Assembly (NCBI GenBank): GCA_012728115.1
Contig: JAAYFS010000054.1
Span: forward strand, 1-59,457
Direction: 5' to 3'
Origin: Bacillota bacterium
GTDB lineage: Bacteria; Bacillota; Limnochordia; Darwinibacteriales; JAAYFS01
Length of the DNA stretch: 59,457 bases
Shown: piece by piece, positions 1-59,457 of the stretch
Numbering within the stretch: position 1 is the first letter of the stretch
Layout: every line of letters starts with the position of its first letter
The notes under the pieces: model-generated
What the model saw: only the letters and a program-made list of their open reading frames with translations
What the model was told of the DNA's origin: nothing
Databases searched by the model: none
Translations under genes and position numbers: made by a program

Positions 1-575
1 GTTAAATAGATTACATCTCCGTTTTGAAGAACTTGATTTTGATCTAAAGCACCATTTGCGTTAAACGCTTGGAGGTTAAGATTAAATATCTCAGCTTGAT
101 CGGCATTCCAATCTGAGCGCGTCAAAGTAGCGGATGTTAGATCAGCTAATCGAGTCGGTCCACCCGCCAAACCAATTGCATCCATTACCCGCGCATCGGC
201 TCTTACTTGGTAGAACCCTGGTGAACTAACTTCCCCTAAAACCTGGACACCGATCGTTCTAAATTGAACTACCATCACTGTAACTTTTGGTTCGATTACG
301 TATTCTGCCAACCCGTCTTGAATAAGTTGAGCTAACTCTTCAGGTGAACGGGAAGTAGCGTGTACATCACCGACTAGAGGAAAAGTAATAAATCCATCTG
401 GACGAATCTCTACTTCAGAATTTAATTCCGAATGCCCCCACACAGAAATCCTTAAAACATCGCCTACTCCCAATTTATATGTACGAGCTTCACCATGAAG
501 GGCAAAAAATAAGAATAAGACCAGTAATAATGTTCCTGAAGTAAGAATGTGTTGATGTTTTCGGTAAAAAGACAT
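1..575 (-). CDS. Wza-like polysaccharide export protein (3' end cut by window)
   Basis: Open minus-strand frame from an ATG at 575 to the window edge, about 191 codons, so the C-terminus is missing. A ribosome site GGAGG lies 7 bases before the ATG. The N-terminus has a signal peptide ending near HGEA, without a lipobox Cys. Next comes the Poly_export domain (KLGVGDVLRISVWG, then PDGFITFPLVGDV), then an SLBB domain starting around VQVLGEVSSPGFYQV. This is the family of Wza/KpsD, which forms the outer-membrane or periplasmic channel for capsule or exopolysaccharide. It is the last visible gene of the envelope locus, following two SLH/envelope genes. The family call is firm; which polysaccharide it exports cannot be said. 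Confidence 0.85.
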   Translation of the reverse strand, partial: MSFYRKHQHILTSGTLLLVLFLFFALHGEARTYKLGVGDVLRISVWGHSELNSEVEIRPDGFITFPLVGDVHATSRSPEELAQLIQDGLAEYVIEPKVTVMVVQFRTIGVQVLGEVSSPGFYQVRADARVMDAIGLAGGPTRLADLTSATLTRSDWNADQAEIFNLNLQAFNANGALDQNQVLQNGDVIYL

Positions 576-678
576 TAATTATACCTCCACTTTGATCGCT
601 TAACTTTACCCATACCCTTAAATGTTTCTCCCCAATGACGGGAAATCCTGCTAATACAGCTTTTTCCACTCATAAATG

Positions 679-696
679 GACCGCCTTCTGGCGGTC
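679..696 (-). terminator. weak hairpin between the repeat protein and the Wza-like gene
   Basis: A perfect 7-bp stem (GACCGCC / GGCGGTC) with a TTCT loop follows the stop codon at 722. The minus-strand sequence after it is not T-rich, so it may be only a partial terminator or an mRNA-processing hairpin. Confidence 0.4.
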
Positions 697-721
697 TAAA
701 ATTTCCTTATTTTTATTTCTC

Positions 722-1636
722 TTAGAATAAAACTCCTTGCGCCGTTACCGTCCTACTTGTTTCAACAAAAAACTCTGTACCCGCAGGGATTTTCACATCT
801 TTTCCTTTTACAAAAAATCCACCAACTAACCCTAAGGGGTTTCCAAGTAAAAGAACCGCGGCCATACTAGCACCCAAAGCAAGTTCTAAGGATAAATTTT
901 GCTCGATTGCTCTTTCACTGATGTGCAAACGGATCGAGGACCCATCAAAAGCTGGTACACTACCAAAATCGATGGTAATACTACCATCCCTTCCGAACCC
1001 CTTCGCGCTTGAAACCTGTGCTATTTCACCTATACCTTCCGCACCAGCAGGAATGACTACTCGATTGCCAACTACTACATCTTCAACTACAACATAGCTT
1101 ATTGTTTCGCCAACCCTGGATTTGCTGGAATCAACTTCAGAAAGTAAGCGGATCTTAACTAAGGTCTGTTCTGGTACTTCAACTGCTTTAAAGTCAATTT
1201 TATTTGTTCCAAAGAACAGTTTCATGATATTGTCGACTCGTTGGGAAACGGATCCTGATTGGCTCGAGCCATAAACCGCTAACTCAAGTCTGTCAAGACG
1301 TCTAAGTAGTGGTTCGTAATCCGTTACTCGTGCATGAAGGAACCATTCGCTTAAATTCAATTTTGACTTTAAACTTATCGCATTACCTGTATTGTTTTCA
1401 AAGAAAGTTCTTATTCTCTCGACTCTAACTAACAAATCTCCGCCTTGACGTGCTCCATAAACATCTTGCTCGATACGGGTGATCCGTTCTTCCAGAGAAC
1501 CACTTTTCTCCTCACCATATAGAGCAATTTCAGCGTATCGTAAGTTTCCGATAAAAGTCCCATCACTAGCATGAATATGTGCTGGATACAGGGAAAATAG
1601 TATAGTAAATGTTAAAATCCAAGCTATGCGTCGCAA
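722..1636 (-). CDS. secreted repeat protein with TrbI/VirB10-like C-terminal domain
   Basis: 304 aa with a signal peptide (ends near HIHA). Residues about 30 to 150 hold degenerate repeats of the form E-x-x-(I/V)YG...G(S/D)L..R(I/V)..I, for example AEIALYGEEKSGS and LELAVYGSSQSGS. The second half (from about residue 155, VKIRLLSEVDSSKSRVGE) resembles the beta-rich domain found in TrbI/VirB10-like and related envelope proteins: a sentence-like pattern of VVVGNRVVIPAGAEG... and KGKDVKIPAGTEFFVE. A glycine/alanine-rich hydrophobic stretch lies near residues 250 to 275. It sits between an SLH barrel and a Wza-like exporter, so a role in outer-membrane or polysaccharide export assembly is an inference. 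I do not recognise a named family for the whole protein. Confidence 0.7.
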   Translation of the reverse strand: MRRIAWILTFTILFSLYPAHIHASDGTFIGNLRYAEIALYGEEKSGSLEERITRIEQDVYGARQGGDLLVRVERIRTFFENNTGNAISLKSKLNLSEWFLHARVTDYEPLLRRLDRLELAVYGSSQSGSVSQRVDNIMKLFFGTNKIDFKAVEVPEQTLVKIRLLSEVDSSKSRVGETISYVVVEDVVVGNRVVIPAGAEGIGEIAQVSSAKGFGRDGSITIDFGSVPAFDGSSIRLHISERAIEQNLSLELALGASMAAVLLLGNPLGLVGGFFVKGKDVKIPAGTEFFVETSRTVTAQGVLF

Positions 1637-1653
1637 GGTGATCCCTCCTTAAT

Positions 1654-3126
1654 CTAAAACCGGATCGAAAATTCTGCAGTTGCTACATTCGACTTCTGCT
1701 CTCCGCTAAGAGAATTAAAATCGATAAATTGATAATTAAACTTCACAGAGGTTTCATTACCAAGTAAATAACTCAAACCTACCTCAGTTGTCTTTTTAGT
1801 AAATGAGTCATTTACATCACTTTCATCATCAGATGCTGGGAAAAGTAGATTCGAAGACGATTCAGACGTAATACCAAGCCTAAATCTTCCTTGTGGTATC
1901 GGAACTTCTACTCCAACACTGGCAACTGATGGTGAAGTAATCTGTGAGACAGCTTTTAAATCATCTACATGCCTAATTCCAGCACTTACAACAATAAAAT
2001 TAGGTAAATCATAACTTAAATCGATACTTGTTGCGATCACGTCAGGATCTTCAGGCGAAGACCTACTTGATAAGCGTTCAATTTCGGTATTCACGTTGAT
2101 GTTTTTCGTACTTAACGATAAAGCATAACCTGAACTTGCAAACTCTTCACCATCGATAAATGGACGATAACCAGGTTGGCGAGATCTGACTGTTCCTCCA
2201 AGTACAAACCCACCGACCGTCCAATTAATACCTAGTTGCATTGCCATACCATCTGCTCTTGCCAGGTTTTGCGAGTACAAACCCTCAACTACCAAATCAG
2301 GCAACGGTGTATATTGCAAAGTTAAACTAGCAAGATCTGTGACTAAACCATCTTCTTCGGATTCAATCAATTTGTGATAGGCGGCTGAAAGTGATAAATC
2401 TTTGTTCGAGTAAAGCTCACCATCAATAACGTTTGTGAAATCTGGCTCTTCAATAAACCAAATGTCGCTTAATTGGGGAACCTTACTTCGTGGATTCCGT
2501 TGTTCAACTTCGAAAAACGAGAGATCATTAATAATAGTATCACTCTCTACCTCACTTACTGGTGGTACATAAACAACCTGTTCTTCATTGAGGGACAATA
2601 GCCTGTCTGAGGATGATTGAATTTGCGAAGGTAATACAAAGGAATCGGTTTCACGGGAAGCAAGAAACTGGTTCTCAAAATTTAAATGACCTGGTTTCTG
2701 CTTTATTTGATACCCCAAAATTCTTAGCTCATACCCAAATTCCCCAGTGAGCCTCAGTAATTTTCCTATTTCATTATTGGTCAAACGCCTTTCCAGTTCA
2801 ACTGCATCGTTATATGCCTCGACGAGCCTGTACATATCAAGTTCCTGATTGTTTCCAAATTGATAACTAGGCACTGGTTCAACTGCATATTGAGCAGTCT
2901 GTTGCATAAATTGCAACAACCGAACAATAGCAATACCAATTTCATAACTATTCATACGAGCATGTCGTGAGTACCCTTCAATTCTGAGAACATCGATCAA
3001 GGAATCGAGTGCTTCATAAGCCCAAAAATCACTGGCGTAATCATCAAAGGTGGTAGCTGCAAAGACAGGCATAGAAAAAGACATAATTATTGCGAGAAAA
3101 ATTACGTACATACCAAACTTTTTCAT
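1654..3126 (-). CDS. SLH-domain outer-membrane beta-barrel protein (degenerate SLH)
   Basis: The ATG at 3126 (MKKFGMYVIF...) is chosen over an upstream start because GGAGGAG sits 6 bases before it; 490 aa. Signal peptide ends near PVFA. Residues about 25 to 80 form a weak SLH domain (FDDYASDFWAYEALDSLID, then MNSYEIGIAIVRLLQ), lacking the usual TRAE-type motif. The rest is low in charge clusters and alternates polar/aromatic residues as an outer-membrane barrel does, ending in an aromatic terminal strand (ATAEFSIRF). It is probably a smaller relative of the OmpM-type porin at 3797-6163, which tethers outer membrane to cell wall. The barrel call rests on sequence texture and the C-terminal Phe. 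Confidence 0.75.
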   Translation of the reverse strand: MKKFGMYVIFLAIIMSFSMPVFAATTFDDYASDFWAYEALDSLIDVLRIEGYSRHARMNSYEIGIAIVRLLQFMQQTAQYAVEPVPSYQFGNNQELDMYRLVEAYNDAVELERRLTNNEIGKLLRLTGEFGYELRILGYQIKQKPGHLNFENQFLASRETDSFVLPSQIQSSSDRLLSLNEEQVVYVPPVSEVESDTIINDLSFFEVEQRNPRSKVPQLSDIWFIEEPDFTNVIDGELYSNKDLSLSAAYHKLIESEEDGLVTDLASLTLQYTPLPDLVVEGLYSQNLARADGMAMQLGINWTVGGFVLGGTVRSRQPGYRPFIDGEEFASSGYALSLSTKNINVNTEIERLSSRSSPEDPDVIATSIDLSYDLPNFIVVSAGIRHVDDLKAVSQITSPSVASVGVEVPIPQGRFRLGITSESSSNLLFPASDDESDVNDSFTKKTTEVGLSYLLGNETSVKFNYQFIDFNSLSGEQKSNVATAEFSIRF

Positions 3127-3232
3127 TGCAGCTCCTCCTCTCCAAAGCAATCTACTCCTTCTCAACCTTATTTCTCCATAACTGGTTCATTTCCTCCTAA
3201 AACCAAAACCTTCCAAAAAAATTCAATAAAAA

Positions 3233-3634
3233 TCAACATCTTCTTAGGAACCGTTCTGCTAGGATTTCGGCAACATAGCCATCGAGGGGGACTGGTGGAA
3301 CTTGAAGCGAAGTTGGAATTAGGCGCCGCCACCCTCGCGGTGGATTCTCCGCCCAATACTTCTTTCTCGCTTCCACAGTGGACATATGCTCATCGACTGA
3401 GAAAATCCTTTCCGAGGCAATATCCTTTTTAAGCTCAGTAATTAATCTTTCTGAACCAGTTCGATCACCAACAACTATTACTCCTTGTCCAGGAAGAATC
3501 TTAGTTACAAATTCAATTAGTTCTTCTCTTTCAACCACATCACGAATTACTAACTGGTGATCGTGAACCAACGCCACTCCGCATTTATACTTTCCTGGAT
3601 CGATCGCTAAGACCGTGTTAAAATTCTTTTTCAT
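3233..3634 (-). CDS. YqgF/RuvX-fold nuclease homolog
   Basis: The start MKKNFNTVLAIDPG at 3634 is preferred (GGGAGAAA upstream); 133 aa, the usual length of YqgF proteins. The RNase-H-like fold is shown by AIDPGKYKCGVAL at residues 9 to 21, VVGDRTG mid-protein, and an acidic C-terminal helix (LDGYVAEILAERF). The family includes YqgF/RuvX, implicated in pre-16S rRNA processing and Holliday junctions. The canonical ruvX usually sits near alaS, so this copy between two SLH-barrel genes may be a paralog with another role. Confidence 0.7.
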   Translation of the reverse strand: MKKNFNTVLAIDPGKYKCGVALVHDHQLVIRDVVEREELIEFVTKILPGQGVIVVGDRTGSERLITELKKDIASERIFSVDEHMSTVEARKKYWAENPPRGWRRLIPTSLQVPPVPLDGYVAEILAERFLRRC

Positions 3635-3735
3635 TTCATTTTCTCCCAGACCTATGCGCACATGCGTCCATCCAAACATGCACGCCGTGTAATACATTTC
3701 ATTCGCTATTTCTATTATGAACATGTGGGTAGAAA

Positions 3736-3766
3736 AAGAAGCCTCGAAATAAATTTGAGGCTTCTT
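3736..3766 (-). terminator. terminator after the large SLH porin
   Basis: A perfect 10-bp stem (AAGAAGCCTC / GAGGCTTCTT) with an 11-base loop follows the porin stop at 3797; the minus strand continues with T-rich sequence. The symmetry could let it work in both directions. It separates the abundant porin transcript from the YqgF gene. Confidence 0.8.
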
Positions 3767-3796
3767 CGTAATTAACGTTTTTAGCTGAATAATCTA

Positions 3797-6163
3797 TTAG
3801 AAACTAAGTCCTAATTCAGCTTTCAATTGATTTACCTTTGTGGTATCTCTAGCAAAACGTTCCGCAGCTAGGCTAAACTTCAAGCCGTCGGTAAAGTTGT
3901 ATCCTGCGGTAAAGGTATGAGTGTGTTCACGAGTTGTGGTTGGAGCCTTTGGTAATGCTAATTGATAGTCATAACCAAGATTCAACACAGCATCGCCAGA
4001 GAGTTTCCAATCATAGTCAACATTAGCATTGATAACGTGAACATCTACACCTGAGTAGGAACCAATGTTTCTCCAATCTTCAGTTAAACGATTTACTACA
4101 TAAGCGTAGCTGGTTCCTAGTGCTAAGCCAGTATCTTTTACTGGTAATACTACACCGACTTTAAATTCTTTGTGATCCCTTTCAACTGCTGTATTTGTTT
4201 CGTCTAAAGTTGTATTCTTAGCCATTACTCCAGATACGCTTACTGGAACGAAGAGATCGAATTGATGTCCAAGAGCGAATCTGTGTGCTTTAATTAGGCT
4301 GGTTGAATCAGCGTTTTCACCATAGAGTGAAAGTCCGAGTGCTGCACCATAAAGCGAGGTATTAGCATCAACCGAATACTTGGTATTAGCATCAGAACGA
4401 ACTAAACCTCTGTTGGTCAATGCACCTTGACCAAAGTTCTCGCTAACTTTACCCCAACCAAATTTAACTGCGATATTTGCGATCTCTGTTGAGAGAGTTA
4501 AATCAATTCGGTCATTATTTTCAGCATCTTCCGCATAAAGATCTAAAGCGTAGGCTGCATCGTAGTTTATTCCACCGATATTACCGAAAGCACCAAAGGA
4601 TACTGCTGAGGTAATATCGCCGAATACTCCTAATTTGCCAGAGCCTGGTCCGTCGCTTTCCATTACAGTTACGGAACCTTTAAATCCTAATTCTGGAGCG
4701 AATGAATGGCTGAGTGCTACACCGCCAATATTCTTATCTGCTACACGTCCGCCAAGAACGTTTACGCCTAATCCACCAATGCCGATTTCAGCGCGTGCTC
4801 CAATTGGAATGTACTGATCTAAAGTATAGCGGTTGAATAATGGACCTGCGTAATTGTAAATTGTTCCAAATACTGCTTTCTTAATCGGACCCTCGCTAAG
4901 AACTTCTACGCCAAACTCTCTTGGGAGGAAGGCTGAAATATCTTGCGATTTTGCATCGCCACGGAGATAAGCATTAACTAAAACCGAGTCGGATGCTTTA
5001 ACGGACATATCTAAGTTAACCTTTTGACCATAAGTTGTATGGTCCGAATATTCCTTACCAAGAATTGTTACTAAGTTTGTATCCGCAAGTGATGCTTCAA
5101 AACCAATCCTACCAGAAACATTAACTCTTTCGAATTGAGCCTTTAATGCAGCATATTGGTTAGCAACTTCGTCAACTCTGGTATTTACTGCATCTACACT
5201 GTCTTTTACTCCCGCTACTTCGCCTTCAACTGCTGTTACTCTGCTGTCAAGATCTTTGTAAATGGTTTCTAGCTTGTCTACACGAACACCGATAAGTGCT
5301 AATTCGTTTTCAAGCTCAACAGCCAATGCAGAAATAGATTTGGTTAATTTTGCAACTTCGGCATCTAAAGCATTTTGAACAGCAACAACGTCATTATTAA
5401 CACCTTCGCGAATTGCGTCAAGTGCTGTTTGAACGAGAGTTAATTCAGCTAAGAGATTTTCCTCTACACGTGTTAGTCTTTCGCTTTCACGAGTGAGTGC
5501 ACGTGCTTGACGTTGAATATCGCCGTCGAGTTGGTCGATGTGATGGAGTAACATCGATTCAACGATATTAACAACTGTAAGTGCATCAACCGAATCTTCA
5601 ACTTCGAGTGCTAAATCCTTAACGGATTCAAGCACTGCAGACTCGATATCTGCTAATTGTTCTTTCACAACTCTTAAAACTAAACGATTGATAACAGCTT
5701 CAACTTCTGGTGTAACCTCAAATGGAGCTGCAACTTGCTCAATATGCTTTTCAATAATAGTTTCCTTTTCAACTACAGGAACCTCAATATTTGCTAGTTC
5801 CTCAACCAAAACCTGCGTCAGGTTTTCTTTAACCTTTTCAATTTCAGCCATTAATTCAGCTGTAATGCTACGTTCTAAACCTGCGGTTTTATGTGCGAAT
5901 TCATCTTCAACTAAGTTTTCCAATCTTGCAAGTGCACGAGCGAAAACCATAGCAGCTTCATAACGCGTCATCATACGCGAGCCACCGAATGTTCCATCAG
6001 GATATCCTTCAATAAGTCCTACTGCTGCTAGTTCCACAATGGAATCATATGCCCAGTGATCGGCTGGAACGTCAGCGAAAGGATTGCTGGCCGCTAACCC
6101 AACTGTGGAAATACCAGCCAACATAATAAGTGCAACAACTAAAGCTAGGCTTTTCGACTTCAT
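3797..6163 (-). CDS. OmpM-type SLH porin (outer-membrane tether)
   Basis: 788 aa. A signal peptide ending near VGLAA is followed by one classical SLH domain (residues about 27 to 82: NPFADVPADHWAYDSIVEL, GYPDGTFGG, MTRYEAAMVFARAL). A long coiled coil spans about residues 85 to 350 (regular heptads such as VDAVNTRVDEVANQYAAL). The remaining 430 residues form a beta-barrel ending in LKAELGLSF. This architecture is that of OmpM porins of Negativicutes and Halanaerobiales and of cyanobacterial SLH porins: the barrel sits in the outer membrane and the SLH domain binds wall polymers, holding the membrane to the peptidoglycan. It has its own leader and terminator, consistent with a highly expressed monocistron. 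Confidence 0.92.
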   Translation of the reverse strand: MKSKSLALVVALIMLAGISTVGLAASNPFADVPADHWAYDSIVELAAVGLIEGYPDGTFGGSRMMTRYEAAMVFARALARLENLVEDEFAHKTAGLERSITAELMAEIEKVKENLTQVLVEELANIEVPVVEKETIIEKHIEQVAAPFEVTPEVEAVINRLVLRVVKEQLADIESAVLESVKDLALEVEDSVDALTVVNIVESMLLHHIDQLDGDIQRQARALTRESERLTRVEENLLAELTLVQTALDAIREGVNNDVVAVQNALDAEVAKLTKSISALAVELENELALIGVRVDKLETIYKDLDSRVTAVEGEVAGVKDSVDAVNTRVDEVANQYAALKAQFERVNVSGRIGFEASLADTNLVTILGKEYSDHTTYGQKVNLDMSVKASDSVLVNAYLRGDAKSQDISAFLPREFGVEVLSEGPIKKAVFGTIYNYAGPLFNRYTLDQYIPIGARAEIGIGGLGVNVLGGRVADKNIGGVALSHSFAPELGFKGSVTVMESDGPGSGKLGVFGDITSAVSFGAFGNIGGINYDAAYALDLYAEDAENNDRIDLTLSTEIANIAVKFGWGKVSENFGQGALTNRGLVRSDANTKYSVDANTSLYGAALGLSLYGENADSTSLIKAHRFALGHQFDLFVPVSVSGVMAKNTTLDETNTAVERDHKEFKVGVVLPVKDTGLALGTSYAYVVNRLTEDWRNIGSYSGVDVHVINANVDYDWKLSGDAVLNLGYDYQLALPKAPTTTREHTHTFTAGYNFTDGLKFSLAAERFARDTTKVNQLKAELGLSF

Positions 6164-6444
6164 TTATAAGTACCCCCTTAATTTAATAAAAACAATATTA
6201 TCTTATGTTAAGCTAGTCATTGGTCATGTAATCAAACCACCGACACAAAAATCTTGTGTGGGAACCTCCTTTCTTGCCGAACAAGTATATTGACATAACG
6301 AGCAAAGTTGACACAAATATTATGTGAAATACTTCGCTGCCTCACAGTTAGATTCCTTCTTCAACTCAAAGATTTTTACGGGGGTATACGAATTTTTTCC
6401 GCTAAAATCATATTACTAACTTATACCAGTCACATAAATACCTA
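6164..6444 (-). promoter_or_regulatory. leader region of the SLH porin
   Basis: 281 bases without a gene. On the minus strand a TATACT (6284-6289) is a possible -10, but no good -35 pairs with it. A strong Shine-Dalgarno-like AAAGGAGG lies at 6265-6273, about 100 bases before the ATG, with no convincing reading frame behind it; a small hairpin (ACACAA / TTGTGT) follows. The real ribosome site is AAGGGGG just before 6163. The long leader may stabilise or regulate the porin mRNA. Confidence 0.4.
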
Positions 6445-7629
6445 TTAGAGAGGTTCAATTTCGATCGTCAGATACATTGGACCGATAGCTGCCCAGGTAT
6501 CCTCGGCAGCAACTATCCTAATTGTGCAGCGTTCTTCCGCCTCATTAAGGGTAGTCATCGCTTCAAGAAAAGTTTCTAAGGGAACTTGAACAGCTTTATC
6601 GCCTTCGGTTGTGATCATACCACGTTCTACTGCTAAAGTGTTTGCTAAGCTGATAAGACTAAGAAGCATATCATCAGTCTCTAAACCAATAGATGGATCA
6701 TAAACATATTCCCGTAAAACTGCTCCCTTTTCAAAAAGAAGTTCATTCGGAATCAATTCTAGATATGTGGCAACAGTCTCCCCTGCTAATGCGTTATTCT
6801 TACTTACGACTCGAACAACATATAATCCTTCATGTTGGTGAAGAATTTCGATCGCTTCATATAGCGCAACATCTAAAACACTAATAGCAGGGCTATCTAC
6901 TCCTCGACCCGCGCCAAGCAAGGCAGCATATTGATCTGCCTTGCTAAGAAATTCCAGTAATTCGTGATAGATAGTGTCCCTAGCCTTTCCTCCTTGGAAT
7001 ACTTGGGCACTAATAATCTCGTGGGAGAAGAAAATAAAGTTACCTTGTCTAAGTTGCCTATCATGTTGATCTTCAAGTAATTTTATCTCAGTTTCCAATT
7101 CCAGGATACTGTCTTGCAGTTTTGCTTGTTGCCCTTGTAAATCCTGAATTTGAATATTCAATGCCTCGATAAATTCCTTGGCGTCATTGAGTCTTCTTTC
7201 GTTTTCTTCTACTTCAAGTTTAGCGTTTTCTAAGTCCTTGATCACTTGCTCATACTGTTTTGTAGCATCGGCAAGCTTTTGGGTAGCTTGCAACAGATCC
7301 ATCTCAGCTATATCTCGCTCGATCTCAATGGAACGCACACGCTCTAGGCTTGATTCTAGCTGCTGTTGACTTTCAGAAAGTGCCTCTTGAATAGCCTTCA
7401 TGTTAAAAAGTGCAGTACGTACATCTTCCGAAACTATTGATAGAACAGTAATTGCTGAGCCAGAAATAAAAACACCCGTAAGGATCGTGATAATAATACT
7501 TGTATGTTTTGGACGAAGCCCAAATAAGGTAAGGCGTTTTCGCCCTACCTTCATTCCGATCTTATCACCGAAAAATGCGATTACACCGCCTATTACGGCC
7601 AATGTCAAGATCAAGGTGAATCCATACAT
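6445..7629 (-). CDS. DUF3084 membrane coiled-coil protein
   Basis: 394 aa. Two N-terminal membrane segments (about 3 to 20 and 45 to 68) frame a short basic loop containing GMKVGRKRLTLFGLRPKHT, the hallmark of DUF3084 proteins. A coiled coil spans about residues 85 to 220, then a globular C-terminal domain (LPNELLFEKG-type: YLELIPNELLFEKGAVLRE). The function of the family is unknown; it is common in cyanobacteria and some Firmicutes. Here it lies between lptB and an OmpM porin, which suggests an envelope role. The family assignment is good, the role is inference. Confidence 0.8.
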   Translation of the reverse strand: MYGFTLILTLAVIGGVIAFFGDKIGMKVGRKRLTLFGLRPKHTSIIITILTGVFISGSAITVLSIVSEDVRTALFNMKAIQEALSESQQQLESSLERVRSIEIERDIAEMDLLQATQKLADATKQYEQVIKDLENAKLEVEENERRLNDAKEFIEALNIQIQDLQGQQAKLQDSILELETEIKLLEDQHDRQLRQGNFIFFSHEIISAQVFQGGKARDTIYHELLEFLSKADQYAALLGAGRGVDSPAISVLDVALYEAIEILHQHEGLYVVRVVSKNNALAGETVATYLELIPNELLFEKGAVLREYVYDPSIGLETDDMLLSLISLANTLAVERGMITTEGDKAVQVPLETFLEAMTTLNEAEERCTIRIVAAEDTWAAIGPMYLTIEIEPL

Positions 7630-7707
7630 TTATTATCACCACCTACGGATAACCTGGAAAACAACAATACAATGACAAACAATATAACAACAATAATTAT
7701 ATCATTC

Positions 7708-8427
7708 CTATATAGAAAATTGATCCCCTAAATAAAATTTTCTTGCTAATTCGTTTTGAGCTATTGAAGTAGCACTTCCAGAAACTAAGATCCTTCCTTC
7801 ATGCATAATATAAGCTCTGTCAGTAATCTTAAGCGTTTCCCTTACATTATGATCCGTTATCAATATCCCTAAGTTTCGTTGCTTTAGTTCAGCAACGATC
7901 GCTTGCACTTCAGCGACTGCTATCGGATCCACCCCAGCAAAGGGCTCGTCCAGCAAGAGAAAGCCAGGATTTAAAGCAAGTGCGCGGGCAATCTCGGTTC
8001 GTCGTCTTTCGCCACCTGAAAGTTGGTATCCTAGCCGCTTCCTCACATCTTGTAGTTTAAAATCCGAAAGCAACTGTTCTAACCGGTCTTTCTCCTCTTT
8101 CTTATTTAGCTTAAGTAACTGAAGGATCGCTAAAAGATTCTGCTCCACAGTTAAATGACGAAAAACTGAAGGCTCTTGTGGTAGGAAATTCACACCTAAC
8201 CGAGCCCGTTTATATATTGGCAAATGAGTAATATCTTTATCATCGACGATGATCGTTCCTTGATCGGCTCTCTCCAGCCCCACGATTATTGAAAAGGTGG
8301 TAGTTTTACCAGCACCATTTGGCCCCAATAAACCTACGATCTCGCCTCGAGCCATCTCCAGATCAATATGATCGACAACCACCTTTTCTTTATATGCCTT
8401 TACTATGTTACTGCACTTAATGCTCAT
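7708..8427 (-). CDS. lptB: LPS export ABC ATPase LptB
   Basis: 239 aa, standard length. Walker A GPNGAGKT at residues 35 to 42; the LptB-type Q-loop FLPQEPSVFRHLTV at 81 to 94; signature LSGGERRR at 136 to 143; Walker B FLLLDEP. The ERRR form of the signature and the FLPQ segment are typical of LptB rather than of LivF/G. LptB drives the LptF/G permease that pulls LPS from the inner membrane into the LptC-LptA-LptD bridge; its partners are encoded at 13217-17580. Eleven bases follow lpxB. Confidence 0.95.
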   Translation of the reverse strand: MSIKCSNIVKAYKEKVVVDHIDLEMARGEIVGLLGPNGAGKTTTFSIIVGLERADQGTIIVDDKDITHLPIYKRARLGVNFLPQEPSVFRHLTVEQNLLAILQLLKLNKKEEKDRLEQLLSDFKLQDVRKRLGYQLSGGERRRTEIARALALNPGFLLLDEPFAGVDPIAVAEVQAIVAELKQRNLGILITDHNVRETLKITDRAYIMHEGRILVSGSATSIAQNELARKFYLGDQFSI

Positions 8428-8437
8428 ATAGATTGCC

Positions 8438-9574
8438 TCACTTTTGTAAAATATCGAGGATCATATCAGCTGTCCGTGCTAATGAACCTGGCTCACCTAG
8501 TTCATCCCTGAGTTTATCAAATTGACTAAGCATACTCTTTCTCTTTTCAGAGGAATTCAATAAATCAATCACCATTTCAGCCAAAAGTCTTTCATTGAAA
8601 TCATTTTGCACTAATTCAGGTACGATTTTTTGCTGCATTATCGCATTAGGTAAAGATGAATATCCCTTGCGCCCTAAGCGTTTTGCTGATAAAAATGATA
8701 CCATTAACGGTTTATCAACTGCGATGAATGGAATTCTATATAAAGCCGCCTCCAACGAAGCAGTACCACAAGTTACAACCGCTAAATCCGCAACATTTAA
8801 AGCATCATATGTTTTTTCAATTACCTGAATATCCAAGTTACTCTTCGATATCGATTTTTGTATCAAATCAAGTTCTTGACTACTTAATGCTCCAGCAACC
8901 ACTATCTTAATTTCAGGATTTTCCTTCGCCACTAACTCCATACCCTTGATCATCACTGGTAGACGTACCCTGACATCAACCTCGCGCGAACCAGGTAATA
9001 AAGCTACCACTGTATCATCCTCTGTTAGTTCAAATCCTTTTCTAACCGTAATCTTATCTAGTGGTTTAGGTAAAACATCCAAGATCGGATGACCTACGAA
9101 TTCAACGTCAATACTCACTTTTTCTAATAGTTCTACCTCGTTCTTAGTAACACCAGCTACTTTACGAACAAATGAGGCGAGTTCCTCTAACTTTATTCTA
9201 GTATCTCCCCAGCTAAATGGAGTATAATAATATACTACAGGTATGTCCTTACATTGAGCTAACTCAAGTAGTTTTAGATTAAAACTAGGTAAACCAACTT
9301 GCACCACAATATCGGGTCGTTGATAATCCATCTCCTGACTTACTCTGCTTAATAACCTTTTAGTTATATGACCACCTTTGAAATTGTCAAAAACGCCGAG
9401 ACTGTCCAGCTCTGTTACGTTATAAATTAAGTCTACGCCTGCAGCCTCCATTCTTGATCCACCGATACCTCTGATCACGGCATCTGGTGCCTTTCCTTTG
9501 AGATGATTTGTCAGCGCAGCACCGAACCTTTCACCAGTACTTTCACAGCCAACAATCAAAATCTTCGGATCCAT
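8438..9574 (-). CDS. lpxB: lipid-A-disaccharide synthase LpxB
   Basis: 378 aa, family length (GT19). Conserved pieces: RGIGGSRMEAAGVDLIYN near residue 35 to 52, the ALLPGSREVDVRVRLPVM segment near 190 to 208, and the UDP-sugar binding CGTASLEAALYRIPFI near 270 to 285. It condenses UDP-diacyl-glucosamine with lipid X to give the lipid A disaccharide, at the cytoplasmic face of the inner membrane. Its ATG overlaps the fabZ stop (TAATG), so the two are translationally coupled. No lpxA, lpxC, lpxD or lpxK lies in this window. Confidence 0.95.
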   Translation of the reverse strand: MDPKILIVGCESTGERFGAALTNHLKGKAPDAVIRGIGGSRMEAAGVDLIYNVTELDSLGVFDNFKGGHITKRLLSRVSQEMDYQRPDIVVQVGLPSFNLKLLELAQCKDIPVVYYYTPFSWGDTRIKLEELASFVRKVAGVTKNEVELLEKVSIDVEFVGHPILDVLPKPLDKITVRKGFELTEDDTVVALLPGSREVDVRVRLPVMIKGMELVAKENPEIKIVVAGALSSQELDLIQKSISKSNLDIQVIEKTYDALNVADLAVVTCGTASLEAALYRIPFIAVDKPLMVSFLSAKRLGRKGYSSLPNAIMQQKIVPELVQNDFNERLLAEMVIDLLNSSEKRKSMLSQFDKLRDELGEPGSLARTADMILDILQK

Positions 9575-10008
9575 TAAAAAGCTTCTCCTCTCTCAGCAAG
9601 CGCAAATGTTAGTTCCGCACTAGCCACTAATTCCCCATTAACTTCAGCATTTGCATTCGCCTTGGCAACATTACGCCTGAAAGAAGTGATCTCCACAGTT
9701 ATCTTCAACTGATCTCCAGGTACAACCATCTTACGAAACCTTACTTTGTTCAATGATGCGAGTAAAGGAATCCCTCTTCCATCATGACCTCCCGCAGCTA
9801 AACCGCCAGTCTGTGCCATCGCTTCAACAATCAGCACTCCAGGCATAATGGGGTAATCAGGGTAATGTCCTTGGAAAAAGGGTTCGTTAATCGAAACATT
9901 TTTTAAAGCTACCGCTCGTTTTCTTTCTTCAAGTTCGATAACTCTATCGATCAATAAAAAAGGATAGCGATGCGGTATCCGTTTCTTGATCTCTTCTACC
10001 GTTAACAC
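9574..10008 (-). CDS. fabZ: 3-hydroxyacyl-ACP dehydratase FabZ
   Basis: A GTG at 10008 preceded by GGGAG gives 144 aa, the family length; the frame stays open upstream but that stretch is not FabZ-like. Hot-dog fold with PHRYPFLLIDRV at 12 to 23 and the catalytic pair His48 (FFQGHYPDYPIMPG) and Glu62 (VLIVEAMAQ). It dehydrates 3-hydroxyacyl-ACP in fatty-acid synthesis and competes with LpxA/LpxD for the same substrate, which explains its usual place beside lpx genes. In Bacillus subtilis fabZ directly follows the flagellar flhO-flhP genes; here the outer-membrane block lies between them. Confidence 0.93.
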   Translation of the reverse strand: MLTVEEIKKRIPHRYPFLLIDRVIELEERKRAVALKNVSINEPFFQGHYPDYPIMPGVLIVEAMAQTGGLAAGGHDGRGIPLLASLNKVRFRKMVVPGDQLKITVEITSFRRNVAKANANAEVNGELVASAELTFALAERGEAF

Positions 10009-10028
10009 AAAATCACTCCCGACCCACA

Positions 10029-10046
10029 TTGACAGCCAATTGTCAA
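10029..10046. promoter_or_regulatory. inverted repeat just upstream of fabZ (possible operator)
   Basis: TTGACA, six bases, TGTCAA: a perfect 6+6 inverted repeat about 21 bases before the fabZ start codon. It does not match the FapR operator I know. It could be an operator or a chance -35-like sequence. Confidence 0.3.
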
Positions 10047-10065
10047 ACATCATTAGATAAATCTT

Positions 10066-10094
10066 TGCACCACTCTCCAAAGAAGAGTGGTGCA
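10066..10094 (-). promoter_or_regulatory. strong hairpin in the fabZ leader
   Basis: A perfect 11-bp stem (TGCACCACTCT / AGAGTGGTGCA) with a 7-base loop, 58 bases before the fabZ start. It is not followed by a T-run on either strand, so it is not a simple terminator. It may cap or regulate the fabZ-lpxB-lptB message, or protect the 3' end of the upstream ABC operon. Confidence 0.5.
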
Positions 10095-10190
10095 TAATTC
10101 TATCATACCCAGATTAAGATCAATACCTTCACACAGCTAATTTTCTTCGAAATATGCAAAAATCCTTCTTTAATTAATCGATGTTAGTTC

Positions 10191-10919
10191 TTAACTGGCT
10201 ATTAAACGTTGATATTTAATCCCGATTTCTGATTGTGGGTTTCCGAAAACCTCTGCTGGTGTTCCAGCTTCAACAATTTTTCCTTTATCCATCAGTAGGA
10301 TTCGGTCTGCTACCTTTGAAGCGAAAGATACTTCGTGGGTAACAATTACCATTGTAGTCTTAGTTGTTTGAACCAACTCTTCCATGACATCCAGAACTTC
10401 TCGAACAAGTATTGGATCTAGAGAGGCGGTAGGCTCATCCCAAAGCATTAGTTCAGGATTACCTACTAGTGCTCTAGCAATTCCAACTCTTTGTTGCTGA
10501 CCGCCACTTAAATTACCTGGGCGTTTGTTCCATTCGTTTGCCAAACCTACCTTAGCTAAGGCAAGTTGTGCTCTGGCGGTAGCTTCTTGCCGATCCAAGC
10601 CAGCTAGTACAAGATGAAACATCACATTATCTAATACCGATAAGCGAGCGATCAAATTAAAGTGTTGAAATACATATCCAACTTTACGCCTAAATTTAAG
10701 CAATTCTTTATCGCTTAGTTCTAAAATATTTTTTCCTTCAACAATGATTTCCCCTGTATCAGGCTCTGTTAAACGATTGATACATCTGATTGTGGTTGAC
10801 TTTCCACAACCACTCGGACCCATTATTACAACAGTCTCACCACGTGAGATTTTCATATCTACGCCATCTACCGCTTTGAGCTTCCCATAACTCTTGGAAA
10901 GGTTTTTTATTTCGAGCAC
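10191..10919 (-). CDS. ABC transporter ATPase, GlnQ/HisP-like, partner of the permease at 10934
   Basis: 242 aa from a GTG at 10919 with GAGGAGGG 5 to 6 bases upstream (an overlapping ATG in another frame stops at once). Walker A GPSGCGKS at 34 to 41, Q-loop YVFQHFNL at 82 to 89, signature LSGGQQQR at 137 to 144, Walker B LMLWDEP at 157 to 163, switch His in VTHEVSFA. By sequence it belongs with polar-amino-acid importer ATPases, but no binding protein or importer permease is near. It is 14 bases downstream of the large permease and almost certainly powers it. Substrate unknown. Confidence 0.85.
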   Translation of the reverse strand: MLEIKNLSKSYGKLKAVDGVDMKISRGETVVIMGPSGCGKSTTIRCINRLTEPDTGEIIVEGKNILELSDKELLKFRRKVGYVFQHFNLIARLSVLDNVMFHLVLAGLDRQEATARAQLALAKVGLANEWNKRPGNLSGGQQQRVGIARALVGNPELMLWDEPTASLDPILVREVLDVMEELVQTTKTTMVIVTHEVSFASKVADRILLMDKGKIVEAGTPAEVFGNPQSEIGIKYQRLIAS

Positions 10920-10933
10920 ATTCGCCCTCCTCT

Positions 10934-13051
10934 CTAGAACTGTTGTTTCCAGCGATTTAGTAAATTCATTAATCCAGGACGACTTGCAGGAATCACTATT
11001 TCCCTCATAATTTGAACGTTTGATAGTCCTAATGCTTGTCCAGCCATAATTTCATTGCGATCCACCGGGCTGAACTTTTCAGCCATCACTACTACAATAA
11101 ATCCAATCATCAGACCTAAGATTATTACTACTGGAATCGATACATATGGGATCTCGGCGCCACTTAAGATATATACAAGAGTGAGAATTACCGAACCAAC
11201 TATCGCACCGAAGATCCAAGTAAAGATTTTTCTTCTATTGCCTAAAACCCACTTGAGGGTGCTAAAGATTGTTGCATGATCCAAGATTAAAATTCCGATT
11301 GTAAAAATCACAGCCATTATTCCAGCGATAGTAGCTCGAATCTCTTGAAGTAATCTTAAAATCTCGGAACGAGCATCTGGATTAACCATACCTGCAGAAA
11401 CCGAATAGGTATTTACATAAGGATTATCTAACCCTTCTCTAATAATCGGTTCCATCACCTTTTCATCAAGCGGTTCACCTTCAACCAGAATTTGAACTCG
11501 CTCGCCAGGGATCACTTGACCAGCTAGATAGGTGTTAATCAGACGAATCGACTTACCTATATCTTCATCTTCCATTTGTGGTAAGCTATCGCGTAAATGT
11601 TCAATTTGATAAATTATTGCTTGAACATCGATTTCTTGCACATTTGCAATCTGGTCGGCGATGTTTACTAAACTACTGCGCATCGCTTCGATATCAAGGT
11701 TTTCCAAAGTTTCAATCGGGGTTTCAGTTTGTTCTTCATTAGCAGCAGCTAGATTCTTAAATAATCCGTTTAATAAGAGTGAAATAATCAATTGTTCCCC
11801 AACTGATTGAGCGTTACCTTGGGTTATTCCTTCGTTAAGCTTCCTCATTTGAATCTGTAAAAGATCCAACTGAATCAGAGCTTCTTGAAATACATCGAGA
11901 ATAGCTTCTGCATTATCTACTGCCAAATGAGCCTCATGAGCTAACTCATCGAGTTCATGGAGAAGTTTTAGACTTTCGTTTATGGTATATTCTAATTTAT
12001 ATCGTTCGTTTTCTAGTTCAACACTACCTACTCTTTCTGTGATAAGTCCATCAGAGCGTAAGCGATAAATATCCTGCTTAATCGTATCTTGAGCTGCCGC
12101 GATCGAACCTTCTATAATGATACCCTCTGCATTTTGACCTTCAACGGCCAAGACTTCTATAACTAAATGATCTTGAGCAGATTCTTCTCCAACCACTATC
12201 TTCGCATCACTTAGACCCTGAACCACTAACCTCTCACCAACTATCAAATGAATATTAGGGTCAGCTTGAATTCTAACTTTTGAAGCGTAGCTTAATAAGA
12301 AATTTCTCATCTCGACAAGAGCCGTTAAAAATGCATCTAAATCATCACCATGCTCTAGTGAAGTTACGTTTTTCAGTAGCTTTGGACCAAATTCGTTTTC
12401 GATAATATCGATTACTTCCTCGCCAGTTAATTGGGTATCAACTTCAAATCCGATCGGGAATCGAAGTTCCAAAATCTGATACTCATCAAGTATTTGATTT
12501 ACTTGTTCGGTAACATCGCGAGAGTACTGCATATCTTCCAACACTACTAACATATTTACTCCATCTTTAAAAGCAAATCTCACACCCGTAATGGCTTCAA
12601 TTCGTTCAGTTAATTCAGTTCTTACACTAGAATGAACACCACGAATCAAAATACTCGGTTCGATAATTACGGTATAACCATTTATACCTGGTATTCCATT
12701 AAAGATCGCGGGTAAGGATTCCATAACTTCTCGAGTTCTAAACTCTTCAGGAAACCCGAAAAAGAAGTTTGCTTGGCCAGCGATCGTGATCGTTTGATCC
12801 ACCTTTGCCCCAGGATATTGTTCAGCTGCGATTCTTTTTAATTCTCGTTCCGCTGCTTCCCTGGCTTCTTCTCTGATATGCAAAATGATGTCAAATTCTC
12901 CGTATTCACCGATCATGCCATCGATTGTATCTCCAAAATAAGAGTCAACCGCCCAGGCAACTCCCGAAGAAAAGATAGCACCAATAATTACAGTAACTAA
13001 CATAAGTACTGTAAAGTCCTTGAAAAAACCGTCGCGAAAAAACCCGAGCAT
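10934..13051 (-). CDS. large ABC permease with extracytoplasmic domain and EAA-like motif
   Basis: Start ATG at 13051, preceded by AAGGAGGG at ideal spacing; 705 aa. One membrane segment at about 13 to 35, an extracytoplasmic region of some 535 residues with coiled-coil stretches (about 360 to 420), then three membrane segments at about 573-595, 608-630 and 634-657. This TM1-large domain-TM2-4 layout is that of MacB/FtsX proteins. After the last segment comes a cytoplasmic tail with a good match to the EAA coupling motif of type I importers (residues 667 to 695: EIMAGQALGLSNVQIMREIV, then IPASRPG). I do not recognise a named family. The location between lptA and fabZ suggests lipid or lipoprotein traffic across the periplasm; that is inference. 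Confidence 0.75.
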   Translation of the reverse strand: MLGFFRDGFFKDFTVLMLVTVIIGAIFSSGVAWAVDSYFGDTIDGMIGEYGEFDIILHIREEAREAAERELKRIAAEQYPGAKVDQTITIAGQANFFFGFPEEFRTREVMESLPAIFNGIPGINGYTVIIEPSILIRGVHSSVRTELTERIEAITGVRFAFKDGVNMLVVLEDMQYSRDVTEQVNQILDEYQILELRFPIGFEVDTQLTGEEVIDIIENEFGPKLLKNVTSLEHGDDLDAFLTALVEMRNFLLSYASKVRIQADPNIHLIVGERLVVQGLSDAKIVVGEESAQDHLVIEVLAVEGQNAEGIIIEGSIAAAQDTIKQDIYRLRSDGLITERVGSVELENERYKLEYTINESLKLLHELDELAHEAHLAVDNAEAILDVFQEALIQLDLLQIQMRKLNEGITQGNAQSVGEQLIISLLLNGLFKNLAAANEEQTETPIETLENLDIEAMRSSLVNIADQIANVQEIDVQAIIYQIEHLRDSLPQMEDEDIGKSIRLINTYLAGQVIPGERVQILVEGEPLDEKVMEPIIREGLDNPYVNTYSVSAGMVNPDARSEILRLLQEIRATIAGIMAVIFTIGILILDHATIFSTLKWVLGNRRKIFTWIFGAIVGSVILTLVYILSGAEIPYVSIPVVIILGLMIGFIVVVMAEKFSPVDRNEIMAGQALGLSNVQIMREIVIPASRPGLMNLLNRWKQQF

Positions 13052-13116
13052 CGATCTGCCCTCCTTACCCAAAGATCTAATAAAAGCGTATCTTGCTTAG
13101 CTTATACTGCTTTATA

Positions 13117-13145
13117 ATTATATCACACGGGTAAGGAGGACTTAA
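13117..13145 (-). promoter_or_regulatory. promoter of the permease-ATPase pair
   Basis: Extended -10 TGATATAAT (TATAAT at 13117-13122) with a weak -35 TTAAGT (13140-13145) at 17 bases. It lies about 66 bases before the permease ATG and after the lptA stop, so the pair can be transcribed apart from the lpt genes. Confidence 0.55.
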
Positions 13146-13216
13146 GCGGAAATGATTAGTATTAGCACCATATTTGTTCAATCGTGACAAACTCAATACC
13201 ATCTGGTTAAACACTA

Positions 13217-13777
13217 TCAATTAAACTCAGCGATAAATGGTCCAATAAACTCGATTAGTTCTTTTTCAATATAGAATGATAGTTTTTCACCTTTAAAAAC
13301 ACCGTTTTCAAATTCTACAACTACGTTATTGCTAAAAATAGCGTGTTTCTCTTGCTGGTAATAAAGCATTTCGTCAGAATATACTGTTCCGTCCTCGGTA
13401 GTCGCAACCACATTGCCACGAGCGGTAAACCTTTCTTCTTCAATAAAGTATTCGATTTGGTCTGTGGTTAGTTCCATATCCTTCTGAATCAGTGTTATGC
13501 CACCCAGCATCTGTAAATGTTCTTCTTGGGTGTCCCAGATTACAACCTTACCAGTAATAGTGATATCTTCAAATTCGATCAGTACATAAGCTCCTTCAAT
13601 TTCGCTCAGATCAACTGAAAAAACTCCGCTTTTCGTTTCATAACGTCCAGCAGCAAAGTCACTAGGAACTCCGACTAAAACTAACTTGCCTTTATCTGCA
13701 AGTACCCCTACACTTAAACCAAAAAATATCGTAATTACCATAACCAATACCCAAAATGTTCGAAAACGCTTCTGCAT
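13217..13777 (-). CDS. lptA: LptA-like periplasmic LPS transport protein (OstA domain)
   Basis: The ATG at 13777 (MQKRFRTFW) is 4 bases after the lptC stop and has AGGCGGTGA as ribosome site; 186 aa. Signal peptide ends near GVLA. The body is made of short beta repeats of the OstA/LptA jelly-roll type, e.g. MELTTDQIEYFIEEERFTARG and VYSDEMLYYQQEKHAIF. LptA polymerises into the periplasmic bridge carrying LPS from LptC to LptD. Encoded directly with lptC and lptD. Confidence 0.85.
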   Translation of the reverse strand: MQKRFRTFWVLVMVITIFFGLSVGVLADKGKLVLVGVPSDFAAGRYETKSGVFSVDLSEIEGAYVLIEFEDITITGKVVIWDTQEEHLQMLGGITLIQKDMELTTDQIEYFIEEERFTARGNVVATTEDGTVYSDEMLYYQQEKHAIFSNNVVVEFENGVFKGEKLSFYIEKELIEFIGPFIAEFN

Positions 13778-13781
13778 ATCG

Positions 13782-14420
13782 TCACCGCCTCTCAAAGTTT
13801 ATCGTTATCCCACCGAGAATCTGTAGTATTTCACTATCAAATTCATATACAAAGTGATCAAGAACCCAGGTGAATTTGTCGTTCTTAATTGCCACATTTC
13901 CGATCACATGGGCGATCTCTTTGTTGATATCAATAAATACACGATCGGCTACTATATCGGAATCATCGACTGTCATAGTAAAGCGATTTGGTATTTCGAT
14001 TTCCTCCCGATTTCCGTTCCAGATCAGCTGATCCGTGATTAACGAAAATTCGTTATTATCGGTTATTACGATTTCACCGACTAATACTAAGACCCCAGTA
14101 TCACGATTCCATTCTCCCGATTCTGCTGTAAGGAAATAAAATGGCTCTTCATCACGCATAATGGTCACTTTTTCAATTCCATCGATATAAACCATTTCTC
14201 CTTTTTGTGTTATCGTTTCACTGATTATTTCCCACTGCCTCTTTCCTTGATGTCTTCCAATCAATTGTGGATTTGTTATACGAACACCAGGATCGACTTC
14301 CCTTTGCTCATTAATCTCAATGATATTTTGTTTTTGATTATTGATAAACCAAACTGTTGTCATCACTGATACTATTAAGACAATAATCAGCAGGTTTTTT
14401 GCTTTAAACAAGGTGTCCAC
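13782..14420 (-). CDS. lptC: LPS export protein LptC
   Basis: 212 aa from a GTG at 14420; a TTG at 14411 has better spacing to GAGGTGG and may be the true start. An N-terminal membrane anchor (about 6 to 24: KNLLIIVLIVSVMTTVWFI) precedes an LptC/OstA-type beta domain with repeats such as YIDGIEKVTIMRDEEPFYFL and SLITDQLIWNGNREEIEIP. LptC hands LPS from LptBFG to LptA. Seven bases separate it from lptD and four from lptA, so the three form one translational unit. Confidence 0.85.
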   Translation of the reverse strand: MDTLFKAKNLLIIVLIVSVMTTVWFINNQKQNIIEINEQREVDPGVRITNPQLIGRHQGKRQWEIISETITQKGEMVYIDGIEKVTIMRDEEPFYFLTAESGEWNRDTGVLVLVGEIVITDNNEFSLITDQLIWNGNREEIEIPNRFTMTVDDSDIVADRVFIDINKEIAHVIGNVAIKNDKFTWVLDHFVYEFDSEILQILGGITINFERR

Positions 14421-14427
14421 CTCTGTT

Positions 14428-16464
14428 CTAGATAACGCCCATTAGATCTTGGAGCCCTTCAAAATCGAAAAGCAATCCTTGATCAGTTCCACCCAGACGA
14501 ATCGGCATGGTTGGGAAGGCTTTGATCCGGTATTGGAACCATACCTGACGCTTTACTTGATCATAGCTAAGAGTGATATCACGACAATGTAGTTCTTTAG
14601 TAAGCGAAAAGCGTCCCTCTGTGAAAGTATCCAAACGCGGCCGATAGATCGCTGTGTAGCTGATGGATACAGTATCCGTTAGATTAAACTGTAGTTTGGC
14701 ATCTATTCTATCCCAGGCATGAACACTAAACAAGTAATTTCCGCCTAGCTTAAGTTCGGTACTACGGTTAGGATTATAGCCGATAACCGCTACACCACTT
14801 ACTGGAGTCCGATTGTTGATATTATAGGTCAAATTTCCTTGCAAGCTCCAGCCTTTAGGAGTATTTATCCTTACTTGAGTGACTAAGTTTTGAAACCGAT
14901 CAGTGATAAAATCATACCCAGAATACATTGTCAATGATACATTATTATGGCGATATAAGATCTGGCCCGTCACGCTGCTTATAGGCTGTTGTTTATCAAA
15001 ACGAAACGGTGTTGCACCCCAAACATCACGACGAGAATAGTTTACTGATGCTTGAAGTTGAGTTGTAAAACGCTGGCTTATACCAACTCGATAGAATGAT
15101 GCCGCTTGGAACAGGCTTTCCTCATAAGCGAACGCTTGGAGATTTCCGCTATAACTTACACTTGTTGTAGAGGTTGGTCGCCACACTCTCGATGAAAGTT
15201 CAAGCAAACTGTACATTCTTTTACTTTCAACTCGCGACGGAAACTCCCGATAGTTTCCAACACTTACTTGCATTCGCCCAGAAAAATTCATTGGATTCCG
15301 CCACTGCCATGAAATTTCGGGAATTCGGTTAACACTTGTCCAATTCGGCACTACATCTTCCTCAAAAATATCTGGATTATATCTTTGCTGAATGGAACCT
15401 GTTAACGTATGATCGCCTTGTGCATAACTAAGCTCCGCCAGATAATTAACCATCCTTCGGCGAATGTTATAGTCTTTGTGCTGAATCTGACCATCCAAAA
15501 CCAATCGCAAATTTTCGGTTAAATTTTGACGCCAATCGGCTTTTAAGTTCCACGCTTCGCCATTTTTGCTCCCTTCGTCTGCCTCATACTGTGCATCAAC
15601 ACGAAATGTTAGTTCATCAGTATTATAACGAGAATTGAAAGCTAAATCCGTACGCATTTCCACTCCATATTCTCGGAGACGGCGATGATAGAAACCATCA
15701 AATAGCAAGGAAAAGTTACCGATCTCATAGCGGTGTTCTAAGCTACTTTGGAAGAGATTGATATCATCCCTTGGAACAGTATAAAGATAGATACTTCCTT
15801 CGCCCGCTATTGAATACTGGTGCCTAATTCCAACTCCTGGGCCCATTAAAGTATAATAATCAGCAAGAATTGTGCCATGAGCTGAAGGGTTGAAAAAGTA
15901 ATTAAAAGAGTTCTTTATATACCATCCTTCTTCTGCCCCAAACCCGATTTCGGGTAAAGAGAAACCTCGATCGGAATGTTCTCCTATAGGAATCACTATA
16001 TAGGGCCAATAAAATATCGGTATCTGCCCTTCATAGTATACTAATCCTCTAATAACCAATTTATCATCTGGATATAGTTCGATTCGATTTGTCAATAGAT
16101 GGTAATGTGGGATATCTCGATCACAACTCGTGATCTTGCCTTCTTCGATAAAATAAGCTTCATCAGAAACAATTATCTGATCACCATAGAAAAAAATCGG
16201 TCCTTCAACATTGTCAAATACTAACGTTGCCTTGGCTGAATCCTTGATTACGATCTGCTCCTTGTCAAGGTCCATAATCAACGATTCAGCGGTGATAACC
16301 GTTTCATCGATTGTAATTTCTACTCCACCTTCGATCATAAATAACTGGTTCTTAAAGTCCCAAGTTCCACCCTGAACACCTTTAATCACGACTTCTGCCA
16401 TAGCTACAGCAGAAAAAGTATTTATGATAATGACCAACATAAGCAAGCTCAGAATCTTCTTCAT
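14428..16464 (-). CDS. lptD: LPS assembly outer-membrane protein LptD
   Basis: 678 aa with a signal peptide (ends VAMA). Residues about 22 to 130 form an OstA/LptA-like domain (DETVITAESLIMDLDKEQIV, YGDQIIVSDEAYFIEEG). The segment YYEGQIPIFYWPYIVIPIGE near residue 150 is the conserved start of the LptD family barrel, followed by SLPEIGF. The rest is a large beta-barrel ending in CRDITLSYDQVKRQVWFQYR. It inserts LPS into the outer leaflet. It is somewhat shorter than proteobacterial LptD, and no lptE is visible. Confidence 0.92.
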   Translation of the reverse strand: MKKILSLLMLVIIINTFSAVAMAEVVIKGVQGGTWDFKNQLFMIEGGVEITIDETVITAESLIMDLDKEQIVIKDSAKATLVFDNVEGPIFFYGDQIIVSDEAYFIEEGKITSCDRDIPHYHLLTNRIELYPDDKLVIRGLVYYEGQIPIFYWPYIVIPIGEHSDRGFSLPEIGFGAEEGWYIKNSFNYFFNPSAHGTILADYYTLMGPGVGIRHQYSIAGEGSIYLYTVPRDDINLFQSSLEHRYEIGNFSLLFDGFYHRRLREYGVEMRTDLAFNSRYNTDELTFRVDAQYEADEGSKNGEAWNLKADWRQNLTENLRLVLDGQIQHKDYNIRRRMVNYLAELSYAQGDHTLTGSIQQRYNPDIFEEDVVPNWTSVNRIPEISWQWRNPMNFSGRMQVSVGNYREFPSRVESKRMYSLLELSSRVWRPTSTTSVSYSGNLQAFAYEESLFQAASFYRVGISQRFTTQLQASVNYSRRDVWGATPFRFDKQQPISSVTGQILYRHNNVSLTMYSGYDFITDRFQNLVTQVRINTPKGWSLQGNLTYNINNRTPVSGVAVIGYNPNRSTELKLGGNYLFSVHAWDRIDAKLQFNLTDTVSISYTAIYRPRLDTFTEGRFSLTKELHCRDITLSYDQVKRQVWFQYRIKAFPTMPIRLGGTDQGLLFDFEGLQDLMGVI

Positions 16465-16494
16465 ATAACCATTCCTAAAACTAAGGTATTGTTT

Positions 16495-17580
16495 CTATCT
16501 AAGCCGATCAGCATTGAAAATCAAAGCTAATCCTGAAATTCCAAAAAGCGCATTCGGAAACCAGGCAGCAACCAATGGTTCAAACACACCATTAACTCCT
16601 AGTGAACGACACACGGGCGTAATAACATAGTATAAAAAAATGATAACGATACTAACCGCGATTCCGTAAGAACTACCACCTTTACCCTTTAAGACTAAAG
16701 GGGCGCCGAAAAACGCAAATATCAGTGAAGCTGCTGGCAACGTGAGCTTCATATGATAATCAACCTCGAATGAGCGGACATTTAACCCACCGCGCCTAAA
16801 ACGCTCGATGTGCTCACGTAACTCCCGACGGTTCATTTCATCAGTGGTGCGTTGGTTACCAAAGTAAAGTTCAGCATTTTCTTCGGTCACTATCTCCAGA
16901 GTTTCAAACCTTGTTTCGAAATTAACAAATCCCTCTTCGTCCATCTCCTGAATGATCCCATCACGTAAAATCCACACTTTATCGTGGAAGACTCCGCCTT
17001 TTGCTGTGATTAACCTAGGAAACGGACCAGATTGTTCGAGTTCATAAATCATTACATTTTTCAATTCATTGTACCTGGTAACTTCTTGGATATAGAAAAA
17101 GCGACCTTCTCCCCCATGAAAGAAAACATTTTCCTGAACAACAGGAATACCGTCTTCAAAAATCAACTTCCGGACAATATTTTCGAATTGATGATTTGCC
17201 CAAGGAACAACCCTCTCATTGGCTTGATAGGTCACCACACTTACTACAAAAGCAATAATTAAAATGGGGACTATTATGCGGCGAAAAGGCACACCGCTGC
17301 ACCTCATCACCGTTAACTCGCTTTGACTCTGCAATTTTCCTAAGGAAAGTAAAGTAGCAAACAACACTGCAATCGGAAGAGTCAAAACCACCATTTCGGG
17401 CAGTTTATATAAAAGCATTTTGCCCACTAATGAAATAGCGACATTTTTTACAAAAATAAAATCGGTTAATTCAAATAGAATTCCACTAAGAAGGATGATG
17501 GTAAAACCAAAAACACAAAAAAGGAAGGGATAAGTAAAACCCCTGATAATATAGCGATCAAGTAATGATATGGGTCTCAC
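16495..17580 (-). CDS. LptF/LptG family permease (single copy here)
   Basis: 361 aa, GTG start at 17580. The N-terminus LLDRYIIRGFTYPFLFC and the following LPEMVVLTLPIAVLFATL and SELTVMRCSGVPF are diagnostic of YjgP/YjgQ permeases. Six membrane segments: three N-terminal, then a periplasmic beta-jellyroll (about 120 to 260), then three C-terminal (from about residue 275). With LptB it extracts LPS from the inner membrane. Enterobacteria use an LptF-LptG heterodimer; only one gene is present here, so a homodimer or a second gene elsewhere is implied. Confidence 0.9.
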   Translation of the reverse strand: MRPISLLDRYIIRGFTYPFLFCVFGFTIILLSGILFELTDFIFVKNVAISLVGKMLLYKLPEMVVLTLPIAVLFATLLSLGKLQSQSELTVMRCSGVPFRRIIVPILIIAFVVSVVTYQANERVVPWANHQFENIVRKLIFEDGIPVVQENVFFHGGEGRFFYIQEVTRYNELKNVMIYELEQSGPFPRLITAKGGVFHDKVWILRDGIIQEMDEEGFVNFETRFETLEIVTEENAELYFGNQRTTDEMNRRELREHIERFRRGGLNVRSFEVDYHMKLTLPAASLIFAFFGAPLVLKGKGGSSYGIAVSIVIIFLYYVITPVCRSLGVNGVFEPLVAAWFPNALFGISGLALIFNADRLR

Positions 17581-17612
17581 TTTAATATCTACCCCCTCCT
17601 TTCACTTTTCAA

Positions 17613-18428
17613 CTAAAACCCAGTCCCGATAGCAATCACTGGCCTGATACCATTGATACCATCATTAATCCTACCATAGATTGCCAGATCAAATCGCCAG
17701 TTTGCTAACGAGTAGCCAACTCCAGCTGAAAGGACGTCATCATTTTCAAAAGTCCTTCTCCAGCCTGCTCGCAAGGCCAGATTTTCTAGCGGAGTTATTT
17801 CCGCACCGATACTCCAATCACTATTCTTGTCGTGGTTTAATAAATTTCTTACCTCAACACTTAATATAGCATAATTTGCTAAATCAATGGTAGTACCTAT
17901 TTTAACTTCGGTATTCAAATCTCGTTCTCCATCTCCCAAAGGCTTATACAAAACATTCTCCGCCATTGCTCCAATGCAAAGTGGTCCAAATTGGAGTAAC
18001 AGACCTAAATCAGATGTAAAATACCTCTTGTTGTTATACACCAGGTACTTGGTATTTACACCAGCTGCAAATGAAGGAGTAAAGGACTTTGCAATACTGT
18101 ACGAGACGATATTATAAGAATTCCCAACAACCGTCTTATAACGAATCCAGTTAAGAGCTCCTGCACCATTTCCATAATCGGGTTCAGCGTAGCTTAAATG
18201 AAAATTAAAGGGGTTTAAGGAATTCATATCAAGCTGGAACCTACGTTCATTTAAATTAACTAATCCCGCTGGATTCCAGTCTGGAGCTGTTGAATCATCT
18301 GCTAGAGCGACATAGGATCCGCCAAGTGCTACTGCCCGAGCACTCAACTCGCTTGCGGAAACCGCAACAACGCTTCCCAATACAATACAGACAAGTACGA
18401 GAACTGAGAATACCGTAAGTTTTTTCAT
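17613..18428 (-). CDS. PorV/FadL-like outer-membrane beta-barrel protein
   Basis: 271 aa with a good GGAGGAG ribosome site. Signal peptide ends near VSAS. The mature N-terminus ARAVALGGSYVALADDSTA followed by PDWNPAGL is the typical entry motif of PorV/PorQ and UPF0164 barrels of the FadL superfamily. The C-terminus ends in alternating hydrophobics and Phe (VIAIGTGF), as outer-membrane barrels do. The role in this cluster is unknown; it lies directly upstream of the LptF/G gene. Confidence 0.75.
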   Translation of the reverse strand: MKKLTVFSVLVLVCIVLGSVVAVSASELSARAVALGGSYVALADDSTAPDWNPAGLVNLNERRFQLDMNSLNPFNFHLSYAEPDYGNGAGALNWIRYKTVVGNSYNIVSYSIAKSFTPSFAAGVNTKYLVYNNKRYFTSDLGLLLQFGPLCIGAMAENVLYKPLGDGERDLNTEVKIGTTIDLANYAILSVEVRNLLNHDKNSDWSIGAEITPLENLALRAGWRRTFENDDVLSAGVGYSLANWRFDLAIYGRINDGINGIRPVIAIGTGF

Positions 18429-18461
18429 TCTTACTCCTCCTCAACGGAAAGTGTAAAAAAA

Positions 18462-19109
18462 CTAAAATCGTGCGGTATAGCTTAAACCAAAGCCTAAATC
18501 TTTCATTTTGGAGACAAAGACCTTACCACTAAAATCACTATTAAACCTAAACGATAAGCCAGTATTAAGCCCTGAACCATCATATTCAGCGATTAAAGTA
18601 GTTACTGGAACTTTCAATGATTTATTTACTGATGAAATTGTTACTGGGTTAAGTACTGCGCTAATGCCTAGAACGCCATGGCGATATTTCCCTGTTCCTA
18701 TTCCAATATGTCCACGCACTCCAGCTGCGCCTATTTGTTTGCTGAGCACTCCGTAGTACATAGGAGTACCCATGTATGTTTCTAATCCTACTGCGAATGC
18801 AGGCACGGTACTAGTCTCCTGTAATAGTTTCACCTTCAAATTCCCATTCAACGGTTCTCCCGTTCTTAACCGAGAGGAAACTCCTACCTCAACTCCGTTA
18901 AAGACACCCATTGTTAAAGCAATTGTTCCACTACCTTTGAAATGATGATACGAAACAATCAAATTGCTTTCTGCCAATGTTCCCGCAGTCGGGATATTTA
19001 TAAGCCCTGTGGAACCATTAATGGACGCTAGGGCTGGTTGAACAAATGGTTGTACAAACAAAACCAGAGCAACAATTACCAAAATTCCAACAAATTTCCT
19101 TTTTTGCAT
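18462..19109 (-). CDS. YjbH-like outer-membrane protein
   Basis: 215 aa with a signal peptide (ends near PALA). The mature start SINGSTGLINIPTAGTLAES is the conserved opening of YjbH-type and related barrels (G-L-x-x-x-P-T-A). The remainder alternates as beta-strands and ends in FGLSYTARF with a C-terminal Phe. YjbH proteins are tied to exopolysaccharide secretion. It is much shorter than enterobacterial YjbH, so only a single-barrel relative is claimed. Confidence 0.65.
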   Translation of the reverse strand: MQKRKFVGILVIVALVLFVQPFVQPALASINGSTGLINIPTAGTLAESNLIVSYHHFKGSGTIALTMGVFNGVEVGVSSRLRTGEPLNGNLKVKLLQETSTVPAFAVGLETYMGTPMYYGVLSKQIGAAGVRGHIGIGTGKYRHGVLGISAVLNPVTISSVNKSLKVPVTTLIAEYDGSGLNTGLSFRFNSDFSGKVFVSKMKDLGFGLSYTARF

Positions 19110-19216
19110 CGACTGATTCTCCCTTGCTTAGTAAATCTATTAAATTGTAGTAAGTATTCTCTCTAAAAAGACATTTCACCTCCTTTACTATCTCGGTATT
19201 TGTTGGATAATTAATA

Positions 19217-19240
19217 AGCGGAGAAACGATTTTCTCCGCT
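19217..19240 (-). terminator. hairpin after the third OmpH-like gene
   Basis: A perfect 10-bp stem (AGCGGAGAAA / TTTCTCCGCT) with a 4-base loop starts at the stop codon. The minus strand continues TTATTAATTA, a poor U-tract, so termination may be partial. Confidence 0.5.
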
Positions 19241-19677
19241 CACTGCAACAGCTTAGCGACATCATCACTGATATCTACACCACCAAAGCGAACCACATCC
19301 GCGTCAATCACAAACATTAACCGTCTCTGCTCTGCAACTTTGCTTACCGCATTGTCGATCTCTTGTTGAAATTGAGTCTCGAGTTCTTGGCGAAAACGCA
19401 AATATTCTGCATAAGCCTTTCGCTCTATTTCGCTTCCATCGGTATCATCGGATTGTTCTGGAGGTTGAGCAGCTTGTATTTCAGCAACCAACTCGTTGTA
19501 GCGGGCAGTTAGCTGCCTATTCAACTCTTGCGCCCGCTCACTTTCATCAACTACTTTTGCAATATCAATTATCCCAAACTTCGGCATGAAGATGTTTCCC
19601 CAAAGAAGAAACACAAGTAAAAGCGCAACAACTGCACCAAGAATTGCACTGATAAGCCAGGAGAGATTTTTCACCAC
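19240..19677 (-). CDS. OmpH/Skp-like periplasmic chaperone, copy 3
   Basis: 145 aa, GTG start (a second GTG follows at once). An N-terminal hydrophobic segment at about 8 to 28 looks like an uncleaved anchor. Then FGIIDIAKVVDESERAQELN (the OmpH opening), a charged helical hairpin, and a closing VIDADVVRFGGVDISDDV. The GGVD-(I/V)-(S/T) ending is shared with the copy at 20363-20776. Skp/OmpH proteins hold unfolded barrel proteins for BamA, encoded just upstream. Confidence 0.75.
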   Translation of the reverse strand: MVKNLSWLISAILGAVVALLLVFLLWGNIFMPKFGIIDIAKVVDESERAQELNRQLTARYNELVAEIQAAQPPEQSDDTDGSEIERKAYAEYLRFRQELETQFQQEIDNAVSKVAEQRRLMFVIDADVVRFGGVDISDDVAKLLQ

Positions 19678-19710
19678 TACACCACCTTGTTTCTGGTTCC
19701 TGGTATAGTA

Positions 19711-20361
19711 TTACCTGGCTTCTAACGCTCTACCCATAGCTTGTTCAAGTTTTGAGATTGCGGCCGCAAGATTCCGCTCTTCTATCATTTTATATTCGAG
19801 ATATCTTTGTGTTATTTGGGTGTTTATTTTATTCTCAATTTCTTCCAACTTTGTTTGGTACTCTTTTTCGTGTTTTGTTTGAAACTCAACCAATTTACTG
19901 TTCAACTCTTCGTTTTTTTCGTTCAGCAAACGCTCCGCTTCCTCTTTCAAGGATTCGATCTCCGCGGCTTTTGCCTCTCTTTCTTCCATTGTTAGAGTAA
20001 CGAATAATAGTTGAAGCTGTTTATTTAACGCTGGAATCTGGTATTCTTGATATATTTTCTCGGAATACTCTTTGCCCACTTGCATCAATTCCTCTGAATA
20101 TTGGTCAACTAACTCTTGATATTCTTGGAATAATTGGTCATAAGCCTGTTCCAATTCTTTTTCGCCTTCAAGCTTCATCTTCTCTTGTGTTTCACGCAAA
20201 CGAACATCATGCTCCACCATGAGCCTTGCAACTTCCTTCTCGTAGGAATCATGCAATTTTGAATTTACATCAGTTCCATTTAACCCTTCCTCGGCGAAGG
20301 AATTGCAACCCACTAGAAGCACAAATACTACTATGCTAGCAATCCACCGCCATTTTGGCAT
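19711..20361 (-). CDS. coiled-coil lipoprotein between two OmpH-like genes
   Basis: 216 aa. The signal peptide ends in the lipobox LLVGC (Cys19), so it should be lipid-anchored. The mature protein is almost entirely charged alpha-helix and coiled coil (e.g. EKMKLEGEKELEQAYDQLFQ). It lacks the OmpH opening and closing motifs but has the same tentacle-like composition. It starts one base after the stop of the first OmpH gene. A Skp-like chaperone or periplasmic spacer role is inferred from context. Confidence 0.65.
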   Translation of the reverse strand: MPKWRWIASIVVFVLLVGCNSFAEEGLNGTDVNSKLHDSYEKEVARLMVEHDVRLRETQEKMKLEGEKELEQAYDQLFQEYQELVDQYSEELMQVGKEYSEKIYQEYQIPALNKQLQLLFVTLTMEEREAKAAEIESLKEEAERLLNEKNEELNSKLVEFQTKHEKEYQTKLEEIENKINTQITQRYLEYKMIEERNLAAAISKLEQAMGRALEAR

Positions 20362-20362
20362 T

Positions 20363-20776
20363 CTACTTCAATTCCTCTAATACTTCAGCAGTGACATCTA
20401 CTCCACCATATAATACCGCGCCAGATTCAACAATGATCTCGAAGTCATGTCTTTGCCCAACCTTATCCAAAGCGTTCTCAATGGCTGTCCATTGTTGAAG
20501 CTCTAATTCATAAAGTTGTTGTTGGTAACTATCGAGTAGTTCCTTTTGCTCATCTTCAGAGAGAGTTTCGCTCTTTTCCTCATACTCCGCTTGGAGTTGA
20601 TCACGAGCTTCGATTAATGGTGGGGCAACCACTTGAGTAAAGATAGCCTCCATATCAACTACCCCAACATTAGCCTCAACTTGGCATTTACCATTATCAA
20701 CTACAAAAGTTATAATAAGAACCATTGCAATAACCAAAGCGGATACTACGCCGATGAAACCTTTTCTTTTAAGCAA
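20363..20776 (-). CDS. OmpH/Skp-like periplasmic chaperone, copy 1
   Basis: 137 aa from a TTG at 20776 with AAAGGGG 8 bases upstream. A hydrophobic N-terminus (about 6 to 26) is followed by ANVGVVDMEAIFTQVVAPPL, the OmpH opening, a helical hairpin (EEKSETLSEDEQKELLDSYQ) and the ending VESGAVLYGGVDVTAEVLEE. First gene after a strong sigma-A-like promoter and downstream of bamA's terminator, so the chaperones can be expressed separately from bamA. Confidence 0.78.
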   Translation of the reverse strand: MLKRKGFIGVVSALVIAMVLIITFVVDNGKCQVEANVGVVDMEAIFTQVVAPPLIEARDQLQAEYEEKSETLSEDEQKELLDSYQQQLYELELQQWTAIENALDKVGQRHDFEIIVESGAVLYGGVDVTAEVLEELK

Positions 20777-20829
20777 TTGAAAAACCCCTTTCTAGAATAT
20801 TGATAATAATAATTAATAACGACCTTTGT

Positions 20830-20857
20830 ATTATATCATATATTCTAGCTGGTGCAA
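20830..20857 (-). promoter_or_regulatory. sigma-A-like promoter of the OmpH genes
   Basis: -35 TTGCAC (20852-20857), 16-base spacer, -10 TATAAT (20830-20835), on the minus strand, between the bamA terminator and the first OmpH gene. Confidence 0.75.
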
Positions 20858-20866
20858 CACACGAAT

Positions 20867-20896
20867 AAAAAAAAGAGGGTTGTTGTCAACCCTCTT
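20867..20896 (-). terminator. strong terminator after bamA
   Basis: A perfect 10-bp stem (AAGAGGGTTG / CAACCCTCTT) with a TTGT-type loop, followed on the minus strand by a run of eight T. It follows the bamA stop at 20915. Confidence 0.9.
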
Positions 20897-20914
20897 CACA
20901 AAGCAATTTGCGGC

Positions 20915-22675
20915 TTAAAACGCTTGCCCGATACCAAAATATAACTGTCCTTTTCGCTGATTATTTTCATTGAGACCGAAACCATAGTCTAACCGCAGTA
21001 AGCCTAGTGGAGTATCCACTCTAACACCTACACCATAGCTATTATGCAAGTCGAGTAGGTTCATTGCCTCTCCTTCACCCCAGGCTTTTCCTAAATCCGC
21101 GAATACTACACCTTGGATGTTTTCAATAATGTCAAATCTAACTTCTGCATTCATAACAAACATCTTATCTCCAACAAGTCCTTCGCCACCGCGAGAGTAT
21201 CCTCTTAAGGTTCCATCTCCACCAATTCTAAAGAGTTCATTTTCTTGAAGTTCGCCACTTAATACTCTTCCTGCCATACCACGAATAGCAAAAATGAACT
21301 TTCCATCATCCATGATGTCGAAGTATCTGCTATGCTGCATTTCAAGTTTGGAGTACCTCGCAGTTCCACCAAATATACCTAAGCCCATCTCGAACGAAAC
21401 ATCGGTTTTTAACCCCTTTGTTGGGTTAAATGGGTGGTCAGTGGTGTTGGTATTGATACCTAAACCGATAGTGCGCTTCTTATAGTTTTGATGCCAATGA
21501 TCTTCATAACCGATAAAATCATCATTATCATCAAGAGTATAAGTGTTATTTTCACCTTTGATAGTCAAGCGACCACGAGTGTAGTCAGAGAACACTCTAC
21601 CAACCGTGAGTTCTCCACCAATACTATTACGAGAACCTGTCAAGGTGAGATCTTTATCGATTATATTCTTTAATGGCTTAGAAATGTCGTCATCTTTCTT
21701 ATAAATACTTACTCCTAATGAAGTTCCATCTTCAAGAACATATGGTTCATAAAAACCTACTTCATAAGTCTTTCTCTTCTTACTTAATTCCACAGAAGCG
21801 TTCAATCTTTGGCCACGACCAAGGAAGTTGTCATCAGCAACTTCAAACATGCCTAGGATTCCGTCTACAGAGCTATAACCAGCACCAAAGTTAAGTGAAC
21901 CTGTTCTGCGCTCTTTAACTTCGACTACCACAGTCATCTCTTCTTCTACATAGTCTTCTTCGAAACGGAAATCTACGTCATCAAAGAAACCAAGCATAAA
22001 GACGCGGTGCAAACCAGAGTATAATTCGTCATAAACAAAGACATCGCCTGGTTTTACTCTTAATTCACGTTCAATTACGAAATCTTGAGTTTTCTCATTA
22101 CCAGTAATGATTACTTCACCTATTCGGGATTCAAATACCTCTATTTCGATAACTCCTTCTGCGTCAAGATAAATATCCTTAACCCCTAATAGAATACCAT
22201 GTTCAATTTGACCCCATTGAACCAATGATTCGAGATCCTCACTCATGGCAAAACCGTTGAAAACTTCTCCAACTTTAACCTTCATTTGAGGAATGAATTG
22301 ATGTACGGGTGTAACCTTCGCTCCTTTAATCGAAATACTCGAAATAACGGGGTTTTCGATAACGCCGAATATCAGTTTAATTCCTCCTGAAACGGTTTCA
22401 AATCTTACTTGTACATCATAGAAATAGCCAAGGCTATTTATTGAATACATATCATCGATTACGTTTTCTGTTACAAATGGTTCGTCCACTTTGGTACGGA
22501 AAATTGCGTTTCGAATCACATTTGTATCAATACTTTCATTTCCTTCAATTGCTATTTCTTTGATGATCTGTCCGTCTAATCCATTATCAGAAGCCATACT
22601 GACATTAGTTACAACTCCGAATAACAACATGAAAATTATGAGTGCTAAAAACTTCGTAGTAAAAAACCTTCTCAT
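20915..22675 (-). CDS. bamA: outer-membrane assembly protein BamA (Omp85)
   Basis: 586 aa with a good AGGAGG site. Signal peptide ends near VSMA. About three POTRA domains (roughly 35-110, 113-183, 186-258), opening with IIKEIAIEGNESIDTNVIR and a further GEVIITGNEKTQDFVIEREL. The 16-strand barrel follows from about residue 265, with the loop-6 motif LRGYSRGGEG (family VRGF) and a terminal strand GQLYFGIGQAF. BamA folds barrels into the outer membrane. With about three POTRA domains it is shorter than the five-POTRA proteobacterial form, as in other diderm Firmicutes. Confidence 0.95.
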   Translation of the reverse strand: MRRFFTTKFLALIIFMLLFGVVTNVSMASDNGLDGQIIKEIAIEGNESIDTNVIRNAIFRTKVDEPFVTENVIDDMYSINSLGYFYDVQVRFETVSGGIKLIFGVIENPVISSISIKGAKVTPVHQFIPQMKVKVGEVFNGFAMSEDLESLVQWGQIEHGILLGVKDIYLDAEGVIEIEVFESRIGEVIITGNEKTQDFVIERELRVKPGDVFVYDELYSGLHRVFMLGFFDDVDFRFEEDYVEEEMTVVVEVKERRTGSLNFGAGYSSVDGILGMFEVADDNFLGRGQRLNASVELSKKRKTYEVGFYEPYVLEDGTSLGVSIYKKDDDISKPLKNIIDKDLTLTGSRNSIGGELTVGRVFSDYTRGRLTIKGENNTYTLDDNDDFIGYEDHWHQNYKKRTIGLGINTNTTDHPFNPTKGLKTDVSFEMGLGIFGGTARYSKLEMQHSRYFDIMDDGKFIFAIRGMAGRVLSGELQENELFRIGGDGTLRGYSRGGEGLVGDKMFVMNAEVRFDIIENIQGVVFADLGKAWGEGEAMNLLDLHNSYGVGVRVDTPLGLLRLDYGFGLNENNQRKGQLYFGIGQAF

Positions 22676-22823
22676 CTATTTGCCTCCTAATCCATTCTTT
22701 GAGGATCCATTAACTTAACATTCTACTCCTTTTTTACGATTCCTTCTATACCCCACAAGTATTTTTTGCAGGATTTACCATACTATCTCTTTGGTGGATG
22801 AATTATCCAATCTCAAACGACAA

Positions 22824-25800
22824 CTAGAACGAAGAATTGAGTTCTATCAAATATTTATTCCCCTCGTTGGCATCTAGAACCGAACTCATTGAAAAATTCG
22901 GACTAACTTGATAGCGAAACTCGATAGATTCACGTGTGCTACCAAGAAATCTTCGTTCATAACCGAGATAGAGATTTTTAAACAAATTCTTCCCGAGCGT
23001 AATACCTAGCTCTCCTTTAACTAGATCTGGTTGGATTTTAACCAAATCAAGGGCGAGAGACTTCTGGATCGCCTTTTCAATTCCGCTAAGTAATAATCCT
23101 GCTTGTCCAGACATTAACCGCAAAATTTCATCGTAACTTAATCCTTGGTTGCCAACACGTTGCAATGTACGTGGCCAATTCAAACTAGAAAAGATTTCAT
23201 TTTCAGGTAAATACGGATCAGAACTAAGAGCGAATTTAAGATCATCCGCTTGACCAGAAACCAAGAGAAAGATAGTTAGATCATCCGCGTATGCTCGCCC
23301 ATTTACCTCAATAAAGGGCAAACGGTACCATTCGCTAAACTCTACTCTTCCATCCTGAAGCTGAAATTCTGTTCCGAAGTAATTTATAGTTCCGCTAACT
23401 GCCTGGATACCACCCTGAATCTTCGGTTTAATTGTTTTGCCCGTTAACTTTATCTGACCTTCGGTTTGTACATCCACCCCAAATCCACCGATCTCTAAGT
23501 TAGATGAACTTATGCTTAAATCAATATTCGGATCAAAAAATGACTGATATAACCTTCCACCGCCGTTTAACGCCCCTAATGTGGCTAACGATGATAAAGA
23601 AGTAATTGAAGCAAGCGATAATCTACCTTTTTCTAGTTTTAGATCCCCACTTATTAAAGGAGTGAAAATATTACCGTTCACCTTTAAATTTCCCAAGATT
23701 GAACCGCTTATTGGCCCTTCGACTAATTGTGCTTCTTGGACTGTAACGTTTAAATCTACATTTTGAGTAAAGAGTGCAACACCACCGTCGACTCTTATTT
23801 CACCAGAGGAAAACGGTGCTTCAAAGACAACATTTGCTGAATCGTTGAAAAAGTCGATTCTAAGTGAACCATCCTTTATACCACCGACCAAAGGTAGCTC
23901 TAAAGCAATATCCCTCACCGCCAGGTTTCCTAAAACATCAAACTCTCCCAATTGCCCTTTAACCATCAGCACGCTCGGATCAATCGTACCGATTTTGCCG
24001 ATCGTGCTCTCAGGAATATCGATATTAAGATCCATATTTATTCTTTTCCATTCAGAAAAGGTAGTAGGCGTAAATGGACCTAGATTCCCATCAATGAACA
24101 GTTCCCCAACTCCAGCATTTATATGAAGTGGCTTTAAGTGTAACCGCCCATCCTCCATATCCAGAGTGAGATCAACCTGATCGACCAAATAATCTCGCCA
24201 TTTTAGGCCCAAAACAGTTATTCGTCCGTTACCTTTGATTGTTGTTGGTGAGATAGCAAATTGCGAAGTCAAATCGATCGTTCCATAGAAAGGTTCGATT
24301 TCTAGGTAAGTACTTACTATTTCTAGAGGGAACTTGGTGGTTTCAACAAATAGATCTACTTCACCCTCCGCAACACTACCCATGGCCAAGAGCATTCCAT
24401 CGTCATTCTCTAATCTAAGACGGTTGATAACAACACCTTGAGTTACCAGTTCTAAGTCTAACGAACCTGAAATAGAGTAGTCGCCAACAGACCCATCCAA
24501 AAGATCGATTAACAAGCGTCCTTGGGGATCAGATATAGTTCCTCCAAGATAAATATAACCATCGATTTCGCCATCAAAATTATCATTGATGTGTAACCCG
24601 ACCAAAGGAAAAATATCTTGCAAATATCCCTGGATAAGTTTGGCGTGAAGGTTAAGCTTGGTATCCCTAAGGGAAATCTCTCCAAGCACCTGGTAATGAC
24701 TATTGTGGCTTACAAACTCCATCCAATCAATATTCAAAGATGAGCGGTCAAGCTCGATGTTTCCAAGCACATTGGTAAATTGATATCGGTCGATGTTTAG
24801 ATCACCTATTTCCACTAAACCCTTTAGAGTTGGATCTTTTCCACTAAAGCTGCCTTCAAAATTTAGAGTACCAAGCAATCCTGGAGCAAATGGCAGAAGC
24901 GATAGATCAAATTCCTGCAATTTGATCATTCCTTCACCATACCAATCATTTAGCATCCACTGTCCAGAAGTTGTAAACGCTCCATCGTTGATGTATCCAG
25001 TCAAATCAAATTCCAGAGCATTGTTTAGCTTAAAATACTCAAAATTTCCAGTAACTCCCCCTTTTAAATAAGGAGAGGAGAAGTGAAGATCGATTCCGCG
25101 CTCGTTCATCCAACCATTAGCTGATTGAATCCCCTCGTTAGCCAACCCATCCCCATTAATTACTAACATTTCACCATCCCAGTTACCGCGAAGACGAATA
25201 TTAGTTAATTCGTCCTCTGCTATAGGGATTATTGGGATCGAGATAACGAAATTTGCTTCAACATCCTTAGGATTAAAAGAGGTCGCACTTAAATCAAATG
25301 TTATGTCGGCAAGTTCTGCCAAAGAAAATTTTCCATATGAAACGGTGAGATCATTTAACGCAAACTGTCCATCTTTAAATTCAACCACGGAATCAAAGGT
25401 AAGTAAAACATCGTTAACTTTCCAGTCTTGATGGCGGATTGTAGAATCAAGCAATGACCCATCAAGCACGAAGATATTTGAATGATCGTGGTATTCCCAT
25501 GAGATCTGGGAGGTAAGTTCAACTAATAAGTTTTCTTTTCTCAGTTCTAAGATGCCGTCGATTACTGTTAGATCAACAGCTGCCACACGTTTCAAAAACT
25601 CTAATTGACGTACATCAAATGGTTCATCACCTAAAAGAGCGAGTCTTGGTTCATTAAGCGTAACACTGATTTTTCCGAAGCCAAACGATACCATTATATC
25701 ACTTTCGAAGCTAAAACTTAAAGCTTGGGCATCCACTCCGTGAAATACCAGACCTTTTCCAGGGATCCAGGAAAAAGCATCCATCTTAATCGAAACTTGC

Positions 25801-25922
25801 TCGTTAGATAGAAGCCTACTCAATAATCTTGGTGAAATTATAAAAAACATAGAAAATAAAAAAATGCCGAGGAAAAGGATAGTAAAGAACTTCCTTTTCG
25901 CAACGAATTTACCAATAGACAT
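22824..25922 (-). CDS. tamB: TamB/AsmA-like translocation protein (DUF490)
   Basis: 1032 aa. One N-terminal membrane anchor (about 12 to 32: FFTILFLGIFLFSMFFIISP), then a very long run of short beta-strands as in the TamB groove, and a C-terminal TamB domain in the last 300 residues (LQDGRVEFSEWYRLPFIEVN, SDPYLPENEIFSSL, ending in LIELNSSF). TamB-type proteins bridge the periplasm and are linked to phospholipid transport and barrel assembly. It directly precedes bamA, the usual neighbour in diderm Firmicutes that lack TamA. Confidence 0.92.
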   Translation of the reverse strand: MSIGKFVAKRKFFTILFLGIFLFSMFFIISPRLLSRLLSNEQVSIKMDAFSWIPGKGLVFHGVDAQALSFSFESDIMVSFGFGKISVTLNEPRLALLGDEPFDVRQLEFLKRVAAVDLTVIDGILELRKENLLVELTSQISWEYHDHSNIFVLDGSLLDSTIRHQDWKVNDVLLTFDSVVEFKDGQFALNDLTVSYGKFSLAELADITFDLSATSFNPKDVEANFVISIPIIPIAEDELTNIRLRGNWDGEMLVINGDGLANEGIQSANGWMNERGIDLHFSSPYLKGGVTGNFEYFKLNNALEFDLTGYINDGAFTTSGQWMLNDWYGEGMIKLQEFDLSLLPFAPGLLGTLNFEGSFSGKDPTLKGLVEIGDLNIDRYQFTNVLGNIELDRSSLNIDWMEFVSHNSHYQVLGEISLRDTKLNLHAKLIQGYLQDIFPLVGLHINDNFDGEIDGYIYLGGTISDPQGRLLIDLLDGSVGDYSISGSLDLELVTQGVVINRLRLENDDGMLLAMGSVAEGEVDLFVETTKFPLEIVSTYLEIEPFYGTIDLTSQFAISPTTIKGNGRITVLGLKWRDYLVDQVDLTLDMEDGRLHLKPLHINAGVGELFIDGNLGPFTPTTFSEWKRINMDLNIDIPESTIGKIGTIDPSVLMVKGQLGEFDVLGNLAVRDIALELPLVGGIKDGSLRIDFFNDSANVVFEAPFSSGEIRVDGGVALFTQNVDLNVTVQEAQLVEGPISGSILGNLKVNGNIFTPLISGDLKLEKGRLSLASITSLSSLATLGALNGGGRLYQSFFDPNIDLSISSSNLEIGGFGVDVQTEGQIKLTGKTIKPKIQGGIQAVSGTINYFGTEFQLQDGRVEFSEWYRLPFIEVNGRAYADDLTIFLLVSGQADDLKFALSSDPYLPENEIFSSLNWPRTLQRVGNQGLSYDEILRLMSGQAGLLLSGIEKAIQKSLALDLVKIQPDLVKGELGITLGKNLFKNLYLGYERRFLGSTRESIEFRYQVSPNFSMSSVLDANEGNKYLIELNSSF

Positions 25923-26020
25923 GGACTCACCTAACTAATTGTATTCCTTCATCCAGGTAATTTCGTTTTTAACTCGGCCGTTCCTGCATCTAGCCAGCTA
26001 GAGGAGGATTGAAATATTTG

Positions 26021-27901
26021 TTAGTAGGTTATGATCTCTAAATCAAAAGTCGCCAAACCTTCGATTACATAAGGTGTTCTCTTCCGTACGCGGATATAAT
26101 TTGTGTCATCGCTTTCCCATGTATTACCTCTCTCTGATTGTTCCTCTTCCACAGCAAGCATGGAAAACTGTTGTTCTTCTATTTCGGGGGTTTCTGGAAT
26201 GGTATTATGATCGAGTTCCATTTCCATCACGCCATTTTCTGTCTCTGCAAAGTAACCATCGTAATCATCGAAAAATGGGTAAAATTCAGCTACCAACTCG
26301 TTATAGCGTTCTCCGTTCATATATTCCTCTAGTAGTTTATCTAAGTTCTCGGCAGAACTCGGTGCTTCCCACACAATTTCTTCTTCACTCGACAGAAATT
26401 CCAATGAAGTGTGTACGCTAGGTTTTGAATAATAATAGCCATACCCACCACCGCGAACAGTAACAGTTAACATACCTGGTGCAGTCTCGGGAGGTATCAT
26501 TATTTGTAGCCTTAATGTTTCCACTTCTTGGCGATGTGGCCTTATAGTTACTTCTACATCCACGACATCACCTGGTGCCACTTGGTATTTTTGTGGGATA
26601 GCGCGCTCAACTACCGCAGTTCTTCGTTCATTTTCAACGCTAACAATAATATTAATTTGGGTTAAATCCACTTCTTGAAAACGATTGGTTAACAAAAGAT
26701 CTAGTCCTTGTTCGAGATCAAGCAACGCCCAAACAGCAATATCTGATTCACTAAAGAACATATTATCCCGAATAATGGTGTTGGACAAATTGCTTGCTAC
26801 AAACTCAACAGTTACTTCCGCTGTACCGCGTCCAATTCGATCAAGTGTTGCATCTATGCCTTGAAAGGCACTACTGATCGCTAACGCATGAATATATGCC
26901 TCATCCTTCACCGCTTCAACTTTGTATTCAAGCACCAGTTCTCGATCTTTATCCTCTACCGAAATAAAAATCGGAACATAGCTAGGACCATTATTTAATT
27001 TTCCTGCAACACCAGCTGCTCGATCTTGATATAACGTTCCGATATTTGGCCCTGAAGAAGCAACCTTGATCGGAAACTCTACATGTGCCAGTGTATAATG
27101 AACCACTGCTGGGGTAACAAAGAACTCAACATCTCCTCGATGGGTGAATGGATGGCCAAAACCAACGAACTCATTATCCTTTATATACGTGATCGTTCCA
27201 AAAGCAGTTGCCTGAAAATCGCCACGTAAAAGCTGTACCCCAAAAGCACTTCCTGGTTCTAACTCAATACCTTCGTCTAAAAAACTAGTGCTGCTTCCAG
27301 TCAACCCTTGGATCAAACGAAAATCATATTGGGATAATTCTTTTTCTAAATACTTAAAAGATCTTCCAGAGATTCCACCGATCATTAATGGTGTATTTAG
27401 CGGTATAAAAGAATCTTCACTTGGAATATTCTCTTTTTCTAAAGGAATAAAGTGTTCACTACTCCGAGTTTCGATTTGCCATTCCTGCTCAATAGGTTCT
27501 GGATCTTTTTCAAGAACATCCAAAAGCTTCAACATCTCTTCAGCAGGTGTAACCAAACCAATTCGGTGATCTGTATAACTATAGCCGTAACCTATCGCCC
27601 CAAGCAGTTTTCCATCGATGTATACTGGACTTCCACTCATTCCGCTGGCAATGCCACCAGATTTATCGATTGGATCACCACTTACACGAACCATTATCAG
27701 ATTTGGTGTGGGCGGGCTTTGAGGGATCACTCCGATCACTTCCACTACAAATTCCTCAACTGTCGTTCCTTGCACAACAGTTTTCCCAACACCAATTAAC
27801 CCAGGTTTGACCTCGCTTAATGGAAATATCTCTATTGCCTGAGCTGAAACCGAGAGAAAGGTTAGACAAAAAAGGATTACCAGGCATTTGACTTTTTTCA
27901 T
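26021..27901 (-). CDS. S55 (SpoIVB-type) peptidase-domain protein with swapped modules
   Basis: 626 aa, signal peptide ends near AQA, ribosome site AAGGAG. The S55 serine motif GGIASGMSGSPVYIDGKLLG holds the likely nucleophile Ser91. The likely catalytic His is in FVGFGHPF (His250), after AFGTITYIKDNE. In SpoIVB the His module comes first and the Ser module last, so here the order is reversed. The C-terminal part (from about 400) is a beta-rich region without known motifs, ending with acidic, low-complexity sequence. Not SpoIVB itself; probably an envelope serine protease or an inactive relative. It sits between the NAGPA protein and tamB. Confidence 0.75.
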   Translation of the reverse strand: MKKVKCLVILFCLTFLSVSAQAIEIFPLSEVKPGLIGVGKTVVQGTTVEEFVVEVIGVIPQSPPTPNLIMVRVSGDPIDKSGGIASGMSGSPVYIDGKLLGAIGYGYSYTDHRIGLVTPAEEMLKLLDVLEKDPEPIEQEWQIETRSSEHFIPLEKENIPSEDSFIPLNTPLMIGGISGRSFKYLEKELSQYDFRLIQGLTGSSTSFLDEGIELEPGSAFGVQLLRGDFQATAFGTITYIKDNEFVGFGHPFTHRGDVEFFVTPAVVHYTLAHVEFPIKVASSGPNIGTLYQDRAAGVAGKLNNGPSYVPIFISVEDKDRELVLEYKVEAVKDEAYIHALAISSAFQGIDATLDRIGRGTAEVTVEFVASNLSNTIIRDNMFFSESDIAVWALLDLEQGLDLLLTNRFQEVDLTQINIIVSVENERRTAVVERAIPQKYQVAPGDVVDVEVTIRPHRQEVETLRLQIMIPPETAPGMLTVTVRGGGYGYYYSKPSVHTSLEFLSSEEEIVWEAPSSAENLDKLLEEYMNGERYNELVAEFYPFFDDYDGYFAETENGVMEMELDHNTIPETPEIEEQQFSMLAVEEEQSERGNTWESDDTNYIRVRKRTPYVIEGLATFDLEIITY

Positions 27902-27912
27902 TATTACACTCC

Positions 27913-29355
27913 TTATCGTCTGGTCTCAGGGGTGGTTACGATAATAGCATTACTAACTGATCTTTCGATCCCATCCGAAGGTATATTCAGCACCATATCC
28001 CTAATAACCATTGTTGTTGATCCGCCTCCATCCAAGTTCATAGCGTCAACTGCGCCTAGTTCGATCATCAGCTCAGCTAATTCTTCAAGCGTCATTCCTA
28101 CACTGATACCTGGATTTCTTCCATTCACGGTAACTAATAATAAACTGCCATCGGCCCGTATTCCTAAAGCAGTTCGGGGAGCCCGACTATTTAGGATATC
28201 ATTTTGAAAACGTTCCTCCACGCCAGTTATATGTACCTTTCCATCCTTAACTAAGCGTGGACCTCCCCCGATTATTTCAGTGACTCCTAAACTAAACCAA
28301 TCTGGAACTAATTCAAAGTCTAGTTGAACCTGATCGCCTACCTGAAGTTGCATTAGAAGATCTCGCGCTTTTCCATGTCCCGAAAGCACTATTCCGTTTT
28401 CAGGAATAGCGGATCCACCTTGTTCGATCTGTGTTACCACACCATCGATCAGTACTATCTCTATTCCATAGATATTTGTTCGAGTACTTGATCCATAAGC
28501 GGGAGTATAAATGATCAATTCATCCTGTAAGCGTGGGCGATTAAGTCCTGAAATTGCTATTGATTCACCGTTGGAAACACGAACTGTTCCATTAAGAGTA
28601 ACAGAATCGATAATTGCGAAGTTCTTTCCTAGACCAAGGGCTGTTCGATTCGCATAAGACTCACTAATAAATTCTCCATTGATCGCCAGAAGACCTAGTG
28701 GCCTTCCGTCTGAAGCAAAAAAAGCTCCATTAACCGCTGCCAAAGCATTGCTTCTTTTTGCCATATTACTAACTCGTTCGCTACCCGTTACCCGATCTTG
28801 TGCTAGCACCATCTTCACTTCGATCTCAGGATCAACGATATCGATCCACAAGTAGTTAATGATCAAGGGCCCAGCAGCAATCGCTCTACGCTGGTGTCCA
28901 TATTTCACTCCATAAGATATTGAGCGAAGGTTCTCACGCATGAAAATTTTATCCACTTCCACAATTAATTGGCCGTCTTGCAGATACGCCTTTGGTGCTG
29001 GAAGTTCATAGTTAAAGTCAAGCACAATCCTAGTAGTTGCTCCACCATCGATTCGCGAAGTTCGAATTGCACTAAGGGCAACATCCTTGGTCGAGATCAC
29101 TGCTGGAACATTAGGAAGAGAATAGGAAAGATCAATAATAACCTTCATCGGATTGGTAGTATGCCTAACTTTATATGCTGGTTCACTTGATTCTAGGCCT
29201 TCTGGATAAGAAAGCTTTAACACTACCTTGCTAGGTGAAATCTCATAGTTCAAAGATTTTTCACTAGCCGTACCTGTTTTTGGAACAATAATCATTAAGA
29301 GTAAAAAACTGATCACAAGCGTCTTTACTCTTAACAGTGCGCCCATTTTTGTCAT
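27913..29355 (-). CDS. phosphodiester glycosidase (NAGPA) protein with AMIN domain
   Basis: 480 aa, AGGAGGAG ribosome site. Signal peptide ends near TGTA. Residues about 35 to 133 are an AMIN domain (VRHTTNPMKVIIDLSYSLP, GGATTRIVLDFNYELPAP), which binds peptidoglycan. From about 165 to 475 comes the NAGPA domain, with NALAAVNGAFFASDGRPLGL, TALGIRADGSLLLVTVNGR and the closing DAMNLDGGGSTTMV. Family members cleave phosphodiester-linked sugars; some act on wall teichoic acids or exopolysaccharide. It lies 11 bases before the S55 gene and forms an operon with it. Confidence 0.88.
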   Translation of the reverse strand: MTKMGALLRVKTLVISFLLLMIIVPKTGTASEKSLNYEISPSKVVLKLSYPEGLESSEPAYKVRHTTNPMKVIIDLSYSLPNVPAVISTKDVALSAIRTSRIDGGATTRIVLDFNYELPAPKAYLQDGQLIVEVDKIFMRENLRSISYGVKYGHQRRAIAAGPLIINYLWIDIVDPEIEVKMVLAQDRVTGSERVSNMAKRSNALAAVNGAFFASDGRPLGLLAINGEFISESYANRTALGLGKNFAIIDSVTLNGTVRVSNGESIAISGLNRPRLQDELIIYTPAYGSSTRTNIYGIEIVLIDGVVTQIEQGGSAIPENGIVLSGHGKARDLLMQLQVGDQVQLDFELVPDWFSLGVTEIIGGGPRLVKDGKVHITGVEERFQNDILNSRAPRTALGIRADGSLLLVTVNGRNPGISVGMTLEELAELMIELGAVDAMNLDGGGSTTMVIRDMVLNIPSDGIERSVSNAIIVTTPETRR

Positions 29356-29408
29356 ATCTTTCTCCTCCTAACTCAACAGTATTTCGAGAAATTGGCATAA
29401 TGTCCTGC

Positions 29409-29434
29409 AAAAAATCCGCTCTTAAAGAGCGGAT
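29409..29434 (-). terminator. terminator after the flagellar operon
   Basis: Stem TCCGCTCT / AGAGCGGA with a 3-base loop starts at the flgJ stop codon and is followed by six T on the minus strand. It marks the end of the flgF-G-A-H-I-J unit. Confidence 0.85.
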
Positions 29435-29742
29435 CATTTCACGTAATCTTTCATTTGTTCGTAAATCAGTTTTGCTAATCCTAGGCTATCGATTTTAGAC
29501 ATTTCTAAGGACATTTCTTGATCAAGCATGGATTCAAAAAGTTTTTCAGCCTTACGATCACCAAACAATTTTGAATCAGGAACGCTTTTGCGCATCTCGC
29601 TTAAGAGTTGTTGCAAAAACAATGCTTCAAATTCCTGAGACGCCTTTTTTAATTGTTCCAAGGACTTCGCCTTTTCCGATGCCTGATTGGCTCGATCGAG
29701 CATCGGCATATTTGGATCCCAAGCAACTCTCAATTTCTCCAC
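29434..29742 (-). CDS. flgJ: flagellar rod-binding protein FlgJ (no muramidase domain)
   Basis: 102 aa, GTG start at 29742 (a TTG three codons on is possible). It carries only the rod-binding domain: LKKASQEFEALFLQQLLSEM at about 30 to 50 and the closing SLGLAKLIYEQMK. The C-terminal peptidoglycan hydrolase domain of enterobacterial FlgJ is absent, as in many other phyla. It scaffolds rod assembly in the periplasm. Nine bases follow flgI. Confidence 0.9.
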   Translation of the reverse strand: MEKLRVAWDPNMPMLDRANQASEKAKSLEQLKKASQEFEALFLQQLLSEMRKSVPDSKLFGDRKAEKLFESMLDQEMSLEMSKIDSLGLAKLIYEQMKDYVK

Positions 29743-29751
29743 CGTCCCTTA

Positions 29752-30894
29752 TTAAAGGATGATTAACTCCCCGTAAAGCGCTCCTGCTGCATCGATCGCC
29801 TGCAAGATAGCGATTACGTCACGAGAGGAAGCACCGATAGCGTTCAAAGCATCGACCAAGTCTTGAACACTACTTGTACCTTCGATTACCACGAAATTAT
29901 TCTGTTCTTCGTAAACACCGATCGAATATTCTTCAACAACTACCGTTTCTCCTCCAGAAAATCCTTGGGGTTGTGAAACATAAGTTTTCGGTTGAACAGT
30001 AACGCTGAGATTACCGTGAGATACCGCAACTGTCGAAATGCGGACCGCAGAATCCATCACAATGGTGCCTGTGCGTTCGTTAACGGTTATTCGACCCTTA
30101 ACATCTGGTTGGATCGGTAATTCTTCAACTTGAGCCACAAACCCTACAAAGTTGTTCTGATATTCAAATGGTATATTTACCATTACGCTAGCATTATCTT
30201 GTGCCCAAGCGGTGTCCTCACCAAAGACTTGATTGATTATTGATACTAAACGCGAAGCAGTTGTAAAATCAGGTTCATTGAGAATGAGATTTAGAGATTC
30301 CATATTAGAAAAATCGCTGACGATGTCTCGCTCGATAATCGCCCCGTTAGGAATCATTCCTACTGTAGAATGATTGCGTTGAGCTGAACTACCGCCACCA
30401 CTCGCGTTAAACCCACCGACCGAAACAGCACCCTGAGCAGCCGCGTAGATTTCTCCATTTGCTGCTTGTAACGGGGTTTGTAATAAGTAACCTCCCTGCA
30501 GACTACGGGCATCACCGATCGAAGAAACTGTTACTGTAATCCGATCGCCACTTCTAACACCTGAGTGAACATCCGCAGTAACCATAACCGCAGCCACGTT
30601 ACGCATTCTTAAATCGCCTACTTCAACGGAAATACCAAACTGTTCGAGCATGTTGGCGACCATTTGAATATTCGCCCGGGCGCCAGCACTGTCGCCAGTG
30701 CCTTCTAATCCGATTACCAAACCTAAACCAAAGAGCTGGTTATCCCTAACTCCATTAATCCGCGCTACGTCCTTAACTCTAACTGTCGGCGTATTAATAT
30801 GCACTCGTTCAACAATCACTTGCGCCAGGGCAAGTGAATTCACTACTAATAGTAGAGATAATGCGAGGACAAAAACGCGTGATACTTTTTTCAT
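29752..30894 (-). CDS. flgI: flagellar P-ring protein FlgI
   Basis: ATG at 30894 with AGGAGG upstream; 380 aa, family length. Signal peptide ends LALA. Diagnostic segments: VRVKDVARINGVRDNQLFGL, GLVIGLEGTGDSA, NVAAVMVTADVHSGVRSGD and the C-terminal VQDLVDALNAIGASSRDVIA. FlgI builds the ring around the rod in the peptidoglycan layer. P- and L-rings occur only in diderms, so this supports a functional outer membrane. Confidence 0.96.
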   Translation of the reverse strand: MKKVSRVFVLALSLLLVVNSLALAQVIVERVHINTPTVRVKDVARINGVRDNQLFGLGLVIGLEGTGDSAGARANIQMVANMLEQFGISVEVGDLRMRNVAAVMVTADVHSGVRSGDRITVTVSSIGDARSLQGGYLLQTPLQAANGEIYAAAQGAVSVGGFNASGGGSSAQRNHSTVGMIPNGAIIERDIVSDFSNMESLNLILNEPDFTTASRLVSIINQVFGEDTAWAQDNASVMVNIPFEYQNNFVGFVAQVEELPIQPDVKGRITVNERTGTIVMDSAVRISTVAVSHGNLSVTVQPKTYVSQPQGFSGGETVVVEEYSIGVYEEQNNFVVIEGTSSVQDLVDALNAIGASSRDVIAILQAIDAAGALYGELIIL

Positions 30895-30905
30895 AGGAAA
30901 TCCTC

Positions 30906-31499
30906 CTAAAACAACCAATTCAAAATCCTAGTAATTATCCCAGGTTGTTGCTTTTCAGCTATTACTCCAGTTCCAACGAAATCAATTTCAGCATCGGCTA
31001 CTAATGACGATACAATCGTATTATCAGGTCCGATATCTTTACTACGAATTATTCCTGAAATAACAATTTCTTGTTCTTCACCATTAACTTGAATCTTTTG
31101 TCTTCCTTCTATTTTTAAATTCCCATTAGGATATACTTCAACCACTTTAGTAGTCATCTTAGCAGTAATGCTTCCTTGGCGAGCAACGGAACCTTTAGCC
31201 GAAAATTCATCGCCACCCCCGAAACCGATAAGAGGAATAAAATCTGCTAGTACTCCCGTTCCTGGTCCAATGTTAAAGGAGGAACCTGAGTCTGTCGAAG
31301 AGCCTACCGATTGAGTTGCTTGCGCCTTTTCCACAATCAATACTGTGACTAAATCGCCTACTTGCCTAGCCTTTTGATCGGAAAACATCGATTTCCCATT
31401 GGTCTCGAAAAGCGATATCGCTAGAACACTTACACTAAACTGGGATACCAATAGTAACGAAATAGTAACTATTCCAAGCCATCGAATTAATTTTCTCAT
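30906..31499 (-). CDS. flgH: flagellar L-ring protein FlgH without lipobox
   Basis: 197 aa. Signal peptide MRKLIRWLGIVTISLLLVSQ ... VLA. The family core is clear: SLFETNGKSMFSDQKARQVG, DLVTVLIVEKAQATQS, and GNLKIEGRQKIQVNGEEQEI with VISGIIRSKDI. FlgH forms the outer-membrane bushing of the flagellum. In Proteobacteria it is a lipoprotein; here there is no Cys around the signal cleavage site, so it cannot be lipid-modified in the usual way. Eleven bases before flgI. Confidence 0.94.
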   Translation of the reverse strand: MRKLIRWLGIVTISLLLVSQFSVSVLAISLFETNGKSMFSDQKARQVGDLVTVLIVEKAQATQSVGSSTDSGSSFNIGPGTGVLADFIPLIGFGGGDEFSAKGSVARQGSITAKMTTKVVEVYPNGNLKIEGRQKIQVNGEEQEIVISGIIRSKDIGPDNTIVSSLVADAEIDFVGTGVIAEKQQPGIITRILNWLF

Positions 31500-31502
31500 G
31501 GC

Positions 31503-32333
31503 CTAATCATCTCCCCTCACACTGACACGGACTGTTTCAGAGTCAATAACCTCGGCATAGATTATGTTGCCCGAGGAGCTATTCTCAACAGGTATCATTT
31601 CACCCTTGCCACCATTGGCTCTAGCTATTCCAGCAGTTCGAACACTAATTCCGCCGACTTCAGCGATAATCGTTACTCTCGCTCCCCGCATCACCACGGG
31701 AGGGATTTCTACCATCAAATCATTCAAGGCAGTTCCCGAAAGAATAGTTTGTCTTGCTTGTTTACCTAGAAAATCCTCTAAACGCATATCCGTGCTAACG
31801 CCACGCACATCGCGATACTCTAAAACAATATTATCCTGCGTGAGTAACTCACCACGAGCGATATTGCTAATGGCTACAACCACAGCTACAGTGGTTTGCT
31901 TTGAATTACTCGGAGTAGTTGGTACCGATTCTTTCATCGTTATCGTTGGCGTAGTCCATTCATTAGATTCCGAACTATACACAAGCTGAATTTCTTTTGC
32001 TCCGACGAATTCCACCAATGCAGGGTCAATTTTCGCTAATCGGAGCCTAACTTCTATTTGACCCACCGTAACCTTTCGAGGAAAGCTAGCAGCAGCAGTA
32101 CTGAGCACAACCACTTCCTCAAGTCTACTTACTAATTCGTTTTCCTCTGGTGACTGATCAAAATCCCCAATATCTTTAAGCAAAACCGTGGTATTAGACA
32201 CTACCACTTGCTCTGGTAGCTCGATCCTAATCCTTTTGGCAAAACCACTCTCCGCTGGAAAGAGAATTATAAGGAAAACAAGAACGGTAGCAAGGAGCAG
32301 TTTCCTTAGGAAAAGTCTCAACATCCTAATCAC
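31503..32333 (-). CDS. flgA: flagellar P-ring formation chaperone FlgA
   Basis: 276 aa from a GTG at 32333 that overlaps the flgG stop (TAGTG); an ATG at 32324 is equally possible. Signal peptide then a SAF domain at about 150 to 215 (VAVVVAISNIARGELLTQDN, IVLEYRDVRG, LEDFLGKQARQTILSGTAL) and the FlgA C-terminal beta domain (VTIIAEVGGISVRTAGIARA). FlgA helps FlgI assemble in the periplasm. Neighbouring flgH and flgI are its partners. Confidence 0.93.
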   Translation of the reverse strand: MIRMLRLFLRKLLLATVLVFLIILFPAESGFAKRIRIELPEQVVVSNTTVLLKDIGDFDQSPEENELVSRLEEVVVLSTAAASFPRKVTVGQIEVRLRLAKIDPALVEFVGAKEIQLVYSSESNEWTTPTITMKESVPTTPSNSKQTTVAVVVAISNIARGELLTQDNIVLEYRDVRGVSTDMRLEDFLGKQARQTILSGTALNDLMVEIPPVVMRGARVTIIAEVGGISVRTAGIARANGGKGEMIPVENSSSGNIIYAEVIDSETVRVSVRGDD

Positions 32334-33121
32334 TACCTTCTCAGATTATTTGCGGTTTGAAGCATGTCATCTGAGGCTTGAATTGCTTTAGAGTTGGTTT
32401 CATAGGCACGCTGAGCAACTATCATATTCACCATTTCTTCTACAACTTGCACATTAGACATCTCAAGATATCCTTGTGCTAATTCTCCGAACCCGTTCAA
32501 GCCAGGAGTACCCGCTATTGGTTCTCCGCTAGCTGCTGTGGCAGCATAAAGATTGCGGCCAACACTTTTAAGACCAGCTGAGTTGACAAATCTTACTAAT
32601 TCAATTTCCCCTGCTGGTACTGGTTCATCACTTCCAGCGATCATTTGAGTTACAGTTCCATCAGAACCAATACTGATACTGACGGCATCAAGACTGATCA
32701 TAACTTCTGGATAGAGCGGAAAACCTTCAGAAGTAACTAATCTTCCGTAGCCATCTACTTTAAAAGCACCATCTCTTGTATAGCCAATCGTGCCATCTGG
32801 CATCAGTACTTGGAAGAAACCATCTCCCTCGATTACAACGTCGAAAGGATTATCAGTTTGTTGAAAGGTTCCTTGGGAAAAAATCCTTTGAGTAGCAACA
32901 GGACGCACTCCATGACCGATCTGAATTCCAGTTGGCACTTGAGCTCCAGAGGTCACAGGGGTACCTGCATACTTGAGGGTTTGGTACAACAAATCTTGGA
33001 AATCAACCCTACTTCTTTTAAATCCTGTGGTATTAACGTTGGCAAGGTTATTAGAAATAGTGTCGATCTTAAATTGCTGCGCAACCATACCAGATGCAGC
33101 AGTCCATAATGAACGCATCAT
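32333..33121 (-). CDS. flgG: distal rod protein FlgG
   Basis: Start at the first of two ATGs (33121, 33118), 7 bases after AGGAGGG; 262 aa, family length. N-terminus [19 protein letters not shown] and [21 protein letters not shown]-terminus [18 protein letters not shown] and [20 protein letters not shown]. FlgG forms the distal rod that the P- and L-rings surround. Equivalent to FlhP of Bacillus subtilis by position. The 137 bases before it hold only a small hairpin (33166-33189) and no clear promoter. Confidence 0.95.
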
Positions 33122-33258
33122 AAAAAAGCCCTCCTTGAATATAAGGGGACCTTGAATATTGGTTAGGCTGTATCCATCGTTCAACAGCCCCAAGCTTCTG
33201 TTTCCAGTCCAGCTTTTTTTACCAAGTATCCCCTTTATTTATTGTATTTTCATATTTT

Positions 33259-33999
33259 TTATCCCGCGATTTCATTTACTGCTTTTCCTAAGGTTTCATC
33301 ATAAGCTTGAATAACCTTTTGATTTGCTTCATAGCTACGTTGAATCGTTATCATGTTGACCATCTCATTAATTATGTTCACATTAGAATATTCTAAAGCG
33401 CCTTGTACTACCGTGGTGTTATAACGAAATGGAGCTCCTGCCTCAGGTGTTGCTTCATATTGTGAACTTCCTTGGCGGATAAGTCCAGCACGATTAGGAA
33501 ATTCAACTATCAGGAGACGGTCTCTAAATTCTCCATCAACGTGAACATTTCCGAGTGAATCGATGGTGACTTCACCTTGTCCAATAAAAATCGGACCTGA
33601 CTCACCAAGAACGCGTTGGCCATTTTGATTCACCAACCATCCAGCTTGGCTTAAGGTAAATCCCCCATCCCGTGTATATCTATTTCCAGTTGGCCCTGCC
33701 ACCACAAAGAATCCTGCACCCATTAATGCTACATCAAGTGGATTACTAGTAGTATGAAGCCTACCTTGTTGAAATGATGAACCGCTTCTCTCTACTACCG
33801 CACCAGTACCAAGAGTACCTATTTTGGTTTTGTCTTGATTATGTATTCTTGAAAGCAGCATCTCGGGGAATGCTTTGATCTGGGCGGTTTGTCTATGGTA
33901 GCCAACTGTTTCAACATTTGCTAAGTTGTTGCTCACCAGTTCCGATCTAATTTCTTGAACTAACATTCCAGAAGTTGCTGTGTATAGTCCTCTTAACAT
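33259..33999 (-). CDS. flgF: flagellar rod protein FlgF (FlhO-like)
   Basis: 246 aa, ribosome site GGGGGTG. N-terminus MLRGLYTATSGMLVQEIRS and SNNLANVETVGYHRQTA; central GAGFFVVAGPTGNRYTRDGG; C-terminus GALEYSNVNIINEMVNMIT, then IQRSYEANQKVIQAYDE. A proximal-rod protein of the FlgF/G family. First gene of the flagellar unit behind a sigma-D-like promoter, directly after mreB, as flhO follows mbl in Bacillus subtilis. Confidence 0.92.
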   Translation of the reverse strand: MLRGLYTATSGMLVQEIRSELVSNNLANVETVGYHRQTAQIKAFPEMLLSRIHNQDKTKIGTLGTGAVVERSGSSFQQGRLHTTSNPLDVALMGAGFFVVAGPTGNRYTRDGGFTLSQAGWLVNQNGQRVLGESGPIFIGQGEVTIDSLGNVHVDGEFRDRLLIVEFPNRAGLIRQGSSQYEATPEAGAPFRYNTTVVQGALEYSNVNIINEMVNMITIQRSYEANQKVIQAYDETLGKAVNEIAG

Positions 34000-34043
34000 G
34001 TAGAACTTTCACCCCCTCGGCAGTCATGTTCTGTCTATCCCTT

Positions 34044-34070
34044 GTATCGGAAAGATTTCCCGAAACTTTA
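34044..34070 (-). promoter_or_regulatory. sigma-D (sigma-28)-like promoter of the flagellar operon
   Basis: TAAA (34067-34070), 15-base spacer, TCCGATAC (34044-34051) on the minus strand, against the sigma-28 consensus TAAA-N15-GCCGATAT. It lies 45 bases before the flgF ATG, just after the mreB terminator. Confidence 0.7.
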
Positions 34071-34080
34071 GTAAAAAACA

Positions 34081-34098
34081 AAAAAGGCCTTGCAGCCT
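34081..34098 (-). terminator. terminator after mreB
   Basis: Stem AGGCT / GGCCT with a GCAA tetraloop, followed on the minus strand by TTTT and a second T-run. It separates mreB from the flagellar genes. Confidence 0.75.
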
Positions 34099-34099
34099 A

Positions 34100-35113
34100 T
34101 TAAAATTTTCTCGATAAGAGTATCGAGGTGTTTTTTATTTTATTCAGGTTTTTCAATACTTCCTCCGTTCCCCGCGCCACACAAGTTAGCGGATCATTAG
34201 GAACCTGAACTGGCACCCCAGTTTCCTCCTCGATCAGCATATCAAAGCCTCGCAATAAAGCTCCGCCACCTGTGAGCATCATACCTTTGCGAATTATATC
34301 AGCAGCTAATTCGGGTGGTGTTATTTCTAAAACATCTTTAATTAGCTGAATTATACTCTTAACTGGCTCTTCGAACGCTTTATAAACATCCAAAGCGCTG
34401 ATCTCGATATTAGATGGTAGTCCACTCACTAAATCTAGACCACGGACTGTCATTCTCATTGTTGGTTTTGGGTATACAGTTCCGATTTCTATTTTAATCT
34501 CTTCGGCAGTGCTTTCTCCAATAGCAATGTTATAGGTTCGTTTTATATAACGAATGATAGCTTCTTCAAAATGATAGCCACCGATCCGAATCGATTCGCT
34601 TACCACTTCACCGTTTAAGGAAATAACTGCTACGTCGGTTGTTCCACCACCGATATCGATCACCATATTCCCCGAAGGGGCGGAAATATCTAAACCGCAG
34701 CCTATCGCCGCAGCCATTGGCTCTGAAATTAGATAAACTTCCTTGGCTGCTGCTTGGGCAACCGCTTCCAGTACAGCTCGCTTCTCTACATCAGTGCCAC
34801 CAGAGGGAACACAGACAACAACTCTAGGTTTACTAAATAAGGGTTTACCACATACTTTGTGAATAGAATACTTTAGAATACTCGCGGTTATCTCATAATC
34901 AGCAATAACTCCATCTTTCAGTGGCCTAATAGCCTTAATATTGCCTGGCGTACGCCCGATCATTTTGCGAGCTTCTTCCCCGATCGCTACTATCTTGCTG
35001 GTATCAAGATTCATCGCTATCACAGATGGTTCGCAAATAACTAGACCTTTCCCTTTAACACAAACTAAAATATTAGCGGTTCCTAGATCAATGCCGATAT
35101 CTGTTCCAAACAT
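34100..35113 (-). CDS. mreB: rod-shape actin homolog MreB/Mbl
   Basis: The ATG at 35113 gives MFGTDIGIDLGTANILVCVK, the standard N-terminus; 337 aa. ATPase motifs: phosphate 1 GIDLGTAN, phosphate 2 NMVIDIGGGTTDVAVISL, adenosine motif GMMLTGGGALLRG. MreB filaments guide lateral wall synthesis under the inner membrane. By its neighbours (spoIIID upstream, flgF/flgG downstream) it corresponds to mbl of Bacillus subtilis. Confidence 0.96.
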   Translation of the reverse strand: MFGTDIGIDLGTANILVCVKGKGLVICEPSVIAMNLDTSKIVAIGEEARKMIGRTPGNIKAIRPLKDGVIADYEITASILKYSIHKVCGKPLFSKPRVVVCVPSGGTDVEKRAVLEAVAQAAAKEVYLISEPMAAAIGCGLDISAPSGNMVIDIGGGTTDVAVISLNGEVVSESIRIGGYHFEEAIIRYIKRTYNIAIGESTAEEIKIEIGTVYPKPTMRMTVRGLDLVSGLPSNIEISALDVYKAFEEPVKSIIQLIKDVLEITPPELAADIIRKGMMLTGGGALLRGFDMLIEEETGVPVQVPNDPLTCVARGTEEVLKNLNKIKNTSILLSRKF

Positions 35114-35177
35114 ACTAGAACTTGCCCCTTCCGTGGTTAATATTACCACTATTCGACATTATTCTAGGCATATCCTT

Positions 35178-35438
35178 TTATGAAACTTTTCTTGCTCTAC
35201 TGTATTTTTTCTTCGTTGCCTCGCCACCACGAATGTGTCTTTCGGATTTATTTTGAGCCAGTACCTTCCTGACTTTGATCGCTAATTCTTTATTCACACG
35301 CGGTAAACGCTCAGTTACATCTTTGTGAATAGTACTTTTACTAACACCAAAGACTGATGCGGCTTGTCGGACTGTAGCTTTTGTTTTGATGATATATAAA
35401 CTAACATCCACCACGCGCTTGCGGATATAGTCTCTCAT
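35178..35438 (-). CDS. spoIIID: sporulation regulator SpoIIID
   Basis: 86 aa, close to the usual 90 or so. MRDYIRKRVVDVSLYIIKTK followed by the helix-turn-helix TVRQAASVFGVSKSTIHKDV and a basic C-terminus (GGEATKKKYSRARK). It is the mother-cell DNA-binding regulator of the sigma-E regulon, so the organism is expected to sporulate. A strong GGGGGAG ribosome site and a sigma-E-like promoter precede it. Confidence 0.96.
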   Translation of the reverse strand: MRDYIRKRVVDVSLYIIKTKATVRQAASVFGVSKSTIHKDVTERLPRVNKELAIKVRKVLAQNKSERHIRGGEATKKKYSRARKVS

Positions 35439-35464
35439 ACTCGCTCCCCCTAGTTTTTTTGTAC

Positions 35465-35493
35465 ATTTATATGCTAGGAAGTAGCGAATATGT
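35465..35493 (-). promoter_or_regulatory. sigma-E-like promoter of spoIIID
   Basis: On the minus strand: ACATATT (35487-35493), 13-base spacer, CATATAAAT (35465-35473). This fits the sigma-E consensus (about KMATATT and CATACAHT) well and lies 27 bases before the ATG. spoIIID is sigma-E dependent in Bacillus subtilis. Confidence 0.6.
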
Positions 35494-35519
35494 CAGAACA
35501 AGCATAAATTTGGCGCTAG

Positions 35520-36284
35520 TTAGTTCATATACCTGGTTGGATCAACTGGTGTATTTTCGTGATGCAGGGCAAAGAAAAACTTTGAGTTTGAACCCACCTT
35601 AGCGATTACTTGATTTTGGTTTACTTTATCTCCAACATTCACATTAACATTTTCAACGGCGCGATAAACGGTATCCCATCCGCTTCCATGTTCGATCACT
35701 AGTTCAATTCCATCTGAAGTGGTTTCCAGCGACTTAACCCTTCCTGGAAGCACAGTTCTAACATCTTTGTTAGAGTCGGCAAATAGTTCTATTCCACCAT
35801 GGAAACGCCAATCATTGAACACTGGGTGCCTTTGCCAACCGAAGACTGTCACAATTTCTGCATTTGCAGGCCACAAGATTTTCTCAAAAGAAATTGATAA
35901 TACCTCTTCCACTTCAGGTTCAGTGACTTCATTCTCTAAATAATCGTTGCGATGAACGGTTGGATTAGGTCTCTCAGGTTCAGGTGGAGTAACTTTCGTT
36001 GAAAGAACTGAACGTTCAACAATCCATGAGTATTCGGTATCTAATAGTCTTTGTAGTTCGTTACGGACTACCTCCGCTATTTCTAGTGAAAGATCTACTT
36101 TTGTTTCAGGTTGTTCGGTCTCAACTACAGGACTCGAATTTCGTCCGATCCAGTGACCTACGATTAATAAGGCCCCCATAAGGAGAATAATTAAGAAACT
36201 GCGGAGTTGGAATTGGCTTTGAAATCTCCGCCCAAAAGCCTTTATTCTATCTTGGAAGCGTTTAAAGATATCATTAGCAAACAT
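35520..36284 (-). CDS. spoIIQ: SpoIIQ-like LytM/M23 protein with degenerate active site
   Basis: 254 aa. One membrane segment (about 29 to 46), a Pro/Glu-rich linker, and a LytM/M23 domain from about residue 135 (LWPANAEIVTVFGWQRHP). The zinc motif HxxxD reads His162-x3-Glu166 and HxH reads Ala239-x-His241, so peptidase activity is unlikely. SpoIIQ of Bacillus subtilis is also catalytically dead and bridges forespore and mother cell with SpoIIIAH during engulfment. The position between atpC and spoIIID supports the name. A generic M23 protein is the alternative. Confidence 0.75.
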   Translation of the reverse strand: MFANDIFKRFQDRIKAFGRRFQSQFQLRSFLIILLMGALLIVGHWIGRNSSPVVETEQPETKVDLSLEIAEVVRNELQRLLDTEYSWIVERSVLSTKVTPPEPERPNPTVHRNDYLENEVTEPEVEEVLSISFEKILWPANAEIVTVFGWQRHPVFNDWRFHGGIELFADSNKDVRTVLPGRVKSLETTSDGIELVIEHGSGWDTVYRAVENVNVNVGDKVNQNQVIAKVGSNSKFFFALHHENTPVDPTRYMN

Positions 36285-36350
36285 ACCATCACCATCCTTA
36301 GCAATAGTATGTTCCCAAGTTTTCCAATCTATTCAAAGTTTTTCCTGAAA

Positions 36351-36401
36351 AGAAAAAGCAGCCTTGATTCAAGCATTAAACACACTTGAAACAAGACCGC
36401 T
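36351..36401 (-). terminator. terminator of the ATP synthase operon
   Basis: A 17-bp stem (36357-36373 with 36385-36401; one mismatch, a few G-U pairs) is followed on the minus strand by TTTTTCTTTTC. It follows atpC and precedes the spoIIQ-like gene. Confidence 0.85.
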
Positions 36402-36421
36402 AATAATCATTTTGTATTATT

Positions 36422-36826
36422 CTAATCTTCCTTAGCTGCTTCCAAACGGGTTAGTGCTTTTTGCAATGCAATTCTGGCACGAGAAAAATCCCATTCCGCT
36501 TCCTTTTCGGCGAGACGCCTTTCCGCCCGCTCTTTAGCGGATTGAGCCCGCAAAACATCTATTTCCGAACCTAGCTCCGCAACATCTGCCATCACGGTCA
36601 ACTTATTATTATACATTTCCATAAATCCGCCGCCGATAGCGATTTTCTTTTTTTGACCACTTTTCTCCCCGTAGCGCACCACTCCGATCTCCAGACCTGC
36701 TACTATCGGTGCGTGGTTCGCCAAGATACCTAATTGACCATCCTGAGTAGGCAAGGAAACTGATTCCACTTCTGTCTGCAGAACTATTCGCTCAGGAGTT
36801 AAAACTTCGAATTGGAATTTACTCAT
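36422..36826 (-). CDS. atpC: F1 ATP synthase epsilon subunit
   Basis: The ATG at 36826, one base after the atpD stop with GGGAGAG upstream, gives MSKFQFEVLTPERIVLQTEV; 134 aa, family length. N-terminal beta-sandwich (TQDGQLGILANHAPIVAGLE) and C-terminal helical hairpin rich in Arg/Glu (AKERAERRLAEKEAEWD). It couples and inhibits the F1 rotor. Translationally linked to atpD; last gene of the operon. Confidence 0.95.
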   Translation of the reverse strand: MSKFQFEVLTPERIVLQTEVESVSLPTQDGQLGILANHAPIVAGLEIGVVRYGEKSGQKKKIAIGGGFMEMYNNKLTVMADVAELGSEIDVLRAQSAKERAERRLAEKEAEWDFSRARIALQKALTRLEAAKED

Positions 36827-36827
36827 A

Positions 36828-39124
<2,297 letters not shown>

Positions 39125-39135
39125 GGTACGACCTC

Positions 39136-40644
39136 CTAACTAATAAACGTTTTCTTAAATTCCTCAATGGTTGCCCGTAGCTTATCTATATATTCGTCAG
39201 ACATCGCCTTAGTTTCAGCTAGCTCGCTGATAATCTCTTCTCTTTCGCGTCTGAGGAAATCTAAAAACTCTCTCTCGAATCTACGTACATTTTCCACTTC
39301 AATGTCATCTAAGTATCCATTGATAACTACAAAGAGGCTGATCGCTTGCTCCTCGACAGGCATTGGGGAAAACTGTTCTTGCTTGAGTACTTCGTAAATC
39401 CGTTCCCCTCTAGTAAGCTGAGCTTGAGTTGCTTTATCTAAGTCTGAACCAAATTGAGCAAACGCAGCTAACTCTCTATACTGAGATAGATCAAGTCTTA
39501 ACCTTCCCGCAACTTGTTTCATCGCTCTAATTTGAGCAGCACCTCCAACACGCGATACCGAACGACCCACACTGATCGCTGGACGGATACCTGCGTAAAA
39601 GAGGTCTGATTCTAAGAAAATTTGTCCGTCAGTAATCGAAATAATATTTGTTGGAATATATGCTGAAATATCGCCTGCTTGGGTCTCTACTATTGGTAAG
39701 GCAGTAATTGAACCACCCCCAAGTTCATCGCTAAGTTTTGCAGCGCGCTCAAGTAAACGTGAGTGTAGGTAGAAAACATCTCCTGGAAACGCTTCCCGAC
39801 CAGGTGGACGTCTTAATAACAAGGATAACTCTCTATAGGCAATTGCGTGCTTACTTAAATCGTCATAAATGATCAGCACGTGTTTTCCTTGATACATAAA
39901 TTCTTCCGCCATTGCAACTCCCGCATATGGCGCTATGTATAGCAATGGGGCTGGGTCACTAGCGGTCGCCGAAACCACGATGGAATAATCCATCGCGCCG
40001 TGTTTATTAAGGGTATCTACCACGGCAGCTACAGTTGAGGCTTTTTGTCCAATAGCGACGTAAATGCAAATAACATCCTTATCTTTTTGGTTAAGGATGG
40101 TGTCGATAGCGATTGCGGTTTTTCCTGTTTGGCGGTCACCAATGATTAACTCACGTTGACCTCTGCCAATTGGAACCATCGAATCGATTGCCTTCAAACC
40201 AGTTTGAAGCGGTTCATGCACCGCTTTACGTTCAATAACGCCAGGGGCGCGATTCTCAATCGGACGATATTTGTCCGTGGCGATTGGTCCCTTTCCATCG
40301 ATCGGTTGACCAACAGGATTAACGACGCGTCCGATCATTGCCTCACCTACTGGAACCTCTACAATTCGCCCAGTACGCTTTACAGGATCGCCTTCTTTAA
40401 TATGGTCATATGGACCAAGAATTACACAACCGATATTGTCTTTTTCAAGGTTTAAAGCCATACCATACACTTCACCAGGAAACTCTAATAGTTCTCCTGC
40501 CATGGCATCTTCTAATCCATATACCCTTGCGATACCATCACCAACAACTAAAACAGAACCGATTTGTTCTACACCAATTGTTGATTCAAACTCTTGTATC
40601 TGCCGCCTTAAAATCGCGGTAATCTCGTCTGGTTTAAGTGCCAT
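39136..40644 (-). CDS. atpA: F1 ATP synthase alpha subunit
   Basis: The ATG at 40644 after TGGAGGAACTCAA gives 502 aa, the standard length ([20 protein letters not shown]). P-loop [18 protein letters not shown] and the alpha signature [17 protein letters not shown] are present. Only 54 bases separate it from wecA upstream: the genes that normally precede it (atpI, atpB, atpE, atpF, atpH) are missing here, so F0 and the delta subunit must be encoded elsewhere. Confidence 0.98.
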
Positions 40645-40698
40645 TTGAGTTCCTCCATTTTCTTCATTTACCAAGATGTCCTTTTCGTTATTTAAAAG

Positions 40699-41778
40699 TT
40701 AATATCCTCTTTTTTCTCCGAGTTTAACAGAAGTTTTATAACTTTCATTCATTATTTCTCCTACCTGAGTTGGTTTTATTAGACCCACTTTGGTTGCCCC
40801 GTAAAGAAAAATTATGGCCATTACCCAAGGAATCCAAAAACCTTTTGAATTAAGCTGAACACTTTGTAAAGCCATTGCCGCAGAAACAAAAGTGATCATG
40901 TATGCACAGAGGGCTACTTGACGTTGATTAAAGCCAAGTTCAAGTAAGCGGTGATGAAAGTGATGCTTATCCGCCTGATAAAATGGCACATTCCGAATAA
41001 CTCTCCGCACAATTGCACAGAAAGCATCGGTGATCGGAACAGCTATTACCAAGGCTGCGATGCCAATCCCAACGGTGTTTGTACCTTTTAATACGCCCTC
41101 AACAGCAAGACCAGCCAACATAAACCCTAGGAACATCGCTCCAGCATCGCCTAGGTAGATCTTAGCTGGGTTAAAATTATAAGGAATAAATCCAGCAACG
41201 CTACCAACAAAAATTAAGATCAAAGTCGCCACTTCGATTCTACCAAAGTCAAAAGCGATGCTAAACAAGGCTACACTAGCAATTATCACAATCCCTGAGG
41301 CTAACCCATCTAGTCCATCGATGAAATTAATCACATTGATCACAGAAATAAACCAAAATCCAGTAACTAAAACTGAGAACACTCCCAATTCTATTATTCC
41401 ACCAAATGGATTAGGCATAAACTCGATTCTTGAACCAAATGCTATATAAAGAGAAACTGCTACTAGTTGTCCAATAAATTTTTGTAATGGTGAAAGTCCT
41501 CGATAATCATCTAGTAACCCTACAAAGACTATTACTACACCACCGAGTAGAAAAGGCAAAACTTCAATTTCTGTAAAAAGAAAGACCGTTGCAAAAAAGG
41601 CCAAAAAAACCACAATCCCACCGCCAGATGGCATCGGGATCTTATTGAGCCGTCGCGCATTTGGCAGATCGACTAGACCAGTTTTTAAGGCCAGAACTCG
41701 GACTATTGGAGTAAGAATTAGTGCAAATAGACAGCTAAAGATAAAGGGTACCAGAAGATCAATAGGAACTCTTCCCAT
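40699..41778 (-). CDS. UDP-GlcNAc:undecaprenyl-phosphate GlcNAc-1-P transferase (WecA/TagO type)
   Basis: 359 aa, about ten membrane segments. Family motifs: VGLLDDYRGLSPLQKF (the DD pair), NFIDGLDGLASG, and the His-rich cytoplasmic loop DKHHFHHRLLELG. It transfers GlcNAc-1-phosphate to the lipid carrier and so starts wall teichoic acid, O-antigen or other surface glycans. In a diderm with lpxB and Wza-like genes an O-antigen or exopolysaccharide role is as likely as teichoic acid. Starts two bases after comEB. Confidence 0.92.
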   Translation of the reverse strand: MGRVPIDLLVPFIFSCLFALILTPIVRVLALKTGLVDLPNARRLNKIPMPSGGGIVVFLAFFATVFLFTEIEVLPFLLGGVVIVFVGLLDDYRGLSPLQKFIGQLVAVSLYIAFGSRIEFMPNPFGGIIELGVFSVLVTGFWFISVINVINFIDGLDGLASGIVIIASVALFSIAFDFGRIEVATLILIFVGSVAGFIPYNFNPAKIYLGDAGAMFLGFMLAGLAVEGVLKGTNTVGIGIAALVIAVPITDAFCAIVRRVIRNVPFYQADKHHFHHRLLELGFNQRQVALCAYMITFVSAAMALQSVQLNSKGFWIPWVMAIIFLYGATKVGLIKPTQVGEIMNESYKTSVKLGEKRGY

Positions 41779-41781
41779 AAC

Positions 41782-42246
41782 TCATTCTCCCAACGAATTG
41801 AAATTAACCATCTCAATATTCGCTTGTGCTAACATCTCTTTAGCTAACTCATCTGGATATTCTCCGCGAAACACGATCTTTTTGATTCCAGCGTTGATTA
41901 GCATTTTTGAGCACAAGATACATGGATGGAAGGTGCAATACAAAGTACCCCCAGCGGTACTCACACCATGTAGCGCCGCTTGAATAATTGCATTTTGTTC
42001 CGCATGGATTCCGCGGCATATTTCATGTCTTTCCCCAGAGGGGATCCCTAGTTTTTGTCTCAGGCATCCCTGATCGATACAATGCGGGATCTCTCGGGGA
42101 ACTCCATTATATCCTGTCGCAATAATTCTCTTATCGCGTACAATAACCGCACCAACTCTGCGGCGCAAACAAGTTGAGCGGGTACTTACTAATTCAGCTA
42201 TTTCCATAAAATACTTGTCCCATGAAGGGCGCGAATATAACTCCAT
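41782..42246 (-). CDS. comEB: ComEB-like dCMP deaminase
   Basis: 154 aa. Zinc deaminase motifs: [14 protein letters not shown] (His and Glu of the active site) and the [12 protein letters not shown] Cys pair (PCxxC). Opens with [20 protein letters not shown], typical of ComEB/dCMP deaminases, plus an extra Cys/His cluster (CIDQGCLRQ) in the usual insert. It makes dUMP for thymidylate synthesis. Between upp and wecA, a common Firmicute arrangement. Confidence 0.94.
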
Positions 42247-42304
42247 CTACCTGGTTACCACCCTAAAATTTAATCACATATAAGAATCATTCGTTTCAAT
42301 TCAT

Positions 42305-42334
42305 AAAAAAACTACTGTCGTTGAGTTTCGGCAG
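42305..42334 (-). terminator. probable terminator after upp
   Basis: Imperfect 6-bp stem (CTGCCG / CGACAG, one mismatch) with an 8-base loop right after the upp stop codon, then TAG and seven T on the minus strand. Confidence 0.5.
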
Positions 42335-42335
42335 C

Positions 42336-42965
42336 TTATTTTGTACCAAAGAGACGATCGCCAGCATCTCCCAATCCAGGAACAATATATCCCTTTTCAT
42401 CGAGTTTTTCGTCGATTGCTGCTACAAAAATATCAACATCTGGATGAGCCTTTTCAATAACTGCGATTCCTTCTGGAGCAGCTAATAAGCACATAAGTTT
42501 AATGCTTGTCCCACCGCGTTCTTTAATAAAAGCGATAGCAGCAGCAGCGGAACCTCCAGTTGCTAACATCGGATCAACCACGATTAGATCCCTTTCTTTG
42601 ATATCATCTGGAAGTTTACAATAATACTCCACAGGTTGGAGGCTGGCAGGATCGCGATATACCCCAATATGACCAACACGTGCAGTCGGGATCAGACGTA
42701 AAATACCATCAACCATGCCCAATCCTGCGCGTAAAACTGGGATTACTCCGACTTTCTTACCAGCCATGGTATATCCCTTTGTCTTACACATTGGAGTTTC
42801 TACTTCAACTTCTTCCAAGCAAATATCTCGAGTAACTTCATAAGCCATCAACAACGAAACTTCTTCTACTAATTCACGAAAATCCTTGGCTCCTGTGTTT
42901 TTGTCACGAATAATAGTGAGTTTGTGCTGGATCAATGGATGTTCGATTAAGTGGACCTTTCCCAA
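42336..42965 (-). CDS. upp: uracil phosphoribosyltransferase
   Basis: 209 aa from a TTG at 42965 (GGAGATG upstream), family length. PRPP-binding motif [20 protein letters not shown] and the flexible segment [18 protein letters not shown]; uracil-binding C-terminus [16 protein letters not shown]. It salvages uracil to UMP in the cytoplasm. Follows rpiB as in Bacillus, though glyA is absent here. Confidence 0.97.
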
Positions 42966-42989
42966 AATATCTCATCTCCTATACAATTT

Positions 42990-43412
42990 CTAAATTTTAT
43001 CTATTCGAATCTGATGCCTACCGCCTTCAAATTCTTCGGTTAACCAAGTCTCTACAATCAAAGATGCTAAGCCAGGACCAATCACTCGCTCTCCTAGGCA
43101 TAAAATATTGCTGTCGTTATGCCTTCTAGTCATCTGAGCGGAGTACACATCATGACAGAGCGCAGCTCTGATTCCAGGGGTCTTGTTTGCGGCAATTGAC
43201 ATCCCGATACCTGTTCCACAAATCAGAATTCCCCTAGTAAACTCGCCTTTGGCAACTTTTTTTGCAACTACTTTAGCGATATCAGGATAGTCACAAGATT
43301 CCTCAGTATATGTGCCAAAATCTTCTATATTATAACCTTTTTGCTTTAGCTCCTCAATCAAGGCATTCTTGAGTAAAAAACCTCCGTGATCCGAGCCAAT
43401 TGCTATCTTCAT
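42990..43412 (-). CDS. rpiB: ribose-5-phosphate isomerase B
   Basis: 140 aa. [20 protein letters not shown], the catalytic-Cys segment [17 protein letters not shown], and [19 protein letters not shown] are diagnostic of RpiB/LacAB. It interconverts ribose-5-P and ribulose-5-P. Its ATG overlaps the ywlE stop (ATGA). Confidence 0.96.
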
Positions 43413-43924
43413 TGCTCCACCTCCAAGACATTGTCTAATAAAGCTACTAGTGCATCTTCTATTTCTTTCGCTGTTTTTCGATAGACTTCAACCGACTGTC
43501 CAAAGGGATCATTAACATCTACATCTATGGAAGGATTCTTTTCTACTTCTCCCTTTTCCTGCCCTAGTTTATCATTATTTCGGTTTGCGTAGGCTAACTC
43601 CTTAAGTACGTAAGTCTTGGCTTCTGCCTCGGGGAATCGTGCTAAAATCTGCCTCCGATGATTCTTAGTCATCGCTAAAATTACATCAGCATTTTGAATT
43701 ATTTCAGGATTTAGTGGACGTGAACGATGCTCAGTTAAATCTATTCCATAGTCCTGCATCGCTTCAATCGCCTGTTGGGTAGCTGAATCCCCAGGCATAG
43801 CAGCTGTCCCCGCTGAAATTATTTCTAAATTCAAACCGCGCTCTTCAGCCAGTTTTTTTAAAATACCATGGGCCATCGCACTTCTACATGTGTTTCCAGT
43901 ACAAACTAGCAAGATCTGGCGCAT
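43409..43924 (-). CDS. ywlE: low-molecular-weight phosphatase, YwlE (arginine phosphatase) type
   Basis: 171 aa, AGGAGG before the ATG. P-loop [11 protein letters not shown] at residues 8 to 18: the Thr in place of the Ile of tyrosine phosphatases is what makes Bacillus YwlE an arginine phosphatase. General-acid region [14 protein letters not shown]. There is an insert of about 20 charged residues ([16 protein letters not shown]) before that loop. Expected to reverse McsB protein-arginine phosphorylation; mcsB is not in this window. Confidence 0.88.
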
Positions 43925-43948
43925 AATTAAACCTCCTAAATCGTTTTT

Positions 43949-44560
43949 CTAGAAAGTTTTCCAAAGAAAAAAGACCGCTAAATACATTAATAGTACGCCT
44001 CCAGCTAATTGCGCTTTGTAACCAACAAATCGGTAGATTTGTTGTCCCATTGAAAGGCCAACAAAAGCCATCAGCCAAATAACAAACCCAGCAACACTGC
44101 TGACAAGAACAATATTGAGGTCATTAAGTATCCCGATCCCAAATCCTGCAGTTAGAGCATCCACACTCACGCTAAAGGCAAGAAGAAATAAGCCAAATCT
44201 ACCTGAATAAGTTACTACTCGCCCCTCTTCTTTAAAGAAATAACCTTTAATCATATTAATTCCCAAACAAACTAAAATCGCTGCACCGAGAAAAGTCATA
44301 ATTTTTTCAGCTACTGATTGGACCACTTCTATCTGTAAACCAGCCAATTTTGGAAAACAATTAACAATAAAAAGCAAGATTTCAGATGAATAAACTCCAC
44401 CTACTAATAAAACAACCTGCATTAAAGAAAAGAGCAAACTTAGTTTAATTATCCGTCGCCAACCGATCTTGTTTAGCCCAATACTTAACGAAATGGAAAA
44501 CGAATCTGCTCCTAATGCTAGCCCCAGTGAAATCGCTTGAAAAAAACCCAAAAGACACAC
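43949..44560 (-). CDS. mntP: manganese efflux pump MntP
   Basis: 203 aa, six membrane segments. Two inverted halves each with the acidic metal-site motif: LGLALGADSFSISLSIGL near residue 12 to 30 and LLAFSVSVDALTAGFGIG near 130 to 146. GTG start at 44560, with an alternative TTG three codons in that has better spacing. It exports Mn2+ across the inner membrane. Placed between ywlC and ywlE as in Bacillus subtilis. Confidence 0.92.
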   Translation of the reverse strand: MCLLGFFQAISLGLALGADSFSISLSIGLNKIGWRRIIKLSLLFSLMQVVLLVGGVYSSEILLFIVNCFPKLAGLQIEVVQSVAEKIMTFLGAAILVCLGINMIKGYFFKEEGRVVTYSGRFGLFLLAFSVSVDALTAGFGIGILNDLNIVLVSSVAGFVIWLMAFVGLSMGQQIYRFVGYKAQLAGGVLLMYLAVFFLWKTF

Positions 44561-44564
44561 TCCC

Positions 44565-45605
44565 TTAGCTCTCTGACCGTAGTACTTTTCCAGCAGCTCT
44601 TCGTAGACGATTCATAATCGCCATTCCGAGATTCTCTTCTGGAAAGCCTTCAACAAAAACTAATTCAAGCCCGCGTGCATCAACTTCTCTTAAAAGATGG
44701 TAGATGTTTTCTGCAACCGTGGGCAAATCATACTTTGAGCCCATTTCTAAGAGAGTCGTGCCTGGACAATGTTCTCGATAAATCTTTATATGTTCACTAA
44801 CCGCCATTATGCCAACTGATTTATTTGGATGTAATTTTACCTGTTGAACTATTGTACTTACTTTATCCTCGCCCATCACCAACACCAAATCAGCATCAGG
44901 AGAATAATGCTTGTACTTCATACCTGGCGACCGTGGTTTATCGACGTGGTGATAAACGCCGCGATCAATTTCGATCTGACAATAATTTTTTAGTTGTTCA
45001 AAAGTTACTCCTCCAGGTCGCAAAAGCCTGAAAGGTGAAATTGTGCAATCGATAACGGTTGATTCTACCCCACTCTGGGTTGCTCCACCATCAACAATTG
45101 CGGGGATTCGACCATTTAGATCCGAAAAGACATGTTCTGCTCGCGTCGGACTCGGTTTGCCCGAAATATTGGCACTTGGGGCAGCAAGTGGAACTCCACT
45201 TTTTAAAAGTTGAAGAGCTACAGGATGATCAGGCATCCTAACTGCTACAGTACTTAATCCTGCAGTGACGATATCAGGTACGGATAGTTTCTTCTTTAAC
45301 ACCAAAGTAAGTGGACCTGGCCAAAACTTTTCTATCAAGACCTGTGCTTCCGCTGGAACTTCAACAACCAAATCATTTATCTGTTTCCTATCGGCAATAT
45401 GAACAATCAATGGATTATCGGCTGGTCGTCCTTTAGCCAGAAATATTTTTTTGACAGCTTCTTGATTCAGAGCATCCGCCCCTAAGCCGTATACCGTCTC
45501 GGTCGGGAAGGCAACGCATTCCCCATCTTTAAGTAAATCTATTGCTTCTTGAAGTTGTTCTGGGATTTTTGGATCGAGGATTTTTGTTTTAACTAGGGTG
45601 TCCAT
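44565..45605 (-). CDS. ywlC: threonylcarbamoyl-AMP synthase (Sua5/YwlC)
   Basis: 346 aa, the two-domain Sua5 form. YrdC domain at about 15 to 205 (GECVAFPTETVYGLGADALN, RPADNPLIVHI, APSANISGKPSPT) and a Sua5 C-terminal domain (SPGMKYKHYSPDADLVLVMG). It makes threonylcarbamoyl-AMP for the t6A modification of tRNAs. Overlaps prmC by 13 bases. Confidence 0.95.
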   Translation of the reverse strand: MDTLVKTKILDPKIPEQLQEAIDLLKDGECVAFPTETVYGLGADALNQEAVKKIFLAKGRPADNPLIVHIADRKQINDLVVEVPAEAQVLIEKFWPGPLTLVLKKKLSVPDIVTAGLSTVAVRMPDHPVALQLLKSGVPLAAPSANISGKPSPTRAEHVFSDLNGRIPAIVDGGATQSGVESTVIDCTISPFRLLRPGGVTFEQLKNYCQIEIDRGVYHHVDKPRSPGMKYKHYSPDADLVLVMGEDKVSTIVQQVKLHPNKSVGIMAVSEHIKIYREHCPGTTLLEMGSKYDLPTVAENIYHLLREVDARGLELVFVEGFPEENLGMAIMNRLRRAAGKVLRSES

Positions 45606-46471
45606 TTAAACACCACCACTCTATCTAGTTTTGCATAATCTTGTTTTGTATAACACCATTGGTATCCTAGTTTTTCTCCATATTCTTTAAGAAAATCTGC
45701 TTGTTGATGGCCTATTTCAAAAGCGATGAATCCATCAGGTACTAAGTACTCTTGAGCTTGATCAAGGATGGCGCGATAAAAATTTAATCCATCTGAGCCA
45801 CCATCTAGTGCAATTCGTGGTTCTTGTCTAACTTCGTCCTGAAGTTGGTCAATATCTGCGCTGGGAATATAGGGAGGGTTGGAACAAATGATGTTAAATG
45901 GTTGAAAATCATTGTGCTTTAGACGCGAAAAAAGGTCACTTTCAATGAAAGTGATTTTCTCCGCAACGTTCAATCTGTTCGCATTTTCCTGAGCAACACT
46001 TAAAGCATCATGGGAAATATCCGCAGCAACGACTGATATTTCCAAATCACTTAAGAATTTTGCTAGGCTAATGGCAATTACTCCGCTGCCCGTGCATAAA
46101 TCCAAAATATGTACCTTAGAAGGAAAATTTGTCTTTGCAATATCCAAGACTGTTTCAACTAAAAGCTCGGTTTCGGGACGAGGAACCAGTACATTTTCAT
46201 TAACCACAAAGTCTAGCGAGAGAAATTCTCTACTGCCCGTTAAATAGGATGTAGGCACACGTCGGCCCCTTAAGCCAATGAGACGACGGTAAGTATCGAT
46301 CTCCTTGGTCGTTAAGGGGCGATCAAATTCAAGATACAGGTTTATTCTCTCGGTATCTAAGGCATGAGCCAATAAAAGCTCCGCGTCAAGTCTTGGATTA
46401 AGACATCCTTGTTTCTTTAAGTATTCTGTGCTTAAGTTAATAAGCTCCAAAACAGTACGAGGTTTTTCCAT
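45593..46471 (-). CDS. prmC: release factor glutamine methyltransferase PrmC
   Basis: 292 aa. N-terminal helical domain (LDAELLLAHAL), SAM motif I VHILDLCTGSGVIAISLA, and catalytic IICSNPPYIP. It methylates the Gln of the GGQ motif in RF1/RF2; prfA lies just upstream (6-base gap), the normal pairing. Confidence 0.97.
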   Translation of the reverse strand: MEKPRTVLELINLSTEYLKKQGCLNPRLDAELLLAHALDTERINLYLEFDRPLTTKEIDTYRRLIGLRGRRVPTSYLTGSREFLSLDFVVNENVLVPRPETELLVETVLDIAKTNFPSKVHILDLCTGSGVIAISLAKFLSDLEISVVAADISHDALSVAQENANRLNVAEKITFIESDLFSRLKHNDFQPFNIICSNPPYIPSADIDQLQDEVRQEPRIALDGGSDGLNFYRAILDQAQEYLVPDGFIAFEIGHQQADFLKEYGEKLGYQWCYTKQDYAKLDRVVVFKWTP

Positions 46472-46477
46472 TCAATA

Positions 46478-47545
46478 CTACTCCATTGATTTTAGTTGTT
46501 CTGCTTGGTCCGCCGTCACTAACGCCTCAATAATTTCCGTAATATCTCCTTCAAGAATTGCTTCTAAACGATACAAGGTTAGGCCGATCCTGTGATCGGT
46601 CACTCTTCCCTGTGGGAAGTTATAAGTGCGGATCCGTTCGCTTCTATCCCCCGTTCCAACCTGCGATTTACGTTGAGCAGCAAGTTCACGATTTTTCTCT
46701 TCTTGTGCTATATCATACAATCTAGCTCTAAGAATTCGCATCGCCTTTTCCCTGTTTTTATGCTGAGATTTTTCATCCTGACAACTTACAACCAGGCCTG
46801 AAGGAATATGGGTTATCCGCACGGCTGAATCGGTGGTATTCACACTTTGACCACCTGGACCTGAGGAGCGATAAACGTCAATTCGCAGATCATTTGGATC
46901 GATTTCGATTTCGATTTCTTCAGCTTCAGGTAGCACCGCAACTGTGGCGGTCGAGGTATGAATGCGGCCCCCAGATTCTGTGGTAGGAATCCGTTGGACA
47001 CGATGCACTCCGCTTTCGTATTTTAGTCTGCTATACGCACCTTTACCCTCGATCATAAAAATCACTTCTTTAAAACCACCAAGTTCGGTAGCATTGCTAC
47101 TCATCAATTCAACTCGCCAGTTATTGCTTTCGGCGAACCGTGAGTACATTCTAAACAGGTCACCTGCAAATAAGGCGGCTTCATCACCGCCTGTTCCAGC
47201 ACGGATTTCAACGATTACGTTCTTATTATCATTCGGATCCTTTGGTATCAATAAAATTTTGATCTTGTTCTCTAATTCTTCCTGTTTATCTGTCAATTCG
47301 TCTATCTCATCATGAAGCATTTCTTTAAACTCAGGATCAAGTTTTTCCTCTAGCATTTCTTTTGCATCAGCCAGTTCCTGAACAACCTTTTTATATTCAC
47401 GGTAGGGTACCATTATTTCTTCTAATTCAGAATGAGCTTTTGCATACTTTTGGAACTCTTTTTGATTGCTAATAACCTCTGGATCACTTAGTTTTTGGGT
47501 TATTTCCTCGTATTTTTGTTCAATAGCAGATAGTTTTTCTAACAT
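46478..47545 (-). CDS. prfA: peptide chain release factor 1
   Basis: 355 aa, standard length. GGQ motif in [22 protein letters not shown]1-type [19 protein letters not shown], and [20 protein letters not shown]. Terminates translation at UAA/UAG. GGGAGAA ribosome site. Confidence 0.98.
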
Positions 47546-47570
47546 TAATTCTCCCTTTCCCTCCTAAAGC

Positions 47571-48485
47571 TTAATTCGCCCTTCCTGGAAACTGGCGAAT
47601 TTTTTGTTCCTCCGCATGCGCAGCATCTTCTGCCAAAACATCTTGCAGGGCCTTAAGTGCTACCTCGATCTGACTCTCATCTGGTTGACGGGTAGTTAGA
47701 TATTGAAGACCTTTTCCAGGTAACGCAATGAGTTTAAAGATCGGATGACAATTTTCCTTTCCCGCTTGTTTTATAATCTCATAGGATACCCCTGCGACAA
47801 TAGGCAAAATTGCGATATGAATCAGGATTCTTTGCAAAAACGGAGGTCTTCCAAAAAACGAAAAGATAAAAACGCTCGTAAAAAGCACAATCAGCAAGAA
47901 GTTTGTTCCACAACGAGCATGGATTCTGGAATGTTTCTTGATATTTTCGATCGTTAATTGATCGCCAGATTCATAACAATTAATTACTTTGTGTTCTGCA
48001 CCATGATATTGGAACACGCGTTGAATATCTTTCATTAACGAGATTCCAAGGATGTATAATAAAAAGAAGCTAATCTTTATTAACCCTTCTACTAGATTTA
48101 AAAGAATGTTACTGCTAATAGCTGATTGCACAAATCGGAGAATAAATGCTGGTAACACTACAAATAGTCCAACAGTCAAAAGAAAAGCAAATCCAATCGT
48201 GAAAACGATTTCCTTGGTAGACAATTGTTCTTCCTCTTCACCAGCATATTCATTGGCCGAATAGGTAAGGCTTTGTAAACCGAGTACCATGGTCTCGATC
48301 AAAGCAACAGCTCCTCTAAGGATCGGTTTCTTTAGGATCGGAAAACGATCGGACCAAGGTTTTAACTCATCCTTCCGAACCACAACCTCATTAGTCATTT
48401 TGCGAACCGCTATCGCACTATAGCGCTTACCGCGCATCATTACTCCTTCTATAACTGCTTGACCACCGTAGTTAAACTTCTCCAC
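47571..48485 (-). CDS. DUF1385 membrane protein
   Basis: A GTG at 48485 fits the AGAGGAA site better than one nine bases earlier; about 304 aa. Opening NYGGQAVIEGVMMRGKRYSA and later FQYHGAEHKVINCYE, then RIHARCGTNFLLIV are the conserved DUF1385 segments. Four or so membrane spans in the middle. Function unknown; in clostridia the gene usually sits beside prfA/prmC, as here. It overlaps the upstream gene by 14 bases. Confidence 0.88.
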   Translation of the reverse strand: MEKFNYGGQAVIEGVMMRGKRYSAIAVRKMTNEVVVRKDELKPWSDRFPILKKPILRGAVALIETMVLGLQSLTYSANEYAGEEEEQLSTKEIVFTIGFAFLLTVGLFVVLPAFILRFVQSAISSNILLNLVEGLIKISFFLLYILGISLMKDIQRVFQYHGAEHKVINCYESGDQLTIENIKKHSRIHARCGTNFLLIVLFTSVFIFSFFGRPPFLQRILIHIAILPIVAGVSYEIIKQAGKENCHPIFKLIALPGKGLQYLTTRQPDESQIEVALKALQDVLAEDAAHAEEQKIRQFPGRAN

Positions 48486-49368
48486 TCGGTACACTTCCTC
48501 TCACTAACTGAGTGATTTCATTTATCTTTTCAACTGGAACTAAAGCGACTAAAACATCGCCAGGATAGATAATATCATGTCCATCTGGTGCAACAATATC
48601 TTTGGGAGATCGCAGAATCGATAGCACACTGACCTGGTATTTCGTTCGCAGACCGATATCGGCTAAAGAACGATAACAAAACTCTGATTCCTTATTAACC
48701 ACCAAACGAGCAACGATGGTATCATCGGGGATATGAGTTACACTCTTAAAAGGTTGGAGACTCAAAGGCCGTTCATAGGCATCACTCTTATAAGTCCGAT
48801 ATCCTCGTGGCAAGCAGAGTCGCGTAATCACACCGATCACCACTCCAACTCCCCAACCAGATAATAAAGCCGCAAATGTCCCATAAAAAGTAGTTAGGGC
48901 TGCAATTCCAATCTCGGGAATTAACTGTTCAACCGAAGTTTGCAAACGGATAATCTGATCAAATACCGATAAACCACCAACTAAACCAACATAAGAGCTA
49001 ATATTTCCGCGAGTCTGAGAACCGATATGGTACGAAAGCCCAACTGTCAGCACTGCTCCAAGAAAGAATGGAAATCCCAGTGAAGACATAGCACCAAAAA
49101 TTATACCAATAATTAGACCCGTACTAAGGGTAATTGCTGTACCTGTTATGCGAGGGACTAATAATAAAATCAGGTCCTTCCAGTGTTTGATGCGCAAGGA
49201 AAACTTAGGCATAGCTACAATTACGTCGAAAGCAAGTTGAGCAATAAAAATTGAAACGAATGATGATGTAAGGCCTGGGACATCGATTATAATATAGTAT
49301 GCCAAACCGACTGCAAAGGCTCTCATAAAAACAATAAGTCTAATTAGCCACCGCGATCCTTTGCTCAC
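48472..49368 (-). CDS. membrane protein with C-terminal RCK_C/TrkA-C-like domain
   Basis: Start GTG at 49368 (GGGAG at 9 bases) preferred over a TTG nine bases earlier. About 298 aa: five or six membrane segments in the first 210 residues, then a TrkA-C-like domain at about 220 to 290 (FCYRSLADIGLRTKYQVSVL, DIIYPGDVLVALVP). RCK_C domains bind small regulatory ligands such as cyclic di-AMP. I do not recognise the membrane part as a known channel. Possibly a ligand-gated transporter or a sensor; it precedes DUF1385 in an operon. Confidence 0.6.
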   Translation of the reverse strand: MSKGSRWLIRLIVFMRAFAVGLAYYIIIDVPGLTSSFVSIFIAQLAFDVIVAMPKFSLRIKHWKDLILLLVPRITGTAITLSTGLIIGIIFGAMSSLGFPFFLGAVLTVGLSYHIGSQTRGNISSYVGLVGGLSVFDQIIRLQTSVEQLIPEIGIAALTTFYGTFAALLSGWGVGVVIGVITRLCLPRGYRTYKSDAYERPLSLQPFKSVTHIPDDTIVARLVVNKESEFCYRSLADIGLRTKYQVSVLSILRSPKDIVAPDGHDIIYPGDVLVALVPVEKINEITQLVRGSVPSGEV

Positions 49369-49456
49369 CCAAATCAACTCCCATTTGAAAAAAACACTCT
49401 AGCATGAACTAACTTCTTAACTTCTTTTTTGCCTTGTCCGTTTCCTTCTTCAAAAC

Positions 49457-50674
49457 TTACCTTATTATTTCCCAGTTAATCAAGTATTTAGCTATCTCAG
49501 GGTTTACTCTCACGGTTAGAACAACACCATCTTGAGTGTACTCCTCGTTTGTAACTTCTGCTTTCTCTCGTAGGAAGCTAGCCTTCGCAAGCTGGTCAAA
49601 TGGGAATAGATATTGACGAACGGAACTTTTCCTATTGAAGTACTCAAAAACAACTTCAGCGAGTAGATCAAGGTTCTGTCCAGTTAGAGCAGAAACACCA
49701 ACACTGTCTTTAGTTACTACAACAGGTTCGGCAACTTTATCGATCTTATTATAAACACAGATTATATCTTGAGTAGCCCCTATTTCTTGCAGTACTTTTT
49801 CTACTGCTTCTTTCTGTTCTGCCATTTGTGGATGACTCGCATCAATTATATGTAATAGCAAGTCCGCTTGCAACACTTCTTCTAAAGTCGCTCTAAAGGC
49901 AGCTATTAATGTATGTGGCAAACGTCTTATAAACCCAACAGTATCTGTTAGATAAACCCAATTGTTATCTTTTAATTCCCAACGCCTGATCGTTGGATCT
50001 AAAGTTGCAAAAAGCTGATCTGCTACATAAACTTTTTCTCCTGTTAGTCTTGCTAGTAAGGATGACTTGCCAGCATTAGTGTAACCTACCAAGCTAACGA
50101 GCGGAGTTGCCTGACGGCGTCTACCAGTTCTATGAATAGCACGTACTTTTTCAATTTTCTCTAGTTCGTTCTCTAAATCAGCGATCCGACCGCGAATTCG
50201 TCGTCGATCCGTTTCAAGTTTGGTTTCTCCAGGACCTCTAGTACCGATTCCTCCACCAAGTCTGGAGAGCGCTTGCCCATGACCAACGAGGCGGGGTAGT
50301 AAGTATTTAAGCTGTGCAAGCTCAACCTGTAGCTTTCCTTCAGCAGATTGAGCGCGACTAGCAAAAATATCTAGGATGAGTTGAGTTCGATCTAGTACTG
50401 GAGCATCCATTAAGTCTGATAAATTTCCTTGTTGAGCTGGTGTAAGTTCATCATCAAAAATTACGATCGAGTCCTCCTCAAGTAGCTTCCCGATTTCAAT
50501 CGCTTTTCCTTTTCCAATAAAGGTACCTGGGGCGGGCCGATCTCTTTTCTGAATAAAGGTGTCTATTACCTCAAGTCCCGCGTCAGTAGCTAGTTCGGCT
50601 AACTCTTCGAGTGATTCCTGTATTTGCCAATCAGTTTGTCTTGTTTGTAACGCAACCAAGCATGCTTTTGTCAT
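49457..50674 (-). CDS. hflX: ribosome-associated GTPase HflX
   Basis: 405 aa. N-terminal HflX domain (PAPGTFIGKGKAIEIGKLL, LTPAQQGNL, LGGGIGTRGPGETKLETDR), then the GTPase domain with G1 GYTNAGKSS, G2/G3 DTVGFIRRLPHTLIAAFRAT and G4 NKID. It rescues stalled or heat-damaged ribosomes. Good GGGAGGG ribosome site; divergent from dinB. Confidence 0.96.
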   Translation of the reverse strand: MTKACLVALQTRQTDWQIQESLEELAELATDAGLEVIDTFIQKRDRPAPGTFIGKGKAIEIGKLLEEDSIVIFDDELTPAQQGNLSDLMDAPVLDRTQLILDIFASRAQSAEGKLQVELAQLKYLLPRLVGHGQALSRLGGGIGTRGPGETKLETDRRRIRGRIADLENELEKIEKVRAIHRTGRRRQATPLVSLVGYTNAGKSSLLARLTGEKVYVADQLFATLDPTIRRWELKDNNWVYLTDTVGFIRRLPHTLIAAFRATLEEVLQADLLLHIIDASHPQMAEQKEAVEKVLQEIGATQDIICVYNKIDKVAEPVVVTKDSVGVSALTGQNLDLLAEVVFEYFNRKSSVRQYLFPFDQLAKASFLREKAEVTNEEYTQDGVVLTVRVNPEIAKYLINWEIIR

Positions 50675-50817
50675 AGGGCTTTCCCTCCCTTGTACTACTA
50701 TTTTAAACCAATTTTGGACTGCCCGCTACCAAGCTTTCATTGATTATTATGAAGTGAAGGTGATTTTATTTTTGTTGTGGAAATATGTTAGTGAAATCTC
50801 TTGATGGAGGTGAGCAA

Positions 50818-51981
50818 ATGAGTACTATCCTCCACGTGGATATGGATGCCTTTTTTGCGGCAGTTGAAATTCTGGATAACCCCGAGTACCAAGGTAAACC
50901 AGTGATTGTTGGTGGACGAAAAGATTCCAAACGAGGCGTCGTCTCGACGTGCTCCTACGAAGCTAGAGCCTATGGAGTTCATAGCGCAATGCCGATCCAA
51001 CAAGCGGTAAAATTATGTCCAAACGCAATATTCATTCCAGGACGGATGAGGCGATACCAAGAAGTTTCACAAAAGATCCATGAGATATTTCCTCAGTTTT
51101 CCCCCATTGTTGAACCGCTTTCAATCGATGAAGCATTTCTGGACATGACTGGCTGTGAACATTTCTATAAAGATCTCTATGATATGGGTGCCATTTTAAA
51201 AAATCGGATCAAGTCGGAAGTAGGAATAACCGCCTCTGTGGGGATCGCACCTAATAAATTTTTAGCAAAACTCGCCTCAGGGTACAAAAAACCTGATGGA
51301 TTAGTAGTACTTAAGCAGGAAGATGTACAATCCTTCCTCGCTGGTCTTCCTGTCGGTAAATTATGGGGTGTCGGCGATAAATCACAAATAATGCTAAGAA
51401 AACAAGGAATTTTAACCGTCAAGGATTTATTACAATACTCCGAAGAATGGCTTGTTAGTCAATTCGGTAATTTCGGTACCCATTTATACAAACTAGCACG
51501 GGGAATTGATGACCGCAAGGTGGAACCTTCCCATCAAGCCAAGTCGATTGGACAGGAAGTTACCTTTAACGAGGATTATGATGATCCAGAAATCTTAAAA
51601 ACTGTAATTGCACAACTAACCGAAAAGGTTGGTTGGCGCTTACGCCATGGCAAAATGTATGCACGCACCGTTACCTTGAAAGTACGTTATTATGATTTTA
51701 AAACAATCACTAGAGCACATACCTTGCCACACGCCATTGATGACGATGATAGTATCTATAATACCGCGATCCACCTATTTAATACGGTAGAGTTAAAACC
51801 AATTAGGCTGATTGGAGTTACTGTTTCCAATCTAACAACTAGCAAACAGTTGTTTTTATTTGAGACTGAACAACGAAACTCTAAGCTAAGCGAAGTAATG
51901 GATAAGGTAAATAATAAATTCTCGAAAACCGCCATAACACGCGGACGGACAATTTTACCACAAAACAAAAGAGAGCGCTAG
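50818..51981 (+). CDS. dinB: DNA polymerase IV (Y family)
   Basis: The ATG at 50818 with GGAGGTGAG upstream gives MSTILHVDMDAFFAAVEILD; 387 aa. Catalytic acids in HVDMDAFFAAVE and PLSIDEAFLDMTG; YEARAYGVHSAM is the nucleotide-binding segment; the little finger follows from about 240. Error-prone lesion-bypass polymerase. One of only two clear plus-strand coding genes. No LexA box of the GAAC-N4-GTTC kind is visible upstream, so SOS control is not supported. Confidence 0.96.
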   Translation: MSTILHVDMDAFFAAVEILDNPEYQGKPVIVGGRKDSKRGVVSTCSYEARAYGVHSAMPIQQAVKLCPNAIFIPGRMRRYQEVSQKIHEIFPQFSPIVEPLSIDEAFLDMTGCEHFYKDLYDMGAILKNRIKSEVGITASVGIAPNKFLAKLASGYKKPDGLVVLKQEDVQSFLAGLPVGKLWGVGDKSQIMLRKQGILTVKDLLQYSEEWLVSQFGNFGTHLYKLARGIDDRKVEPSHQAKSIGQEVTFNEDYDDPEILKTVIAQLTEKVGWRLRHGKMYARTVTLKVRYYDFKTITRAHTLPHAIDDDDSIYNTAIHLFNTVELKPIRLIGVTVSNLTTSKQLFLFETEQRNSKLSEVMDKVNNKFSKTAITRGRTILPQNKRER

Positions 51982-51992
51982 GCTCTCTTTTT
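51970..51992. terminator. bidirectional terminator between dinB and codY
   Basis: Stem AGAGAGC / GCTCTCT with a 5-base loop containing the dinB stop codon, flanked by T-run on the right and A-run on the left, so it serves both converging genes. Confidence 0.85.
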
Positions 51993-52014
51993 ACATTCAT
52001 CCATTCTGTGCAAA

Positions 52015-52776
52015 TTAGTTTAGAGCTTTTCTATCCTTAGGATATGGATATCTTTGCTTTTCAAACTCTGCACGAAGCTCTTTGTTAAGGATTCTTAAAT
52101 ATGTTCCTTTCATTCCTAAAGAACGAGATTCTACCACGTTAGCTGAAGCAAGTTTGCGTAAAGCGTTTACGATTACTGATCTGGTAATACCTGCTTCATC
52201 AGCAATTCGGCTTGCTACCAACAAACCTTCATCCCCATCAAGTTCGTCGAGGATATGTTGCATTGCCAATACCTCTGAATAAGAGAGACTCTTAATGGCA
52301 GAACGAGCAATTCTCGTTTCTTGCATTTCGTCCTCTTCCTCTTCGGAAATGACATAAGAAATAGCCATACCGATTGCGGTAGCGGCTATCTCAGCTATTA
52401 CAAAATCATCATCGCTGAAAGTTCCATCTTGACGAACAAAAATCAATGATGCAACTCTACGGCTTGCCCCTACCACAGGCGCACAAAGAATCGCTTCACC
52501 ATTATCTCCTTGAATAATGGATGAAGCTCCGATTTTAAGTAATGTGCTGTGAAGTTCTTCATCGACTTCGCCTGTTGCCAACCATTCTTGGTCGAATGGT
52601 GTGTTCTCATAACCTTCTTCTAATGCATACCCTAGGAGCTTGCCTCTCCTATTGATGAGGTACACGTTAGAATTATCCATGCCTTTGCGCACTGCTGCAC
52701 AGAAATCATCAAACTCGACCTTGTTACCCTCTTGTTGTAACAATTGGGTCAAGTCTTTCATGCGCTTAATTAGCAT
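52015..52776 (-). CDS. codY: global regulator CodY
   Basis: The ATG at 52776 after GGAGGAGAC gives 253 aa. N-terminal GAF domain (EFDDFCAAVRKGMDNSNVYL, RRGKLLGYALEEGYENTPF) binds branched-chain amino acids; C-terminal winged helix DEAGITRSVIVNALRKLASA, then SRSLGMKGTYLRILN is nearly invariant in the family. Senses GTP and Ile/Val/Leu and represses stationary-phase genes. Here it stands alone, not in the codV-clpQY-codY operon. Confidence 0.97.
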   Translation of the reverse strand: MLIKRMKDLTQLLQQEGNKVEFDDFCAAVRKGMDNSNVYLINRRGKLLGYALEEGYENTPFDQEWLATGEVDEELHSTLLKIGASSIIQGDNGEAILCAPVVGASRRVASLIFVRQDGTFSDDDFVIAEIAATAIGMAISYVISEEEEDEMQETRIARSAIKSLSYSEVLAMQHILDELDGDEGLLVASRIADEAGITRSVIVNALRKLASANVVESRSLGMKGTYLRILNKELRAEFEKQRYPYPKDRKALN

Positions 52777-52829
52777 AAATAGTCTCCTCCCTCTCATGCG
52801 AAAAGTTCTAAAAAATTCAAATCAATACA

Positions 52830-52858
52830 ATTATAACTACTATACAAATTGTTGTCAA
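52830..52858 (-). promoter_or_regulatory. consensus sigma-A promoter of codY
   Basis: TTGACA (52853-52858), 17-base spacer, TATAAT (52830-52835) on the minus strand: both boxes match the consensus fully. The rest of the 254-base gap between codY and the methyltransferase gene is AT-rich; I see no gene and no CodY box in it. Confidence 0.85.
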
Positions 52859-53031
52859 CATAGTTTTCGAGCATTTTTGTTAAAAACCCTTTAAACTAGA
52901 TTTTATCAAAAAAATATAAACGATTCCAAAAGACAAAATCCTAACAAACCTCCCATAGTTTATCATTTATCGACAAAATTCGCAAGCAACTGTTACAATA
53001 TTTTGAAGTTAGGTATCAGATAGATATTTCA

Positions 53032-53652
53032 CTATATACCTGCGCTTTCAACATCTTCTTCTTTTAGTCGATAGATAATGAATTTTTCATAACCATCCTG
53101 AGCTCCTGGAACGCGGATTTTGTTAATTTTTCTAAACGGATATTGCCTGACAATCTCTTTGTACTCAGGCAAAGGATAATAAAGAATCAGGTCGACTGTT
53201 CGCGGTACCCTTTTCACGGAAGAAACAATGTTTTTGATAACTTTTGCAAAAACATTACTAGAGAATGGGTTGAAGAAATAAAAGCAATTGTCTTGTCGCT
53301 TAATTTCATAATGTTCCGCTAAACCATATTTTAACCAAATTGATGCAGGAATACGCTTATTTTTCAAACGATGGCTACGTTTGTTTTCAAGGGCTTCGGA
53401 ATACGTTTTATCATGAGCTTCGATACCAAGAACTGGAACTTGGAAATGTCTATGAATGAAAAGAGCAACCCTACCTCTCCCACATCCAAAATCAACAACT
53501 CGATGGTGTTTCTTGATTTTGTATGATTTAAACAAGGTCTCCAACGCCTCATACGGAGTCGCTTCATAGCGATTGTAATGACGTTGACCCGACCACTCCC
53601 GTAATCCCGTAGTCTTGATTCCCAATTCTTTGTCATATCTTTTTGCACTCAT
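53032..53652 (-). CDS. class I SAM-dependent methyltransferase
   Basis: The ATG at 53652 (AAAGGG upstream) gives MSAKRYDKELGIKTTGLREW; 206 aa. SAM motif I HRVVDFGCGRGRVALFIH near residue 55 and acidic GIEAHDKTY after the next strand. The motif-IV-like segment reads FYFFNPFSSN, so it is not the NPPY of N-methylases. Substrate unknown. Monocistronic between hemerythrin and codY. Confidence 0.8.
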   Translation of the reverse strand: MSAKRYDKELGIKTTGLREWSGQRHYNRYEATPYEALETLFKSYKIKKHHRVVDFGCGRGRVALFIHRHFQVPVLGIEAHDKTYSEALENKRSHRLKNKRIPASIWLKYGLAEHYEIKRQDNCFYFFNPFSSNVFAKVIKNIVSSVKRVPRTVDLILYYPLPEYKEIVRQYPFRKINKIRVPGAQDGYEKFIIYRLKEEDVESAGI

Positions 53653-53744
53653 CGAACTAACCCTTTCCAAAAATACTTTACTTTATCACGATCGTTAAAT
53701 ACTAAGTCTCTTGAAAGAAGGTGTTCATGCCGTGCAGACAGCAT

Positions 53745-53785
53745 AAAACAACCCCGATGCAGTGGTTCTATCCACGAACGGGGTT
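53745..53785 (-). terminator. terminator after the hemerythrin gene
   Basis: Outer stem AACCCCG / CGGGGTT and inner stem GTGG / CCAC form one long interrupted hairpin; the minus strand continues TGTTTTATG. Lies 20 bases after the stop. Confidence 0.75.
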
Positions 53786-53805
53786 TAGGTGCAGAAGCTT
53801 TCGGT

Positions 53806-54201
53806 TTATTTCTGATTGACAAACTCGCCGATTTTTCGATCCATGTTCGAGATATGTTTTGTGAGCCAATCGATCACCATTTTGTTTGCATTAATAATTA
53901 CTGTTAAACTTCCACCTGAAGTCTCGTAATCATTGCGCAGCTTCTCTAGCTGAGCAATAAAGGCTGTGTGTGCCTTTTTTTGTTCACTATAACCTGGGTA
54001 CTTAATGCTAAGCATGTAATTTTCTTCGTCTTCGAAATGTTTCTTGGTGTAAGAATCTAAAAACTCCAGTAGTTCCCCTATGTACTCTTTTGCCTGTCCT
54101 TTTTTTCCCGCCTCGAATAGCTTTTCAGCTCGTTCAAACCATTCCTTATGCTGCTCATCGATCATATTAATACCTACAGATAAAGATGGATGCCACGGCA
54201 T
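53806..54201 (-). CDS. bacteriohemerythrin with one altered iron ligand
   Basis: 131 aa, AAAGGAGG before the ATG. Four-helix hemerythrin fold; iron ligands visible: His18 (MIDEQHKEWF), His55 and Glu59 (KKHFEDEE), His78 (KKAHTAF), His116 and Asp121 (TKHISNMD). The usual His of the HxxxH pair is Gln74 (YSEQKKAH). Hemerythrins bind O2 or NO at a di-iron site; the change could weaken this or leave a mononuclear site. Own promoter and terminator. Confidence 0.92.
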   Translation of the reverse strand: MPWHPSLSVGINMIDEQHKEWFERAEKLFEAGKKGQAKEYIGELLEFLDSYTKKHFEDEENYMLSIKYPGYSEQKKAHTAFIAQLEKLRNDYETSGGSLTVIINANKMVIDWLTKHISNMDRKIGEFVNQK

Positions 54202-54248
54202 AGGTTAGCCTCCTTTTAACGATCATTATGAACAAGATATGTAATTAA

Positions 54249-54277
54249 ATATTATCATAAAACTAATAAATGTTCAA
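54249..54277 (-). promoter_or_regulatory. promoter of the hemerythrin gene
   Basis: TTGAAC (54272-54277), 17-base spacer, TAATAT (54249-54254) on the minus strand. A 10-base AT palindrome (AATAATTATT) overlaps its upstream edge and the end of the helicase gene. Confidence 0.5.
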
Positions 54278-54284
54278 TAATTAT

Positions 54285-55655
54285 TCAACTTCGCTTGCGT
54301 TTACGATGGCGAGGCTTAGCCTGGCGTGGTTTTTTGGGCTTTGAATGCTCCTCTGTCAGTTTTACTGGTAAGGTACTCGGTTCTTTGGTAAGTAGTTTAA
54401 GAGCAGTCGCAAGGAGAGTCACAGAATCATGATCCTCTAGAAGGTTTTCAGCAATTGCCTTGTATGTGGAAGATACAGGCTCATTAGTGGCTTTAAGAAC
54501 TCGTTCTACCGTGATTCGCTGCTGTCCAGCTAAAGCATCTGTTAATGTAGGAATAGGATGCCGTAAAATCTTTCGCTGGGTGAGCTGCTCAATCACTCTA
54601 AGCTGTTCTTGTTCGCGGTGAGTAATAAACGTAAAAGCTGCACCCTTACGTCCCGCGCGTCCCGTTCGCCCAATACGGTGGACATAGCTTTCAGGATCTT
54701 GGGGAATGTCGTAATTAAACACATGGCTAACTCCCTCGATATCGAGTCCGCGAGCAGCCACGTCGGTTGCTACGAGTATTTCAATGTTTCCCGAACGAAA
54801 CTGTTTCATCACCATGTTTCGCTGACCTTGGTTGAGATCACCATGGATCGCTCCCGCAGAATAACCTCTGTGATTTAAAGCTTGGTTAAGCTCATCGACG
54901 CGTTTTTTGGTTCTCGCAAAGACAATTGCTCCTTCTGGGGAATGGAGATCCAAAAAGTTACACAAGGTATCAAATTTCTTTCTCTCTGGAACCTCAAGAT
55001 AATATTGCTCGATACTAGGTACTGTAATATTTCGTTGCGAAGCCTTGATTAAAATAGGCTCGTGCATGAATTGCTTTAAAAGATTTTCTACAGCTTTGGT
55101 GATCGAAGCGGAAAATAACAAAGTTTGCCTATCCTTAGGTATTTCTCCAAGAATGAATTTGATATCATCAATAAACCCCATATTAAGCATTTCATCTGCT
55201 TCATCTAGTACTACAATAGAAATATTATCGAGACGGACGGTGCGGCGACGCATATGATCCATCAACCGTCCAGGGGTCCCTACGACTATATGCGGACGGC
55301 TTTTAAGTAGTTTAATTTGCCTCATAATATCTTGACCACCATAGATAGGTAAGGTTCGAACCTTTTTGTATTCACCGATTTTATTTAGTTCCTCCGCAAC
55401 CTGAATTGCAAGTTCGCGGGTCGGGACGATAACCAAACCCTGAATATGGTCACTATCTTTTGTGATTTTCTCGATAATTGGTAATCCAAAAGCAGCGGTT
55501 TTTCCAGTTCCAGTAGGTGCTTGCCCGACTACATCGCTACCAGCAAGAGCAAGCGGGATCGCCTTTTCTTGGATTGGAGTGGGTTCCTCAAAACCTAGCC
55601 CGTATATCGCTTGAAGCGATTCGAGGCTTAATCCTAGTTTTTCAAATGCAGACAT
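54285..55655 (-). CDS. DEAD-box RNA helicase (CshA/DeaD type)
   Basis: 456 aa. Q motif (FEEPTPIQEKAIP), motif I APTGTGKTA, motif II VLDEADEM, motif III SAS (usual SAT), motif VI HRIGRTGRAGRKG. Basic C-terminal tail (SKPKKPRQAKPRHRKRKRS) instead of a DbpA-type RNA-binding domain. Unwinds structured RNA in ribosome assembly or mRNA decay, likely important in the cold. Preceded by an extended -10 promoter and a leader of about 100 bases. Confidence 0.95.
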   Translation of the reverse strand: MSAFEKLGLSLESLQAIYGLGFEEPTPIQEKAIPLALAGSDVVGQAPTGTGKTAAFGLPIIEKITKDSDHIQGLVIVPTRELAIQVAEELNKIGEYKKVRTLPIYGGQDIMRQIKLLKSRPHIVVGTPGRLMDHMRRRTVRLDNISIVVLDEADEMLNMGFIDDIKFILGEIPKDRQTLLFSASITKAVENLLKQFMHEPILIKASQRNITVPSIEQYYLEVPERKKFDTLCNFLDLHSPEGAIVFARTKKRVDELNQALNHRGYSAGAIHGDLNQGQRNMVMKQFRSGNIEILVATDVAARGLDIEGVSHVFNYDIPQDPESYVHRIGRTGRAGRKGAAFTFITHREQEQLRVIEQLTQRKILRHPIPTLTDALAGQQRITVERVLKATNEPVSSTYKAIAENLLEDHDSVTLLATALKLLTKEPSTLPVKLTEEHSKPKKPRQAKPRHRKRKRS

Positions 55656-55761
55656 AAATTTTTCCTCTTTTCCTAATTAGTTTCCCTCCATCCATTAAAA
55701 TATGGTTTCTCATCTCGACGGTTGAAGGTGGTGATTCCTTAAACAATATTTACTAAAATAA

Positions 55762-55770
55762 ATTATACCA
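55762..55770 (-). promoter_or_regulatory. extended -10 promoter of the DEAD-box helicase
   Basis: TGGTATAAT on the minus strand (TATAAT at 55762-55767); no good -35, as expected for an extended -10. It would give a leader of about 100 bases, a usual trait of cold-induced helicase genes. Confidence 0.5.
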
Positions 55771-55872
55771 CTTTACGAGTTTCTAATACGTTAGATAACA
55801 TTTCTTCGCAGATCCCTTTTTTGGCATCATGTCAGGCAAATGACAGCCACAAATGGTAGCGATAAATAACGA

Positions 55873-56832
55873 TTATTTTTCAGCTATTTCCACTTCTTTA
55901 CCATTTGAACGCTGCCAATGATTCACCGCACTTATTCCTAGCGCCACAAGAATCAAAGCGACCAAGATGGTCATGGTAAATTGCTCATCAGGTAATAGCA
56001 TGGTTGATAAAATCGCACCAGAAATTGGAATAAAGAAACGATAGATCGTTACCTCACCCGCTTTATTATACTTTAATAAAGTATACCAAATGGAAAACGC
56101 CGCAGCAGACAAGAACGCCGAATAGATGAACAAAATCCAAAATAGCGGAGTAGTACGTAGACTTCCTTCCAAAAGTGCTGGAATTCCAAGTACGATCAAT
56201 AGCAATGAACCAAGCGTTAATTGATAAGCATTAACGGTGACAGGATTGAGGCTCCTTCCAAGGCTTTTTGCCCAGAAGGTGCCAATCGCACTTGTTAAAC
56301 CAGCAAACACTAGAAAACCTTCTCCTCGAAAACTAAACTCCCACCCGATCGAGGTACTTGGTTGCCAATTAACTAGTATAATCCCAGCGAATCCAGTAAT
56401 AAGTCCGATCACCTTTCCGAAATTTAAGCGATCGTTAGTGTATATAAAATGCGCTAGCACCACAACTAAAAAATTGCCAATAGAATTAAGAATCGCACTC
56501 TTGATTCCACTAACCACCGCTACACCGTTGTAGAAGAAGTAATATTGTAAGCCAGTTTGCGCTAAACCCAACCAGAGTAGGGATTTTATGCTTGTCCGCG
56601 ACATTTTTACAGGTTGACGTAGAACAAACTTTTGCATCGCAAAGACCATCAAGCCAGCGAGGAAAAACCTTGCCCCTGCAATTAACATCCGTGCCGACAC
56701 ATCCGATGTTGCGATTTGTAATTCCGCGTATGTAATCTTTAAAACTGGAAATGCACTGCCCCAAAGAATACAAGCGATGATCGCCATGAATGCTACAAAA
56801 TATTTATTAGTCCAAATGGTGTTTTCGTTCAC
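55873..56832 (-). CDS. EamA-family (DMT) transporter
   Basis: 319 aa, ten membrane segments in two EamA repeats: the first opens FVAFMAIIACILWGSAFPVL, the second at about residue 165 (FAGLTSAIGTFWAKSLGRSL). Typical drug/metabolite exporter of the inner membrane; substrate unknown. Monocistronic. An inverted repeat overlaps its -10 region. Confidence 0.88.
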   Translation of the reverse strand: MNENTIWTNKYFVAFMAIIACILWGSAFPVLKITYAELQIATSDVSARMLIAGARFFLAGLMVFAMQKFVLRQPVKMSRTSIKSLLWLGLAQTGLQYYFFYNGVAVVSGIKSAILNSIGNFLVVVLAHFIYTNDRLNFGKVIGLITGFAGIILVNWQPSTSIGWEFSFRGEGFLVFAGLTSAIGTFWAKSLGRSLNPVTVNAYQLTLGSLLLIVLGIPALLEGSLRTTPLFWILFIYSAFLSAAAFSIWYTLLKYNKAGEVTIYRFFIPISGAILSTMLLPDEQFTMTILVALILVALGISAVNHWQRSNGKEVEIAEK

Positions 56833-56864
56833 TTAATTCATCCCTTAATTATTTGATTTTTATG

Positions 56865-56883
56865 CTATGCAATTATAGCATAG
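56865..56883. promoter_or_regulatory. inverted repeat over the -10 of the EamA gene (candidate operator)
   Basis: CTATGC-7-GCATAG, a perfect inverted repeat whose centre is the TATAAT (minus strand, 56872-56877) likely to be the -10. A repressor bound here would block transcription of the exporter. Confidence 0.45.
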
Positions 56884-56970
56884 TCTATCTTGCTAATCTT
56901 ATCAAACAAAATTAATACTTAAAACTTGATTTCTGCTTGAAACTCGATCTAAATTCACCTTAATTTAAAG

Positions 56971-57008
56971 AAAAAAGCTGACTCTCCATAAGAGACTAGA
57001 GACTCAGC
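56971..57008 (-). terminator. terminator after the 57040-57900 gene
   Basis: 10-bp stem with one mismatch (56977-56986 with 56999-57008) and a 12-base loop, followed by six T on the minus strand. Confidence 0.75.
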
Positions 57009-57039
57009 CTTTTAATCGGTAAAGCGAACCGCTTGGTTT

Positions 57040-57900
57040 TTAACTTGCAACACGAACTAAAGCCCCGCTAGGTTCTGGTAAATCGGAAATATCCAAATGA
57101 TTCATGTGACAAAAGTATTGAAGTATTTCTTCAATAAACTCTCTTTGTTTAGGATCTTGTTTTAAATCCATGATATCTTTGATGATTTGAGCCATCCATT
57201 CATTTTCAAAATAGCGGTGTTTGCCACTATTCCAAGTGATGTTGTTTGGATATCTTTTGTTGTAATAGTAGTTCCAGAACAGCATCTTTTGAGATTCTTC
57301 ATCCGAAAGACGAACCCTATACTCTGGATGCGCGGGAACATATCCATCTTCACATAGTTTTCCCACAAATGTCGGTTCTACAATAAAGAATCCAAGAATT
57401 CGACGTTGCTCTTCAGGCTCATCTTTTTCTCTTGCGGTGATCAGACAAGCGCTGTTGTGATGTAATCGCACTAAGCGATAAGGTTGTTCTTCGTTGTCAC
57501 TGGTTTTTCTCAAGCCAGTAAATACCTTCCACTCAGAAAAAATCTTATCCTCTTCTCCTTCTTCACACCAAAAGACAGCTTGCGAAGCAGGCGAAAAGGT
57601 ATGAGATTTCATTAGCTTTTCTCGCTCTAACATCAGCTGGCGTCTTTCTTCTTCTTTAATTCTTATCTTCTCTTCTTCTAATTGTTGCTTAAGCCGTTCG
57701 TTCTCCACTTTCTGTTTGAGATTACTCACTTGAGTTGATAGTTCAGGATCAGTAAGTTTTAGAAATGTGCCAAAAGCATCTGGAAACACGAATCTTTTGT
57801 TTCCACATGGGAAACACACATCCACATATGATCCATCGAGTTGAACTATCCTACCTTCACCAAAAGTTTTATGCACCACTTGTGCGTTTTTTAATTCCAT
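57040..57900 (-). CDS. unrecognised protein with N-terminal beta-barrel-like domain and coiled coil
   Basis: The ATG at 57900 (GGGGTGG upstream) gives 286 aa. Residues about 1 to 50 form a small beta domain, QVVHKTFGEGRIVQLDGSYV and GNKRFVFPDAFGTFLKL, like the 'FGxGxI' domains that read through conserved strands in helicase and CarD-like proteins. A highly charged coiled coil spans about 55 to 110, then a mixed domain with HHNSACLITAREKDEPEEQR and WCEEGEEDK. No signal peptide. Intracellular; function unknown. Own strong promoter. Confidence 0.65.
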   Translation of the reverse strand: MELKNAQVVHKTFGEGRIVQLDGSYVDVCFPCGNKRFVFPDAFGTFLKLTDPELSTQVSNLKQKVENERLKQQLEEEKIRIKEEERRQLMLEREKLMKSHTFSPASQAVFWCEEGEEDKIFSEWKVFTGLRKTSDNEEQPYRLVRLHHNSACLITAREKDEPEEQRRILGFFIVEPTFVGKLCEDGYVPAHPEYRVRLSDEESQKMLFWNYYYNKRYPNNITWNSGKHRYFENEWMAQIIKDIMDLKQDPKQREFIEEILQYFCHMNHLDISDLPEPSGALVRVAS

Positions 57901-57928
57901 TTGTGTGCTTCCACCCCTTTTCAGAACA

Positions 57929-57957
57929 ATTATACCACAAAAGGGATAGAATTTCAA
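57929..57957 (-). promoter_or_regulatory. promoter of the 57040-57900 gene
   Basis: TTGAAA (57952-57957), 17-base spacer, TATAAT (57929-57934) with a TG two bases before it. It stands back to back with the promoter of the amidase gene. Confidence 0.8.
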
Positions 57958-57965
57958 ATTTCCTA

Positions 57966-57994
57966 TTGACAACGTTTTAGACCCATTGTAAAAT
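57966..57994 (+). promoter_or_regulatory. promoter of the lipoprotein amidase
   Basis: TTGACA (57966-57971), 17-base spacer, TAAAAT (57989-57994) on the plus strand; leader of about 107 bases. Confidence 0.8.
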
Positions 57995-58049
57995 AATTGT
58001 TTATGTTATCAAGGCAAAGTAGTGCCAATTTCTGCATTAGTAGGAAATA

Positions 58050-58102
58050 ACCTCGTTAAGATCTAATTTACTTAATAAGAATAGGTCTTATTAAAGCGAG
58101 GT
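58050..58102 (+). promoter_or_regulatory. leader hairpin that buries the amidase ribosome site
   Basis: ACCTCG (58050-58055) pairs with CGAGGT (58097-58102) and AAGATCTA (58058-58065) with TAGGTCTT (58082-58089). The ribosome site GAGGT (58098-58102, 6 bases before the ATG) is inside the closing stem, so translation should depend on opening it. Confidence 0.55.
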
Positions 58103-58108
58103 CATTAT

Positions 58109-58975
58109 ATGAAACGTGTTTTTCGACTAGCGTCGATCCTAATAATTACGTTAATGTTTGTAGGTTGCTTCAATACCGTGGAACCACTAAAACATACCTT
58201 AATAGTCTCAATCCAAGGAGAAGGATTTGTGGATCCAACTCCAGGAACATATCAATTTGATAAAGAAACTCTTATTAACATAAGTGCAACTGCATCTGAT
58301 GATTGGGTGTTTAGTCATTGGATTGGACCCGTGGCTGATACTACTGCGAACGAGACTACCGTATTAGTAGAACAAGAGACTTCTGTAATTGCTGTATTTG
58401 CACAAAATTCTTTAACGATCCAAACTGGTCCAGGAGGATTAATCACTCGCCGAATAGATGGTTCACGACCAGCTTCAAGATCTGAAAAAGATATTCAATA
58501 TATCACGATCCATGCAATGAGTGATGCCTTGGAAAACCCTACTAATCCTTACAATATGAATCGCATTCGCTATATTTTTGATCAATACAAGGTAGAAGCG
58601 CATTACGTTATTGACCGGCGGGGTACAGTATACCAATTCGTAGATGATCGTTTTGTGGCCCGTCATGCGGGTGTTGGGCGCTGGAACAATGATCCGAAGC
58701 TTACGAATAATATGAACCGATTCTCGATTGGAATTGAACTTTTGGGAATTGGTGCGGATCATGAAATGCTTCCCGTTATCGGAGCGGCCAATAACTTGGT
58801 TAGCGATATCGATCGAGGTTTCACCGATGAACAGTATCAGTCTATCGGAATGTTGGTTGATCAACTTATGGATCGTTATCAGATTCCAAAGCATAACATT
58901 CTTGGGCATGATGATTATGATCCAGAGCGGAAATGGGATCCAGGAGTGCTTTTTGATTGGAGTAGGTTGGAGTAA
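58109..58975 (+). CDS. lipoprotein N-acetylmuramoyl-L-alanine amidase (Amidase_2)
   Basis: 288 aa. Lipobox LMFVGC (Cys20). Residues about 28 to 98 match the bacterial repeat/InlB B-like domain (LIVSIQGEGFVDPTPGTYQF, WVFSHWIGPV). Amidase_2 domain from about 128: zinc ligands likely His135 (YITIHAMS), His267 and Asp277 (HNILGHDDYDPERKWDPG). Cuts the bond between muramic acid and the stem peptide, from a lipid anchor. The structured leader suggests translational control. Confidence 0.92.
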   Translation: MKRVFRLASILIITLMFVGCFNTVEPLKHTLIVSIQGEGFVDPTPGTYQFDKETLINISATASDDWVFSHWIGPVADTTANETTVLVEQETSVIAVFAQNSLTIQTGPGGLITRRIDGSRPASRSEKDIQYITIHAMSDALENPTNPYNMNRIRYIFDQYKVEAHYVIDRRGTVYQFVDDRFVARHAGVGRWNNDPKLTNNMNRFSIGIELLGIGADHEMLPVIGAANNLVSDIDRGFTDEQYQSIGMLVDQLMDRYQIPKHNILGHDDYDPERKWDPGVLFDWSRLE

Positions 58976-59041
58976 AAGAGCCGAGGGCGGAAACGAAAAT
59001 TGGATTTAGCTTTAAGAAGTTTTTCTAAAAAGCTAGTTAGA

Positions 59042-59066
59042 GGCCTGCTTTGAGGTGCCATTTTTT
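59042..59066 (+). terminator. possible terminator after the amidase
   Basis: Short bulged stem (GGCCT / AGGTGCC) followed by six T, about 65 bases after the stop. Confidence 0.4.
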
Positions 59067-59079
59067 GTTCACATTATAA

Positions 59080-59108
59080 TTGACACTGTTTTTCGTTCGT
59101 GTTAACAT
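59080..59108 (+). promoter_or_regulatory. promoter of tRNA-Leu
   Basis: TTGACA (59080-59085), 17-base spacer, TAACAT (59103-59108), 12 bases before the tRNA. Confidence 0.75.
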
Positions 59109-59120
59109 TATATTGTCAAT

Positions 59121-59207
59121 GCCGAAGTGGCGGAATTGGCAGACGCGCTGCGTTCAGGGCGCAGTGGGAGTACTCCTGTGTGGGTTCATATCCCACCTTC
59201 GGCACCA
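59121..59207 (+). tRNA. tRNA-Leu (anticodon CAG)
   Basis: Acceptor stem GCCGAAG / CTTCGGC; D arm GGCGGAATTGGCAGACGC-like; anticodon stem CTGCG / CGCAG with loop TTCAGGG, anticodon CAG at 59155-59157; a long variable arm (GGGAGTACTCCT), as in class II tRNAs; T arm GTGGGTTCATATCCCAC; discriminator A and encoded CCA at 59205-59207. Reads CUG. Followed by a perfect hairpin terminator. Confidence 0.97.
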
Positions 59208-59219
59208 TAAAGAAATGTA

Positions 59220-59240
59220 CCCCAGCTGAGCTGGGGTTTT
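59220..59240 (+). terminator. terminator after tRNA-Leu
   Basis: Perfect 7-bp stem CCCCAGC / GCTGGGG with a TGA loop, followed by TTTTGTTGTTTT. Confidence 0.92.
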
Positions 59241-59258
59241 GTTGTTTTCCGAGGTGAA

Positions 59259-59280
59259 TTGCCCATCAGTTGCCCATCAG
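59259..59280. repeat. 11-bp tandem direct repeat
   Basis: TTGCCCATCAG occurs twice head to tail just beyond the tRNA-Leu terminator. It overlaps the stop codon of a short minus-strand fragment (next entry). Purpose unknown. Confidence 0.6.
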
Positions 59281-59340
59281 CAGATATTTTGGCTGAGATT
59301 CGCAAACGGCTTGTACGGCTTTATTAATGTCAAAAGGGAT
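59266..59340 (-). pseudogene. possible 3' remnant of a coding gene beside tRNA-Leu
   Basis: A 24-codon minus-strand frame without start, ending ESQPKYLLMGN-stop, opened by an in-frame stop at 59341. The composition and place next to a tRNA are compatible with the tail of a decayed integrase, but the fragment is too short to identify. Confidence 0.2.
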
Positions 59341-59356
59341 TCAGAACGAGAAAGGC

Positions 59357-59457
59357 TTACATTTGAGTTACTCGATCGAAATACTTAATCATGTCTTGCC
59401 AAACCCAACGGACCTCCATTGGAAGAGTAAAGGTTCGGTTCTTTTCCCCAACAAAAC
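59357..59457 (-). CDS. partial open frame at the window edge
   Basis: Minus-strand frame open to the window end, 32 codons, ending WVWQDMIKYFDRVTQM before a TAA at 59357-59359. Reads like the C-terminus of a protein; no family recognised. Other frames on this strand stop sooner. Confidence 0.35.
   Translation of the reverse strand, partial: FVGEKNRTFTLPMEVRWVWQDMIKYFDRVTQM

Follow-up and report, generated by a model that had tools for sequence, protein, structure and literature searches.

The outer-membrane locus of a member of the Limnochordia (Bacillota; contig JAAYFS010000054.1, the window being the whole stretch of 59,457 nucleotides) encodes an ABC permease and ATPase that, on balance, probably form a mechanotransmission-like machine moving a lipid-A-independent lipid between the two membranes beside the Lpt system. 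The ORF list of the window bears out an earlier, sequence-only reading as to the pair itself, which is flanked by an lptA-like gene and fabZ. By our own reading the permease starts at an ATG at 13051 that is preceded by AAGGAGG; an in-frame TTG at 13072 is an alternative start that gives 712 aa. The features discussed are as follows.

10934..13051, minus strand: permease, 705 aa, with TM1, a large extracytoplasmic arm, TM2-TM4, and a C-terminal EAA motif
12911..13045, minus strand: TM1 helix, residues 3-47 (model and hydropathy)
12755..12889, minus strand: first beta-alpha-beta piece of a predicted Porter-like fold split around an insert, residues 55-99 (model and fold matches)
12011..12280, minus strand: beta-barrel-like domain, residues 258-347 (model and fold matches)
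11525..12004, minus strand: long helices read as a hairpin, residues 350-509 (model and fold matches)
11381..11500, minus strand: second predicted beta-alpha-beta piece, residues 518-557, ahead of TM2 (model)
11072..11374, minus strand: TM2-TM4, residues 560-660 (model and hydropathy)
10961..11071, minus strand: EAA coupling segment, residues 661-697, the most conserved part of the permease (alignment of 108 homologs)
10920-10933: spacer of 14 bases between the two ORFs
10191..10919, minus strand: ATPase (ABC_tran), GTG start, 242 aa, in a clade adjoining polar-amino-acid-importer ATPases
13117..13125, minus strand: candidate extended -10 TGATATAAT, 65 bases ahead of the permease start codon (motif match)
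13217..16464, minus strand: lptA-like, lptC-like, and lptD-like genes, upstream context
16495..17580, minus strand: lptF/G-like permease gene, context
7708..10095, minus strand: downstream context with fabZ (9574-10095), an lpxB-like gene (8438-9574), and lptB (7708-8427)

Between the ATPase gene and fabZ many relatives have lpxC, which this locus lacks; in three relatives (fusions L047, L050, and L055) the permease and ATPase are on one chain. No substrate-binding protein gene was recognized in the window or among the labeled neighbors of the relatives' loci, as the sequence-only reading had noted for this DNA. Its proposal of an extended -10 promoter stands only in part: TGATATAAT is present as a motif, with 9 matches in the window vs. 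3.0 expected, but a promoter scan of the window did not list this site, and the total yield of that scan (11) was lower than that of shuffled sequences (13.8).

The permease carries an EAA-type motif, E667..A670..LG675..........P688..RP692G, far beyond chance. Among 108 non-redundant homologs (<85% identical), the coupling segment is constantly 37 residues long (108/108), and P688 and P692 are found in all 108, A670 and G675 in 106, and E667 in 96. The C-terminal module aligned with 15 PAAT-type permeases by hhalign at E 4.4e-8 (probability 95; reversed control 0.077), a single-comparison E-value obtained with a permease set that was chosen after the nearest ATPases had been seen beside such permeases. 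The E-values of the other single comparisons were 3e-4 for FtsX-type permeases (probability 38, and 41 for the whole protein) and 2e-3 for both Opp/Dpp-like importers and LptF/G (reversed controls of these three, 0.04-0.48), and thus the first importer set was no better than LptF/G. At E <= 1, Pfam BPD_transp_1 had a match in 60 of 87 modules, the strongest at 1e-5, and its match in the window protein fell below Pfam's cut-off. One PDB sequence profile search was headed by MetI (E 0.07), an amino-acid permease, and PotC, all weak (E 0.07-0.17), and another reached E 0.06 at best, with myoferlin, a chance match. Judging from these comparisons, the EAA motif is of importer stock. The TM bundle might conceivably be MetI-like in origin. 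The window permease ends 12 residues past G693 without a TM helix after the EAA segment; no further helix was seen in the 29 of 87 module-alignment rows shown, and the longer C-terminal tails of relatives look hydrophilic or run into the ATPase.

The ATPase points in the same direction as the motif. In our tree, which includes no Opp/Dpp-type ATPases (none qualified), the 34 sampled ATPases of the outer-membrane locus were one group (100/97) that joined its 16 nearest paralogs (98/90), apart from 12 FtsX-linked ATPases. Thirteen of these 16 paralogs are in loci with a PAAT-type permease (six operons were read), and the closest paralog in the same genome sits in an SBP-permease-ATPase operon. 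GlnQ was the best NCBIfam model, though under its cut-off, and FtsE and LolD scored lower. On this tree and these profiles we take the ATPase to be of the importer type, not of the LolD/MacB/FtsE group. The pair thus has the EAA motif and the ATPase ancestry in common with type I polar amino acid importers (GlnPQ/ArtMQ/HisMP); unlike them, it has a large outer domain, lacks a recognized binding protein, and has no membrane span beyond the EAA segment. An ordinary nutrient importer merely sitting in the locus would account for the motif and the ATPase, but this explanation is extremely improbable and was rejected, because it is contradicted by the synteny, i.e., the envelope locus and near-confinement to outer-membrane genomes, and by the topology, in addition to the lack of a recognized binding protein.

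The topology of the permease is that of another ABC type. Four hydropathy segments (20-38, 580-598, 620-638, and 646-664 in 712-aa numbering) and the model helices (3-47, 560-603, 605-630, and 639-655/657-660) uphold the one N-terminal and three C-terminal spans that had been described together with the EAA motif, but the helix limits of the model leave ~510 residues outside, not ~535 as had been estimated. By crude hydropathy, 60 of the 108 homologs have four segments, 21 have three, 16 have five, and 11 have other numbers. D591 in TM2 is found in 108/108 homologs, and the helices of TM2 and TM3, which are 1 to 4 residues apart in the models of the window protein, are joined by longer loops in relatives. 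The full model (pTM 0.51, with pLDDT < 50 at residues 411-452) suggests a split Porter-like fold and a four-span topology; the isolated TM module was modeled with a pLDDT of 93.9. The barrel-like domain varies from 1 to 193 residues in relatives and is almost gone from the shortest ones, and the region 348-510 corresponds to 120 to 283 aa.

In the fold search, in which the Z values fall in the middling range of the tool, the full model matched LolC/LolE (Z 7.2-7.9, reaching up to residues 1-673) and FtsX (Z 7.0 over residues 1-132), both outranked by small, unrelated ACT-like domains (Z up to 9.3) and a PI3K helical piece (Z 8.8). Over TM2-4 the isolated TM module matched LolCDE (Z 5.3/5.2/4.4) and HrtB (4.0), and through its EAA helices MalF/PotC/MalG (Z 3.4-4.5), while a membrane pyrophosphatase (Z 5.2) scored as high as LolCDE. 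Foldseek gave no match at E <= 0.001 for the TM module and for the full model a single one, a Wzc structure with meaningless TM-scores of 0.07-0.08. The fold and profile searches therefore did not place the permease squarely in a known family with a known substrate.

The permease shares with the type VII systems (MacB/LolCDE/FtsEX/YbbAP) one span, a large outer domain, and three spans, and perhaps the split Porter-like fold, and the profile of FtsX-type permeases aligned with TM2-TM4 and the closing "SPV" stretch. PF02687 (FtsX) had no match in the window permease at E <= 1 and matched only 2 of 87 modules weakly (best 0.32). We rate the relationship between the TM bundle and MacB/FtsX as no more than moderate (hhalign E 3e-4, ~40%; VIA Z 4.0-5.3 for the TM module and 7.0-7.9 for the whole model). 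The pair differs from type VII in its ATPase, in its arm, to which a barrel and a long hairpin are added, and in its C-terminal coupling element; in MacB, the C-terminus is reported to have only a minor coupling helix, the major one lying between TM2 and TM3 (PMC5985334). The mixed ancestry suggested previously, importer-type ATPase and EAA motif on a MacB/FtsX-like topology, is supported by our results.

Release of outer-membrane lipoproteins, as by LolCDE, is a quite unlikely function of the pair. LolC/LolE are whole-length fold matches, and one study reports that no LolA/LolB was found in Negativicutes (PMC5007114), some of which carry the pair; however, the ATPase does not go with the FtsX-linked (LolD-type) group, and the same study reports that most Halanaerobiales have a separate Lol cluster (PMC5007114). 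The hairpin, which matched EmrA (Z 7.5), brings up a tripartite-type exporter whose built-in adaptor hairpin would dock on a TolC-like duct. The OEP/TolC family was found in 56/56 carriers tested, and Anaerospora has a second copy, which follows HlyD and AcrB-type RND genes. Nevertheless, such an exporter is very unlikely: no TolC gene was recognized at the locus, coiled-coil matches are non-specific (e.g., the PI3K piece), and TolC does not discriminate, since 23/24 non-carriers also have it.

The pair is essentially confined to two-membraned Bacillota. Carriers, picked by hand from a profile search (E <= 1e-15), were 78 of 398 genomes of Bacillota, 77 of them with Omp85 and the remaining one with LpxC; 98 further genomes gave weaker matches (E 1e-5 to 1e-3), and those detailed are limited to 608-694 of the profile. 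In the window's class, five genomes out of 72 (G020, G021, G022, G054, and G056), which fall outside our outer-membrane marker survey, had no permease match. Of 143 loci that span 8 kb or more, 142 have the pair amid Lpt/Lpx/fabZ/bamA-type genes, and 108 of the 143 contain an lpt-type gene; named and unnamed loci partly share genomes, so that 143 is a sum and not a number of independent counts, and some neighbors are mislabeled where ORF starts overlap. The expectation that homologs would occur only in outer-membrane-bearing Bacillota, and not mainly in monoderm genomes away from envelope genes, is thus supported. Other phyla were covered by a pattern scan only (83 relatives among 297 stretches), and the 78 loci listed from it are all Bacillota by title or by our placement. 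A single-sequence scan of named genomes (52 stretches) gave no relative. A viral source of the pair was considered and rejected (4 pattern stretches, no relative).

The pair was absent from 24 Omp85-positive genomes, indicating that the pair is not required for an outer membrane; gene order was read in seven of these, and the absence was clean in five. LptF/G, MCE, and TolC were searched in 80 genomes, i.e., 56 of the 78 carriers, hand-picked so that each genus outside the class had roughly one, and the full set of 24 non-carriers with Omp85, some of which are incomplete. LptF/G was found in 56/56 carriers and 22/24 non-carriers. An FtsEX-like regulator, in which ATP-driven arm movement would control a periplasmic enzyme or the Lpt bridge itself without transporting any cargo, would suit this company of Lpt genes and the type VII-like topology; we consider it unlikely, as the labeled neighbors included no recognized hydrolase or dedicated partner in the periplasm, and the barrel and hairpin exceed the Porter fold.

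MCE was missing in 45/56 carriers, present in the other 11, and present in 13/24 non-carriers. This negative association (Fisher p 0.003, kinship ignored) is due to two families that have MCE but not the permease. PF02470 (the MCE domain) was not seen in the permease, nor among the best 25 of 29 families for the ATPase, and the permease looks unrelated to that of MlaFEDB/MCE, with which the pair may share a role in trans-envelope lipid traffic and has a partly complementary distribution. According to one study (PMC10665443), Halanaerobiales lack Mla and few Limnochordia have it; the study also proposes that Veillonella has undiscovered lipid-trafficking systems. A retrograde lipid importer, bringing phospholipid from the outer to the inner membrane as a non-homologous stand-in for MlaFED with the hairpin as trans-envelope arm, would fit this distribution, the importer-type ATPase and EAA element, and the extended arm of the model. 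We regard it as possible but doubtful, because ATPase ancestry does not fix direction, and three genomes of one family (f77; G150, G291, and G421) are without both systems; replacement of Mla is not strict, since 11/56 carriers have both, and neither is present in 11/24 non-carriers, some of them incomplete.

Canonical lipid A is unlikely as universal cargo, because LpxC is missing in 15/78 carriers, including the window's genome, and LpxK is also missing in those 15/15. In this survey, which covered LpxC and LpxK, LpxK is also missing in 9 of the 17 LpxC-positive genomes examined for it, so that its absence alone says little. LptB2FG, also an inner-membrane ABC machine of this locus, has a different permease, and genes for LptB and LptF/G are present in the window in addition to the pair. 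In the literature searched, no such permease/ATPase pair was named; the pair is apparently undescribed.

In the lipid-moving machine that we favor, the two genes would encode one inner-membrane ABC complex, probably of two permeases and two ATPases. The ATPase pair would close upon ATP binding, and the stroke would enter the permease by the C-terminal EAA helix, presumably seated on the ATPase in the manner of a type I importer, and run through a four-helix bundle arranged like that of LolC/LolE/MacB/FtsX. The extracytoplasmic arm, i.e., the split Porter-like base, optional barrel, and long helical hairpin, would thereby be moved, and the hairpin may reach toward the outer membrane. The work would most likely be lipid transfer, in either direction, between inner and outer membranes beside the Lpt bridge. 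The cargo would be lipid-A-independent, plausibly phospholipid or another glycolipid, because the pair is retained in genomes that have Lpt and lack LpxC, and mostly where there is no MCE/Mla. More tentatively, the pair might represent a distinct ABC class, combining a mechanotransmission-type permease, an amino-acid-importer coupling helix and ATPase, and a trans-periplasmic arm, and might be the lipid-A-independent (possibly retrograde phospholipid) carrier missing from Mla-less diderm Bacillota.

In deep Bacillota the pair is conserved at the center of the outer-membrane locus, and several lineages lack both of its genes together. It is a direct candidate for the stocking and balance of lipids in outer membranes without Mla, some of them without LPS. 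It also suggests that the permease of one ABC architecture can couple via the EAA helix of another type, which bears on the definitions of ABC classes.

The pair is encoded in the window by two minus-strand genes:

10934-13051, minus strand, permease of 705 aa
10191-10919, minus strand, ATPase of 242 aa

On that strand the gene order is TamB, BamA, OmpH-like genes, YjbH-type, PorV-like, and LptF/G-, LptD-, LptC- and LptA-like genes, followed by the permease, the ATPase, FabZ, LpxB-like, LptB, a DUF3084 protein and an SLH protein. The ORFs and this order bear out the sequence-only reading on the permease size, the ATPase 14 bases on and the position between the lptA-like gene and fabZ. Each gene of the pair has a putative ribosome-binding site in front of it, and a candidate extended -10 element matches 65 bases ahead of the permease start. 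The outer-membrane locus also encodes, at 26021-27901, a protein of 626 aa that carries a SpoIVB peptidase S55 domain.

Neither Pfam nor NCBIfam gave the permease a match above cut-off, and no such permease-ATPase pair was named in the literature searched (titles and abstract beginnings). In its accessible part, PMC5007114 describes the outer-membrane locus with three uncharacterised genes, none of them the permease or ATPase; the pair may be drawn in its Figure 3 or supplement. The Halothermothrix lpxA-B-C order includes an uncharacterised Firmicutes-only protein (PMC2626281, accessible part), which may, at a guess, be LpxI rather than the pair.

The full permease model (pLDDT 77, pTM 0.51) predicts the following, the extracytoplasmic arm lying between TM1 and TM2:

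N-terminal, TM1
55-99, beta-alpha-beta fold, with a second one at 518-557
up to 197, further alpha/beta stretch
258-347, barrel-like stretch
350-509, long helices, read as a hairpin (411-452 at low confidence)
C-terminal, TM2-TM4, then short helices 665-673 and 678-686

Among 108 homologues the barrel varies from 1 to 193 residues and the hairpin from 120 to 283, while the EAA segment is constant at 37; mean conservation peaks in this segment (0.65 vs 0.40-0.55 elsewhere), and D591 (TM2), P688 and P692 are invariant in 108/108.

The EAA-type motif and importer-type ATPase proposed earlier were both confirmed. For the C-terminal module, alignment to 15 amino-acid-importer permeases gave E 4.4e-8 and a probability of 95 (reversed control 0.077), and BPD_transp_1 was matched by 60/87 modules at E <= 1, FtsX by 2/87. 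The 34 sampled ATPases group in a single clade, with 16 importer-like paralogues next to it; 13 of these paralogues have a polar-amino-acid-importer-type permease in their locus. The closest ATPase paralogue in the window's own genome (48%) sits in a binding protein-importer permease-ATPase operon, within which a weak permease match (E 0.24, by itself no better than chance) falls too.

The proposed MacB/FtsX-like topology is supported, kinship of the TM bundle being moderate only. VIA-align matched the whole permease to LolC/LolE at Z 7.2-7.9 and to FtsX at Z 7.0 over 1-132, values that are middling per the tool's own note; the alignment of the TM bundle with FtsX-type permeases reached E 3e-4 at a probability of about 40 (reversed controls 0.04-0.07). 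ACT-like domains, which match the first domain of the arm, outscore both (Z up to 9.3). The isolated module (pLDDT 94) superposes on LolCDE and HrtB across some 100 residues at 4.0-4.5 A, on a par with a membrane pyrophosphatase, and on type I permeases at 5-7.5 A, but through the EAA helices. It is possible that the bundle derives wholly from a type I permease minus its last helices; the sequence alignments and fold comparisons taken together are best fitted by a type VII-like bundle that would be driven via a type I coupling helix. In LolCDE itself, coupling involves the TM2-TM3 helix together with an elbow helix and the C-terminal sequence (PMC8333309, accessible part).

The permease is present in 67/72 genomes of the window's class and 78/398 of the phylum (hand count at E <= 1e-15, profile built on 63 members). 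A search with a tighter alignment gave 78 loci in named records, including Sporomusa malonica, Anaerospora hongkongensis, Lucifera butyrica, Propionispora, a Massilibacillus MAG, Halonatronum saccharophilum and Limnochordia MAGs; the permease therefore reaches all three diderm Bacillota lineages of PMC10665443 (accessible part). Omp85 was found in 101/398 genomes and in 77/78 carriers; of the 297 genomes in which Omp85 was not matched only one, G424, has the pair, and it has LpxC. The expected occurrence in outer-membrane-bearing Bacillota thus holds.

Synteny was counted for loci of at least 8 kb in two sets that partly share genomes. One or more genes of lpt, lpx, fabZ or bamA type are present in 70/70 genome-set loci (window included) and 72/73 named loci, and an lpt-type gene in 55/70 and 53/73, respectively. 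The upstream labelled neighbour is lptA-like for 62/107 permease ORFs (fragments counted) and 47/78 named ones, and the ATPase was called downstream in 86/107 and 65/78; the remainder are contig ends, fusions, fragments, L182 or script misses. The usual order is lptFG-lptD-lptC-lptA-permease-ATPase-lpxC-fabZ-lpxA-lpxI-lpxB, or, in Sporomusa-like genomes, lpxD-(porin-like)-lpxL-permease-ATPase-lpxC. One family of the class has three genomes (L047, L050, L055) that encode both proteins on one polypeptide, permease first. Among seven non-carrier regions examined, lpxC directly follows lpxL or lpxD in four (L278, L280, L282, L284) and lptB directly follows lptA in L283, where related carriers have one further gene too; these joins indicate that both genes of the pair are absent together. 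Other genes lie ahead of lpxC in L279 and L281. The sole named locus lacking such envelope genes, L182 of Anaerospora hongkongensis, holds a second permease copy (7956-10319) with an intact EAA motif and no adjoining ATPase; TetR, HlyD-type adaptor and AcrB-type RND genes lie immediately upstream of this copy, which is apparently a paralogue joined to an efflux operon.

LpxC was found in 63/78 carriers. Besides the window's genome, the 15 LpxC-less carriers comprise five relatives of its order and nine members of two other families; none of the 15 has LpxK, yet LpxK is also missing from 9/17 LpxC-positive genomes searched. Although neither LpxC nor LpxK was matched in the window's genome, it retains LptA/C/D/FG/B-like proteins along with FabZ and an LpxB-like protein (window 7708-17580); the Lpt sets of the 14 other carriers sharing this absence were checked only partly. 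LptF/G occurs in 56/56 carriers searched vs 22/24 non-carriers, and TolC-type proteins in 56/56 vs 23/24. In L081, L082 and L098-L100, from a family without LpxC matches, LptF/G is one long ORF of ~1,100 aa, probably, at a guess, a fusion to LptD. MCE domains occur in 11/56 carriers vs 13/24 non-carriers (Fisher p 0.003, a statistic that ignores kinship), the MCE-bearing non-carriers being confined to two families. Mla is absent from Halanaerobiales and present in few Limnochordia (PMC10665443, accessible part). Contig C18 of the window's genome has an MCE-domain match (18928-19155) in a 742-aa frame just after an ABC ATPase (18069-18737), so that a Mla-like system coexists with the pair there.

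Type VII systems work periplasmically, e.g., pulling lipoproteins or hydrophobic compounds out of the membrane (PMC12646458, accessible part), and by analogy ATP would move the arm of the permease. Lipid-trafficking systems yet undiscovered have been proposed for Veillonella (PMC10665443, accessible part). From the Lpt adjacency, the near-confinement to outer-membrane genomes, the persistence without LpxC and the frequent absence of MCE, we infer that the cargo may be a lipid-A-independent lipid.
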